In this document: positions 1-49,856 of the stretch, piece after piece
How positions within the stretch are numbered: the first letter of the stretch is position 1
How the letters are laid out: every line of letters begins with the position of its first letter
Assembly (NCBI GenBank): GCA_013152715.1
Contig: JAADFU010000179.1
Span: forward strand, 1 to 49,856
Reading direction: 5' to 3'
DNA from: Calditrichota bacterium
GTDB taxonomy: Bacteria > Zhuqueibacterota > Zhuqueibacteria > Thermofontimicrobiales > Thermofontimicrobiaceae
Length of the DNA: 49,856 bases
Notes under the pieces: model-generated
What the model saw: the letters and a program-made list of their open reading frames with translations, nothing else
The model's database searches: none
Told to the model about the DNA's origin: nothing
Position numbers and translations under genes: made by a program

Positions 1-2
1 CA

Positions 3-3000
3 CTTAATTATCGCATGAGATTCATTCCCTCTTTTTCATTGGCAAGAGTTCGGGCAGAAGACGCATTTGCTATTGCCGCGGATATGGATGTGGTCATGGT
101 TGAATGGGACTTAATAGCACATGCTTCAGTGGCTACCAGTGTTCGCGCACTTAAAGCGGAACCGAGTTCGGTTTACTCGCCAAATACAGCCTGGGAAGCT
201 GGCTACAAAGGACGTGGAATAAATATCGGCATTTTGGATACGGGAGTGGACGACGGACATCCTTCTCTGGATGATATGGATGATGATCCCAGTACTAATG
301 ACCCCAAATTTGTCGCCGGATTTGACGCCACTGCCCGCCCGCGCGTGGCAACAAATCCGGATGATGATTACAAATATTACAAAAATGGATATTGGCATGA
401 AATATTCCACGGGACTCACGTCGCTGGCATTGCTCTGGGTACAGGCGGCTCTACTGACAGCGCTGGTGTTGCTCCGGAAGCAAAACTTATCGACGTAAAA
501 GTATTGGACTCAAACGGGCGTGGTCCAGCTTCAGATATCATTGCCGGAATTGAGTGGTGTATCGCCAACAAAAATACTGCCTGGCCCGGCCAGCAGCCGG
601 AAAATTATGGCATCGATGTGTTGAATATGAGTCTTGGCTTTGGCTATTCTTCCGACGGGCAAGATGCTGTGTCACGAGTTGTCAATAAGGCAGTTGCCGC
701 AGGATTAGTCGTTGTCTGTGCGGTTGGAAATGATAATTTGACAAATATGATCGCCAGCCCCGCTGCGGCGGACGGCGCAATTGCTGTGGGCTCGGTAAAT
801 GACATGGGAACAATTACCCGCACCGACGATATCATTTCTTCACATTCTAACTGGGGATCGAACCGAGGACCCAGATTGTCCGATGGCGATTCCGATCAAA
901 TGGACGAACTAAAACCTGACGTTACTGCTTACGGTTCAGGGATCATTTCCGCCAAAGGAATCGACCCCGGCCAGAATGGGACAGAATGGCATGAATTGAG
1001 CGGGACTTCCATGGCGACGCCTCACGTTGCTGGTGTTTGCGCGCTCATTCTGCAAGCCCATTCCCAGTTTTTGCCGCACGACGTCAAAAACGTGTTGCGC
1101 GTTTCGGCAGAGGACAAAAACGGCACATACAACTCAAGCCTGAGTACGAAGTACGATGTCGATTACGGCTGGGGAATCGTTGACGCCTACGAAGCAGTAA
1201 CGACAACTAATGTGCCACCTGATCTGTGGATTTCACGTAAACCTGTCTGGTGGAGTTCAAAAGATATCTGGTTGACAAATCCGCCGTTTGTCGGGCAAGC
1301 GAATACAATCTACGCGCGCATTCACAACACTTCAGGTACTGCTGCTAATGGAGTTACTGTTACTTTTAAAGCAGGAATTTTCGGAATAGGCCAACCCAAT
1401 TGGCTCTGGCAGCAGACCACAACAATTTCAGTTGCCGGGACAGGAACCGTGGTTGCTTCGGTTCCCTGGACGCCTACGGCGGCATTGCTGCAAAAAGGTC
1501 CGGGGCATACCTGCATTCGGGTAGAAATTAGCTACGCCCAAGACCCCAATACGCAAAATAATATCGCGCAAAAAAATCTCGATGTCATGCAGTCTACTAG
1601 CTCTAGCATGTTTACTTTCCGTGCCTGGAATCCTTTTGACGCACACAAAGAAGCATTTTTTGGCATGAACAGGGAAAATTTGCCCGAAGGATGGGGCGCG
1701 TATTTTGAGCCGGACACATTTTTTACGTTCAATTATGCCGATAGCGCCGATATTTTCGGAGAAATTTTCCCGGGACCTTATGCTTCAGTTTCTGACACTG
1801 GCGTTATTCAAATTGCTGAATTTTTCAAAGGAAGTATTGCTCCGGTCGGAGGAGTGACCATTTCCCTCGCGGTGCAAGCAGCTCCTGCAAAAATCGTTTT
1901 GCCTGACACGTTCGCCGCCTATCTGGACACTATTCTCATCCCGATCACTGTAACGACAGATTCGATGATTGGAGTAGCCCAATTCGTCATCGATTATGAC
2001 TCTACAGTTGTCGAATTTTTAGGCGCTGACATCGGATCGGACATCGCCGGCTTTACCCATGAGGTTCAAACAGAGCTTCCCTTTCCACCTTCTTCAATGC
2101 CGGAAACCAATAATAATTTTCTTGTCCAATTGAATGGCGGCGGGACGAATTTCTTCTCCGGCCAGAACCAGCAAGTCGCGCTATTGAGTTTTGTTGTCAT
2201 CGATTCCACGATTGACCACGGAACTCCGCTGATACTTGACACAGAAAACGGAAGATCTTTTTTGACAACGAGCCATCTTCATGACATTTTTGGGGATGAA
2301 ATGAGCATTTTCCCTGGCGGAATCATTGTGCGGCAATACAAATGGCCGCTCACCTTGAGAGATATTTTGGATTTAATCGACCCGGCGCGGCCAGTTAGCG
2401 GCGTTAAAGTAACAATCCTGGTCAACGATCAAACTTTCGTTGACACGACTGACAGCGAAGGTTTTGTCTATTTTTCTGAAATTCCGGCCGGCGATCTCGT
2501 CATCTCACAAACGAAAGAGGGCGATCTGCGTAGCGCAATTACCGGGACAGACGCACTTTTAACCTTGAGATATCTGGCATTCATGGAGAGTCTTGATGAC
2601 GGGCAAATGATTGCCGCTGACGTGAACAGAGACAGTAGGGTTACCGGGAGTGACGCTCTCGCCATTTTGCGTTACCTGGCATTTTTTAGCTCGGACATCG
2701 CCAGCACGGGCAGGTGGGATTTTATCGCAGCGACACCTCTGCCCATTCCTTATCCTTTTCAAGCGCCAACGCAATTAGATTATCATTCCTACCTGTTCGG
2801 AGATGCTAATTTGAGTTGGGGATTGCGACTGAATTCTCCCGCCTTGCTAAAAAATGCCAATGGCGAACTGCCACAAATTAATATTGGTGGCAACATGCCG
2901 GATATTCGGAACAACGAAATTGTCGTTCCGATAGCAATTCAGCCCATGAAATCTGAAGCCAATACGATCATTTTCACCCTGAATTTTGATCCGAGTTATT

Positions 3001-3563
3001 TCGTCTATCAAGCAACACAAACGACGGATTTAGCAGATGGTTTCATGATTGCTGCCAACGGCGAAGAAAAAGGCAAAGTTCACATTGCCATGGCCGGAGT
3101 GAGCGGAATAAACAACCAAGGCGAGTTTCTGAAAATTTCCTTCACTACTTTAGACAAAAAGTCTGGTTCAGAAACTAAAATGTGGTTATCCGACATCGCC
3201 ATTAATGATTTGAAAATTGAAAATCCGGTTCCGTTTCAGATTAATCTTGCTGAGAAAGGGACTGCCGCGCCGAATACTTTTGTGCTCGCACAAAATTACC
3301 CCAATCCATTCAACTCGGAAACGACAATCCGCTACGGTATCCCCAATAGCGTAGATAAAAAAATACAAGTGACGCTGAATATTTACAACACCAGCGGACA
3401 ATTAGTGCGCACTTTGGTAGACGAGAAAAAGGCTGCCGGGTATTATTCTGCGCGTTGGAATGGCAGGGACAATTGGGAAAAACCGGTGGCGACAGGAATT
3501 TATCTATTCCGGCTGCAAGTCGGGAAATTCAATGCGACGAAAAAAATTCTTATGCTCAAATAG
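3..3563 (+). CDS. Secreted subtilisin-like serine protease (S8) with cohesin, dockerin and T9SS sorting modules, 5'-truncated
   Basis: The reading frame is open to the left edge, so the protein is cut; the first ATG (position 15) lies inside what looks like the tail of an I9-type propeptide, so it is probably not the start. Numbering from that Met, the S8 triad is visible: Asp75 in ILDTG, His132 in HGTHVAG, Ser332 in GTSMATPHVAG, with oxyanion Asn239. After a CARDB-like linker comes a cohesin-like beta module (about 625-775), a carboxypeptidase-regulatory-like stretch (about 780-835), two dockerin-type repeats (about 836-890; the second, DVNRDSRVTGSDA, keeps calcium ligands, the first is degenerate), a second cohesin-like module (about 955-1075) and a type A T9SS sorting domain (QNYPNPFNSETTIRYG, to the C-terminus). 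Expected to be exported and anchored or released at the cell surface. The next gene shares its first cohesin module and sorting tail. Confidence 0.93.
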   Translation, partial: LNYRMRFIPSFSLARVRAEDAFAIAADMDVVMVEWDLIAHASVATSVRALKAEPSSVYSPNTAWEAGYKGRGINIGILDTGVDDGHPSLDDMDDDPSTNDPKFVAGFDATARPRVATNPDDDYKYYKNGYWHEIFHGTHVAGIALGTGGSTDSAGVAPEAKLIDVKVLDSNGRGPASDIIAGIEWCIANKNTAWPGQQPENYGIDVLNMSLGFGYSSDGQDAVSRVVNKAVAAGLVVVCAVGNDNLTNMIASPAAADGAIAVGSVNDMGTITRTDDIISSHSNWGSNRGPRLSDGDSDQMDELKPDVTAYGSGIISAKGIDPGQNGTEWHELSGTSMATPHVAGVCALILQAHSQFLPHDVKNVLRVSAEDKNGTYNSSLSTKYDVDYGWGIVDAYEAVTTTNVPPDLWISRKPVWWSSKDIWLTNPPFVGQANTIYARIHNTSGTAANGVTVTFKAGIFGIGQPNWLWQQTTTISVAGTGTVVASVPWTPTAALLQKGPGHTCIRVEISYAQDPNTQNNIAQKNLDVMQSTSSSMFTFRAWNPFDAHKEAFFGMNRENLPEGWGAYFEPDTFFTFNYADSADIFGEIFPGPYASVSDTGVIQIAEFFKGSIAPVGGVTISLAVQAAPAKIVLPDTFAAYLDTILIPITVTTDSMIGVAQFVIDYDSTVVEFLGADIGSDIAGFTHEVQTELPFPPSSMPETNNNFLVQLNGGGTNFFSGQNQQVALLSFVVIDSTIDHGTPLILDTENGRSFLTTSHLHDIFGDEMSIFPGGIIVRQYKWPLTLRDILDLIDPARPVSGVKVTILVNDQTFVDTTDSEGFVYFSEIPAGDLVISQTKEGDLRSAITGTDALLTLRYLAFMESLDDGQMIAADVNRDSRVTGSDALAILRYLAFFSSDIASTGRWDFIAATPLPIPYPFQAPTQLDYHSYLFGDANLSWGLRLNSPALLKNANGELPQINIGGNMPDIRNNEIVVPIAIQPMKSEANTIIFTLNFDPSYFVYQATQTTDLADGFMIAANGEEKGKVHIAMAGVSGINNQGEFLKISFTTLDKKSGSETKMWLSDIAINDLKIENPVPFQINLAEKGTAAPNTFVLAQNYPNPFNSETTIRYGIPNSVDKKIQVTLNIYNTSGQLVRTLVDEKKAAGYYSARWNGRDNWEKPVATGIYLFRLQVGKFNATKKILMLK

Positions 3564-3593
3564 CCAGTTCAATTTTTTAGTCAAAAAGAAAAA

Positions 3594-3628
3594 GGTGCAA
3601 TCTCCTCGTCCAAAAAGGAGATTGCGCC
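3594..3628 (+). terminator. Hairpin between the protease and the cohesin gene
   Basis: A 13-bp stem (one G-T pair) is formed by GGTGCAATCTCCT and AGGAGATTGCGCC around a 9-nt loop, just after the protease stop. The following sequence is T-rich but interrupted (ATCATTTCTGTTTTCC), so it may be a partial terminator or an mRNA-stabilising hairpin in front of the next gene's strong ribosome binding site. Confidence 0.5.
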
Positions 3629-3666
3629 ATCATTTCTGTTTTCCTTTTCGCCAAGGAGGTTAAATC

Positions 3667-4482
3667 ATGCTAAAATATAAATTCATCGCCGTCTTTTTCG
3701 CATTGATCGTTTTTTCCGGCGCAGTTAGGGGACAATATTTAGCCACGCTAAATTTGCCCGATACGACCGCGGCGCACAGCGACACTATCGACGTGGCAAT
3801 TAAAGTGTCCACAACATACGAAATCGGGCTGGCGCAATTCATCCTTGAATTTGACACTACAGTTGTTCGGTTCATCGATGCACACAGCGGCGCAGACGCG
3901 GCAAGTTTTGTGATGTCTAAAAATATGAATCTTCCTTTTGCACCGACGTCGAGTTCGGCTAACGGGAATTTTCTGCTTCAATTATCGGGCGGAGGTACGA
4001 GTACTTTCAGCGGACAGGACAAAGAAGTCGCCGTCACTACCTTCGTTGTAAAAAGCGCTTCCGGAACCACGCCATTGATTTTCGATCCGGCAGCGAATCA
4101 CACATTTCTGTCGACAACGACGCTGACAGACATCAGCGGCGGCGACATCAATTTTATCAATGGTAGCATTACCAGTATGTCGTCAGATGTAAAGAACCCT
4201 GAAAATTTCACCGCACCGAAAAATTTTCTTTTGCGACAGAACTACCCCAATCCATTCAATCCGACGACAACTATTCAGTTTGAGCTGCCGGCGCTTTCAT
4301 TCGTAAATCTGAAAATTTTTGACGCGATGGGCAGAGAAATCAGGACGTTACTGCGTGAGAAATTACCTGCCGGGCAGCACAGAATTGTGATCGATGCAGA
4401 AGACTTGCCATCCGGCGTGTATTTCTATCGACTGCAGGCGGCAGGCAAGAGTGCGACAAAAAAGCTCATTCTGCTGCGCTAA
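3667..4482 (+). CDS. Small secreted cohesin-domain protein with T9SS sorting tail
   Basis: 271 aa. A signal peptide (MLKYKFIAVFFALIVFSGAVRGQ) is followed by one cohesin-like module (about 25-160) and a C-terminal type A T9SS domain with QNYPNPFNPTTTIQFELP (about 185-271). The cohesin module is clearly related to the first one of the upstream protease (shared LPDT, GxAQFxxxxDxTVVxF, LPFxP, NFLxQLxGGGTxxFSGQ blocks), so the two genes probably arose by module duplication. The start is fixed by a near-perfect Shine-Dalgarno AAGGAGGT at 3653-3660. Cohesins bind dockerins; the neighbouring protease carries a dockerin, so an interaction between the two is plausible but not shown. Some families with this fold act only as generic surface adhesion modules. 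Confidence 0.88.
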   Translation: MLKYKFIAVFFALIVFSGAVRGQYLATLNLPDTTAAHSDTIDVAIKVSTTYEIGLAQFILEFDTTVVRFIDAHSGADAASFVMSKNMNLPFAPTSSSANGNFLLQLSGGGTSTFSGQDKEVAVTTFVVKSASGTTPLIFDPAANHTFLSTTTLTDISGGDINFINGSITSMSSDVKNPENFTAPKNFLLRQNYPNPFNPTTTIQFELPALSFVNLKIFDAMGREIRTLLREKLPAGQHRIVIDAEDLPSGVYFYRLQAAGKSATKKLILLR

Positions 4483-4502
4483 ATTTTTTCTATCCATTTG
4501 AA

Positions 4503-4540
4503 GAAATGTCATTCATTAGGTTACGAATGGCATTTCTTTT
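4503..4540 (+). terminator. Rho-independent-type terminator
   Basis: The 12-bp arms GAAATGTCATTC and GAATGGCATTTC pair with one G-T wobble and are followed by TTTT. It lies 20 bp after the stop of the cohesin gene and ends that transcription unit before the ABC exporter promoter. Confidence 0.7.
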
Positions 4541-4637
4541 ATGGCTAATTTTCTCTACAGGTTATTGAAAATAAAATTTTCACCCGCAATCTTCCCGCTA
4601 ATGATTCGCAAAAAAACTCCATCGGGCAAAATAAATG

Positions 4638-4666
4638 TTGACTTCAATCCATTTTCCACGTATATT
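4638..4666 (+). promoter_or_regulatory. Sigma-70-type promoter for the ABC exporter
   Basis: TTGACT (4638-4643) and TATATT (4661-4666) are separated by exactly 17 bp; each hexamer matches the sigma-70 consensus at five of six positions. The predicted transcription start is about 30 bp upstream of the TTG start of the first ABC subunit. It sits downstream of the preceding terminator, in an otherwise AT-rich gap. Confidence 0.65.
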
Positions 4667-4702
4667 GTAATCTTTAATTTTTACAAATTATAGGGAAGAA
4701 TT

Positions 4703-6457
4703 TTGGCATTCGAAAGACTAAAATCATTAGCGCGGCTGAGACCGTATCTGGTAAAACATCGCCGGGAACTTGTCATTGGGTTTATTTTTACGGTTTTTTC
4801 TAACACAATTTTTGCAATTATGCCAAAAGTTTTACAGTTTGCCATCGACAAAATCAAAGAAGGCGTTCCGGCGAGTCAACTCTTTCGTTACGGCTTGCTG
4901 CTAATTGGGATGACCGCTGTCTATGCAACGACGCGCTTCATTTTGCGCCGCATCATTTTCAGCGCGGGTCGCAAAATTGAATATGAATTGAGAAACGATT
5001 TTTTTCAACATTTGCAAAGTCTTTCCCTGTTATTTTTTGTGAAAAACCGCACCGGAGATCTGATGTCCCGCGCGGTTAACGACATTCGCCAGATCGCCAT
5101 GACGTTGGGCAGAATTTTTGTGTTTTTGTTCAGCAACTTCATTGTTTTCACTATTTCCATTTATCTCATGCTTTCGACCAGCGTCTCTCTGACTTTGCTC
5201 GTTCTCATTCCTTTTCCGCTCGTTTTGGTTGTCGTTTACAAAACTATTGATTTTTTCTTTCATATTTATGAAAAAATTCAGGCGGAATTTGCTGACATCA
5301 CCACTCTGGCGCAAGAAAATATTTCCGGCGTGCGCGTGGTCAAAGCGTACTTGCTGGAGAATCAGCAATTAGACAAATTTCACGAATTAAATCGCATCTA
5401 TTTGAAAGAAAATCTTCGTCGGGCGAAAGGACAGGGATTTCTGAGCGCATCCATGGAAGTTTTGTTCAGTTTCTCTCTGGTTTTGCTGCTCGGATTTGGC
5501 GGCATGGCGGTGATTCACGATAAAATCAGTATTGGTGCATTTGTTGCGTTTACCGTTTGGGTGAATATGCTGGCGTGGCCTATTATTTCATTTGGCTGGA
5601 TTTACAATCTGATTCAGCGCGCCGCCGCTTCGATGGCGCGGATCAATAAAATCTGGGAGCAAAAACCGGAAATTCAGGATACCGACTGCAAAGATGACTC
5701 AATTAAAAATATTAATGGAAATATTGAATTTCAAAATATTTCCTTTGCCTACAATGGCGAGCCGGTGTTAAAAAATATCAGCTTTTCTGTCGAGGCGGGA
5801 AAAACGCTGGCAATCGTGGGACCGACCGGCAGCGGCAAAACCACTTTGGTGAATTTGATCTCGCGTTTGATTGATCCGGATTCCGGAAAAATTTTCATCG
5901 ACGGGCATGATATTCAGTGCATCCCGCTCAAGATTTTGCGAAAGAATATCGGGTATGTTCCCCAGGAAACTTTTCTGTTCTCGGATACGATTCGCGAGAA
6001 CATCGCTTTTGGCAACGACGAGGTTTCAGACGAAGAAATTGAATGGGCGGCGACAATTTCCACGATCAAAGACGACTTGATGAAATTCCCGGAGAAATAT
6101 GAAACGCTCATCGGCGAACGCGGCGTGAATCTTTCCGGCGGACAAAAGCAGCGCACCGCCATTTCCAGAGCGCTGTTGCGGAAGCCGAAAATTCTCATTC
6201 TCGATGATGCGCTGTCTTCCGTGGACACTTACACCGAGGAAAAAATTTTGCGCGCGCTGAAAGAGAATCATTTTCAACAAATAAATATCGTCATCTCGCA
6301 CAGAATTTCGTCGATAAAACATGCTGATCTGATTCTTGTTTTGAAAAAAGGGGAAATTGTCGAGCGCGGGACTCACGAAGAATTGCTCAGACAAAAAGCG
6401 TTTTATGCAAAATTGTACGAACAGCAACTATTGGAGCAAGCTTTGGAGGAAATTTAG
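4703..6457 (+). CDS. ABC exporter half-transporter, subunit with degenerate catalytic Glu
   Basis: 584 aa, the usual length of a fused membrane/ATPase half-transporter. The N-terminal ~320 residues hold about six membrane segments (type IV exporter fold, ABC_membrane). The ATPase domain has Walker A GPTGSGKTT (373-381), Q-loop Gln421, signature LSGGQ (477-481), Walker B ILILD (497-501) and H-loop His533. The residue after Walker B, normally the catalytic Glu, is Asp502. The next gene has the Glu but a non-canonical LSTGQ signature, the pattern seen in heterodimeric exporters such as TM287/288 and BmrCD, where one of the two ATP sites is degenerate. The start is TTG, preceded by AGGGAAG. Substrate unknown; likely drugs, lipids or peptides. 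Confidence 0.92.
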   Translation: MAFERLKSLARLRPYLVKHRRELVIGFIFTVFSNTIFAIMPKVLQFAIDKIKEGVPASQLFRYGLLLIGMTAVYATTRFILRRIIFSAGRKIEYELRNDFFQHLQSLSLLFFVKNRTGDLMSRAVNDIRQIAMTLGRIFVFLFSNFIVFTISIYLMLSTSVSLTLLVLIPFPLVLVVVYKTIDFFFHIYEKIQAEFADITTLAQENISGVRVVKAYLLENQQLDKFHELNRIYLKENLRRAKGQGFLSASMEVLFSFSLVLLLGFGGMAVIHDKISIGAFVAFTVWVNMLAWPIISFGWIYNLIQRAAASMARINKIWEQKPEIQDTDCKDDSIKNINGNIEFQNISFAYNGEPVLKNISFSVEAGKTLAIVGPTGSGKTTLVNLISRLIDPDSGKIFIDGHDIQCIPLKILRKNIGYVPQETFLFSDTIRENIAFGNDEVSDEEIEWAATISTIKDDLMKFPEKYETLIGERGVNLSGGQKQRTAISRALLRKPKILILDDALSSVDTYTEEKILRALKENHFQQINIVISHRISSIKHADLILVLKKGEIVERGTHEELLRQKAFYAKLYEQQLLEQALEEI

Positions 6458-6543
6458 TCCAAAGTCTCAGACGATTTGAAATGAAATTTTGAACATCAGA
6501 AACGTACTGATGAAACACAGACAATGACAAAGGAACATTCAAC

Positions 6544-8346
6544 GTGGCGCCACAATTTGAAGAAGAAGAAATATTAGGAAAGGCGTACGATAGCCGGCTT
6601 TTTAACAGGCTTCTCGTTTATTTGCGGCCTTATAAATTTCAGGTGATATTAGGCGTGGCGTTGCTTTTGCTCGGAACGTTGCTGGAATTGGCCGGTCCGT
6701 ACATTATGAAAATTTCGATTGACCGGTACATTGCCGTTAAAATTGCTCAGGGCTTGTGGAAATGGGTGCTCTTGTACGTGGTTGTTCTGGTTCTTCATTT
6801 TGGCGTACATCTGGTTCAAGTCTATCTGATGCAATGGATCGGTGAAAATGTGGTTTTTGACATCAGGGTCGCTGTGTTTAAGCACCTGCAATCTTTGTCG
6901 CTTTCTTTTTTTGACAAAAATCCGGTCGGCAGGCTCGTCACGCGCGTGACGACGGATGTGGAAACTTTGAACGATTGGTTTTCCGCGGGAATCGTGTCCA
7001 TTTTCGGCGATATTTTTCTGCTCACCGGAATCGTCGTCGTCATGTTGAATATTCAGTGGAAGTTGGCATTGGTGACTTTTTCCGTGCTTCCGCTGCTCAT
7101 CGGGATCACGGTATTTTTCCGCATTCGCATCCGAAACGTTTATCGTGAAATCCGCGCCAGGATTGCCAGGCTAAATTCGTTCTTGAACGAAAACATCACC
7201 GGCATGACCATCGTGCAGATTTTCAATCGCGAACACCAAAAATTTCGCCAATTCAAGGAATTGAACAAGAGCTACCTGGAGTCGCATCTGCGAAATATTC
7301 TTTATTATTCGATCTTTTTGCCATCGATTGAACTTATCCAATCCATTGCTCTGGCGCTGATTATCTGGTTCGGCGGGATGTGGTATTACAAAGGAGAAGT
7401 CACTTTTGGCATTCTGGTGCTTTTCATTCAATATTCCAGAAGATTCTTTCGTCCCATTTCCGATTTGACGGACAAGTACAATATTATGCAATCCGCCATG
7501 GCGTCTTCAGAAAGAATTTTTCATTTATTGGACGAAAAACCAAACATCGAAAATCCGCCCCAGCCGGAGCAATTAAGATCTTTCTCCGGTCACATCGAAT
7601 TTCGTAACGTCTGGTTTGCCTACCGCAATTTGCCGGACAATTCGCCAGAATTTGTGCTCAAAAATATATCGTTTGAGGTCAGGCCCGGCGAGAAAATCGC
7701 TTTCGTCGGCGCCACTGGGGCGGGCAAAAGTTCAATTATTAATTTATTGTGTCGGTTTTACGATTGTACCAAAGGCGAAATTTTGCTGGATGGAATGAAC
7801 ATCAAAAATCTGGAAGTTAGCGATGTCAGACACCATATCGGTCTGGTTCTTCAAGATGTTTTTATTTTTGCCGATACAATTAAAGAAAATATCCGCCTGG
7901 GAAATCGGGAAATCGAAGACGAAAAAATTCAACAATTGGCGCAATATGTCAATGCACACCAATTCATCGCACAACTTCCCGCGAGATACGAAGAGCCAAT
8001 GATGGAAAGAGGCGCCTCTCTCTCCACCGGGCAAAAACAGCTACTTGCCTTTGCTCGGGCTTTGGCGTACAATCCGACTGTTTTGATCCTAGACGAAGCC
8101 ACCTCCAGCGTGGACACTGAATCCGAGATACTGATCCAAAATGCGTTGAACAAACTCATGAAAAGCCGCACTTCAATTTTCATCGCCCATCGGCTTTCCA
8201 CCGTCCAGAATTGCGACCGCATCATTGTTTTGCACAAAGGCGAAATCAGGGAGCGGGGAACGCATCAGCAATTGCTTCGTCAGAAAGGAATCTATTACAA
8301 ATTGTATCGGTTGCAATATCTGAGCACAGAAAAAGAAGGTTTTTAA
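6544..8346 (+). CDS. ABC exporter half-transporter, catalytic subunit
   Basis: 600 aa, GTG start after an AAAGGA-like ribosome site. N-terminal membrane domain (about 30-330), then an ATPase with Walker A GATGAGKSS (389-397), Q-loop Gln437, signature LSTGQ (493-497, second Gly replaced by Thr), Walker B VLILD (513-517) with catalytic Glu518, and H-loop His549. It is 86 bp downstream of its partner and complements it: canonical Walker B/Glu here, canonical LSGGQ there. The two should form one inner-membrane heterodimer with one active and one degenerate ATP site. The family (MdlB/MsbA-like) cannot be given a substrate from sequence alone. Confidence 0.92.
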   Translation: MAPQFEEEEILGKAYDSRLFNRLLVYLRPYKFQVILGVALLLLGTLLELAGPYIMKISIDRYIAVKIAQGLWKWVLLYVVVLVLHFGVHLVQVYLMQWIGENVVFDIRVAVFKHLQSLSLSFFDKNPVGRLVTRVTTDVETLNDWFSAGIVSIFGDIFLLTGIVVVMLNIQWKLALVTFSVLPLLIGITVFFRIRIRNVYREIRARIARLNSFLNENITGMTIVQIFNREHQKFRQFKELNKSYLESHLRNILYYSIFLPSIELIQSIALALIIWFGGMWYYKGEVTFGILVLFIQYSRRFFRPISDLTDKYNIMQSAMASSERIFHLLDEKPNIENPPQPEQLRSFSGHIEFRNVWFAYRNLPDNSPEFVLKNISFEVRPGEKIAFVGATGAGKSSIINLLCRFYDCTKGEILLDGMNIKNLEVSDVRHHIGLVLQDVFIFADTIKENIRLGNREIEDEKIQQLAQYVNAHQFIAQLPARYEEPMMERGASLSTGQKQLLAFARALAYNPTVLILDEATSSVDTESEILIQNALNKLMKSRTSIFIAHRLSTVQNCDRIIVLHKGEIRERGTHQQLLRQKGIYYKLYRLQYLSTEKEGF

Positions 8347-8390
8347 GACTCATTGAAGTACTGGTTGATACAACGTAACTATAGTAAACT

Positions 8391-8415
8391 AACTGCTTTA
8401 GCAGTTTTTCCTTTT
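8391..8415 (+). terminator. Rho-independent-type terminator after the ABC exporter
   Basis: AACTGC - TTTA - GCAGTT forms a 6-bp stem with a 4-nt loop and runs directly into TTTCCTTTTC, 45 bp after the exporter stop codon. Confidence 0.6.
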
Positions 8416-8580
8416 CTCAATTTAGAAATTTAGGTAAAACTTAAATTAATTAATTTATATCTGTATTCCCGAAAACATTCTTTTAAAAATGATTATCGAA
8501 ACTACAAACTCGAAACTATAATTTTACAGCAATAGCTGCACAAAAACAAATGTAATTTTTCAAAAAAACAGGAGTCTCTC

Positions 8581-9240
8581 ATGGATCGAAATGTCATCGG
8601 CGTCATTGTCGGTTTTGCCTTTGTCTTTTTGATGATTTTTGTCGCGACGGTCATTCAGAAAATTTTCAAATTGAGTAATGACTTCAGCCGGAAAATTATC
8701 CACATTTCTGTGGGAAACTGGCTATTTTTCGCGCTCTATTATTTTACAAAATGGGAGTACGCAATCATTGGCCCTGTGGTTTTCATTTTTTTGAATTATT
8801 TGTCCTACCGCACAAATTTATTCGCTGCCATGGAGTTGAAAGAAAAAAATCCGGGCACAGTCTATTACGCGATTTCGCTGACAATTTGCACCTTGCTCAC
8901 TTTTGTACCGAGTCCGATCCGTTATTTGCCATTTTTGGGAATACTGGCAATGACCTGGGGCGACGGTTTTGCTGCGGTCATCGGGAAAAATTTTCCCGTC
9001 AAGCAAATTCGTCCGGGAAAATCGTGGGGCGGCAGTCTGGCATTTTTTGTCTTTGCCGGTCTTTCAGCAGCAGTTTATTTGTTCATTTTTCAACCGGAAA
9101 TGGCGGCAAGCCGCATGAGTCAATTAGCAATCGGCACCGCTTTTTTGGGAGCAGTGATTGAAATCTTTTCGCCGAAAAACACGGACAATTTGACCGTACC
9201 GATCATCATCGGCGTGCTGGCGTTCGTCCTGGGAATTTAA
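8581..9240 (+). CDS. Membrane CTP-dependent lipid/polyprenol kinase-like protein (DGK1/SEC59/VTE5 type)
   Basis: 219 aa, almost entirely hydrophobic with about six or seven membrane segments. The conserved stretch MTWGDGFAAVIGK (about 122-134) followed by GKSWGGSLAFF matches the signature of the dolichol/phytol/diacylglycerol kinase group, which uses CTP to phosphorylate a lipid alcohol and is often labelled phosphatidate cytidylyltransferase. The ATG has CAGGAG upstream. It stands alone between a terminator and the pyrF promoter. The lipid substrate cannot be told from sequence; a role in membrane lipid or isoprenoid salvage is an inference from the family. Confidence 0.8.
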   Translation: MDRNVIGVIVGFAFVFLMIFVATVIQKIFKLSNDFSRKIIHISVGNWLFFALYYFTKWEYAIIGPVVFIFLNYLSYRTNLFAAMELKEKNPGTVYYAISLTICTLLTFVPSPIRYLPFLGILAMTWGDGFAAVIGKNFPVKQIRPGKSWGGSLAFFVFAGLSAAVYLFIFQPEMAASRMSQLAIGTAFLGAVIEIFSPKNTDNLTVPIIIGVLAFVLGI

Positions 9241-9287
9241 TCAATAAATTTCGAGGGTACGATTTTGAAAAGGAATTCATTTTTTTG

Positions 9288-9316
9288 TTGACTATTAATT
9301 TCATTTGTCTTATTTT
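9288..9316 (+). promoter_or_regulatory. Sigma-70-type promoter for pyrF-pyrE
   Basis: TTGACT (9288-9293), 17-bp spacer, TATTTT (9311-9316), ending 33 bp before the pyrF start codon. Same -35 hexamer and spacer as the promoter at 4638, which supports both. Confidence 0.6.
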
Positions 9317-9348
9317 AGGAAAGTTTTGACCAAGTCAGAAGAAGGCGG

Positions 9349-10173
9349 ATGAATTTTAACAAAAAATTAGATCAAATTTGCCAGGGAAAAAATAGTCTGG
9401 TTTGCGTGGGCATCGACGTTGATCTGGAAAAAGTGCCACCATTCATTGCCCGAGAAAAAAATGCGCTGGTGAAATTCAGTAAAGTGATCATTGACGCCAC
9501 GCTTCCGTTTGCCGCCGCCTACAAAATTAACACGGCGTTTTTCGAAGCCTATGGCGCGGAAGGCTGGAAAGCAATGGCGGAAATCGCGGAATATTTGCCC
9601 GATGACGTGATCAAAGTCGCTGATGCCAAACGCGGCGACATCGGCAACACGTCACGCCGCTACGCCAGAGCATTTTTTGAGAAGCTGCCTTTTGACGCGA
9701 TCACTGTCAGCCCCTATCTGGGCTTTGACAGCGTGGCACCGTTTTTGGAGCAAAAAGAAAAAGGCGCTTTTGTGCTCTGCCACACGACAAACAAAGGCGC
9801 TGAGGATTTTCAGCGCGTAAGCGACGGACAAAATCAACTTTATGAAATTGTCGCGGCAAAAGTTCAATCGTGGAATGCGTTGGACAATTGCGGACTGGTG
9901 GTCGGCGCCACATATCCGGAGCAGATGCGGGAAGTTCGCGCGTTGGCGCCGGAGTTGCCGTTTCTCGTTCCCGGGCTCGGCGCTCAGGGCGGAGATTATG
10001 AATTGGCCGTTTCCTACGCCACAGATGAAAATGGCAGGGGAGCAATTTTTAACGCCAGCCGCAGCATTTTGTACGCTTCGTCCGGAAAAGATTTTGCCGA
10101 ACGGGCGGAAGAAGCTGCCAGAGAGATGAAAGAAAAAATTAATTCCATTCGTGAAAATAAACGAGGCAACTAG
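9349..10173 (+). CDS. pyrF: Orotidine 5'-phosphate decarboxylase, type 2
   Basis: 274 aa, typical of the longer type 2 (UMP-synthase-like) form. It decarboxylates OMP to UMP, the last step of pyrimidine synthesis. The active-site motif DAKRGDIGN lies at 92-100, with Lys94 as the expected proton donor and Asp92/Asp97 flanking it. The N-terminal VCVGIDVD motif and C-terminal VPGLGAQGG (phosphate binding) are also present. The stop overlaps the pyrE GTG by one base (TAGTG), so the two are translationally coupled. Confidence 0.96.
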   Translation: MNFNKKLDQICQGKNSLVCVGIDVDLEKVPPFIAREKNALVKFSKVIIDATLPFAAAYKINTAFFEAYGAEGWKAMAEIAEYLPDDVIKVADAKRGDIGNTSRRYARAFFEKLPFDAITVSPYLGFDSVAPFLEQKEKGAFVLCHTTNKGAEDFQRVSDGQNQLYEIVAAKVQSWNALDNCGLVVGATYPEQMREVRALAPELPFLVPGLGAQGGDYELAVSYATDENGRGAIFNASRSILYASSGKDFAERAEEAAREMKEKINSIRENKRGN

Positions 10174-10754
10174 TGACAAAAGAGGAAGCATTACATATTT
10201 TTCGTGAGACAGGCGCTCTGTTGGAAGGACATTTTTTATTGACGTCGGGTCTGCACAGTCCGCAATATTTTCAGTGCGCGCGGGTGCTGCAATATCCGAG
10301 AATGGCGCAGAAATTGTGCGGAGAAATTGCCATTCCTTTCGTGGGTGCAGACATCGACGTGGTTGTCGGGCCGGCGATGGGCGGCATTGTGGTGGCGCAG
10401 GAAGTCGCGCGATTGATTGACGCCAGAGCTATTTTTGCCGAACGCGAAGAGGGAAAAATGACTCTTCGCCGCGGATTTGAAATAAACCCGGGCGAGCGAG
10501 TGCTCGTCGTGGAAGATGTGGTTACCACCGGCGGCTCGATCAAAGAAGTGATGGAATTGATTCGCAAGTTGGACGGCGATATTGTGGGCGCTACTTTTTT
10601 GGTCGATCGCAGCCAGGGCAAAGTAAAATTTGACGTTGCGGTGACTTCGCTGTTGCAAATGGACGTGGTAACTTACACGCCAGAAGACTGCCCTTTGTGC
10701 AAGGAAAATATTCCTCTGGTCAAACCCGGCAGTCGCAAAATAGCGAAAAGTTAA
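10173..10754 (+). CDS. pyrE: Orotate phosphoribosyltransferase
   Basis: 193 aa. It makes OMP from orotate and PRPP, supplying the substrate of PyrF encoded just upstream. The PRPP-binding motif VLVVEDVVTTGGS is at 110-122, and the substrate loop region EREEGKMTLRRGF is at 90-102. The C-terminus carries CPLCKENIPLVKPGSR, a tail common in the thermophile/archaeal-like branch of the family. GTG start with GAGG upstream, overlapping the pyrF stop by one base. Confidence 0.96.
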   Translation: MTKEEALHIFRETGALLEGHFLLTSGLHSPQYFQCARVLQYPRMAQKLCGEIAIPFVGADIDVVVGPAMGGIVVAQEVARLIDARAIFAEREEGKMTLRRGFEINPGERVLVVEDVVTTGGSIKEVMELIRKLDGDIVGATFLVDRSQGKVKFDVAVTSLLQMDVVTYTPEDCPLCKENIPLVKPGSRKIAKS

Positions 10755-10791
10755 AAATTTATAAGTTGAATATGAGAGAGGTCGACAATAA

Positions 10792-11154
10792 ATGGCAAAA
10801 GAAGTGATGAAATTGGGCGACATTGTCTGCTCCATCGACGCGGAGACTTCCTATCGTGTGCTGCGCAATCAGGAAGAAGATTTTACCATCGCCAGGGAAA
10901 AGCCGCGATTGAAAGCAGAAGTTTTGATTTCCGAACAGGAAAACGGCTGGGTGAATTATAAGCTTCCCGACGCGCCGGGTTCCATTCGGGCAAATCCGTT
11001 GGGCGCGGAAATCATCAGTCAATGTCGAGGTAAAAAAATGATTGAAACGATTGCTTACGATTTAGCTGATAAATACGATGTTGACGACGACGATGAATTT
11101 TTGGAACAAGTCAAAACTTTTTTGAATATTTTTAAAACGTACAAACTAATCTGA
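10792..11154 (+). CDS. PqqD-like (RRE-fold) protein
   Basis: 120 aa. The C-terminal half (NPLGAEIISQCRGKKMIETI, then a DKYDVD block and FLNIFKTYKLI) follows the PqqD family pattern: an NxxGaxI helix start, a G-K-x-T/M-I-x-E/T turn, and a final winged-helix segment ending in hydrophobics. PqqD domains are peptide-recognition (RRE) modules that present a precursor peptide to a radical SAM or other maturase, but none of those is seen here. The ATG follows GAGAGAGG, and only 8 bp separate it from the homocysteine methyltransferase, so it probably belongs to that unit. A RiPP role is not supported by the neighbours; the function is unknown. Confidence 0.7.
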   Translation: MAKEVMKLGDIVCSIDAETSYRVLRNQEEDFTIAREKPRLKAEVLISEQENGWVNYKLPDAPGSIRANPLGAEIISQCRGKKMIETIAYDLADKYDVDDDDEFLEQVKTFLNIFKTYKLI

Positions 11155-11162
11155 GAGAGATA

Positions 11163-12059
11163 ATGAGCAAATTACTGGACTTAGTGAAAGAAAAGTCAAT
11201 CGTAATTTCTGACGGCGCCTGGGGCACGCTGCTGCATGAAAAGGGTCTTCCTCCCGGCGAATGTCCCGAGTCGTGGAATGTTTCCCATCCGGATATCGTC
11301 AGGCAAATTCCGGAAGGCTATATTGCTGCTGGTTCGGAAGTTGTGTTGACTAACAGTTTCGGCGCCAGCCCGTTGAAGCTTGGGTTGTTCAATCTCAGCG
11401 AGTCGGCACATGATTTCAACTTTGCTGCGGCAAAAATTTCGCGCGCAGCAGCCGGCGACGAGGTGCTTGTGTTAGCCTCTGTCGGCCCGACCGGACAGTT
11501 TTTGGCGCCATTGGGAGAAATTTCAGAAAAAGAAATGATTGAAAATTTTCGGACGCAAATAAAGGGTCTGGCCGACGGCGGCGCCGATGCAATTTTGATT
11601 GAAACCATGTCTGACATCGGCGAGGCGAGCTGTGCGGTCAGAGCGGCGCAGGACGTGTGCGATCTGCCAATTTTAGTTTCCATGACCCTGGAAAGAGGGA
11701 AACAGGGCTATCGCACGCTGATGGGCAACAGTGTTGCAGAAATTGTGACATTTTTTACAGCGGCAGGCGTGGACATTTTGGGTACGAATTGCGGCAACGG
11801 CACCGCCGGGATCGTGGAAATCGTGCAGGAATTTCGCAGCTTCACCGACAAACCGATTGTCGCGCATCCCAATGCCGGTTTGCCTGTCGTGCAGGATGGT
11901 GAGACGATTTTCCCGGAGAGACCTGATGAAATGGCTTCTTTGGTGCCTGATCTGGTTGAAGCCGGCGCTAATATTATCGGCGGTTGCTGCGGCACAGGCC
12001 CGGATCACATTCGCGCGATTGCGCAGCAAGTACGCGCCATTCGGGCGCAAAAATTCTAA
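11163..12059 (+). CDS. Homocysteine S-methyltransferase (MetH N-terminal-type domain)
   Basis: 298 aa. A single-domain zinc-dependent methyltransferase corresponding to the first module of cobalamin-dependent methionine synthase. The zinc ligands are visible: Cys210 in GTNCGNG and Cys275-Cys276 in GGCCGTGP; the N-terminal DGAWGTLL is the usual substrate-loop motif. It transfers a methyl group to homocysteine; the donor could be a separate corrinoid protein, S-methylmethionine or a betaine. The gene for a corrinoid-activating protein lies 48 bp downstream, which favours a corrinoid-linked, split methionine synthase. The folate-binding and B12-binding modules are not in this window. Confidence 0.88.
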   Translation: MSKLLDLVKEKSIVISDGAWGTLLHEKGLPPGECPESWNVSHPDIVRQIPEGYIAAGSEVVLTNSFGASPLKLGLFNLSESAHDFNFAAAKISRAAAGDEVLVLASVGPTGQFLAPLGEISEKEMIENFRTQIKGLADGGADAILIETMSDIGEASCAVRAAQDVCDLPILVSMTLERGKQGYRTLMGNSVAEIVTFFTAAGVDILGTNCGNGTAGIVEIVQEFRSFTDKPIVAHPNAGLPVVQDGETIFPERPDEMASLVPDLVEAGANIIGGCCGTGPDHIRAIAQQVRAIRAQKF

Positions 12060-12107
12060 CTGTGGGACTCAACCTATTGAAAAAAATCTACGGAAGGGCG
12101 GTTAGTT

Positions 12108-13958
12108 TTGAACGAAGAAGAGATACTTGTTATTTTTCAGCCAAAAAATAAAACGGTCAAAGTTTCTATTGGCACCGATCTTGTGGATGCCGCTGAGAAG
12201 GCTGACATCATTATTCCGACTCCCTGCGGGAAAATCGGCAAATGCGGCAAATGCAAAATAAAAATTACAAACATTGAATTGCCTTTTACTCTGCAGGAAG
12301 AATTCTGGCTGACACCTGATGAGCGCGAGTCGGGTATTCATCTGGCGTGTCAGGTCAAAGTGGAAGCGCCGCTGGTTGTCGAGATCATCAGCGAAGAAAA
12401 AGCAGCGGAAACGAAAATTTTGACCTACGATTTGGCGACTGATTTTGACATTGATCACCATTTGGAAAAAAAATATGTCGAGTTTCAAGCGCCGGACATT
12501 GAAAATCAAATTGATGATATCGAAAACCTCGAAGCGAGCGCTTTACAGGATGATCATGCCGTAGATTTGCCGCTGTCTATTTTTCAAAATTTACCAACCT
12601 TTTTGCGCAAAAATGATTTTCACGCAACAATCGTTCTGGAAGGGAACCGCATCCTTTCGCTCGAATCATCGGATACGTCTGCGCGACTGTTTGGCGTTGC
12701 CGTGGATCTGGGGACGACCACCATCGTGGGCTCGCTCGTTAACATGTACGGCGGAGAAATTTTAGCAATCGCCGCGCGCACAAATCCGCAGGCAAAACAC
12801 GGCGCCGATGTGATCAGCCGCGTGAAATACGCTACATCCGAACCGGGCGGTCTGGGGAAATTGCAAAGCAGTGTTGTGGAAGCCATCAATGAAATTATTG
12901 ACGAATTGTGCGAAAAGTCGGAAGTGAATTGCCGGGAAATTTATGAGTTGAGTCTGGCGGGAAACACGATCATGAATCATCTTTTTTTGGGCGTTTCTCC
13001 GCAGTACATTGCCGAAGCACCTTACATCCCCGCTTTTCGCATAAGCCAGAGATTTAATGCCACAGAATTAGGCGTCACAATTCAGCCGCGGGGCTCTGTG
13101 GTTACGTTGCCCAATATTTCCGGTTATGTGGGCGGCGACATCGTCGGTTTCATTTTGGCGAGTTCCATTCACAAAGCGGAAAAGATCACGCTGGGAATCG
13201 ACATCGGCACCAACGGCGAGATTGTGCTGGGCAACAAAGATCGGTTGCTTTGCTGTTCCGCTGCGGCAGGCCCCGCATTTGAAGGCGGACAGATTAGTTG
13301 TGGCATGCGCGCCGCGGAAGGCGCTATTGATAAATTTGCCGTCGGCAACGATCAGGTTTTCTACCACGTGATTGGCGAGACAGACCCCAGGGGCATTTGC
13401 GGCACAGCGCTGGTGGACGCCGTTGCTGAACTTTTGCGAGTCGGCGTGATTAACGAAACCGGCAGAATAGTCGTGGAGGAAGCGGAAAAACTTCCTGAAT
13501 GGCTGCGAGAAAAAATTGTCTCTGAAGATAAAAAAATTGCTTTCAATATCGCCGAGCCAAACAAACCGGAAGCTTTGCCTTTGCAAATTACCCAGCAAGA
13601 TATTCGCGAATTGCAATTAGGAAAAGGCGCCATCGCTGCGGGAATTGAAATTTTGTGCAAGGAATTGAACATTTCCACTGCAGACATCGAAGAGGCGCTC
13701 ATCGCTGGCGCTTTTGGCAGTTATTTGAATAAATACAACGCCCGAACCATTGGTTTGATTCCAAATATCCCGCTGGAAAGAGTGAAATATGTCGGCAATG
13801 CCGCCAGCCTCGGCGCGAAAAAATTTCTTCTCTCCAAACGCGAACGAGACGAAGCGGAAAAAATCATCCGACAGACCGAATACATTGAATTGTCTTCGCG
13901 ATTGGATTTTCAAGAAGTTTTTGCGGAGAAGATGTTTTTTGAGAAGGATGCTTTATAA
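12108..13958 (+). CDS. RACo-type corrinoid activation protein (2Fe-2S ferredoxin plus ASKHA/DUF4445 domain)
   Basis: 616 aa. The N-terminal ferredoxin domain has the plant-type 2Fe-2S ligands Cys40, Cys46, Cys49 and Cys81 (CGKIGKCGKC...LAC). The C-terminal ~410 residues are the ASKHA-fold ATPase with GVAVDLGTTTIVGSLV (about 198-213) and LGIDIGTNGEIVLG (about 362-375) as phosphate-binding motifs. Family members use ATP to reduce inactive Co(II) corrinoid back to Co(I). With the adjacent methyltransferase this suggests reactivation of a methionine synthase lacking the SAM-dependent reactivation domain. The start is TTG with GGAAGGG upstream. The stop codon is embedded in the first base pairs of a palindromic repeat. 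Confidence 0.9.
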   Translation: MNEEEILVIFQPKNKTVKVSIGTDLVDAAEKADIIIPTPCGKIGKCGKCKIKITNIELPFTLQEEFWLTPDERESGIHLACQVKVEAPLVVEIISEEKAAETKILTYDLATDFDIDHHLEKKYVEFQAPDIENQIDDIENLEASALQDDHAVDLPLSIFQNLPTFLRKNDFHATIVLEGNRILSLESSDTSARLFGVAVDLGTTTIVGSLVNMYGGEILAIAARTNPQAKHGADVISRVKYATSEPGGLGKLQSSVVEAINEIIDELCEKSEVNCREIYELSLAGNTIMNHLFLGVSPQYIAEAPYIPAFRISQRFNATELGVTIQPRGSVVTLPNISGYVGGDIVGFILASSIHKAEKITLGIDIGTNGEIVLGNKDRLLCCSAAAGPAFEGGQISCGMRAAEGAIDKFAVGNDQVFYHVIGETDPRGICGTALVDAVAELLRVGVINETGRIVVEEAEKLPEWLREKIVSEDKKIAFNIAEPNKPEALPLQITQQDIRELQLGKGAIAAGIEILCKELNISTADIEEALIAGAFGSYLNKYNARTIGLIPNIPLERVKYVGNAASLGAKKFLLSKRERDEAEKIIRQTEYIELSSRLDFQEVFAEKMFFEKDAL

Positions 13959-13989
13959 GTGTGCGCCATCTTTGCGATGGGGTACACTT
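13957..13989. repeat. Intergenic palindromic repeat, copy 1
   Basis: Arms AAGTGTGCGCCATC and GATGGGGTACACTT are separated by 5 nt. The outer 6 bp and inner 5 bp pair, with a 3-nt asymmetric bulge between. In reverse complement it matches copy 2 at 14038-14069 (AAGTGTACCCCA ... TGGCGCACACTT), so the two lie as an inverted pair. It overlaps the stop codon of the upstream gene. It is followed by TTTTTTT, so it could also terminate transcription. Confidence 0.75.
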
Positions 13990-14037
13990 GGTTTTTTTGT
14001 TGTTTTCGGGAAAGAACTCGTTTTGGGAATATCTCAC

Positions 14038-14069
14038 AAGTGTACCCCACCTATTGGTGGAGCACACTT
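14038..14069. repeat. Intergenic palindromic repeat, copy 2
   Basis: Arms AAGTGTACCCCACC and GGTGGAGCACACTT around a 4-nt loop. It has the same asymmetric mismatch pattern as copy 1 but in the opposite orientation, 48 bp away. This resembles the paired, inverted arrangement of REP/BIME elements. No transposase is adjacent. Confidence 0.75.
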
Positions 14070-14113
14070 GAATTTAAGGAACAAATCTCCAAATTTTTGG
14101 TAATCTAAATATC

Positions 14114-14377
14114 ATGAAAAAATTCCGAAAAAATAAATATTTGATTTTTGTTGTCGCATCATGGCTGGCGGCGCGGCTCAAGCTGACTTTTGAGTTTTCG
14201 CGATTAGCGCTGTTCCGCGTGAAGCCTGGCGCAGAAGTGAGATTCGTGATCCGGCAGCATCGTTGGTTGCGCCACAGTGATTGGTGCTGGGATAGCGATA
14301 GATTTTCCGTCATCAAATTCGACGACGCGCAGGAAAAAATTATTGTGCATCAATTTCCGGTAATTTCAGAAAATTAG
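14114..14377 (+). CDS. Small hypothetical basic protein
   Basis: 87 aa. The N-terminus is basic followed by a short hydrophobic stretch (KYLIFVVASWLAARL), then a Trp-rich, mostly polar region. There is no good ribosome binding site before the ATG, and the frame ends 17 bp before the rhomboid start. It could be a genuine small membrane-associated protein co-transcribed with the rhomboid gene or a chance frame. If it is not a gene, 13959-14394 is a 436-bp gap holding only the two palindromes. Confidence 0.35.
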   Translation: MKKFRKNKYLIFVVASWLAARLKLTFEFSRLALFRVKPGAEVRFVIRQHRWLRHSDWCWDSDRFSVIKFDDAQEKIIVHQFPVISEN

Positions 14378-14394
14378 ACAAAGAGGACAATTTT

Positions 14395-15246
14395 TTGGCA
14401 GGGAAAGTTAAGAGAGCAATTATCTGCCCCAATTGCGGCAAACTCATCAGCGCCAATGCAGAAGAGTGCTACTATTGCGGACTAAAACATCCGGGCAAAC
14501 TTGGGATGCATTCATTCATTCAGCGAATTTTCGGTACAAAAATAACGATGGTGAACGCCATCATTTATTTCAGCGTCGTATTGTTCGTGATAGCTTTAGC
14601 CATCGACCCGAGAGCGATTTTGCGGTCAGGAGGCGGATTTTTGAGTCTGCTGAGTCCCAGTTCCAAGGCGCTGGTGATTTTAGGCATCACCGGCGCGCGT
14701 TCGATGTACGGCGGTCAGTACTGGACTTTGATTACGGCGATTTATTTGCACGGCGGCTTGTTGCACATTTTGTTTAACATGCTCTGGATTAAACAATTAG
14801 GTCCCATGGTAGAACAAATTTTCGGCACGTCGCGGTTTTTCCTGATTTTCACTATTGCCGGCGTCTTCGGTTTCATTCTGTCCAATGCGCTGACCGGCGC
14901 TCCGACTATTGGCGCTTCAGGGTCGATTTTCGGGCTGCTCGGCGCGTTGATTTACTACGGACGGGCAAGAGGCGGCACTTTCGGACGGTACCTTTACCCG
15001 CAACTGCTTTCATGGGCAGTGATTCTGTTTTTGTTTGGTTTCTTCATGCCGGGAATTAACAACCTGGCGCATTTAGGCGGCTTCATTGGCGGTTACGTTT
15101 CCGGAAATCTTTTAGGATACCAGGAAGCGAAGCACGAGTCCCTGGCAATGAGAAAAATCGCCGCCATTTTGATTGTTGTGACCGTTGCATGTTTTGTGAT
15201 ATCTCTGCTGACAATCAAATCCTCGATGATGCTTTATTTCCGATAA
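14395..15246 (+). CDS. Rhomboid intramembrane serine protease with N-terminal zinc ribbon
   Basis: 283 aa, TTG start with AAGAGGA 7 bp upstream. Residues 10-30 form a zinc ribbon (Cys11, Cys14, Cys25, Cys28: CPNC...CYYC). The rest is a rhomboid core of about six or seven membrane segments with the HxxxN motif (His124-Asn128, HILFN), the catalytic Ser175 in GASGS and His226 in AHLGGFIGG. All residues needed for activity are present. It should cleave single-pass membrane proteins within the inner membrane. The cytoplasmic zinc ribbon is an accessory domain seen in some bacterial rhomboids and may bind a partner. Substrates unknown. Confidence 0.9.
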   Translation: MAGKVKRAIICPNCGKLISANAEECYYCGLKHPGKLGMHSFIQRIFGTKITMVNAIIYFSVVLFVIALAIDPRAILRSGGGFLSLLSPSSKALVILGITGARSMYGGQYWTLITAIYLHGGLLHILFNMLWIKQLGPMVEQIFGTSRFFLIFTIAGVFGFILSNALTGAPTIGASGSIFGLLGALIYYGRARGGTFGRYLYPQLLSWAVILFLFGFFMPGINNLAHLGGFIGGYVSGNLLGYQEAKHESLAMRKIAAILIVVTVACFVISLLTIKSSMMLYFR

Positions 15247-15262
15247 TGATTGGAATCCAGTA

Positions 15263-15775
15263 ATGAAATTTTCCACAAAATTTGCAGTTTCTCTCGCTGC
15301 TGTCGTTTTTGTTTTTTGGCATCGATTTTTGTTCGCGCAAAATTTTGAAGACCAACTCCAGCGCGAGGATAAACATTTTCTCGGCGGGGGAAAAATGTTA
15401 GTCTGGGCGTCGGAATATCTGCGCTTTCTTCATTCGTCCGGCTTCCGGGATCACGGCTGTTTTTTGGATGAAAAAGTTGCGCCGTTGTCCACCGTCACTT
15501 TTGTTGGCGAAAATTTAAAAGAAATTTCGACAGAGTTTACCTCGCAAACCTGGGTTCCCAGCCATTTCCGAATCGATTATCAAATAAAAAATGCGCTTCA
15601 TTTCAGCGGTCTGCTCTATGTGGCGCTTTCTTGTAAGTTGGAAATTGCGCCGAAATCAAGAGAATCATGCGATGAGCGCTGCGCAGTGGGCGCTTCGGAA
15701 CAAAAAGCGATTGAAGCCTTTGACAGCGCGCAAAACATCGACGATTTGATTCAGTCAAGCATTGGCATGAATTAG
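15263..15775 (+). CDS. Secreted protein of unknown function
   Basis: 170 aa. A signal peptide (MKFSTKFAVSLAAVVFVFWHRFLFAQ) precedes a mixed alpha/beta region with four scattered cysteines in the second half and the C-terminal repeat-like SAQNIDDLIQSSIG. I recognise no family. It begins 16 bp after the rhomboid stop and is followed 50 bp later by a TPR gene, so it may be co-transcribed with them. The ribosome site before the ATG is weak (TTGGAATCC). Confidence 0.6.
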   Translation: MKFSTKFAVSLAAVVFVFWHRFLFAQNFEDQLQREDKHFLGGGKMLVWASEYLRFLHSSGFRDHGCFLDEKVAPLSTVTFVGENLKEISTEFTSQTWVPSHFRIDYQIKNALHFSGLLYVALSCKLEIAPKSRESCDERCAVGASEQKAIEAFDSAQNIDDLIQSSIGMN

Positions 15776-15825
15776 GCGGATATCAGATTGAATTAAAATA
15801 GCATTTCCGGATAAGGAGGCATCTT

Positions 15826-16899
15826 TTGAAAAAGATAGCAATTTTCTGGACATTGTTTTTTATTTTTGCAAGTTTTCATTTCGTCCAGGGCCAGGAATCG
15901 ATCAAATTTTCCGGAGTCGACACGCTGATCGATCGCGCTGTGGCTATTTTTTATCAGAAAAAGTTCGATCGTGCAATTTACATTTGTGATTCTATTATCA
16001 CGGAATATCCGGATAATCCGCTGGGTTATCTGGGTTTGGCTGGCGTGTATCATTTGCTGATGCTCAATTACCGCGTGAGTTATTATGACATGAAATTTGA
16101 CAGCGTCAGTTCGCTGGCGATCAAGGTCGGAGAAAAAACCATCAAAAAATATCATAACGACGCTTACGCTTATTTTGTGCTCGGCGCGTCTTACGGGTTT
16201 CGCGGGCTGAACCGCATTCGCAAAAAAAAATGGCTGGGCGCTTTCCACGATGGATTGAAGGGAATTTCCAACATCAAAAAGGCGCAACGTTTGAACAAAA
16301 ATCTGTACGACGTTTACTACGCACTCGGACTTTTTTATTACTGGAAAAGCGTGAAGGCGAGATTTCTCACATCGCTGCGGTTGATGAAAGACGAGCGGGA
16401 AAAGGGAATTGAATATTTAAAAATTGCCATCAAAAAAGGACATTTGGCAAAGTTGGAAGGAAAATTTGCCCTCATTGAAATTTACTACTACGAAGATCGC
16501 TACGAGGAGGCGCTGGAAGAATGTCAAACTTTGGAAGACACATTTAAAGACGATCCCACCTGGAATTATCTCATGGCAAAAATAAACGGGAAATTAAGCC
16601 ACTGGGAGGACTCGCGAACTTACTTCACGCGCGTTCTGGAATTGCTGGATGAGTTTCCTCTGAAAAGCAACAGCTATTACGCTGAGTGCTACTATGGTCT
16701 GGCAAAAGCTGCTTTTGAAATGGAAAATTATGATACCGCTGCGAAAGAAATCAAATTAGCGGAAGAATTCAGTCAAAAAAGCGATAAAAAGAAAGAAATC
16801 GAAGGCCCGTTGCTTGATTCTGACCTGGTATTGAAAAGAATGAAAAAGCTAAAAACGCAATTGCAAAAAATGGGCTATGAATTGGAATCGTCGCCGTAA
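15826..16899 (+). CDS. Exported TPR-like repeat protein
   Basis: 357 aa, TTG start supported by a strong AAGGAGG at 15813-15819. A signal peptide (to about residue 24, ending VQGQ) leads into helical repeats of tetratricopeptide type (YQKKFDRAIYICDSIITEYP, NPLGYLGLAGVYHLL, YEDRYEEALEECQTLEDTF), continuing to about residue 320. The C-terminus is highly charged. Such periplasmic TPR proteins act as scaffolds; no specific partner is evident. Confidence 0.8.
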   Translation: MKKIAIFWTLFFIFASFHFVQGQESIKFSGVDTLIDRAVAIFYQKKFDRAIYICDSIITEYPDNPLGYLGLAGVYHLLMLNYRVSYYDMKFDSVSSLAIKVGEKTIKKYHNDAYAYFVLGASYGFRGLNRIRKKKWLGAFHDGLKGISNIKKAQRLNKNLYDVYYALGLFYYWKSVKARFLTSLRLMKDEREKGIEYLKIAIKKGHLAKLEGKFALIEIYYYEDRYEEALEECQTLEDTFKDDPTWNYLMAKINGKLSHWEDSRTYFTRVLELLDEFPLKSNSYYAECYYGLAKAAFEMENYDTAAKEIKLAEEFSQKSDKKKEIEGPLLDSDLVLKRMKKLKTQLQKMGYELESSP

Positions 16900-16976
16900 A
16901 GTCACTCACTCAAATCACCCGATTATTTAAAATTGTAATGGATCGCCAAAAAAGACGCACTTTCTCGGAGGAAAGA

Positions 16977-17450
16977 ATGCGGGGAAAAAACAGTAAAAAA
17001 GTTTTATATTATTCTTCTCCCATTGGCTTCATTGAAATTATTAGCGCTGCGGACGCCATCACCGGCATTTATTTTTGTAAAGAAAAGAGATTACCCGAAG
17101 AGAGTACCCCTGTTTTAAAAGAATGTCGCGATCAATTGCAGGCATACTTTGCGGGTCAATTGCAGAAATTTGATCTGCCGTTGTCTTTTTCAGGAACAGA
17201 ATTTCAACAGCAGGTTTGGCAGGCGCTGCAAAAAATACCTTTTGGCGAAACAGAGTCATATTCGCAAATTGCCAAAAATATTCATCGTCCCAAAGCTGTC
17301 AGGGCCGTAGGCGGCGCCAATCATCGAAATCCGATTTCCATAGTGATTCCCTGCCATCGGGTAATTGGCGCAAACGGAAAATTGGTCGGTTACGGCGGCG
17401 GCTTGTGGAGAAAGCAGTGGCTATTGGAACACGAAGTGAAGCACAAATAA
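16977..17450 (+). CDS. ogt: Methylated-DNA--protein-cysteine methyltransferase
   Basis: 157 aa from the ATG chosen here, which has GGAGGA 5 bp upstream; an in-frame ATG at 16938 lacks a ribosome site and adds only 13 polar residues. It repairs O6-alkylguanine by transferring the alkyl group to its own cysteine. The acceptor is Cys126 in the IPCHRV motif; the DNA-recognition helix region is VWQALQKIPFGETESYSQIA and the NxxSIVIPCHRVI block is intact. The N-terminal domain is short, as in Ogt. A bidirectional terminator follows directly. Confidence 0.94.
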   Translation: MRGKNSKKVLYYSSPIGFIEIISAADAITGIYFCKEKRLPEESTPVLKECRDQLQAYFAGQLQKFDLPLSFSGTEFQQQVWQALQKIPFGETESYSQIAKNIHRPKAVRAVGGANHRNPISIVIPCHRVIGANGKLVGYGGGLWRKQWLLEHEVKHK

Positions 17451-17452
17451 AA

Positions 17453-17491
17453 AAAGAGGATAGCACGGCAGGTTTGATTGCTATCCTCTTT
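17453..17491. terminator. Bidirectional terminator between convergent genes
   Basis: AAAGAGGATAGCA and TGCTATCCTCTTT form a perfect 13-bp stem with a 13-nt loop. It is flanked by A-rich and T-rich ends, so it can act from both sides: for ogt on the plus strand and for the small membrane protein on the minus strand. Confidence 0.85.
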
Positions 17492-17524
17492 ATCAAAAAG
17501 GTGCGAAAGGAGAAAAAGTGAGCT

Positions 17525-17716
17525 TTACACAATAACGGGTGGCGGTGGCGGCGGCGGTTTTGGCGGCAGCGGCAGTGGATCGCCTTTTTTCTGCTTTGCC
17601 TTTTTCGCCAGATTGTAGTCCGCTGTGAGCTTCTGCTGGTAAAACCCGTTTGTGATCGCTCCAAGTAACACAATGATGAGCAAAACGCTCAAGAGCGCGA
17701 CAATTAGAGTTTTCAT
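17525..17716 (-). CDS. Small single-pass membrane protein with polyproline tail
   Basis: 63 aa from the ATG at 17716, which has GGGGAGGAA about 7 nt upstream; longer in-frame starts have none. It has one N-terminal membrane segment (MKTLIVALLSVLLIIVLLGA), a short charged linker (about 33-48) and a C-terminal proline-rich tail ending PPPPPPPVIV. The strong ribosome site, dedicated terminator and long upstream gap argue that it is real. No family recognised. The tail resembles ligands of SH3-like, EVH1-like or TonB-like interaction surfaces only in a general way. Confidence 0.65.
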   Translation of the reverse strand: MKTLIVALLSVLLIIVLLGAITNGFYQQKLTADYNLAKKAKQKKGDPLPLPPKPPPPPPPVIV

Positions 17717-18387
17717 TAACTGGTTCCTCCCCAATAATAAATTTTGATAAATGGAGTTATTTAAATTAGCTTCAAAAACAATGCCAAAAATATTTATGTG
17801 TGACAAAAATGTAATATGTCATAAAAAACAAAAAGTTACAAAAAATCGATTCAGTAGTTTTTGTCGCTAAAATTGCCATTATGTGTCAATTTTGCAACGT
17901 CGCCGTTCCATCTGTGGACAATCTGCAACAGTTTAAATCGATCTTATTCTAAAATTTCATGGTAACTCATTTTAATATTTGAATGTTTCGTGGCAGTTAG
18001 TTTTTATTTCAAATAATTCTCATTGGTTAATAGCGTCATTGAGGCCATTATCAGAAAAATAAAGAAGAAAAACTTTGATAATTGTTAATGTCTTGTAATT
18101 ATTTTAGCTAATGAAATAGCTAAATCTGGCGTCACGTTTTCAGCGAAAACAACCAATTTATCGTATTTACAATGGTTAATCTGGTTTAATCATATAATCT
18201 GCGGTAATTAAAATTGTTATGTCGAATTTTGGAATATTATTTTGTGAATCAAGGGCATATTTAAAAAACAGGATCTTATTGCTTGTCATTTATCGGCTTA
18301 CATAGTTAAGACGAACTAATCCATGATATTTTGCATTACCTCCTAAAATAAAATCCAAAAATTGCTAAGCAAGAGGGATTGACGCTT
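17717..18387. other. AT-rich intergenic region without recognisable gene
   Basis: About 670 bp, the longest gap in the window, lying between the divergent small membrane protein and the UDP-sugar pyrophosphorylase. It is AT-rich with short inverted repeats (TAGCT/AGCTA near 18108-18124, GTTTTC/GAAAAC near 18136-18150) and no open frame with a plausible ribosome site. No tRNA cloverleaf, riboswitch core or CRISPR repeat was seen. It may hold the two divergent promoters and an unrecognised small RNA. Confidence 0.5.
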
Positions 18388-19803
18388 ATGGAAAAATCGT
18401 ACGAAAAAATAAGGAAAAAGGCTACAAATTTCGGGCAAGAGCATGTTTTCCGGTTTTGGAACGAATTGGACGAAGATGAGCGACAAAGCTTGTGCGCTCA
18501 ATTGGAGAGGATTAATTTCGATTTAATGCAGCACCTGAAAGAGCAGTATATTGACAAAAAAGGCCACAAAATCGAAATCGGTGATTTGAAGCCGATCGCC
18601 GCCATACCTGTGCCGAATACGCCTGAGCAAATAAGCGCTATGGAAAAGGCGCGGCAAGTGGGAAAACAGAGAATCGCGGCGGGAAAAGTAGCAGCGCTGT
18701 TGGTCGCCGGAGGCCAAGGCACGCGTTTGGGTTTTCACGGACCCAAGGGAATGTACCCGATCTGCCCGATGAGCCAGAAAACTTTTTTTCAACTTCACGC
18801 CGAGAAAATTCTTTCCCTGCGCAATAAGTTTGGCGTGTCAATCCCGTGGTACATCATGACCAGCGAAACAAATCACCGACAAACTGTGGATTTTTTTCAA
18901 CGGCATAACTTTTTCGATTTAGCGAAATCGGATGTGATATTTTTTACTCAAGGGATGCTGCCGGCGATGGACGAAAACGGAAAATTCTTTCTCGATGCAA
19001 AAAACCATATTTTTACTAATCCTAACGGTCACGGCGGCACGCTCTTTGCGCTGCGGGATAGCAATTGTCTGGAAGACATGGCAAAACGCGGCATTGAGGA
19101 TATTTTCTATTTTCAGGTCGACAATGTGCTGAACAAAATTTGCGATCCGGTTTTTATCGGTTACCACCATTTGCAGAAATCAGACATGTCGTCTAAAGTC
19201 GTGGAAAAAAGATATCCGCTGGAAAAAGTGGGCGTCATTGGCAAGCGCCGCGGAAAAGTGTCGGTGATTGAATACAGCGACATGCCGGAAAAAGACCAGC
19301 GCGCGCGCGACGACAGCGGCAAACTCAAATATCGTAACGGCAGCATTGCCATTCACGTGATCGATCGAAAATTCATTGAAAAATTGACGGAAAGCAATTT
19401 GAGCCTGCCGTTCCATGTGGCGCACAAAAAAATTACTTACCTTGATGAGCAGGGAAACGAAATCGAACCGGCAGAAGCCAACGGCTACAAATTTGAGATG
19501 TTCATTTTTGACGCGCTGCCGTACGCGAAAAATCCGGTGGTGATGATGGTTGATCGAAAAGAAGAGTTCAGCCCGGTGAAAAACAAAGATGGTGATGAAA
19601 ACACGCCGAAGACCGCTCGCAGAGATTTGATGAATTATTACGCCCGGATGCTGCAGCGAGCGGGTTACGAAGTCGAATTTGACGAGAAAAATAATGTCAA
19701 AGGAAAAATCGAAATCAGTCCGCTGTTTGCCGCAACGCCTGAAGATTTGCGGCAGAAATTGGGAGAAAATTTTCGGTTCAGCGGAGAATTGTATTTGCAT
19801 TAG
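18388..19803 (+). CDS. UDPGP-family pyrophosphorylase (UDP-N-acetylglucosamine / UTP-sugar type)
   Basis: 471 aa from the ATG, which sits 10 nt after AGAGGG; a TTG three codons upstream is too close to it. The nucleotide-binding motif LLVAGGQGTRLGFHGPKGMY (about 105-124) and PNGHGGTLFAL (about 212-222) place it in the eukaryotic-like UAP1/QRI1 branch rather than GlmU or GalU. QVDNVL (the UTP-sugar metal-site region) and KRRGKVSVIEYSD are also present. It makes a UDP-sugar, most likely UDP-GlcNAc, from UTP and the sugar 1-phosphate. The exact sugar cannot be told. Confidence 0.88.
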   Translation: MEKSYEKIRKKATNFGQEHVFRFWNELDEDERQSLCAQLERINFDLMQHLKEQYIDKKGHKIEIGDLKPIAAIPVPNTPEQISAMEKARQVGKQRIAAGKVAALLVAGGQGTRLGFHGPKGMYPICPMSQKTFFQLHAEKILSLRNKFGVSIPWYIMTSETNHRQTVDFFQRHNFFDLAKSDVIFFTQGMLPAMDENGKFFLDAKNHIFTNPNGHGGTLFALRDSNCLEDMAKRGIEDIFYFQVDNVLNKICDPVFIGYHHLQKSDMSSKVVEKRYPLEKVGVIGKRRGKVSVIEYSDMPEKDQRARDDSGKLKYRNGSIAIHVIDRKFIEKLTESNLSLPFHVAHKKITYLDEQGNEIEPAEANGYKFEMFIFDALPYAKNPVVMMVDRKEEFSPVKNKDGDENTPKTARRDLMNYYARMLQRAGYEVEFDEKNNVKGKIEISPLFAATPEDLRQKLGENFRFSGELYLH

Positions 19804-19845
19804 TCAAAAATTTTATTATATTATGAAAAGAAAATTTGCAGATTC

Positions 19846-19875
19846 GGCTTGACTTCGGTTTCACGGAGTCAAGCC
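19846..19875. other. Hairpin upstream of the AsmA-like gene
   Basis: A 9-bp perfect stem, GGCTTGACT and AGTCAAGCC, with a 12-nt loop. No T-run follows, so it is not a classical terminator. It lies 26 bp before the start codon and might influence translation or mRNA stability. Confidence 0.4.
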
Positions 19876-19900
19876 CTGAACTAAATGAGATCATTTTTCT

Positions 19901-22900
19901 ATGATCAGAAAAATTGCCTACATTGCAGTTCACGCGGCAATCGTTTTCCTCACCCTGATTTTGATCGCGCTGTTAGTGCTGACCAAGGTTTTCTCACCGG
20001 AAAAAATCAGAACGCTCATCCGAGATAATTTATCCGTTGCCACCAGCAGAGCAGTGGAAATTGAAGCTGTCTCTTTCAACGCCTTCAAAGGCCTGATGTT
20101 GTCGAATGTAAACATCTACGAGAAATCAGACGGGCAAAATACGCCTTCGGACTCGGCGCTATTTTTTCACATTGACAAATTGGAACTGCGCTATTTTCTG
20201 CCGGCGCTGCTGAAAATGGAGCTGCAAGTCAACAAAATTGTGTTTGACCACCCGGTTTTTCACCTGGTTCAGGACAGCAGCGGCGCGTGGAATTTTGACG
20301 ACATTTTTGCCGCGGACACCACGGCGATGGACACTGCGGCAGCGGACACTTCCCCGGGGCAATTGCCTTTCACTTTGAATGTCAAAGAGATTGCTCTGAA
20401 AAATTTAGTTGTGCAAGCTGATGTTGCCCAGCGAGACTCACACATTGTCCTGCGCTCCGGCGGTGTGTCTCTCACCGTGAGCGAAACTTTTCTCCCAAAA
20501 TTTTCTTCAAAAAAATTTGAGAAAAAGGTGCGCACCAAAATCGTTCTTCAGTCGGATGACCAGCCGTGGAATATTTTCATTGAAAATAAAAACACCGGAT
20601 CGGCGGCGGAATATCAGGCGAAGCTACGAGCGAACCTCAGCGCAAAAGTTCACAGTCTGGAGACATTTTCCGCAACGGCTGCCGTTTCCGTGACGGATGC
20701 GCGCGCCCGTTTCCGAAAAAAGACACAGGATTCATTTGATTGGGTAAATTTTCCTCTACCGCAGGTTTTTTCCCTTGGTCTGAATTTGCAGGGAAATGCC
20801 AGGTCCGGTGACTTTCAGGTACAGCAACTCGATTTTGCTCTGGGTCAAGAAACAGTTGTTGAACTCACTGGTAAAATTCGTCAGGCATTTAAGGCGCCGT
20901 TTTTTGATTTGAAAGTTGTGCGTAGCGATGCTAACTTGGAGCGATTGTTTACCTCGTTCGTTCCCTTTTTGCCAGATTCGCTCCGCGAACAATTAGAGGG
21001 ACTGAAATTCGCAGGTCGCCTCTCGTTTTTGGGCTCAAAATTTCGCGGCAATCCAACGGCGACCACGCCGGACAGCGCGCTGCAATTTCGGGCGGCGCTT
21101 AACCTGCTGAATTTTTCGTTTGAACAAGCGCAGCCACTCACCAAAGTTGAAAATCTCAACGTCGAGTTTTTTGCCACCGGGACAGTGCAAGCGGGGAACA
21201 TGCAAGACGCGCGCGCTAATTTGAAATTCAACGCGGCACAAATTTTTTCTCTGGCGGACACCGTCGCCTATTCTGCGGAGAAAATCACAGCGGATTTTTA
21301 TGGGCATTTGAATGCAAATTTTTTGCCCGACACGGTGAACGGAAAATTGAGAATCGGTAATGTGTTCGACTCGCCGCTGACGCTGGCAATTGACGTCAAA
21401 GCCAGCGACAATTTCAACAAATTTCTGGCGACGTTGAACCTGAAAAGCGACAGTCTTTCTCTGGGGAAACTGACGCAGGAAGCCGCAGCAGGAAATGCAA
21501 GCGTCGCTTTGCAAGTGACGGCGTCTTCGCTGGATTCCATCGTGGCAAATTTACAGATGAAAACCGGCGAGTTGGAAGTGATTTCCGAGCCGGAAAATCT
21601 GACTTTTTCTCCGCTAAAAGCTGACGGACGACTGCTTTTCTCCGCGGACACGGCTTTTCAACTCATTCGTCTCAACCCGTCGACGCTGACGGTCGGTGAT
21701 TTTGCTGATATGTTTTTCTCCGGCGAACTGGCGCTGACGGACTCACCCCGCTTGAAATTGACTGTCGACAGTTTGATTGTGAAACATTCCCGTTTATGGC
21801 GCGCGCTGCCGGAAATTTTGACTGAAGAATTGAGCGGGCTCAGCATTCGCGGGAAGACGCGTCTGATCGCCCATTCTGACTTTGATTTGTCCGCTGAAGG
21901 AGATTCTGCAATGATTGTCGTCGGCGATGTTTTTCTCAATGGCGGCTTCGATTATCCGGAGCAGTTTATTTCCGTGGGGAAAATTAACTCCCATTTTAGT
22001 TTTCATTCCAACGGCTTCTCATCGTCAGCAGCCGGCGCGATTAATGTGGACAGCCTGGTACTCATCGGCGTACAGGATAAGCCGGTGGAGGGGATTCAAT
22101 TGACGACGAAATTACACATGCCTTCGCCCGAACAAATCGTTGTGGACTCCGCACGTCTGGAAATTCCGCAATGGAAGATGGAATTAACAGCAGCCGGCGC
22201 GCTCGACAGTTTGTCCGGCGTGATGAAGGGAAAATTTCGTTCGTTCTTTGCCTTTAATTCAGAAGGCGATACAACGCGACTTTTGAACGATGATCTGGCG
22301 CTGTGCGGAAAGCTGTCTTTGAAAAATGACATGCAAATCGCCGGAGACGAGCTTCGCGTCGGTGGCTCCGTGCAAACTGACTGGCTGGACATTTTTTACG
22401 CAGATCTGCTGCAAATTGACTCCCTCGCCGGCCGGATCAACTTTGCAGAAGCCCTTGACATGGTCAACGGAACAGTCATTTCCGCAAAATCCGGCACGAA
22501 TAAAGTCAACAGCGCTCATAAATTTTTTTACGATGTTTTTCGGCCTTACTATTTGACTGATGAGAAAAATCAGTCCGTACTGACCATCAAATCCGTCCGG
22601 GCAATGAATTATTTGATTGAAAATTTCCGTAGCGATATTTTAATCAAAAACGAAAAAATTGAAATTCCGAATTTTCAGGCGGACATTTATGGCGGAAATG
22701 TTTCCGGACAAATTTTCGTAAACATCGCGGACGGGACGCCGGAAAATATCCAGTGGCTGGTTAAAGCAAATGTCGCCCGGCTCAATTCATCGCGCTTGCT
22801 GCCGGCCGGACGCCTGGAGGAAGAATCCGCGGAATTGGACATGACACTGGAATTGAACGGCAAAGGCGTTGATCCGGCAGAATATCTCGAATTGTCCGGC

Positions 22901-23194
22901 TTTCTTTACGTCACAAAAATCGGCGTCAAATTTACTGACAACATGCTGCAATCTTTGGATCCGCAGCAAACGGACAAGAGCATTCAAGACACGCGAAGGC
23001 TGCTCAAGTGGGGTTACAAACCAAAGCTGGTGTCGGTGGAAATTAAACACGATAATTTGTACCCTACGATTCATCTTGTCAAGGGGAGTTTTTTCGCGAA
23101 ACTGATTCCGCTGAATCTGAGTGGCGGTAAAATCGAATTGGCGCGCATTCCGTTGCAGATAATTTTTTCTTCGCTGGAAACGTCTTCCCAGTGA
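19901..23194 (+). CDS. AsmA-like large envelope protein
   Basis: 1097 aa. One N-terminal membrane anchor (about 5-28) precedes a very long periplasmic region of alternating beta strands, the pattern of AsmA/TamB/YhdP-type bridge proteins. The N-terminus (VEIEAVSFNAFKGLMLSNVNIYE) matches the AsmA start, where a conserved Val-Glu-Ile region leads into repeated L-x-L-x-N-V-x-I elements. The C-terminal ~250 residues (INSAHKFFYDVF onward) resemble the AsmA C-terminal domain. Members move phospholipids between inner and outer membranes. The ribosome site is weak. It follows a UDP-sugar gene but no shared pathway is evident. Confidence 0.82.
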   Translation: MIRKIAYIAVHAAIVFLTLILIALLVLTKVFSPEKIRTLIRDNLSVATSRAVEIEAVSFNAFKGLMLSNVNIYEKSDGQNTPSDSALFFHIDKLELRYFLPALLKMELQVNKIVFDHPVFHLVQDSSGAWNFDDIFAADTTAMDTAAADTSPGQLPFTLNVKEIALKNLVVQADVAQRDSHIVLRSGGVSLTVSETFLPKFSSKKFEKKVRTKIVLQSDDQPWNIFIENKNTGSAAEYQAKLRANLSAKVHSLETFSATAAVSVTDARARFRKKTQDSFDWVNFPLPQVFSLGLNLQGNARSGDFQVQQLDFALGQETVVELTGKIRQAFKAPFFDLKVVRSDANLERLFTSFVPFLPDSLREQLEGLKFAGRLSFLGSKFRGNPTATTPDSALQFRAALNLLNFSFEQAQPLTKVENLNVEFFATGTVQAGNMQDARANLKFNAAQIFSLADTVAYSAEKITADFYGHLNANFLPDTVNGKLRIGNVFDSPLTLAIDVKASDNFNKFLATLNLKSDSLSLGKLTQEAAAGNASVALQVTASSLDSIVANLQMKTGELEVISEPENLTFSPLKADGRLLFSADTAFQLIRLNPSTLTVGDFADMFFSGELALTDSPRLKLTVDSLIVKHSRLWRALPEILTEELSGLSIRGKTRLIAHSDFDLSAEGDSAMIVVGDVFLNGGFDYPEQFISVGKINSHFSFHSNGFSSSAAGAINVDSLVLIGVQDKPVEGIQLTTKLHMPSPEQIVVDSARLEIPQWKMELTAAGALDSLSGVMKGKFRSFFAFNSEGDTTRLLNDDLALCGKLSLKNDMQIAGDELRVGGSVQTDWLDIFYADLLQIDSLAGRINFAEALDMVNGTVISAKSGTNKVNSAHKFFYDVFRPYYLTDEKNQSVLTIKSVRAMNYLIENFRSDILIKNEKIEIPNFQADIYGGNVSGQIFVNIADGTPENIQWLVKANVARLNSSRLLPAGRLEEESAELDMTLELNGKGVDPAEYLELSGFLYVTKIGVKFTDNMLQSLDPQQTDKSIQDTRRLLKWGYKPKLVSVEIKHDNLYPTIHLVKGSFFAKLIPLNLSGGKIELARIPLQIIFSSLETSSQ

Positions 23195-23412
23195 CGAAAT
23201 GCGGTGTCAGTTATCCGGCGTTAGCTAAAATCAGGAATTTTCCGAGAAAACCTGGGAATGAAAAAGCGACGCAAGACAAACAATCATTTTTGGGATTGTG
23301 TTGTAGCGATAACTCTCTAATTTTTTTATAATAAAAACGTACAAAATATATTTTCCTTTCCAAGAGTCGCAAAGTAAACGAACAGTCATTAATTTTCGTC
23401 TTAATTGTAGAA

Positions 23413-23991
23413 ATGAAAAAAGATCCGGACGCGAAATTAGTCAAAAGTGCGAAGATGGGCGACAGCAAAGCATTCGGCAGGCTGGTTCGGCGCTATCAGA
23501 AAAAAGTACTCTACCTGGCCTATGATCTGGTGGGAAATTACACCGATGCACAGGATGTGGCGCAGAACGCATTTTTTCAGGCGTTCAAAAATATCAACGC
23601 ATTTCAGGAAAAGTCCGCTTTCTCCACCTGGTTGTACCGAATTACTGCCAATGCCGCGATAGATTTTCAGCGCAGCAAAAAACGGCGACAGGCGTCTTCT
23701 TTGAATCAACCGGCTTATCACGACGAGCAAGAAGTGGAAGTGATGGACACTTTGCCGGAAAAAGGGCAGAGCGTAGCCGAGAAAATTGAGCGAGCGGATT
23801 TGAGTAAATTAATTCGGGAGTTAGCCGAACAATTGCCGCCGCAGCAGCGCGCGGCATTTGTGTTGAAATATTTCCACGAAAAAACAACGGCCGAAATCGC
23901 GGAAATTCTGCATTGCGACGCCGTGACCGTGCGCGGTCATATTTTGCGGGCGACGATAAAGTTGAGAAAAAAACTAAAGGAAGAAAAATGA
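23413..23991 (+). CDS. ECF-type RNA polymerase sigma factor
   Basis: 192 aa. Sigma region 2 is visible at about 15-90 (FGRLVRRYQKKVLYLAYDL, DAQDVAQNAFFQAFKNI, FSTWLYRITANAAID) and region 4 at about 135-188 (LPPQQRAAFVLKYFHEKTTAEIAEIL ... VRGHILRATIKLRKKL, a helix-turn-helix). No region 3, as expected. Its stop overlaps the ATG of the anti-sigma gene (ATGA), so the pair is translationally coupled. Its regulon is unknown; an envelope role is likely from the neighbours. Confidence 0.93.
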   Translation: MKKDPDAKLVKSAKMGDSKAFGRLVRRYQKKVLYLAYDLVGNYTDAQDVAQNAFFQAFKNINAFQEKSAFSTWLYRITANAAIDFQRSKKRRQASSLNQPAYHDEQEVEVMDTLPEKGQSVAEKIERADLSKLIRELAEQLPPQQRAAFVLKYFHEKTTAEIAEILHCDAVTVRGHILRATIKLRKKLKEEK

Positions 23992-24746
23992 GAGAATGTC
24001 CCAGGCAAAACCTCATCGTGGACTTTGTTTTTCATGAAATGGATGGCGCAGCGCGGAAAAAGTTTGAGGAACATCTGAACAACTGCGACATTTGTCAGAT
24101 GCGGCTGCAACAATTTGAGGGTACAATTCCGGTCATAAAAAAGATGCGGCGGGATCAGCCCGAGAAAAATATTCTTGAGAATTACCAAAAGACGCTGAAA
24201 AATAGTTTTTATCCGAAACTGAGCTTGAGATGGCGGCTGCAAGAATGGCTGGAAGATTTTTTCGTCACTCCGTCGTTGTCGATGAGACTGGCGCAGGCGG
24301 CAGCGATGTTGGTGATCGGCGTTCTGCTGGGACGGCTATTCTTTTTCCAGCCGCAGGCCCCTGTTTCGGTAACCAGTAACGCCAATCAGATGATCGCCGC
24401 GAACGTTTCCGATCAGCTTTTGCAGCATTATTTGCAGGAAACGGAGATGATTTTGCTGGATGTGGCGAACACCAACCCGGCGGAAGACGCGCAAATGATT
24501 TCTTCGATGAAAGAGTTGGCAATTTACCGTCGCTTGTTGCAAAAAACAGTTTTGTGTCGGGAACGCGCCGAGGAATTGAAAGATCCGGCGTTGGCAAATT
24601 TGATTGATGAAATTGAATTGATTTTCTTGGATTTGTGCAATGCGGAAGATGAAAGTTTGAATGAAATGCTGCAACACGTGAGAAGCCAGATCAAAGATTC
24701 TCATATTTTGCTGGAAATTAACACGGTCGAGCAGCGCGGGATTTGA
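23988..24746 (+). CDS. Zinc-binding anti-sigma factor, membrane-anchored
   Basis: 252 aa from the ATG overlapping the sigma stop; it has AAGGAAG upstream, whereas earlier in-frame starts lie inside the sigma gene. The N-terminal domain has the ZAS pattern HxxxCxxC (HLNNCDIC, about residues 24-31). A single membrane segment follows (AAAMLVIGVLLGRLFFF, about 105-121) and then a helical periplasmic domain of ~130 residues. It should bind and inhibit the coupled sigma factor. The long C-terminal domain could sense an envelope signal; no protease or sensor for it is seen nearby. Confidence 0.88.
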   Translation: MRECPRQNLIVDFVFHEMDGAARKKFEEHLNNCDICQMRLQQFEGTIPVIKKMRRDQPEKNILENYQKTLKNSFYPKLSLRWRLQEWLEDFFVTPSLSMRLAQAAAMLVIGVLLGRLFFFQPQAPVSVTSNANQMIAANVSDQLLQHYLQETEMILLDVANTNPAEDAQMISSMKELAIYRRLLQKTVLCRERAEELKDPALANLIDEIELIFLDLCNAEDESLNEMLQHVRSQIKDSHILLEINTVEQRGI

Positions 24747-24923
24747 CGGGTTTCGCGTTGCGGACAAACGGGTGACGGTCACTTTTTCGCCGCAATGCAG
24801 AGATTTTAGTGTGAGAATTTCTAAATGTTCAAAAAAACTCGAAACTATTAACTCATAAATTTTTGCGTAACTATTTTTTGTAACAATTTAGCCAAATTTT
24901 GAAGCAAAGAAGGGCGGCATAGA

Positions 24924-25685
24924 ATGAAATTTAAATCATTGATGTTTCTATCGGCGATTTGCGGGATTTTCTTTTTGTCTTCGTTGTGGGCGCAGGACGG
25001 ATTTCAATACTATTATCAGGCAAAAAAGCTGATGCACCAGCGCGAATACAAAAAGGCGCTGGATTTATTCGACAAGCTGAAAAAGGAATTTCCGGGAAGC
25101 AAATACGAAGACGACGCGGAGTTTTGGTCGGCGTACATCATGGAAAGGGAAAATCGCTACGATGAATCATTCCAGCGCTACAATCGCCTGAAGGAAAAAT
25201 ATCCTAAAAGTCCCTGGGTAGACGACGCTGAAGTGCAGCAGATCGGCATTGCGGAAAGATTAGCCAATCGCGGGAAGCGGAAATATTTGAATTATCTCGT
25301 TGACAGAGTCCATTCGCGGGACAAAACGATCAAATATCAAGCGTCATTGAGTTTGGGCAAATTGAACGATCAGCGCGCGCTGCCCGGTCTGCGCCAGATT
25401 GCCAACAACGGAGACAAAGATATGAGCCAGATAGCGCGTTCTTTGATTAAAACCATTGAGTCCGATCGCGTCAAACACCCGGAGAGAAATCAGATTAAGA
25501 ATCGTCTGCCCCTTCGTGACGGAAAAAAATATGAAAAAATTCCCATGAAGCGGCCGCAAAGCCGACTGAAAAATCCGCCGCGAGCGCCGAGGATTCAGCA
25601 TCCCGGATCAGGGCAATCGAAATCCGGAAGAACCGGTTCCGGAAATTCAGGCAAAAAAACGTCTTCTCCGAAAGGAAAAAGCTAA
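24924..25685 (+). CDS. Exported TPR/HEAT-repeat protein with basic tail
   Basis: 253 aa. A signal peptide (to about residue 23, SSLWAQ) is followed by TPR-like repeats of the BamD/YbgF kind (about 25-100: QAKKLMHQREYKKALDLFDKL, FQRYNRLKEKYPKSPWVDDAE), a HEAT-like segment (about 130-180: KYQASLSLGKLNDQRALPGL) and a C-terminal ~70-residue tail rich in Lys, Arg, Pro, Ser and Gly. It follows the sigma/anti-sigma pair in the same direction after 177 bp and may be part of their regulon. Confidence 0.78.
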   Translation: MKFKSLMFLSAICGIFFLSSLWAQDGFQYYYQAKKLMHQREYKKALDLFDKLKKEFPGSKYEDDAEFWSAYIMERENRYDESFQRYNRLKEKYPKSPWVDDAEVQQIGIAERLANRGKRKYLNYLVDRVHSRDKTIKYQASLSLGKLNDQRALPGLRQIANNGDKDMSQIARSLIKTIESDRVKHPERNQIKNRLPLRDGKKYEKIPMKRPQSRLKNPPRAPRIQHPGSGQSKSGRTGSGNSGKKTSSPKGKS

Positions 25686-25909
25686 ATTTTTTCACATCTG
25701 AATTTTAGGATTTTGTGGAGTTGGAAGCGGAAAATAATCGAATTTTACGGACGTAATTACTCAAAAGTCTCTGCGGCGTATTTTTTGTTGCTGAGTTGTT
25801 ACGCATTCGTTAATTTGAACAATTTGAAACTGATGTCGTTGAATAAAAAAAGTGGAATTTCTTTGAAGAAAGTTGCATAAAAATCATTATTAGTGCAAGG
25901 AGTGAAGCA

Positions 25910-28900
25910 ATGAGGCGCTATTTTGGATATATATTCATGGTTTTTATTATTCTGCCGGGAGCCTTGTTCGGCCAATATTTCGGGAAAAATAAAGTCCAAT
26001 ACGAATATTTTCATTGGAAGTATTTGCAGACCGAGCATTTTGATGTTTATTTCACAGAGGGGGGGAAAAGCATTGCCGAGTTTGCCGGTGAAATTGCCGA
26101 GGCCAGTTATCAGCAATTGAAAGAAGATTTCCGCTACGACCTCACCAAGAGAATTACCATCATCGTCCACAACAGCCACAATGACTTCGAACAAACAAAT
26201 GTCGATCTGAGTCCGCCCGAAGAGTCTGTTGGCGGTTTTACAGAATTTTTTAAAAATCGCGTCGTGGTTCCTTTTGAGGGCGAATGGGAAAGTTTTCGTC
26301 ACGTCGTACATCACGAATTGACTCATGCGGTCATGATGCAGATGGTTTACGGCGCCGGCGTGCAGTCGATCATCACCGGCATGGCGCGCTTGCGATTGCC
26401 GCTGTGGCTGATTGAGGGGCTGGCGGAATACGAGAGTCGCGGCTGGGACACGGAAAGCGACATGTTTATGCGCGACGCCACGCTGAACGAATATGTGCCC
26501 CCGGTGGATTATTTGTACGGGTTTATGGCTTACAAAGGCGGTCAGTCAGTATTGTACTATCTGGCTGACAAGTACGGCGGCGAAAAGATCGGCGAATTGT
26601 TGGGGAAAGTGAAAGTAACTAAGAGTATGAGCCGCGGTTTGAAGCAGAGCATCGGCGTCGACACCAAAGAATTGACGGAAAAATGGCATTTGTATTTGAA
26701 ACGCGAATATTGGCCCGACATTGCCGACAGAAAAGAGCCCGAAGAAATCGGAAAACGTCTCACGGATCATAAAAAGTGGAGCAATTTTGTCAATAGCGGG
26801 CCGGCGTTGTCGCCAAAAGGGGACAAGATTGCTTTTTTATCTGACAAATCCGGCTATTTTGATATTTACCTGATGAGCGCCATCAACGGGAAAATTATTT
26901 CCAAATTAGTCGGGGGGCAGCAGACGCCCAATTTGGAAGAGTTGCACTGGCTGCGCGCCGGATTGAGTTGGTCGCCCAATTCCAAATTTATTGTTTTTGC
27001 CGCCAAGGCAGGCGCCCGTGATGCGCTTTACCTCGTGAATGTGAAAAAGAAAAAAATTGTAAAACAGTTGAAATTTGATTTGGACGGCGTTTTTACTCCG
27101 AGTTGGTCGCCTAAAGGAAATGAAATCGCTTTCATGGGCATACAGAATGGTCAGGGCGATATTTATGTTTACAATTTGAAAACAAAAAAATTGCGTCAGG
27201 TTACGCATGATGTGTTCAGCGATTTGCAGCCCCAGTGGTCGCCGGATGGCAAAACGATTGCTTTTGTCAGCGATCGCGGCGACATGACGGATATGGCGCG
27301 CCTGCCGGATGATTTTAAAATCTCCCGCGAAGATTTTTCGCAAAAAGACATTTACCTGATTGACGTGGCAAGCGGTAAAATTACGCGCATCACTGATACC
27401 AGCGGTCTGGAGGCGTCGCCGGTGTTTTCGCCCGACGGGAAAAAGTTGGCATATACCAGCGATCAGTGCGGCATTTCCAACATCTATATTCACGATCTGG
27501 AAAGCGGTATTGATTTCCCGGTTACCAACGTGGTTACTGGAATTTTCAATTTGAGCTGGCACGGAGATGAAAAGAAGATTGCGTTCACTTCGTTTTACAA
27601 GGGCGGATATGACGTTTATTTACTGAGAAATCCATTGTCAGTAAAGCCCGGCGACGTGGTGCTGAAAGAAACAAATTTCATTAGCCAACATCCCATTTCC
27701 AGACGCGGAAAAAAGAGGCCTTTGGTTTGGGCGCCTGGTCTTGAAAAGAAACCATTGGTCAAAGAGAAAAAACAATTCACACATTTTGTGTTTGACGATA
27801 ATTTTAAAAAAGGACAGATTGAACCGGCGAAAGAAAAAAAATCGGTTTTTCTCGATTCGACGCAGTATACGCTGAACGGCGACTACAAAGTCAATAAATA
27901 TCGCGTCAAATTTTCACCGGATTTGATTTACGGCAACGCGCAGTACGATCAATTTTTTGGCTTGCAAGGGATGACGCAAATCGCATTGTCGGATGTGCTG
28001 GGAAATCATCGGCTGAATATTTACACCAATCTTTTTTATGATTTGCGAAATTCCAATTATCAGTTTTCCTATTTTTATTTGCCGCACAAAACGGATTTTG
28101 GCATCGGCGCATTTCATTACGCCTATTATTTTTACATCTGGGATTACGGAATCGGCTGGGTGCGCGACAGAAATTACGGCGTCAATACTTATATCTCACA
28201 TCCGTTTTCTAAATATAACCGACTCGACGGCGCTCTCTCCTGGATTTCCATTGAGCGGGATTACATCAATGTTCCCTGGCTGCCAAATGAGACGAGAAAT
28301 TTATTGCTGGCGGATCTCTCTTACGTCAACGACACGGTTCTTTGGGGCTACACCGGACCTGTAAACGGAAATCGTTACGCGTTTGATGTGCGCTACAGTC
28401 CGGCTCTTGGCAGCAATGGAATTGATTTCTTGACTTTGAAAATGGATTACCGCAAATATATTAAAATCGGCAAAGACTATAATCTCGTTTTTCGTCTCAC
28501 CGGCGGCGCCAGCGGCGGCAAGCAACCGCAGCAGTTTTTTCTCGGCGGTACGTCGGGCTGGTTAAATTACAAGACCAGCGGCGGGTTGCGCGTGCGGAAT
28601 CTGGAGGATATCTATTTTAGCACATTTGAGCTTCCCATGCGCGGCGGCTATTACTACGAGCGCGTGGGGAACAGATTTTTCCTGAACAATGTTGAATTCA
28701 GATTTCCATTGATTCGTTATTTTCTCATGGGATGGCCTCTGGGAATCGGATTCCAGAATGTTCGCGGTGCGCTGTTCACCGACATCGGCTCTGCGTGGTA
28801 CGACAATAATTTCCGCGGCGCAGACGCAACCGGACCGAGCCGAATACCGGCGTTGAAAGATATCTTTTTCGGCTACGGTGTCGGCGCAAGAATGAATCTG

Positions 28901-28999
28901 GGCATGTTTGTGCTGCGTTTTGACGTGGCGTGGAACTCTGATTGGGCAAACTATACCCACGGGCCCTATTATTACTTTTCCATCGGGCCTGAATTTTGA
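25910..28999 (+). CDS. Metalloprotease-like / TolB-type propeller / outer-membrane barrel fusion
   Basis: 1029 aa. After a signal peptide (to about residue 21) comes a peptidase-MA-like gluzincin domain: HExxH at His135-Glu136-His139 (HHELTHA), followed by WLIEGLAEYES (Glu169/Glu173 as candidate third ligand). Residues ~270-600 contain at least six PD40/WD-like blades with repeats such as GPALSPKGDKIAFLSDKSGYFDIY and PQWSPDGKTIAFVSDRG, as in TolB. From about 680 to the C-terminus (ending PYYYFSIGPEF) is a beta barrel with aromatic strands and a terminal Phe, as in Omp85/surface antigen proteins. The zinc site looks intact, so proteolysis at the outer membrane is plausible. The ATG has AAGGAG upstream. 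Confidence 0.88.
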   Translation: MRRYFGYIFMVFIILPGALFGQYFGKNKVQYEYFHWKYLQTEHFDVYFTEGGKSIAEFAGEIAEASYQQLKEDFRYDLTKRITIIVHNSHNDFEQTNVDLSPPEESVGGFTEFFKNRVVVPFEGEWESFRHVVHHELTHAVMMQMVYGAGVQSIITGMARLRLPLWLIEGLAEYESRGWDTESDMFMRDATLNEYVPPVDYLYGFMAYKGGQSVLYYLADKYGGEKIGELLGKVKVTKSMSRGLKQSIGVDTKELTEKWHLYLKREYWPDIADRKEPEEIGKRLTDHKKWSNFVNSGPALSPKGDKIAFLSDKSGYFDIYLMSAINGKIISKLVGGQQTPNLEELHWLRAGLSWSPNSKFIVFAAKAGARDALYLVNVKKKKIVKQLKFDLDGVFTPSWSPKGNEIAFMGIQNGQGDIYVYNLKTKKLRQVTHDVFSDLQPQWSPDGKTIAFVSDRGDMTDMARLPDDFKISREDFSQKDIYLIDVASGKITRITDTSGLEASPVFSPDGKKLAYTSDQCGISNIYIHDLESGIDFPVTNVVTGIFNLSWHGDEKKIAFTSFYKGGYDVYLLRNPLSVKPGDVVLKETNFISQHPISRRGKKRPLVWAPGLEKKPLVKEKKQFTHFVFDDNFKKGQIEPAKEKKSVFLDSTQYTLNGDYKVNKYRVKFSPDLIYGNAQYDQFFGLQGMTQIALSDVLGNHRLNIYTNLFYDLRNSNYQFSYFYLPHKTDFGIGAFHYAYYFYIWDYGIGWVRDRNYGVNTYISHPFSKYNRLDGALSWISIERDYINVPWLPNETRNLLLADLSYVNDTVLWGYTGPVNGNRYAFDVRYSPALGSNGIDFLTLKMDYRKYIKIGKDYNLVFRLTGGASGGKQPQQFFLGGTSGWLNYKTSGGLRVRNLEDIYFSTFELPMRGGYYYERVGNRFFLNNVEFRFPLIRYFLMGWPLGIGFQNVRGALFTDIGSAWYDNNFRGADATGPSRIPALKDIFFGYGVGARMNLGMFVLRFDVAWNSDWANYTHGPYYYFSIGPEF

Positions 29000-29107
29000 T
29001 AATAAAATAGAACAAACGAGTCTGTTCTACCAAGACAAAAATTTGATAATTATCGAACCACAGTGATACGCGCACAATTGATTTAATTGAAGCCGCAACT
29101 TGCTTTG

Positions 29108-29138
29108 TTGACATTTTTGAAAATACCAGATTTTTAAA
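29108..29138 (+). promoter_or_regulatory. Possible sigma-70-type promoter for the GWxTD gene
   Basis: A perfect TTGACA -35 hexamer (29108-29113) is followed, with a 19-bp spacer, by TTTAAA (29133-29138). The -10 match and spacing are weaker than at 4638 and 9288. The predicted transcript would begin shortly before 29155, which fits a translation start at 29182 better than at 29155. Confidence 0.35.
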
Positions 29139-29181
29139 CTAAACTAATAAGTCAATGACAAAAAATGATCTGAGAGAGAAA

Positions 29182-30471
29182 ATGAAATTGAAGCAAATTT
29201 TTTGGACGTTTTTAATAAATTTACTCTTATTGGCAACTGTTGGTTTTAGTCAAATTTTGCCTCGGGGATTGGGGTTCAAAAAAAACGCGGACATGTTTGG
29301 CCCCGGCTTGTTTCTTTACCACGTGTCTGAATTCAGATCGGAAAAGGATCCGGAAATGAGCCGATTGAATATTGAAGTGGTCTTTGCTAATGATATTCTT
29401 CAATTTGTCAAAAAACGAACAGGAGGTTTTTCCGCACGCTATGATTTGGTGGTTTCATTATTCGACCGCAAAGATAATCTGGTAGATGAAAAATCCGCGT
29501 ACGAAAGTATTGCTGTCAAAGAATTTGAGGAGACGAACAGCCGCAAACTATCCAATCGCCATCGATTTTCATTTTATGTTCGTCCCGGAAAATATCGGTT
29601 GCTGATTAATTTGACCGACGAGGATACGCAAAAAAGCCTGCATCGGGAGAAAAAGATAGCGGTGAAGGGATTTTTGACGCGGGAGGCTTTTATCAGCGAT
29701 ATTGTATTCGCCGATAAAATTGAAATTGACTCGACCGGGATCAACATCATTGATGTTAACGTCACGAGGCGTTTCTTCAACCCTGATTCGGCTTTCTGGG
29801 CATATTTTGAAATTTATCCGCGAAGTTTGACCGACAGCCTGCTGCTTCGCTATTCAATTTTTGACCGTGAGAAAAAACGAATCGCGCTTAAAAAACAGTC
29901 CTTTATACCGAACAGCAAACGCATTCCTTACCTGATTGATTTGAGCAAATTTATCGACTCTACCGGTCAATACACATTAATGGTTTATGTCTCGCAGGGC
30001 AAAATCGCTAAAAATTTATCGATTCAATTTTCTGCCGTCTGGCGAAATGCGTCTCTTGCGAAAATGAATACCAGCATGATGCTCAGGACGATGCGGGAAT
30101 ACATACCCGGCGACGATTATAAATTTTTAAAAAACGCTTCTGATAGCACGCGCAAAGCTTATTTTCAAAAATATTGGAAAAAACGCGATCCGACGCCGGA
30201 AACTGAGCGGAACGAACTATTAGAAGAGTTCACGCGACGCGTGGAATTTGCCAATAATTATTTTTCGGTTCACGGCTTGAACATTGAAGGCTGGCAGACT
30301 GATCGCGGAAAAATTTACGTCAAATATGGGCCTCCCACACAAGTGGACCGGCGAATGGACGAGATTGATCTGCCGCCGTACGAAATCTGGTACTATCAGC
30401 AACTGCAACGACGGTTCATTTTTGAGGACAAATCCGGCAGCGGCGATTTCAAGCTGGTGCGAATCGAATAA
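29182..30471 (+). CDS. GWxTD-domain exported protein
   Basis: 429 aa from the ATG that begins the signal peptide (MKLKQIFWTFLINLLLLATVGFSQ) and has GAGAGA upstream; an ATG nine codons earlier lacks both. The middle is beta-rich. The C-terminus carries the GWxTD motif (GWQTDRGKIYVKYGPP, about 371-386) followed by YEIWYYQQLQRRFIFED, the signature of this domain, which is common in FCB-type bacteria. Function unknown; location expected periplasmic or outer membrane. It follows the protease-propeller-barrel gene by about 180 bp. Confidence 0.88.
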   Translation: MKLKQIFWTFLINLLLLATVGFSQILPRGLGFKKNADMFGPGLFLYHVSEFRSEKDPEMSRLNIEVVFANDILQFVKKRTGGFSARYDLVVSLFDRKDNLVDEKSAYESIAVKEFEETNSRKLSNRHRFSFYVRPGKYRLLINLTDEDTQKSLHREKKIAVKGFLTREAFISDIVFADKIEIDSTGINIIDVNVTRRFFNPDSAFWAYFEIYPRSLTDSLLLRYSIFDREKKRIALKKQSFIPNSKRIPYLIDLSKFIDSTGQYTLMVYVSQGKIAKNLSIQFSAVWRNASLAKMNTSMMLRTMREYIPGDDYKFLKNASDSTRKAYFQKYWKKRDPTPETERNELLEEFTRRVEFANNYFSVHGLNIEGWQTDRGKIYVKYGPPTQVDRRMDEIDLPPYEIWYYQQLQRRFIFEDKSGSGDFKLVRIE

Positions 30472-30488
30472 TTTGGCTGCGGGCGTTT

Positions 30489-31142
30489 ATGGCGAAAAAT
30501 TGGCTTGATCTGATTGGTGCAGTTGACAAACGGTTATTTTTGCTGGCAGTTTCCCTGTTTTTCATCGGTTTCTTTCTCGCATCGCCCGTAGTGAAATTTT
30601 CAATCAAGTTTCTCATGGCATATCCGCTCTGGATGTGGGGGAAATTGGAGCAATTTCTGCGCAAAAAACCCTCTTTTTTTACGCTGGCAATTTTTATTTT
30701 TCTTTTCAACTCAATTTCTTCGTTCCTGAATATTTTGTCCGGTTTCGGCGTAGTTTTGCCGTTCATTTTTACATTCTGGCTGGGGTTGAATGTCGGGATC
30801 ATTGCCCGAAAAGAAGCCGGCGGAATGGCGATCGCAGTTACGCTTTTTTTGTCGCCTCACGCCTTTTTTGAATTGCCTGCCGTGTGGCTGAGTGCGACTG
30901 CCGGAATGCAATTAGCTCTGGCAGCCGCAAAAACAAAAGAAGCCGCAATAGCACAATATCATTATTCGCTGGATTTGTATTTTTTTGTGATTCTCATTTT
31001 ACTTTTGCTTGCCGCGTTCATCGAAGCGGGGATGATTTATTTGGTGACGAAAAAATCAAAGCATCCCGAATTTTTTTCGCAGGAACCATTCGACCGCGAG
31101 CAAGACGACAGCGATGATGAGAAAAATGAGTTGATGCCATAA
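30489..31142 (+). CDS. SpoIIM/DUF95-like polytopic membrane protein
   Basis: 217 aa with about five membrane segments. The block SPHAFFELPAVWLSATAGMQL (about 122-142) and the earlier LFNSISSFLNILSG...GLNVGII match the SpoIIM (stage II sporulation protein M/DUF95) family, whose members occur in non-sporulating bacteria next to VWA and MoxR-type genes. Its acidic C-terminus (EQDDSDDEKNELMP) overlaps the 3' end of the convergent VWA gene by 87 bp. No clear ribosome site is present. A VWA partner encoded opposite is consistent with known associations, but the link is inferred. Confidence 0.75.
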   Translation: MAKNWLDLIGAVDKRLFLLAVSLFFIGFFLASPVVKFSIKFLMAYPLWMWGKLEQFLRKKPSFFTLAIFIFLFNSISSFLNILSGFGVVLPFIFTFWLGLNVGIIARKEAGGMAIAVTLFLSPHAFFELPAVWLSATAGMQLALAAAKTKEAAIAQYHYSLDLYFFVILILLLLAAFIEAGMIYLVTKKSKHPEFFSQEPFDREQDDSDDEKNELMP

Positions 31143-33239
31143 TTGCCATTGACGCGAAACCCTGATTTCTCTTGTCTGAAAATTGAGTTTTTCTTTGAGC
31201 AAAGAAAGCGCCGAATCGGCAATAAATTCCCCGTGCGTTTTGAAAGCTAATTGTTGCAGCGCCGCTTGATTGATTTTCGTTTCCAAAAATTCCAGATTAA
31301 AATCTTCCACGGAAAATTGTCCCCTGTCCGTGCCGAGCTGGCGATTCTGAAAACTGGCGATCCCGCGATAGGAATAATCTCCGCCGGGCAGCGGCTCCAG
31401 CGACGCTTCGTACTTTCCCTCGCCAACCGGGTTTAATTGAACGGAAAATTCCCGCCCCAAACTGTCTCTCACCTGAACGCGAACGTCGGCGCCGTCCAGC
31501 GGGTCGTAATTTGGCGTGTAAATCTGCGCCGCAAAGGAAACAGCCTGTCCGCCGTGGAAAATTTCCTGCGTCGGATAGATGCGCACGATCTTGGTGTCCT
31601 CTTTGTTCACCAGCCAGCGAATGGAATTGTTCAGCAGTTGGCGAAACGCGCGATTGTCTTTCCCGATGCCCCACATGAGCAAATCCCAGCGCCAGACGCC
31701 GTAAGCGAGCAAAGCAAGAGATTTTTGCTGCCCTAATTTTTGTGTCAGCAACAGCGGGATTGGTTTGGTTCGACGATTAAGTTGAAAAATAGATTTCTTT
31801 TCTGCCGTCAGCAGCACAGATGCGCCCGGGTTAATTTTCGCTGAATTGAACGAATAATAAACCGGTGGCAATTCGTCCCAGATTTTTTGATTCTCAAATT
31901 CATTGTCCGCGATCTGGGTGACCGGATGAGTTTTTCCGGCTTCACTGAGCTTAACGAGCGTCGCCTGCTCCTTGCTGCGGTTCAGCGGCAATTTCATCGG
32001 TAAATACGGCGACAGCGAAGCCAGCATGAAATCGTTGATGCCGTTTCCCCAAATGAGCATCAGCGGAGTGGAAGCGTGTTTCAGAAATTGTTGGATTTGC
32101 GCCACAGCAGCAGTTTTGTATTTCCGCGGCGGAAAATTGTGCAGCACAAAAAGATCATATTTTTTCAATGAATCAGATGGCGGGAAAGATTTGTTCTGAT
32201 AAAACCCGGCGCCTTTTTTCGCAATGAAATAATCCACTTGAGTGTTCGGATCGGCTTGCAGCACGCGTTTGATGAAAGAAAAATCGGGATCAGGCCCCCC
32301 ACACAAGTACAAAATTTTCATTTTGCTTTTCAAAACTTTCACGTAAAAGGATTTGCTATTGTTGAGCTCAGTCAATTCATTTTTCAGCGCCGGCGTTTGC
32401 ACCACATATTTTCGCAACCCCTCTTTTTCAGGCGTGAAATAAAGCCGCAGCTTAGTCTCCGGCGGATTGCCGACGCGGATGGTTTTGCTGTCGATGAGTT
32501 TTTTGCCGTCGAAAAGATTGACTTTTATTTTTTGTCGATCAAAGCCGCGCGCGAAAATCGTCACGTCCGCCGGAACTCTATTTTTCACGTAGGTTACCTG
32601 GTTGGTTAAAATGTTGCTGACGACAATGTCTTTTTGCTCGGTTGGTTCTCCCACGGAGATGGGAAAAATGGGCAGTCCCAGGTCTTCGGCGATACGATTC
32701 GGATTCTCTCCTGAATTGAAAATGCCGTCGCTGAGCAGAATGAGCGCCTGCAAATTTTTGTCGACATATTGCTCGCTGATTTTTCTGATGGCTTCTGTCA
32801 AATTTGTCGCCTCGCCGGTGAATTGCAGCGAATCCAGTGTATCCGTGCCGAAGGGAGTCAAATTCACGGAAAAGCCAAAATAGTCGAACTGAATTTTTGA
32901 AGAATTTTCTCGAAAAAGCGGATCCCGCAGGATTTTTTTGGCGGCTTCACCACGTGACTCGGCATGGTCGCCGAGAGACATGCTCGCAGATTGATCCAGA
33001 AGCACGGCAACGACAGGCGCTTCTTTGCGGATGTAGGAAATATTGAGCAGCGGCTCGAAAATGAGAAATGCAATGAGCAACAGCGCCAGCGCCCGCAGGG
33101 AAGTCAAAAGAATGCGCAGCCAGCGCGGCGCCGGCGGATTGGTGCGGCGATACACGTAAATGCTGTAGCCAACGCTCAAAATGGCGAGCAAAATGAATAG
33201 AAATACTGATTCGGAAAATGTCAGACTAAAAGATTCCAT
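31056..33239 (-). CDS. VWA-domain / GATase-like membrane protein (BatA-like)
   Basis: 727 aa. Two N-terminal membrane helices (about 9-28 and 42-62) precede a VWA domain with an intact MIDAS motif DQSAS (82-86), GEATNLT as the threonine loop and LLSDG. A central beta-sandwich region (about 215-300) is followed by a GATase1-like fold starting KMKILYLCGGPDPDFSF, then a beta-rich region and a C-terminal membrane helix ending EWFLRKKFGML. This layout is common for large bacterial VWA envelope proteins. It is the last of four leftward genes, and its end overlaps the SpoIIM-like gene. Confidence 0.87.
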   Translation of the reverse strand: MESFSLTFSESVFLFILLAILSVGYSIYVYRRTNPPAPRWLRILLTSLRALALLLIAFLIFEPLLNISYIRKEAPVVAVLLDQSASMSLGDHAESRGEAAKKILRDPLFRENSSKIQFDYFGFSVNLTPFGTDTLDSLQFTGEATNLTEAIRKISEQYVDKNLQALILLSDGIFNSGENPNRIAEDLGLPIFPISVGEPTEQKDIVVSNILTNQVTYVKNRVPADVTIFARGFDRQKIKVNLFDGKKLIDSKTIRVGNPPETKLRLYFTPEKEGLRKYVVQTPALKNELTELNNSKSFYVKVLKSKMKILYLCGGPDPDFSFIKRVLQADPNTQVDYFIAKKGAGFYQNKSFPPSDSLKKYDLFVLHNFPPRKYKTAAVAQIQQFLKHASTPLMLIWGNGINDFMLASLSPYLPMKLPLNRSKEQATLVKLSEAGKTHPVTQIADNEFENQKIWDELPPVYYSFNSAKINPGASVLLTAEKKSIFQLNRRTKPIPLLLTQKLGQQKSLALLAYGVWRWDLLMWGIGKDNRAFRQLLNNSIRWLVNKEDTKIVRIYPTQEIFHGGQAVSFAAQIYTPNYDPLDGADVRVQVRDSLGREFSVQLNPVGEGKYEASLEPLPGGDYSYRGIASFQNRQLGTDRGQFSVEDFNLEFLETKINQAALQQLAFKTHGEFIADSALSLLKEKLNFQTREIRVSRQWQLWHQLIFLIIAVVLLAVEWFLRKKFGML

Positions 33240-33298
33240 AAGATTTTATTTTTCAGTTTGATTTATTTTTCGAATTCGGAAAAAATGAGCACCAATAC

Positions 33299-33739
33299 TC
33301 AAAATAATTTGAAATTGCTGTCACCTGATTTGTTCAATTTTTCAATCACCACGCGATCCGCTTCGAGAAAATCAAAATCGCGTAATTTGTCCGCTGAAAT
33401 CCATTCCCATTTTTGATTCTGATCTGGCTGCGGCGTTCCGGAAATGTGAAGGCAGCGAAAAACGTGCAATTGAATGAAAAAATTCTGGTATTCGTGATTG
33501 ACCGTTGTCAGATGCTTTTGTACGTCAATTTTAATATTCAACTCTTCGCGAATTTCGCGTGCGAGGCAATTTTCCAACGTTTCGCCATCGCGTCTCTTGC
33601 CGCCGGGAAATTCCCACTTGCCGGCAAAGGGATCACCGACGGGCCTTTGCGTGATGAGAAATTTTTCGCCGCGAAAAATAAGTCCTGCCGTGACAACGAG
33701 TACCGGTTTCGCAGAAGTGTCCGTTGCGCTTTTTTTCAT
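33299..33739 (-). CDS. Nudix hydrolase (MutT-like)
   Basis: 146 aa from the ATG at 33739; upstream in-frame starts would overlap the CHAT gene and add a non-conserved leader. The Nudix box GGKRRDGETLENCLAREI-REEL is complete (GX5EX7REUXEE). RPVGDPFAGKWEFPGG before it is typical of MutT/8-oxo-dGTP hydrolases, and the C-terminal KWEWISADKLRDFDFLEAD matches the same group. It probably removes oxidised nucleotides, though substrate cannot be fixed. It starts 8 bp after the CHAT stop, so it is likely in the same unit; no ribosome site is visible. Confidence 0.9.
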   Translation of the reverse strand: MKKSATDTSAKPVLVVTAGLIFRGEKFLITQRPVGDPFAGKWEFPGGKRRDGETLENCLAREIREELNIKIDVQKHLTTVNHEYQNFFIQLHVFRCLHISGTPQPDQNQKWEWISADKLRDFDFLEADRVVIEKLNKSGDSNFKLF

Positions 33740-33746
33740 AAAATAA

Positions 33747-35567
33747 TTATTTTTTTGCCAATGTTTTTCTCGTGATAATTCCGCCGACGATGAGCAACGC
33801 AACGTAAACAATGATGACTACTCCCCACGGCGGAATTTTTGCGTTTGACGGCGAGCTGACGTAGGGGCTGCCGATGAGCCGAAATCCCGCCCAAAAATAG
33901 GGATGGGCGCGGGAAATTTTCTGATCGAGAAAATCGAAAGTGTCGCGCATGGAAGCCAATTTTGCGCCGCGTAGCGCCACTGTATTGTGCTGCCGTTTGT
34001 ATTTTAATTCCCAATAAAATTTGGACATGAACTCGCTGGTGGAAATACTGTGCACGTGCCAGAGGCTGTACAGAACGGATTTGTTTCCGGCGAGCAAAAA
34101 AGCCTGCGGCAGCGCCACAATTCCGGGACGGGCGTTTTTGACAACTTTGGGGTAAAAAATTGTCGCACTCAACGTGACCATATCGGCGCGGAATGGGATT
34201 TGAAAAACATCGTTCACCGTGAGCCAGTAATCCTCATCTGCCGAGCCGTTTTGGCTTGCTGATATCATGAGTCCGGATTGCAACGGTTGTTTGTTATTCA
34301 GCAGCCCGAGTTGCGCGAGATAAATCCAGCGATAGTCCGCCGCGCGCTGTTTCAAATAGTCCATCGTCACTTCGTTGCCACGCACGTTGTCGTGGCGAAA
34401 CAAAAGCCGGGAAACGCGGCGAATTTCATCGTTCACGTACGGCGAATGATCGAGCCAGAGCAGCGGCGGCAACGCATTCCCCAGCGAATCATTTTCTACG
34501 GGAAAATCTGGCTCACTCATCGTCAGCAGTCGCCTTCCCAATTTTGTCTGATCGCGCATATTTTGCAGCTCCGGATCCAGCGCCGAAAGAGACAAATTGT
34601 AGCTTATGCTAAATTTTTTAATCAGAAATTTCATGAACCGATACTCTTTGTAAAGCACCTCTGTCTGCTTGGTGCTGTCCGCCGGTTGCGAAATGAGGCA
34701 CTCGAACGGCAGGTTCAAAAATGGCGAATCCGGAATGATTACGAGTCTGCTGCGTTCGAAAAGTTCTGCTTTGAGCGGCCGAATGAGCAGCCGATACAAA
34801 TAATAAGCGCTCTCAGCGTCAAATTTCAAATCCAGCACATCTTTTTGATCGAACAGCGTGGAGTCAAAAGCCTGAAGCGCGTCGGTAAATTGACCCGGCT
34901 CAATCTGCCAGCTCCGCACGCCGACCGAATCCGCGCTCACGAAAAACGCAGCGAGCGAGTCGTTGTGCAGCCAATAGTCCAGAATCAGCTCTCGTGAATT
35001 CAGATTTTGTTGCAACTGCCGCGCGGTGACCGGCTTTTGCCAAACGAGAAAATTGACCAGCAACGGGTCGATCTTTTTTGCCGAATCCACCGCGGCGGTG
35101 AAACTCCGCTGCGCTTTTTTTGTCAAATTATTGTATTCAACGGGCTGAAGCTCGGGCCCACGTTTGATCAAATCAAACCAGTCCGCGGCCAATTGATAAG
35201 TTTGCGCCAAAAAGTCGCGGTGTTTTTTCAGCCGCTGTTGGAAAAGATCGGTCTGGTAAAAAAGTTTGATCGTTCTGAAAGTTTTCAATTTCTCCAGATA
35301 ATTCAAACTTTTCTCTGAAAATGTCGCTCTTTGTGGGCGGTTGATCTCTGTTGCAAGTGCGCTGTTCAACTGCGAACAGATTGAGTCAAACTCTTTTGCG
35401 GACAAATGCGTTCCTGACCAGAGCCGTTGTTCAAATTTTTGCAGATTCGCATCCACGTCCGAATTTTGTTTGTTCGTGTTTGCAAATGCGGGAGCATGGC
35501 TGCAAAAAAAAGCGAAAAAAATGGCGGTGAGCACAATCGCCCCGCTATTTTTCGTTTCAGAAAACAA
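33747..35567 (-). CDS. Membrane-anchored CHAT-fold protein lacking the catalytic His and Cys
   Basis: 606 aa, TTG start with GAGGAAAA upstream. A signal peptide (about 1-29, HAPAFA) is followed by a helical region (about 40-170) and a CHAT-like domain (about 190-570): LVIIPDSPFLNLPFECL matches the usual IVPDGxLxxLPFEAL, and LPQAFLLAGNKSVLYSLWHV matches LxxAFLxAGAxxVVxSLWxV. The catalytic motifs are replaced: ATHG reads AQLG (Leu420 for His) and LSACET reads LSATIF (Thr469 for Cys). A C-terminal membrane helix (about 581-598) follows with a basic end. It appears to be an inactive, periplasm-facing pseudoprotease. An alternative is that the alignment around these motifs is shifted. Confidence 0.83.
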   Translation of the reverse strand: MFSETKNSGAIVLTAIFFAFFCSHAPAFANTNKQNSDVDANLQKFEQRLWSGTHLSAKEFDSICSQLNSALATEINRPQRATFSEKSLNYLEKLKTFRTIKLFYQTDLFQQRLKKHRDFLAQTYQLAADWFDLIKRGPELQPVEYNNLTKKAQRSFTAAVDSAKKIDPLLVNFLVWQKPVTARQLQQNLNSRELILDYWLHNDSLAAFFVSADSVGVRSWQIEPGQFTDALQAFDSTLFDQKDVLDLKFDAESAYYLYRLLIRPLKAELFERSRLVIIPDSPFLNLPFECLISQPADSTKQTEVLYKEYRFMKFLIKKFSISYNLSLSALDPELQNMRDQTKLGRRLLTMSEPDFPVENDSLGNALPPLLWLDHSPYVNDEIRRVSRLLFRHDNVRGNEVTMDYLKQRAADYRWIYLAQLGLLNNKQPLQSGLMISASQNGSADEDYWLTVNDVFQIPFRADMVTLSATIFYPKVVKNARPGIVALPQAFLLAGNKSVLYSLWHVHSISTSEFMSKFYWELKYKRQHNTVALRGAKLASMRDTFDFLDQKISRAHPYFWAGFRLIGSPYVSSPSNAKIPPWGVVIIVYVALLIVGGIITRKTLAKK

Positions 35568-35706
35568 TAATATTTTCCTCGATTTGTGCGCTTAAATCAG
35601 ACAAATTTTATTTTATGAAAATAGTACTGACTTGATAAACTCATTTAAAAACACAAAGTTTCCGAACACGGGCAAATAATCGTATCGGCGGCAAATTAAT
35701 CAAATT

Positions 35707-38310
35707 TCAAAAATGAAAGTGAAAATAACCGCGGTAGATTTGCAAGTAATAGCAAAGATAATCCCAGAATCCGCTGTGAATTTGCAGGAAGTGAATCAGC
35801 GCGATGAGCGTCAATCCGGTGAGAATGAAAAAAATCGCAGCAACTTTGTAGCCCGGCATCATGAAAACGACGCGCAGCCCTCGGATGGCGCGAAAAATGT
35901 ACCACAAATCAAACGCCGCCAGCAGCGCAAAAAGACCAATTCGCAGATGAGAGAAAGCAAGCAGCCGATAGGCGATCATGCCCGCTGGTAGCAGAAAAAT
36001 GTAAATGTTTCCCACCCAAAACGAAAGCGCGATCATCCTGCCAAGTTTTGTTCGTTTTCGAAATAGGAAAGCCACAAGGCGAAAAGCAAACGCGAAGAGC
36101 AGAAAATAGAAAATCATGCCCACGGTAAGAATAACAAAAGAAATCTCGGGGCGCCAGATTTGCCTGACGACGACCTCTTTCATCGTCGGAGAGAAAAAAA
36201 TCAGCGTGAGCAGATGATCGACAATCGCGTTGGATTTGAAGAAAAAGCTGAACGACGAAAGAATCAATCCGTAGCTGGCAGACGAAAACAGGGCGATAAG
36301 CAGTGTGTGAGAAAGAGGTATTTTTCTGCCATCGCGGATGTCCGTGTAAAATCCGTGCGGGTGGACAAAGCTGCGCTTGAGATTGTCGCGAAAGTAGCGG
36401 CGATTGTGCGCCACGAACAGAAAAATCAAAATCAGTCCCAGTCCGGCGATGATGAAAAAATTGACCTGTCCGGTAAAAATTGTAATTCCCGGATTGTAAA
36501 CCGCGTCGCCGGTGGTGTACAAATCTTTGACTGTTTTGAAAGCGAAACGGCTCTGGTTGTTACTGTTGATCAAGCCAAAAGGCCGCAAATAGGCGTCAGA
36601 AAAATCGCCTGGCAGCGATGAGGCGTAATTTTTTTTAAAATCGAAGAGGGAGGTGATAAAACAGCCGTCAATTTCAGCGAAGGAGCGAATGGTCTGATAT
36701 GACTGCACGATTTGCGCGGACTGATATTTTTCGTACAAAACAGAATCCTGGTCGTTGTCGAAAAATTTGTATTTCGGCGCGCCAAAATCAGTCACGATGG
36801 TCGGCGCGTTGAGTCGTTGAGTGAGCCATTTTTGCAGCAAATTTTTTATGCTGTAAGGATTGTATCGAATCAGAGAAATTCCGGCAATTAATCCTGGCAA
36901 ATAGGGATTTTTCAATTGCGGCGGCAGCGCAGTGAAATAAAAATAGGGGTGATTCGGCTGGCTGAGAATGGGATAGATTTTTTCAATGAATGGCTGCGCT
37001 TCATCGTCTCCGCTCAAATATCCGCTGCTGACGCCCACTGCAAATAAAGATACGTGATTTGCATCGCGGTCCATGGCTTCTGTCAAATAATCGCGAATGC
37101 GCGTGATAAAAATTTCCGAAGAAAACAGTCGGCTGGGAACGGCTTTCAAGGGAATTTCTTCCAATAAAAACAAACCGAGACTGTCACAGAGCCCGACAAT
37201 TTGCGGATGAGGCGGAAAAAGCGGTACGCGCACCGCGTTGGCGTTGAGCCGTTTGACGGAAAGGAGTCGTTTCACGGCTTCGTCAAAATTGAAAATAATC
37301 CCGCTCTCGCCGTAATTTTCTGCCCAGTTAATGCCGCGCAGAAAATATTGTTGGCCATTGAGAAAAATGTTGCCATTAAAAAAATCCAACTGACGAAATC
37401 CGAGAGAAGTGTCAAATTCATCGATCACTTTCCTGCCATTGAAAAGTTTGACGGAAATGCGATAGCGGTTTGGCTTTTCCGGGCTCCACAGCCGGGGATT
37501 TTTGATGACGATTTTTTCTGTCAGCCGGGAAAATGCCAGGTCTTCGTCAGCCGAAAATTTACCGAACTGGCGTTTAATGCGCGCTCCTGAAAGCGGGTCG
37601 AAAATTTCGATGAAATAGCTGAGTGAAGGCGAGCGTTTCTGCTCAATGGGCGAAAAAACGAGACGTTGTTGCCAGTCTTTGACGTCCAGAGAAATGTTGA
37701 GGGTGCATTCGGAAAAATCGGTGTTGAGCGAATATTCGATGTCTGTCGAGAGAGAGCGTCGCGGCAGCGCCAACAAATAAATTTCGCGAATGATTCCGCC
37801 GTCGTAGCGCAAACCGTCGAATTGATACTTGAGCGGTAGCGTGTTTTTGTTGTTCAGACGGGTGTCGACTTTGATTTCTATTAGATTTTTTCTCCCGACA
37901 GAAATGAAATTTTCAGGGATGTCGATGTAAAATGACGTGTAGCTTCCGGCGTGGCTACCGATAAATTTATTATTGACAAAAATTTCGCAGTAGTTGTTGA
38001 TGCCGTAACACACGAGCCGAAAATGACAGTTGGCCAGAGCGCTGTCAACGGAAAAAGATCGCCGAAAAAATATTTCCGTTTGCTGCGCACAGGCGCCGGG
38101 AATGTGCGTTTTGTGCCAGACATTTTCGTCCTGCCGCCGCGAGTCCCACTCTCCGTTGAGCAGAATGGCCGGGCGAAATTGATTGCTTTTTTGCCAGATC
38201 AAATTTCGTCGTGCCGCCAAACTGGAATCGACAGGGATCTGAGCAGACAATTTGAACGAGGCAATCAGGACAATAATCAGAAGGATAAATATTTGCGATA
38301 TTTTTTTCAT
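35707..38310 (-). CDS. GH2-fold protein without catalytic Glu residues, fused to a polytopic membrane domain
   Basis: 867 aa from the ATG at 38310, which begins a signal peptide (MKKISQIFILLIIVLIASFKLSAQ); a TTG 13 codons upstream is possible. Residues ~50-185 are a GH2 sugar-binding-like domain (LNGEWDSR, FFRRSF, GSYTSFYIDI), ~190-310 the Ig-like domain, and ~315-600 the TIM barrel (FLRGINWAENYG, LNANAVRVPLFPPHP). The acid/base Asn-Glu pair after RDxNHxS reads Ser-Gly (Glu to Gly at about 430) and the nucleophile TEYG reads TDFG (Asp at about 508). The last ~250 residues hold about six membrane segments. Most likely a periplasmic pseudoenzyme or sugar sensor joined to a membrane domain. Confidence 0.82.
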   Translation of the reverse strand: MKKISQIFILLIIVLIASFKLSAQIPVDSSLAARRNLIWQKSNQFRPAILLNGEWDSRRQDENVWHKTHIPGACAQQTEIFFRRSFSVDSALANCHFRLVCYGINNYCEIFVNNKFIGSHAGSYTSFYIDIPENFISVGRKNLIEIKVDTRLNNKNTLPLKYQFDGLRYDGGIIREIYLLALPRRSLSTDIEYSLNTDFSECTLNISLDVKDWQQRLVFSPIEQKRSPSLSYFIEIFDPLSGARIKRQFGKFSADEDLAFSRLTEKIVIKNPRLWSPEKPNRYRISVKLFNGRKVIDEFDTSLGFRQLDFFNGNIFLNGQQYFLRGINWAENYGESGIIFNFDEAVKRLLSVKRLNANAVRVPLFPPHPQIVGLCDSLGLFLLEEIPLKAVPSRLFSSEIFITRIRDYLTEAMDRDANHVSLFAVGVSSGYLSGDDEAQPFIEKIYPILSQPNHPYFYFTALPPQLKNPYLPGLIAGISLIRYNPYSIKNLLQKWLTQRLNAPTIVTDFGAPKYKFFDNDQDSVLYEKYQSAQIVQSYQTIRSFAEIDGCFITSLFDFKKNYASSLPGDFSDAYLRPFGLINSNNQSRFAFKTVKDLYTTGDAVYNPGITIFTGQVNFFIIAGLGLILIFLFVAHNRRYFRDNLKRSFVHPHGFYTDIRDGRKIPLSHTLLIALFSSASYGLILSSFSFFFKSNAIVDHLLTLIFFSPTMKEVVVRQIWRPEISFVILTVGMIFYFLLFAFAFRLVAFLFRKRTKLGRMIALSFWVGNIYIFLLPAGMIAYRLLAFSHLRIGLFALLAAFDLWYIFRAIRGLRVVFMMPGYKVAAIFFILTGLTLIALIHFLQIHSGFWDYLCYYLQIYRGYFHFHF

Positions 38311-38447
38311 GGACGATTTGAGCTTGATGTTTAAGGTAAATACCGACAAACAACATTGCCTGAGTGGACATGACCGACAATTTATTGAATTTTTTAATTA
38401 AAAACAATGATTAAATTTACCCCCAACACAGCAAATTTTAAACCAGA

Positions 38448-38479
38448 GGAAAAATCAATGGCATTGTTGGATTTTTTCC
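38448..38479. other. Hairpin in the divergent intergenic region
   Basis: GGAAAAATC and GATTTTTTCC pair with one bulged base around CAATGGCATTG-like sequence. It lies between the divergent GH2-like and nhaC-like genes, where no terminator is expected, so a regulatory role is possible. Confidence 0.35.
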
Positions 38480-38587
38480 TTTACTTTTTCCTAAATTATG
38501 ATTATAATTTAAAACCTGAAAATTTGGACAATCAGGCATAATAAAACGCAATTGCTCCGGATTGAGCACAGAAAAAACGAGGTACGC

Positions 38588-40549
38588 ATGCGCTGGAATT
38601 TGAAATTTTGGCTTTTTGTTTCTTCGCTGTTTTTACTCTTTTTTTCAATTAACGGTTTTGCAACTACAAATTCTTCTTTCAAAATTGAACATCCGAGAAT
38701 TATTTTGTCCGATGTTCCGTTCGAGATGACGGTCTCTGCCCTCAAAGGCAACGGGCAAATTGATACGTCATTTTCCGGAATGGCCGAGGCGGAAGGCCTT
38801 TTTCAAAAAATTTTCAAAGAAAAAAAGCAATTGACAAAAATAGGCCCGTTCAAGAACGGAGTTTTGCATCTTCGCGATGTAATTTTGCCGGGTTCCGCAA
38901 CGGTCAGTTTCTCAGCAGCAGATGGCGAAATCAATCTTTCGGAGAAAATCACTGTCATGCCCGGATATTTGAGTTTGCTGCCACCGTTGCTGGCAATCAT
39001 TCTTGCGCTGGCGCTGCGGGAAGTTTTGCTGGCGCTGTTCAGTGGCATCTGGCTGGGAGCCATGTTTCTCTGGGGATACAATCCGTTCATCGGTTTGATG
39101 CGCGCTTTAGACACTTACATGGTCAATTCCTTGTTCGACAAAAGCCACATCGCTATTGTAATGTTCAGCATGACGCTGGGCGGTATGGTCGGCGTGATTT
39201 CTCGATCCGGAGGTACGCAGGGGATTGTGGAAAAAATTTCCCGCTGGGCGCACCATCCGCGAAACGGACAAATCGCCACCTGGCTGCTGGGTGTAATCAT
39301 TTTTTTCGATGATTACGCGAACACATTGATTGTGGGAAACACGATGCGGCCTCTGACGGACAAAATTGGCATTTCCCGAGAGAAACTCTCCTACATCGTC
39401 GATTCCACAGCGGCGCCAGTGGCTTCCATTGCGATAATTTCTTCCTGGGTGGGATTTCAGGTGGGTTTGATTGATCAGGCGTTCAATAATATCAACGTGC
39501 CGCACGATGCGTACATTACTTTTCTCAGATCAATTCCTTTTGCCAGTTACAGCGTGCTGGCGATCATTTTCGTTTTTCTGATCGGATTCACGCTGCGGGA
39601 TTTCGGTCCCATGTACAAAGCCGAACATCGTTCATTTTTGACAGGAAAAGTCCTGCGCGACGGAGCGCAGCCCATTGCGGACGACAAATCTCTGGACATC
39701 ATGCCCGAAGAAGGAATTCCCCTGCGCTGGTACAATGCCGCGATTCCGATTTTGATTGTCATTTTCGGGACGATGATAGGCCTGTACTATAGCGGCAGAG
39801 TGGCTCTCGGCGATCAGGCAGGAACTGCTCGTCTGGGAGAAATTATCGGCAATGCGGATTCGTTCAGCGTTTTGATGTGGTCATCGTTTTCCGGCGCGTT
39901 TGTGGCGATTTTTTTGGCAGTAACGCAGCGAATTTTGTCCATGAAAAAAGCACTGGACGCCTGGCTCAACGGTGTGAGAGCCATGGTTATCGCCATGATC
40001 ATTTTAATTCTGGCGTGGACCATCGGCGAGATTTGCGGCGAGCTAAAAACTGCTGATTACGTCATCGCCGTGACGCGGGATTTGATTTCGCCGCATGTTT
40101 TGCCCATGCTTACTTTTATCGTGGCAGCGTTCATCGGATTTTCCACCGGCACATCCTGGGCCACGATGGCAATTCTCGTGCCCATTGTCGTTCCCATGGC
40201 GTTTAAGTTAACTGTGGAGGCACAACTGAGTGCTTCACTTTCGAATTCGATTTTGTTGGGCACAATTGGCGCCGTTTTGTCCGGCTCGGTTTTCGGAGAT
40301 CATTGCTCGCCGATTTCAGACACGACGATCATGTCTTCCATGACCTCGGCGGCGGACCACATCGATCACGTGCGTACGCAATTGCCCTATGCCGTCGCTG
40401 TGGGGCTTGTGGCAATTTTTGTCGGTTATCTTCCCGCCGGATTTGGTTTCCCGAGCGGACTGTCAATTCTCGCGGGAGTTTTGGTCTTTTTGATCATTTT
40501 ATTTACGCTGGGCAAAAGAATCGACAGCCGCGATGAAATGCTGAATTGA
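38588..40549 (+). CDS. NhaC-family Na+/H+ antiporter with N-terminal exported domain
   Basis: 653 aa from the ATG with GAGGT upstream; a TTG 12 codons earlier adds only a charged leader. Unlike standard NhaC proteins, it begins with a signal peptide (about 1-27, FSINGFA) and a ~100-residue beta-rich, Ig-like region (about 30-125) ahead of the transporter. The transporter core (about 130-640) has about 12 membrane segments with IIFFDDYANTLIVG, SSWVGFQVGLI, FSTGTSWATMAILVP and SVFGDHCSPISDTTIMSS, all typical of NhaC. It should exchange Na+ for H+ at the inner membrane. Confidence 0.9.
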   Translation: MRWNLKFWLFVSSLFLLFFSINGFATTNSSFKIEHPRIILSDVPFEMTVSALKGNGQIDTSFSGMAEAEGLFQKIFKEKKQLTKIGPFKNGVLHLRDVILPGSATVSFSAADGEINLSEKITVMPGYLSLLPPLLAIILALALREVLLALFSGIWLGAMFLWGYNPFIGLMRALDTYMVNSLFDKSHIAIVMFSMTLGGMVGVISRSGGTQGIVEKISRWAHHPRNGQIATWLLGVIIFFDDYANTLIVGNTMRPLTDKIGISREKLSYIVDSTAAPVASIAIISSWVGFQVGLIDQAFNNINVPHDAYITFLRSIPFASYSVLAIIFVFLIGFTLRDFGPMYKAEHRSFLTGKVLRDGAQPIADDKSLDIMPEEGIPLRWYNAAIPILIVIFGTMIGLYYSGRVALGDQAGTARLGEIIGNADSFSVLMWSSFSGAFVAIFLAVTQRILSMKKALDAWLNGVRAMVIAMIILILAWTIGEICGELKTADYVIAVTRDLISPHVLPMLTFIVAAFIGFSTGTSWATMAILVPIVVPMAFKLTVEAQLSASLSNSILLGTIGAVLSGSVFGDHCSPISDTTIMSSMTSAADHIDHVRTQLPYAVAVGLVAIFVGYLPAGFGFPSGLSILAGVLVFLIILFTLGKRIDSRDEMLN

Positions 40550-40668
40550 GATATTTGTCGAAGCTATTCGCAACTCAACAGGAAACTTCATTGTTATTCG
40601 TCAGTAAAAATAACTATGCAAAAAACTTTTTTAAACCATTAAAATCAGACTTTAATTGTGGAGTAGTA

Positions 40669-42363
40669 ATGAAAATAAATCGTCAGTTCCTTTTTCTGTT
40701 TGTGATCGGACTTCTGTTTGCCTGCGCCGCGCCGCAGAGGTTTTCCCATAAAAGCGAGCAACCGTCCGCTGTCAAAAAACAGCCATTTCAGCCCAGGGCT
40801 GCTCAGTATTTCATCCGCGGCACCGTTGCGGAAATGCTCAATGATTCAAAATCTGCGCTGATCGATTTCTCACAGGCGCTGTTGTACGATTCCTCGTCAG
40901 TGACAATTTACAAAAGCGTCGCGAATCAGTACCTTGAATTAAAAGAAGTCGAGAGCGCGCGCCGCGTGTTGGAGCAGGCAGAAGCGCGTTTTCACGATGA
41001 CATTGATGTTCATTACATGCTGGCTTCGATTTACTATTCCATGCACGATTTGGAGGCTGCTAAACGTCAGTACGAAAAAATTCTGGAGATTGATCCCACA
41101 GAATTTGACGCGCGAAATTATTTGATCACGTTATTTTTGTCGGAGAAAAATCTTTTGCAGGTGGCGCGGCAGTACGAGATACTTTACGACATGGGTCACG
41201 ACAATCCTGATTTGTTGATCAAGGCCGGTGATGTGTATTTGGCGGAAAAGCAGTTTGACAAAGCGAAAGCGGTTTTTGAAAAACTTATTCAAGATTTTCC
41301 TGACGATGAACGTGCCTTTCTGGCGCAGGCAAAATTTGCCCTGGCGAAAAAGGACACGTCTGCTGCAATGGATTGGTATCAGAAAGGTCTGGAAAAGGAC
41401 AGAAATTTTGAAACCTGTCTGGAAGAATTGCGCGATATTTACATTAGTCGCAAACAATGGGACAAAGCCATTCAACTGATAAAATCTGCAATTGTCAGCG
41501 ATTCGACGAAAATCGGAAATTACCTTCGTCTGGGAGATTTGTATTTGCAAAAGCAGGATACGTCGCAGGCGTTGACTATTTTCAATAAAACCATTGACAG
41601 ATTTCCTGATGATTTTCGCAGTCATTTTGCTGTGGGTAGGATTTATTTTCAAGCTAATGACTGGGAGCAGGCAAAACCTTATTTGAAAAAAAGCGTTGAA
41701 TTAAAGCCTGATTTTGAATTTGGCTGGATCTGGTTAGGGTTTGTGCATATTCGTCTCCATGAACTGGAGGACGCTGAAGAAAATTTCCGTGATGCCCTGG
41801 AGCATTTCCCTGACGATGCGCGGATGAACTATTTTTTAGGGTCTGTTTTGCAGCAACGGAAAAAATCGGATGAAGCCATTCCTTATCTGGAAAAAGCGCT
41901 GAAAATCGATCCGCAAAACATGGATGCGATCACGGCGCTGGCGATGATTTATGATGAGAAGAAAATTTATCAAAAATCTGATTCTCTGTACGATGTGGCG
42001 CTCCAAATTAAACCCGAAGATCCGTTGATTTTAAATAATTACAGCTACAGCCTGTGCGTGCGCGGCATTCGGCTGGATGAGGCGAAAAAAATGTCGGAAA
42101 AAGCCGTGGCTGCTGATTCGACAAACGGCGCCTATCTCGACACGCTGGGCTGGATTTATTTTCAGTTGGGAAATTATCAAATGGCGCACAAATACATCGA
42201 GCGCGCGGCAACTTTGCGTGATAGTTCGGCTGAAGTGTGGGAGCATCTGGGAGATGTGTACGAAAAATTGAATGATCCGGAAAAAGCAAAAGAGTCGTGG
42301 CGCAAAGCATTGGATCTGGAAGAGACGCGGACATATTTGATTGACAAAATCGGAGGTAAATAA
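40669..42363 (+). CDS. TPR-repeat lipoprotein
   Basis: 564 aa from the ATG preceded by GTGGAG; earlier in-frame starts lie at the end of the antiporter gene and lack a signal. The N-terminus MKINRQFLFLFVIGLLFAC is a lipoprotein signal with Cys19 as the likely lipidated residue. The rest is more than ten tandem TPRs (for example DVHYMLASIYYSMHDLEAAK, PFDARN-type turns, AIPYLEKALKIDPQNMDAI) to the C-terminus. It probably sits on the inner face of the outer membrane as a scaffold. It is followed at 12 bp by another lipoprotein gene. Confidence 0.87.
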   Translation: MKINRQFLFLFVIGLLFACAAPQRFSHKSEQPSAVKKQPFQPRAAQYFIRGTVAEMLNDSKSALIDFSQALLYDSSSVTIYKSVANQYLELKEVESARRVLEQAEARFHDDIDVHYMLASIYYSMHDLEAAKRQYEKILEIDPTEFDARNYLITLFLSEKNLLQVARQYEILYDMGHDNPDLLIKAGDVYLAEKQFDKAKAVFEKLIQDFPDDERAFLAQAKFALAKKDTSAAMDWYQKGLEKDRNFETCLEELRDIYISRKQWDKAIQLIKSAIVSDSTKIGNYLRLGDLYLQKQDTSQALTIFNKTIDRFPDDFRSHFAVGRIYFQANDWEQAKPYLKKSVELKPDFEFGWIWLGFVHIRLHELEDAEENFRDALEHFPDDARMNYFLGSVLQQRKKSDEAIPYLEKALKIDPQNMDAITALAMIYDEKKIYQKSDSLYDVALQIKPEDPLILNNYSYSLCVRGIRLDEAKKMSEKAVAADSTNGAYLDTLGWIYFQLGNYQMAHKYIERAATLRDSSAEVWEHLGDVYEKLNDPEKAKESWRKALDLEETRTYLIDKIGGK

Positions 42364-42374
42364 AAATCGAGAAA

Positions 42375-43154
42375 TTGAAAGCTCATCTTCGTCATTGGTT
42401 TTTTTTAATGGTTGTTTTGGTTATTTCCGGTTGCGCCGGTATTTTGCCCACTTCCAGACCCGACGTCAACAGCATAACTATCGCCCAGATCCGGCATCGC
42501 GTGGAGCAGAATTATCTCAAATTTCAGACCGCCAAAGCAAAGGCGAAAATCAGTCTGGAATCCCCACAGTTGAGTTTTACGGCGAATTCCGTGATTCGCA
42601 TCAAGATGCCGGATTCGTTGCTGATTCAGCTCAGTTCAGGACTGGGATTCGGCGTAGGTGCCATTTTCATTGACCGCAATCAAGTAGAAATTTACAATTC
42701 AATGGAAAACGCGCTTTTTGAAGGCCATCCGGATAGCATGAATTTCCGCCGGTTTTTGATGATTGATGTCTCGTTTGATAAATTATTGCAAGCATTTTCC
42801 GGCATTCATTTGATTGAACAACACGAACGGGAATTACTGCAAACCGATGATGGCAAATATTTGATCATTGGCAGCAAAAAAGGCTACACGCTGAAATATT
42901 GGATTCATCCGCGTCGTTTTGTGGTGCAAAAATATCAGCTTTTGGACAACGACGGCAAGGTACTCATGGAGTTCAAGTACGATCAATTTGTCAAATCCCA
43001 CAACGTGTATCTGCCAAAAACAGTGCGCATTTCCCAGCCGTCGCAGAAATCGCGACTGACGATCGTGTTCACCACGGTGGACGTGAATGCAAAAATGCAG
43101 CCCAAAGATTTTCAGATGCGGATTCCCGAAAACGTTGAACGTGTGATTTTGTAA
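42375..43154 (+). CDS. DUF4292/LolB-like outer-membrane lipoprotein
   Basis: 259 aa, TTG start. A clean lipobox (VISGC, Cys20) is followed by an incomplete beta-barrel-like pattern: FQTAKAKAKISLESP, SVIRIKMPDSLLIQLSSGLGFGVGAIFI, YTLKYWIHPRRFVVQKYQL, SRLTIVFTTVDVNAK. This matches the DUF4292 family, distantly like LolA/LolB lipoprotein carriers. A role in outer-membrane lipoprotein or lipid handling is an inference. It starts 12 bp after the TPR lipoprotein gene, so both are likely made together. Confidence 0.75.
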   Translation: MKAHLRHWFFLMVVLVISGCAGILPTSRPDVNSITIAQIRHRVEQNYLKFQTAKAKAKISLESPQLSFTANSVIRIKMPDSLLIQLSSGLGFGVGAIFIDRNQVEIYNSMENALFEGHPDSMNFRRFLMIDVSFDKLLQAFSGIHLIEQHERELLQTDDGKYLIIGSKKGYTLKYWIHPRRFVVQKYQLLDNDGKVLMEFKYDQFVKSHNVYLPKTVRISQPSQKSRLTIVFTTVDVNAKMQPKDFQMRIPENVERVIL

Positions 43155-43190
43155 ACGAAACAAAAGTTCCCTGATGAAAAGGAGGAGTCT

Positions 43191-44159
43191 GTGGCGCAAC
43201 CGCAAACTTCGCGTGAAAATTCCCAGCAAAAAATAGGTTTGTCCGTCGTGATTCCGCTTTACAACGAAGCAGAGTCCCTGCCCGAGTTGTATCTGCAATT
43301 GACTGATGTTTTGCAGCGGGAAAAAATTAATTACGAATTACTTTTTATCGACGACGGCTCTCGGGACGGGTCATTCGAGATTTTGGAAGAATTTCACAAA
43401 AAAGACAACCGCGTTCGCGCGGTACAATTCCGAAAAAATTTTGGCAAATCAGCGGCGCTGGCGTGCGGTTTTCAGGAGGCGCGGGGTGAAATTGTCATTA
43501 CCATGGACGCGGATTTGCAGGACGATCCCGATGAAATACCTGATCTGATTGCCAAAATCAACGAGGGTTACGATCTGGTTTCCGGCTGGAAGAAAAAACG
43601 TTACGATCCGTTCATCAAACGCACTACTTCAAAAATTTACAATCTGGTGACAAGCTGGGTTTCTGGCATTCGACTTCATGATTTCAATTGCGGTCTTAAA
43701 GCCTACCGCAACGACGTGGTAAAAACTATTGAAGTTTACGGCCAATTGCATCGTTTCATTCCGGTTCTGGCGCACTGGCAGGGATTTCGCGTCACAGAAA
43801 TGCCAGTCAAACACCATCCGCGGAAATATGGCAAGACGAAATTTGGCGCGTTTCGTTTCATCGCCGGCATGTTGGATTTATTCACGGTGGTTTTTCTGAA
43901 CAAGTTCAAAAAAAGGCCGCTCCATCTTTTTGGCACTTTCGGATTAATTACTTTGATCCTCGGCGTGATTTTGAATATTTATCTTGCGTACCAACGCATA
44001 TTTTTTCAAAAATATCTGAGCAACAGACCCTTGTTATTTCTCGCTGTGTTGCTGGTGATTGTCGGGATTCAGTTTATTTCCATGGGGCTTCTCGGCGAAA
44101 TGATCACGGAGACGCAGAAGAGGAAAAATGATTATTCGGTGAAAAATGTTTTAGGATAA
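43191..44159 (+). CDS. Glycosyltransferase family 2, dolichol-phosphate mannosyltransferase-like, with two C-terminal membrane segments
   Basis: 322 aa, GTG start with a strong AAGGAGG 7 bp upstream. The GT-A fold shows SVVIPLYNEAESLPEL (18-33), FIDDGSRDGS (52-61) and MDADLQDDPDEIP (105-117), the nucleotide-sugar and metal motifs. HHPRKYGKTKFG is the usual loop before the membrane part. Two C-terminal membrane helices (about 243-265 and 280-302) resemble GtrB/ArnC-type enzymes that charge undecaprenyl phosphate with a sugar. It is the first of four glycosyltransferases. Confidence 0.9.
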   Translation: MAQPQTSRENSQQKIGLSVVIPLYNEAESLPELYLQLTDVLQREKINYELLFIDDGSRDGSFEILEEFHKKDNRVRAVQFRKNFGKSAALACGFQEARGEIVITMDADLQDDPDEIPDLIAKINEGYDLVSGWKKKRYDPFIKRTTSKIYNLVTSWVSGIRLHDFNCGLKAYRNDVVKTIEVYGQLHRFIPVLAHWQGFRVTEMPVKHHPRKYGKTKFGAFRFIAGMLDLFTVVFLNKFKKRPLHLFGTFGLITLILGVILNIYLAYQRIFFQKYLSNRPLLFLAVLLVIVGIQFISMGLLGEMITETQKRKNDYSVKNVLG

Positions 44160-44164
44160 TCGTA

Positions 44165-44199
44165 AAGATGTAGTACACCTAAAAGGTGTGCCACATCTT
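44165..44199. repeat. Intergenic palindrome, possibly of the same family as 13957/14038
   Basis: AAGATGTAGTACACCT and AGGTGTGCCACATCTT pair around a 3-nt loop with a small asymmetric mismatch. Size, asymmetry and edges (AAG...CTT) resemble the two palindromes near 14 kb, though the inner sequence differs. It follows the GT2 stop by 5 bp and could also stop transcription. Confidence 0.65.
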
Positions 44200-44314
44200 G
44201 GCAAGAAATGTTGCGTTAAAGAGACGCTCATAAGGTTAGCCTTTTATTACAAATTAAGTTTGTCAAAATTATTTTGCATTTTCTTTCATCTAAACATAAA
44301 TCACGAGGAATTTT

Positions 44315-45385
44315 ATGAAAGTAAATCAGGACTGCCGTTACTTCCGCGGAGATATTCCCTGTCGCTATCACAAATCTGAAGGCGCGGAGTGCGCCGACTG
44401 CTCTTTCTACGATCCGATTAAAGAAAAAATTCTCATCATCAAATTAGGCGCTGCCGGCGATGTGATTCGCACGACGCCGATTTTGCGGCGGCTGAAAAAG
44501 GAATTTCCCCAGGCGCACATTACCTGGCTCACCAATTCGCCGGAATTAGTGCCAGCGGAGTGGGTCGATGAAATTTTTCCGTTTGATCTGGCGCATAGTT
44601 TGCTTTTGCAGGCTGGCGCGTTCGACATTATTTACAATCTGGACAAAGACCTCGAGGCGTGCGCTCTGGCGGATTTGGTCAGCGCTCACGAGAAAAAAGG
44701 CTTCCTTCTCAATTCGGAAAATAATAAATGTATGCCTGCTGGCAAAGAGGCAGAACATAAATTTCTGACCGGTATTTTTGATTCTCTGAACAAAAAAAAT
44801 ACCAAAAGCTATCCCGAAGAAATTTTTGAAATTTGTGGTTTTGAGTTCGCCGGAGAAAAATACATTTTGAACAATTTCTCTGAATACGCCACAGAGTGGA
44901 AAATTAAAGAAAAAAAGCCGTTGATCGGATTGAATACCGGCTGCGGCGGACGCTGGACGTCGCGGTTGTGGCCCGAGGAGTATTGGATCGAACTGGCGAA
45001 AAAATTGAAAAAAGACGGCAAAGGAGTGTTGCTTTTAGGCGGCCCTGATGAGCATGAAAAGAATAAGAGAATTGCCCGCAAGAGCGGCGCCAGCTATTTG
45101 GGACATTTTCCGCTGCAGAAATTCATCAATCTCGTCGATCAGTGCGATTTGGTCGTGACAGCGGTGACCATGGCCATGCACATCGCCATTGGGTTGGAGA
45201 AAAAAATCATCCTGTTCAATAATATTTTCAATCGCCACGAGTTTGAGCTTTACGGCATGGGCGAGATTTTGGAGCCGGAATTGGAATGCGATTGTTTCTT
45301 TTCGCCCACTTGCCCCAATGAATGCATGAAATCCTTGCGCGTGGACACTGTTTTCGAGTCGTGCGGGCGATTGTTAGGGGTGTGA
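44315..45385 (+). CDS. Glycosyltransferase family 9 (heptosyltransferase-like) with cysteine-rich ends
   Basis: 356 aa, ATG with GAGGAA upstream. The GT-B core begins ILIIKLGAAGDVIRTTPILRRLKKEFP (about 41-67), the ADP-heptose transferase signature, and contains GLNTGCGGRWTSRLWPEEYW and LLGGPDEHEKN. The N-terminus adds a four-cysteine segment (Cys7, Cys16, Cys26, Cys29) and the C-terminus another cluster (CDCFFSPTCPNEC), suggesting a metal or disulphide site not present in classical WaaF/WaaC. It probably adds heptose-like sugars to a surface glycan. Its stop is 1 bp before the next start. Confidence 0.87.
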   Translation: MKVNQDCRYFRGDIPCRYHKSEGAECADCSFYDPIKEKILIIKLGAAGDVIRTTPILRRLKKEFPQAHITWLTNSPELVPAEWVDEIFPFDLAHSLLLQAGAFDIIYNLDKDLEACALADLVSAHEKKGFLLNSENNKCMPAGKEAEHKFLTGIFDSLNKKNTKSYPEEIFEICGFEFAGEKYILNNFSEYATEWKIKEKKPLIGLNTGCGGRWTSRLWPEEYWIELAKKLKKDGKGVLLLGGPDEHEKNKRIARKSGASYLGHFPLQKFINLVDQCDLVVTAVTMAMHIAIGLEKKIILFNNIFNRHEFELYGMGEILEPELECDCFFSPTCPNECMKSLRVDTVFESCGRLLGV

Positions 45386-45386
45386 G

Positions 45387-46514
45387 ATGAAAATTGTGAT
45401 GGTCGGCACAGCGTACCCCATGCGCGGCGGCATTGCGCATTACATTGCGCAATTGTACAAAAAATTTGTTCAACGGGGCCATGACGTCAAAATTATCTCT
45501 TTCAAACGCCAGTATCCGTCAATTTTTTTCCCGGGGAAAACACAACAGGATTTGAGCCAGGAAGTTGAAGTTTTACCCAGCGAACCGATTCTGGATTCCG
45601 TCGGACCGTGGTCGTGGCTGCGCGCCTTTTGGCGGATTTATCGCTTTCAGCCGGATTTGATCGTTTTCAAATATTGGATGCCTTTTTTCGCCCCCTGTTA
45701 CGCGGCGATTTCATTTCTGGCGCGGTTATTCACCAAAACGAAAATTCTCTACATCTGCGACAACATCGTCCCTCACGAAAGTAATCCGCTGGACAAATTT
45801 CTCACGCGGCTCGGCTTATGGAACGTGCACTATTTCATCGTCATGTCGAAAACTGTATTAAAATCGCTGCTGGCGTTCAAGCCCAACGCCAATTTTCGTG
45901 AGGCGCCGCATCCAGTTTATGACAATTTCAAAATTAATTACGATCAGAAAACAGCACGGCAAGAGTTAGTCCTCAAGACGGAAGATCGCGTGTTGCTCTT
46001 TTTCGGATACGTCAGGCAGTACAAAGGGCTGCATATTTTGCTCCAGGCGATGCCGCATATTTTGAAAAAAATGAAAGTGAAGCTGCTTGTCGCCGGAGAA
46101 TTTTATGATGATCGAAAAAAATACACCGACCTGATCGACGAATTAGGCGTGAACGATTCGGTTTTTTTGTTTGATGACTACATTCCCAACGAAAAAGTAG
46201 GCATGTTTTACGCGGCAGCAGACGTTGTCGTTTTGCCGTACATCTCCGCCACGCAAAGCGGCATTATTCAAATTGCCTATCATTACGACAAACCAGTCAT
46301 TACTACCAACGTCGGCGGATTGCCTGAAGTCACTGAAGAAGGAAAAACCGGTTACATTGTCCCTGCGGAAGATTCTGAAACATTGGCGGCGGCAGTGGCG
46401 AAATTTTTCTCCGGCGATGATAAAGAAAAATTTCCGAAATTTATCGCTGAATATAAAAAACGATTTTCCTGGGATCGATTAGTGGACGAAATTGAAGGCT
46501 TTTTAGGGAATTAA
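45387..46514 (+). CDS. Glycosyltransferase family 4
   Basis: 375 aa. GT-B fold with the acceptor-side motif GTAYPMRGGIAHYIAQL (about 6-22), LLFFGYVRQYKGLHILLQA (about 207-225) and the donor-site segment YISATQSGIIQIAYHYDKPVITTNVGGLPE (about 284-313), where the usual EGFG is replaced by QSGI as in many GT4 sugar transferases. It starts 1 bp after the GT9 stop, so the two are coupled. Likely acts in surface polysaccharide or glycolipid assembly. Confidence 0.9.
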   Translation: MKIVMVGTAYPMRGGIAHYIAQLYKKFVQRGHDVKIISFKRQYPSIFFPGKTQQDLSQEVEVLPSEPILDSVGPWSWLRAFWRIYRFQPDLIVFKYWMPFFAPCYAAISFLARLFTKTKILYICDNIVPHESNPLDKFLTRLGLWNVHYFIVMSKTVLKSLLAFKPNANFREAPHPVYDNFKINYDQKTARQELVLKTEDRVLLFFGYVRQYKGLHILLQAMPHILKKMKVKLLVAGEFYDDRKKYTDLIDELGVNDSVFLFDDYIPNEKVGMFYAAADVVVLPYISATQSGIIQIAYHYDKPVITTNVGGLPEVTEEGKTGYIVPAEDSETLAAAVAKFFSGDDKEKFPKFIAEYKKRFSWDRLVDEIEGFLGN

Positions 46515-46580
46515 TCCGTCAGGATTTTAAAAAAGCTGTCGCCTAATTTCCGATTTTTGAGCGAAAGGTGAGTTGCCCCA

Positions 46581-47954
46581 ATGAAAAAATTTCTCTTTGT
46601 CACATATTATTATCCGCCAGCCGGCGGTCCTTCGGTGCAGCGCATCATTCGTATTATTCAATTTATGGCAGAAAACGGTTGGGAATGCCAGGTGTTAACC
46701 GTGAAACATGGCGATTACACGACTGTGGATCCCGGGCTGGAGAAAAGAATTCCAGACTCCACGCGAGTCGAGCGGGTTGATTTTTTCGAGCCGTACCGCT
46801 GGTACCGAAAATTTACTGGTAAAAAAACTGACGAGAAAATTCCGCTGGCAGTTTTGTCAGCGCACGAAAAAGCCAGTTTCAAAGAACGGCTTGCCAATGC
46901 TGTTCGCGCCAATTTGTTCATTCCGGATGGGAGAATCGGATGGTACAGACCCGGCGTGCTCGCTGGTGTTCGGCTGGCGTGGCAAGCCCCGGATGTTCGA
47001 CTAATTCTTTCGTCCGGCCCGCCGCACACAGTCCATTTGGTCGCCAGACGAATCGCCAACATTACCGGTTTGCCGTTCATTGCTGATTTTCGTGATCCCT
47101 GGGTCAATATCGATTATTACCACAATATTTGGCGCAATCCGTTGACTGTGGCAATCGACAAGTCTCTGGAAGGGAAAGTGTTGCGAGACGCAGCGGCGAT
47201 CACAGTTGTCGGTCCCGGCTGTCGGGATCAGATTCTGGAAAATCACCCGGATATTCCCATTGAAAAAACGCACATCATTTACAATGGCTTCGATCCCGAT
47301 GTTTATCCCAAAGAGGAGCTAACGCCTCCGGCAGACAAATTTGTTTTCACTTACGTGGGAAATTTGCCGTTTAATCGCTACATTCCGGCATTTTTTCAAG
47401 TGCTCAAAGAGTTGAAACGCGAGGGAAAGATTAATCCGAAAAAGTTTTCGCTTCGATTTTTCGGAAAAATCGATCCCAAAGTGCGGGCCGAAATTGAGAA
47501 ATTTGATCTGGGTGATATGCTTCAATTTCACGATTTTGTGCCGCACGAGCAAGCGATCCGTGCCGTGGTCGCGTCCCAGTTGCTGCTGCTGATTATCAAT
47601 GACACGTACACGAAAAAAGGGATCGTCCCCGGAAAGATGTTCGAATATCTCGCCAGCAAACGTTTCGTGTTCGCCATCGGGCCTGTGGACGGAGACGCGG
47701 CGAAAATTTATCAGGAAACTAAAGCCGGCGCTTTTTTTGAATACGATGACGTGCTGGGAATGAAAGAATTTCTGGAAAATTTTTATCAAAAATGGGAACG
47801 GGGCGCGTGGCAGCCTTTGACGCATTCAGAAAAAATTGACCAGTACCGACGTTCGCGACAGTTGAGGAAACTTTTTCAACTGTTTGAAGCTTTTGCTGCA
47901 AAATCCGATGAAAAGAAACCATTCAGCCACAGCGATCACAGCGACAATTTTTGA
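46581..47954 (+). CDS. Glycosyltransferase family 4-like protein
   Basis: 457 aa. The N-terminus FVTYYYPPAGGPSVQRIIR (about 5-23) is the GT4-like motif. RLILSSGPPHTVHLVARRI, FIADFRDPWVNIDYY and FTYVGNLPFNRYIPAFFQVLKEL mark the two Rossmann-like domains; GIVPGKMFEYLASKRFVFAIG is the donor-sugar region. A family 4 enzyme with an extended loop near 60-110. The fourth glycosyltransferase in a row, in the same direction. Confidence 0.87.
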   Translation: MKKFLFVTYYYPPAGGPSVQRIIRIIQFMAENGWECQVLTVKHGDYTTVDPGLEKRIPDSTRVERVDFFEPYRWYRKFTGKKTDEKIPLAVLSAHEKASFKERLANAVRANLFIPDGRIGWYRPGVLAGVRLAWQAPDVRLILSSGPPHTVHLVARRIANITGLPFIADFRDPWVNIDYYHNIWRNPLTVAIDKSLEGKVLRDAAAITVVGPGCRDQILENHPDIPIEKTHIIYNGFDPDVYPKEELTPPADKFVFTYVGNLPFNRYIPAFFQVLKELKREGKINPKKFSLRFFGKIDPKVRAEIEKFDLGDMLQFHDFVPHEQAIRAVVASQLLLLIINDTYTKKGIVPGKMFEYLASKRFVFAIGPVDGDAAKIYQETKAGAFFEYDDVLGMKEFLENFYQKWERGAWQPLTHSEKIDQYRRSRQLRKLFQLFEAFAAKSDEKKPFSHSDHSDNF

Positions 47955-47960
47955 TTTTTG

Positions 47961-48019
47961 ACCACGAAGGCATTAAAATTTAAAATTAAATCCTTTGAGT
48001 CTTCGCGTCCTGATGGTTC
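47961..48019. repeat. Degenerate ACCACGAAGG...CTTCG inverted repeat
   Basis: ACCACGAAGG at one end and CTTTGAGTCTTCGCGTCCTGATGGT at the other form a degraded, long-spaced inverted repeat similar in style to the ACCACGAAGGCACGAAG palindromes dispersed in some bacterial genomes. It lies in the 114-bp gap before dapF. Only one copy is in this window, so the repeat family is inferred. Confidence 0.35.
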
Positions 48020-48068
48020 TATTATTTTGCCTTTTAATCATTAGATTTTTAATCAAAGTCCACTGAAA

Positions 48069-48869
48069 ATGAAAAATTTAAAATTCAGCAAACTCAGCGC
48101 CACTGGCAATGATTTCATTCTTTTCGACAACCGAGAGAGAATCCTCACCGGCGACGAGCACGATTTTTTTCGAAAAATCTGCCAACGAAGAATTTCTGTC
48201 GGAGCGGATGGGATTTTGCTGCTCGAAGAAAGCAAAAAACATCATTTTTCCATGCGCTATTTCAATTCAGACGGCTCTCTCGGCGAAATGTGCGGCAACG
48301 GCGCCCGGGCTTCGGCGTATTACGCTTTTACACATCAAATTGCTCCGGCGGAATTGACCTTTGATGTGTTGGGGGTGCCTTATCGTGCCAGCGTCAATGG
48401 CGATTTTGTCCAGCTTGTTATGCCGCCGCCAATTGAAATTCGCGAATATCCCGAAGTACTTCAGGAGAAGGAATTTAAAGAAGGCGGCTATCTCAATGTC
48501 GGCGTGCCCCATTACGTCATTTTTGTTCCAGACGTTAATGCGATCAACGTGGAACTTCTGGGGCGCGGATATCGCCATCATGCGGCGTTTCAGCCTTGGG
48601 GCACAAATGTCAACTTTGTGCAGATTGCCGACAAAAATAAAATTCTCATCCGCACTTACGAGCGCGGCGTGGAAGAAGAAACTTTAGCCTGCGGAACCGG
48701 TACGATTTCTGCGGCGATTTTAGCCGTCAAACAGCAAGGATGCAGACTGCCTCTGAAAGTTCAGGCGCGCGGCGGATTGTTGGAAGTGGATTTTGACGAT
48801 GAAATATCAGAAATCAAACTCGCCGGGGAGGCAAAAGAAATTTATTCCGGCGAACTGATTGATGAATAA
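48069..48869 (+). CDS. dapF: Diaminopimelate epimerase
   Basis: 266 aa, usual length. It converts LL- to meso-diaminopimelate for lysine and peptidoglycan synthesis. Both active-site cysteines are present: Cys75 in MCGNGARA and Cys208 in ACGTGT. FSKLSATGNDFILFD (7-21) is the N-terminal signature. No lysine pathway neighbours are visible in this window. The surroundings (glycosyltransferases) suggest an envelope-linked neighbourhood. Confidence 0.96.
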   Translation: MKNLKFSKLSATGNDFILFDNRERILTGDEHDFFRKICQRRISVGADGILLLEESKKHHFSMRYFNSDGSLGEMCGNGARASAYYAFTHQIAPAELTFDVLGVPYRASVNGDFVQLVMPPPIEIREYPEVLQEKEFKEGGYLNVGVPHYVIFVPDVNAINVELLGRGYRHHAAFQPWGTNVNFVQIADKNKILIRTYERGVEEETLACGTGTISAAILAVKQQGCRLPLKVQARGGLLEVDFDDEISEIKLAGEAKEIYSGELIDE

Positions 48870-48925
48870 AAAGCCTCGTCTATAGCTAAAATGAAACAAA
48901 CCTCGTCATAAAAGGAATCGTGTCT

Positions 48926-49856
48926 GTGAAAAAAATATTAGAACAATATCTAAAAAATCTCACCGAAACGTTTCAACGAGGCGATGCAAGAGAAGAAAGC
49001 TATTACAAACACCTCGATGCGCTGATTAAGCAGTATGCAGAAATTAAAAATATCAAAAAAATTGACGTAACCATTGTCCCCAAAAAGACTGAAGCCGGAA
49101 ACCCTGACTTTCGCATCTGGGACGGAAGGAATCACGTCACAGGCTACATTGAGGCGAAAGACCCGTCTGTCACCAATCTGGATCACATCGAAACTACTGA
49201 ACAATTGCAACGATATTGTGAAACTTTCCCCAATGTCATTCTAACGAATTTTTACGAATTCAGACTTTACAGGAATGGGCAGCGAATTGCCCAGGCGATG
49301 ATCGCGCGACCTGCTGTGGCGAAAAAATTGCAAATAGCGCCGCCGGTGGAAAACGTCGGAAAATTTGCTGAACTGTTAGACATTTTCTTTTCTTTCTCTC
49401 TTCCCCGAGCGCAGACGGCACAAGCACTGGCAGTGGAATTGGCAAAACGCACGCGCTTTTTGCGGGACGAAGTCATTGCAGTGGAATTGTCAAAAAATAG
49501 CACCAAAGGACACCGGCAGATTGTCGGATTTTATGAGGCATTCAAAAAATATTTAATTTCCACGCTCACCGAACAGCAATTTGCCGATCTGTACGCCCAG
49601 ACAATCACTTACGGCCTGTTCGCCGCCAGAACCCGCGCTGACGGAGAATTCAACCGACGGCTTGCTTTTGATTACATCCCTCACACAATCGGTATTCTTC
49701 GCGATATTTTCCGTTTCATCTCTCTGGAAGATCCGCCAAAATCATTGCAAATTATCGTCGAAGATATTGCTGAAATATTGAACGTCGCGGATATAGACAA
49801 AATATTTCGCGAATATGCCCGGACAGGAAAAGGCAGAGATCCGATTATTCATTTTT
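48926..49856 (+). CDS. Type ISP-like restriction-modification enzyme, N-terminal part (3'-truncated)
   Basis: The frame opens at a GTG (48926), 9 nt after AAAGGA, and runs without a stop to the window edge (310 codons). An alternative GTG two codons earlier is too close to the ribosome site. The N-terminal nuclease-like domain has PD...EAK residues (Asp61, Glu76, Lys78: NPDFRIW, GYIEAKDPS), the Mrr/PD-(D/E)xK pattern. The following helical region (QIVGFYEAFKKYLIS, FADLYAQTITYGLFAARTR) and GRDPIIHF at the end match the lead-in to the N6-adenine methylase domain of type ISP enzymes such as LlaBIII. The methylase and helicase parts, if present, lie outside the window. Confidence 0.82.
   Translation, partial: MKKILEQYLKNLTETFQRGDAREESYYKHLDALIKQYAEIKNIKKIDVTIVPKKTEAGNPDFRIWDGRNHVTGYIEAKDPSVTNLDHIETTEQLQRYCETFPNVILTNFYEFRLYRNGQRIAQAMIARPAVAKKLQIAPPVENVGKFAELLDIFFSFSLPRAQTAQALAVELAKRTRFLRDEVIAVELSKNSTKGHRQIVGFYEAFKKYLISTLTEQQFADLYAQTITYGLFAARTRADGEFNRRLAFDYIPHTIGILRDIFRFISLEDPPKSLQIIVEDIAEILNVADIDKIFREYARTGKGRDPIIHF

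Follow-up and report, generated by a model that had tools for sequence, protein, structure and literature searches.

What can a protein do that has the layout of a family 2 glycoside hydrolase (GH2), has lost the residues with which such enzymes cut sugars, and ends in a polytopic membrane domain? The question is raised by a gene on a 49,856-nucleotide contig of a Calditrichota bacterium (JAADFU010000179.1, assembly GCA_013152715.1), the whole of which was analysed and is called the window here. The original prediction, made from the sequence of the window, had seen in it a periplasmic sugar-binding or sensing protein carried on an inner-membrane domain rather than a hydrolase. The gene, the domains of its product and two neighbouring genes are listed in Table 1.

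Table 1. Position of the fusion gene, of the features of its product and of two neighbouring genes in the window.
Feature	Position	Strand	Details
CHAT-domain protein, next gene downstream	33747..35567	-	PF12770 E 8.2e-39; signal peptide, C-terminal membrane segment
Pseudo-GH2/six-TM fusion protein, CDS	35707..38310	-	867 aa; 867 codons plus stop
Six-segment membrane domain, divergent Yip1-like (predicted)	35725..36477	-	residues 612-862; hydropathy, charge, PF04893
GH2 TIM-barrel domain, catalytic residues lost	36517..37377	-	residues 312-598; PF02836 Glyco_hydro_2_C, E 1.3e-12; hhalign to GusA
Nucleophile site D508 (GusA E504)	36787..36789	-	hhalign to GusA
Acid/base site S429-G430 (GusA N412-E413)	37021..37026	-	hhalign to GusA
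GH2 Ig-like middle domain	37393..37761	-	residues 184-306; PF00703 Glyco_hydro_2 match 254-306, E 1.3e-10
GH2 N-terminal jelly-roll domain	37762..38172	-	residues 47-183; PF02837 Glyco_hydro_2_N, E 1.8e-11
Signal peptide	38242..38310	-	residues 1-23, MKKISQIFILLIIVLIASFKLSA; hydrophobicity
NhaC-superfamily Na+/H+ antiporter, divergent upstream neighbour	38552..40549	+	PF03553 E 3e-61

The Pfam domains PF02837, PF00703 and PF02836 follow one another in order, each over its gathering score, and together with the alignment to GusA described below they bear out the three-domain GH2 layout that had been proposed. The best NCBIfam models were GH2 enzymes too, matched far under their cut-offs (best 110 versus 1221 bits). 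Translation from the ATG at 38310 yields a good signal peptide, an alternative TTG start being possible 13 codons further 5' (38349), and a hydrophobic N-terminal stretch is present in 43 of 46 homologues. The closest genome record is that of candidate division KSB1 bacterium 4484_87 (70% identity over the full length), and a peptide-pattern scan of the genome collection returned the same-genus relative, NATN01000095.1, as its sole match.

Whether such a protein could still cleave a glycosidic bond was examined with a family profile of 46 full-length homologues, 20-69% identical. Aligned with E. coli GusA by hhalign (columns 44-600; 99.9%, E 4.4e-33), it placed S429 opposite N412, G430 opposite E413 and D508 opposite E504, and alignments with LacZ and with an intact GH2 encoded in the same genome (G000:C38) gave identical catalytic positions. 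The Ser-Gly in place of the acid/base Asn-Glu and the Asp in place of the nucleophile Glu were thus read correctly from the single gene, as was the RDxNHxS context, which is kept as R415-D-A-N-H-V-S421. Among the 46 members the acid/base column holds G in 21, D in nine, N in six, L in three, P and Y in two each and E, S and A once each; the nucleophile column is S in 13, I in eight, R in six, D, V and Q in four each, L and E in two each, and M, T and K once each. No full-length homologue (0/46) has both catalytic Glu residues in the family alignment. An alignment-free motif test led to the same result: both catalytic motifs were found in none of 56 members (0/47 and 0/9). Of 24 ordinary GH2s, a set drawn mostly from the members' own genomes and including GusA and LacZ, 18 had both, and five of the others have the NE motif in a looser form not caught by the pattern. 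NE motif matches in two members (L022, L043) are located away from the catalytic site and were rejected as catalytic. One protein first counted as a member (L053, from G121) keeps both catalytic motifs, lacks the membrane domain and was set aside as an ordinary GH2. Judged by these residues, the fusion protein is not a normal GH2 hydrolase.

Loss of catalytic residues is also what a decaying pseudogene of an ordinary GH2 would display, a reading refuted by conservation and hardly credible: dozens of genomes, at 20-40% identity, have open frames of 813-981 aa, the fusion to the membrane domain is constant, and ten columns of the family are invariant. Since both the architecture and the residue losses recur in 46 full-length homologues, they are beyond chance. 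A search with a membrane-domain profile for the same fusion in related genomes, which had been proposed as a check, recovered it in 52 of the 82 phylum genomes (KSB1 lineage), with one gene per genome, divided only where contigs or frames are broken. Across 388 genomes there were 65 matches, namely these 52, 11 strong ones outside the phylum (11/306) and two marginal ones (G285 and G297, E ~1e-4) that were excluded, that of G285 being a 679-aa membrane protein without a GH2 part. Complete frames include the GH2 part, and in the nine extra-phylum loci that were read the catalytic pair is absent as well. In a tree of the GH2 part, which is unrooted and has long branches, a single branch with an SH-aLRT support of 100 divides 55 membrane-fused rows from 24 ordinary ones, so that the fusion family likely has a single origin. 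The 30 phylum genomes without a match, some of them incomplete, indicate that the gene is dispensable in some lineages. By its sequences this is a whole pseudoenzyme family rather than one odd gene, and as the losses and the topology described below hold throughout it, the case is stronger than could be known when the prediction was made. A literature search, with subscription papers outside its scope, yielded no report of a GH2-membrane fusion and nothing on Yip1 combined with a glycoside hydrolase.

The C-terminal part had been described as about six membrane segments; hydropathy predicts six (approximately residues 612-635, 666-690, 723-747, 758-783, 790-806 and 822-844), and the 46 homologues share this architecture. 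The family-mean net charge is +4.8, +1.8 and +2.8 in loops 1, 3 and 5 and about zero in loops 2 and 4 and the tail, which by the charge rule places the GH2 body in the periplasm and the C-terminus also outside. R662, P721, W765 and R807 are invariant in the membrane domain. In the window protein PF04893 (Yip1) matches residues 646-839 (E 3.2e-5, 24.3 bits against a gathering score of 28.6), and five of the segments predicted by hydropathy lie within 646-844, a stretch that takes in this match. The same model is matched by 20 of the 46 members at E up to 0.1 (best E 2.8e-8) and is the only Pfam family to match this domain in more than two of them. A PDB sequence search with the membrane domain as query gave no match up to E 1, and AlphaFold2, given the window protein and one relative (L033), returned low pLDDT values of 35.5 for the full length and 47.1 for the membrane domain alone. 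From these matches the membrane domain is tentatively classed as a divergent Yip1-like domain, below threshold in the window protein.

Does the old active site nevertheless hold a sugar? We compared the family columns equivalent to 14 GusA active-site residues with the barrel as a whole. In the fusion family, whose divergence leaves some of these columns uncertainly aligned, they averaged 1.34 bits against 1.54 for the barrel, and random sets of barrel columns were as low in 22% of draws. In ordinary GH2s of the same lineages they reached 4.15 bits against 2.33, a value attained by none of 10,000 random sets; as the method detects active-site constraint there, such constraint appears to be absent in the fusion family. 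The columns that hold the sugar in GH2 enzymes, among them (GusA numbering) the two His residues H296 and H330, Y468, Y472, W549, N566 and K568, are lost or variable. The most conserved parts of the family are instead the membrane domain (1.91 bits) and the jelly roll (1.84 bits); the share of columns above 2 bits is 36% in the jelly roll and the same in the membrane domain. The original prediction therefore stands in two of its parts, a non-hydrolase by sequence and a periplasmic GH2 body on a polytopic inner-membrane domain; its third part, sugar binding or sensing, is not supported by the columns of the old pocket.

A glycan receptor could nonetheless be imagined: a sugar of the periplasm or cell surface would be bound by the barrel or jelly roll, and the membrane domain would relay the signal inward. 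The GH2 N-terminal domain is named for sugar binding and is well conserved here, and invariant Arg residues lie on the predicted cytoplasmic side; glycan binding may take place elsewhere than in the barrel, for example via this more conserved jelly roll. It is also possible that a ligand is specific to the window's own clade, the conservation figures being those of the whole family. As conservation is lacking at the sugar-contact columns of the barrel and no kinase, cyclase or DNA-binding signalling domain is fused to the protein, we regard a sensor as unlikely. The conserved polar residues might alternatively mark an enzyme whose barrel or membrane domain has acquired a new catalytic site, for instance for the modification of lipids or glycans: D557 of the barrel is invariant, as are R662 and R807 of the membrane domain, and R588 and E385 are nearly so. 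However, D557 and R361 correspond to D553 and R327 of intact GusA, such residues are therefore probably structural, and the barrel has no second acid or His as conserved as D557 and E385. The membrane domain, moreover, consistently matches Yip1 only, with neither an enzyme family nor a solved structure among its matches, and we consider a new catalytic site improbable.

Gene neighbourhoods were counted at 39 fusion loci with flanks. In 18 of them, one of which lies outside the phylum (G082), the immediate 5' neighbour is an NhaC-superfamily gene, and two distantly related NhaC types share this place: a long type, present in the window and 53-89% identical between loci, and a short one of the TIGR00931 type, which occurs in three genomes from the family of the window itself and, across a gap of 1.8 kb, in G068. 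Short and long types are 27-29% identical over about 100-140 aa. The window antiporter has an extra N-terminal domain, which is probably periplasmic. As a separate observation, the window type matches Tet(35)-like antiporters at 172 bits, far under the cut-off of 750. The loci that illustrate the two types are the window and L055, L056, L057 and L084. In G010 the NhaC and fusion genes are codirectional, so their adjacency survived an inversion; the two types in one place and this codirectional case hint at a functional tie. One form of such a tie, analogous to the pseudo-GH13 protein 4F2hc, would make the fusion protein an ancillary, heavy-chain-like subunit of the neighbouring antiporter, an idea to which the recurrence of NhaC, the exchange of its type and the G010 inversion lend some weight. 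About half of the loci have no NhaC gene nearby, however, and the fusion-bearing families f10 and f11 are among several without a close long-type NhaC; the mostly divergent orientation could mean no more than a shared promoter region, and inherited adjacency makes the loci non-independent. We consider an antiporter subunit in this strict sense quite unlikely.

On the other side of the fusion gene, the immediate downstream same-strand gene is smc in 17 of the 39 loci, and in 21 smc lies within two genes; it is usually followed by a GWxTD-domain gene. The order fusion gene-smc-GWxTD is conserved across classes and in extra-phylum genomes. Loci that have it are L064, L070, L071, L075, L076, L081, L082, L084-L086, L088, L089, L092, L126 and L130. 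In the window genome smc is located elsewhere (G000:C127), with the CHAT gene downstream of the fusion gene instead. The smc-GWxTD pair is intact in many genomes that lack the fusion gene or have moved it, that of the window included, and no replacement gene was found upstream of the pair in these genomes. As smc and GWxTD stay paired without it, the linkage was rejected as an explanation of function and is read as conserved gene order. In G071, which has no fusion gene, NhaC directly adjoins smc, which fits loss of the fusion gene from that place. The same literature search gave no report on GWxTD function.

The CHAT gene lies downstream of the fusion gene in five loci of the window's taxonomic order (the window and orthologues in L054, L056, L058 and L059). 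These CHAT proteins have lost the catalytic His in five of five cases and the Cys in four of five, their His motif reading LAQLG, LAQIG, LAAPA, LTLPA and LALPA and their Cys position T, T, C, S and S; six canonical CHATs of related genomes, aligned over the site, mostly read HLATH and LSAC. Other CHAT proteins of the same genomes keep both His and Cys. The gaps between the fusion and CHAT genes (142 bases in the window, -1 in G009 and 19 in G011) fit an operon, and we infer that the two are co-transcribed. As the CHAT protein has a signal-like stretch at its N-terminus and a membrane segment at its C-terminus, the pair in this order seems to encode two inactive enzymes at the outer face of the inner membrane.

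Further genes of the window were observed. The product of 31056-33239 (-) is 727 aa long, has membrane segments at its N- and C-terminal ends and matches VWA weakly; it also occurs close to the fusion gene in G001 and G005. At the far end, a single protein (15-3563, +) is a subtilase that also has a dockerin, a cohesin domain and a match to a sorting tail, and the protein after it (3667-4482, +) is a small cohesin protein whose tail is of that kind too.

Taken together, we favour, at about even chances, a conserved inner-membrane pseudoenzyme that serves as a non-catalytic periplasmic scaffold or ancillary subunit rather than as a glycan sensor. A GH2 glycosidase would, probably early and only once, have lost the two catalytic carboxylates together with the residues that hold the sugar, and it would have been joined to a Yip1-like membrane domain of six helices. 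Its inactive three-domain body could act as a folded binding platform in the periplasm; the membrane domain, whose cytoplasmic loops are conserved and rich in arginine, would anchor it and tie it to the membrane and cytoplasm. We infer that it acts as a scaffold, an adaptor or an ancillary subunit by making contacts with proteins or the envelope, and not by cutting sugars or recognizing them in the old pocket; it looks like a cell-envelope protein, conserved across many distantly related uncultured bacteria, that derives from a repurposed enzyme. More speculatively, and as a doubtful extension, the family might be a hitherto undescribed one, inactivated long ago, that supplies the periplasmic heavy subunit of a complex in the envelope. 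Its partner would be an NhaC-type antiporter in many lineages, and in the window's taxonomic order it would be joined by the CHAT pseudoprotease anchored in the membrane, so that two pseudoenzymes would make up a bacterial version of the 4F2hc principle. The GH2 domain matches would prompt a beta-galactosidase-like annotation and so distort enzyme counts of uncultured bacteria, and the reuse of an enzyme fold as envelope architecture can be tested in this family.

Compared with GusA and LacZ, the fusion protein shares the three-domain core over residues 44-600 and keeps the RDxNHxS context and structural residues, but both catalytic Glu and the sugar-contact residues are gone, six membrane segments have been added, and the gene is single-copy in each genome. 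Its residues 646-839 match most of the Yip1 model (PF04893), beyond which it has one more membrane segment, the first, and a large enzyme-like domain in the periplasm. To our knowledge, glycosidase-fold pseudoenzymes of known role are mostly animal proteins; here the fold would belong to a single-copy bacterial family that extends beyond its own phylum and is conserved mainly outside the old active site. Klotho is a GH1-fold co-receptor, and 4F2hc and rBAT are GH13-fold heavy chains of transporters. Like the fusion protein, as judged from its sequence and charge, these are membrane-anchored extracytoplasmic glycosidase folds without the full set of catalytic residues. They are used for protein contacts, as the fusion protein, whose gene adjoins one for NhaC at 18 of 39 loci, may be. 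They differ in being animal proteins of other GH folds with a single membrane helix; the likeness would be one of kind, not of descent.
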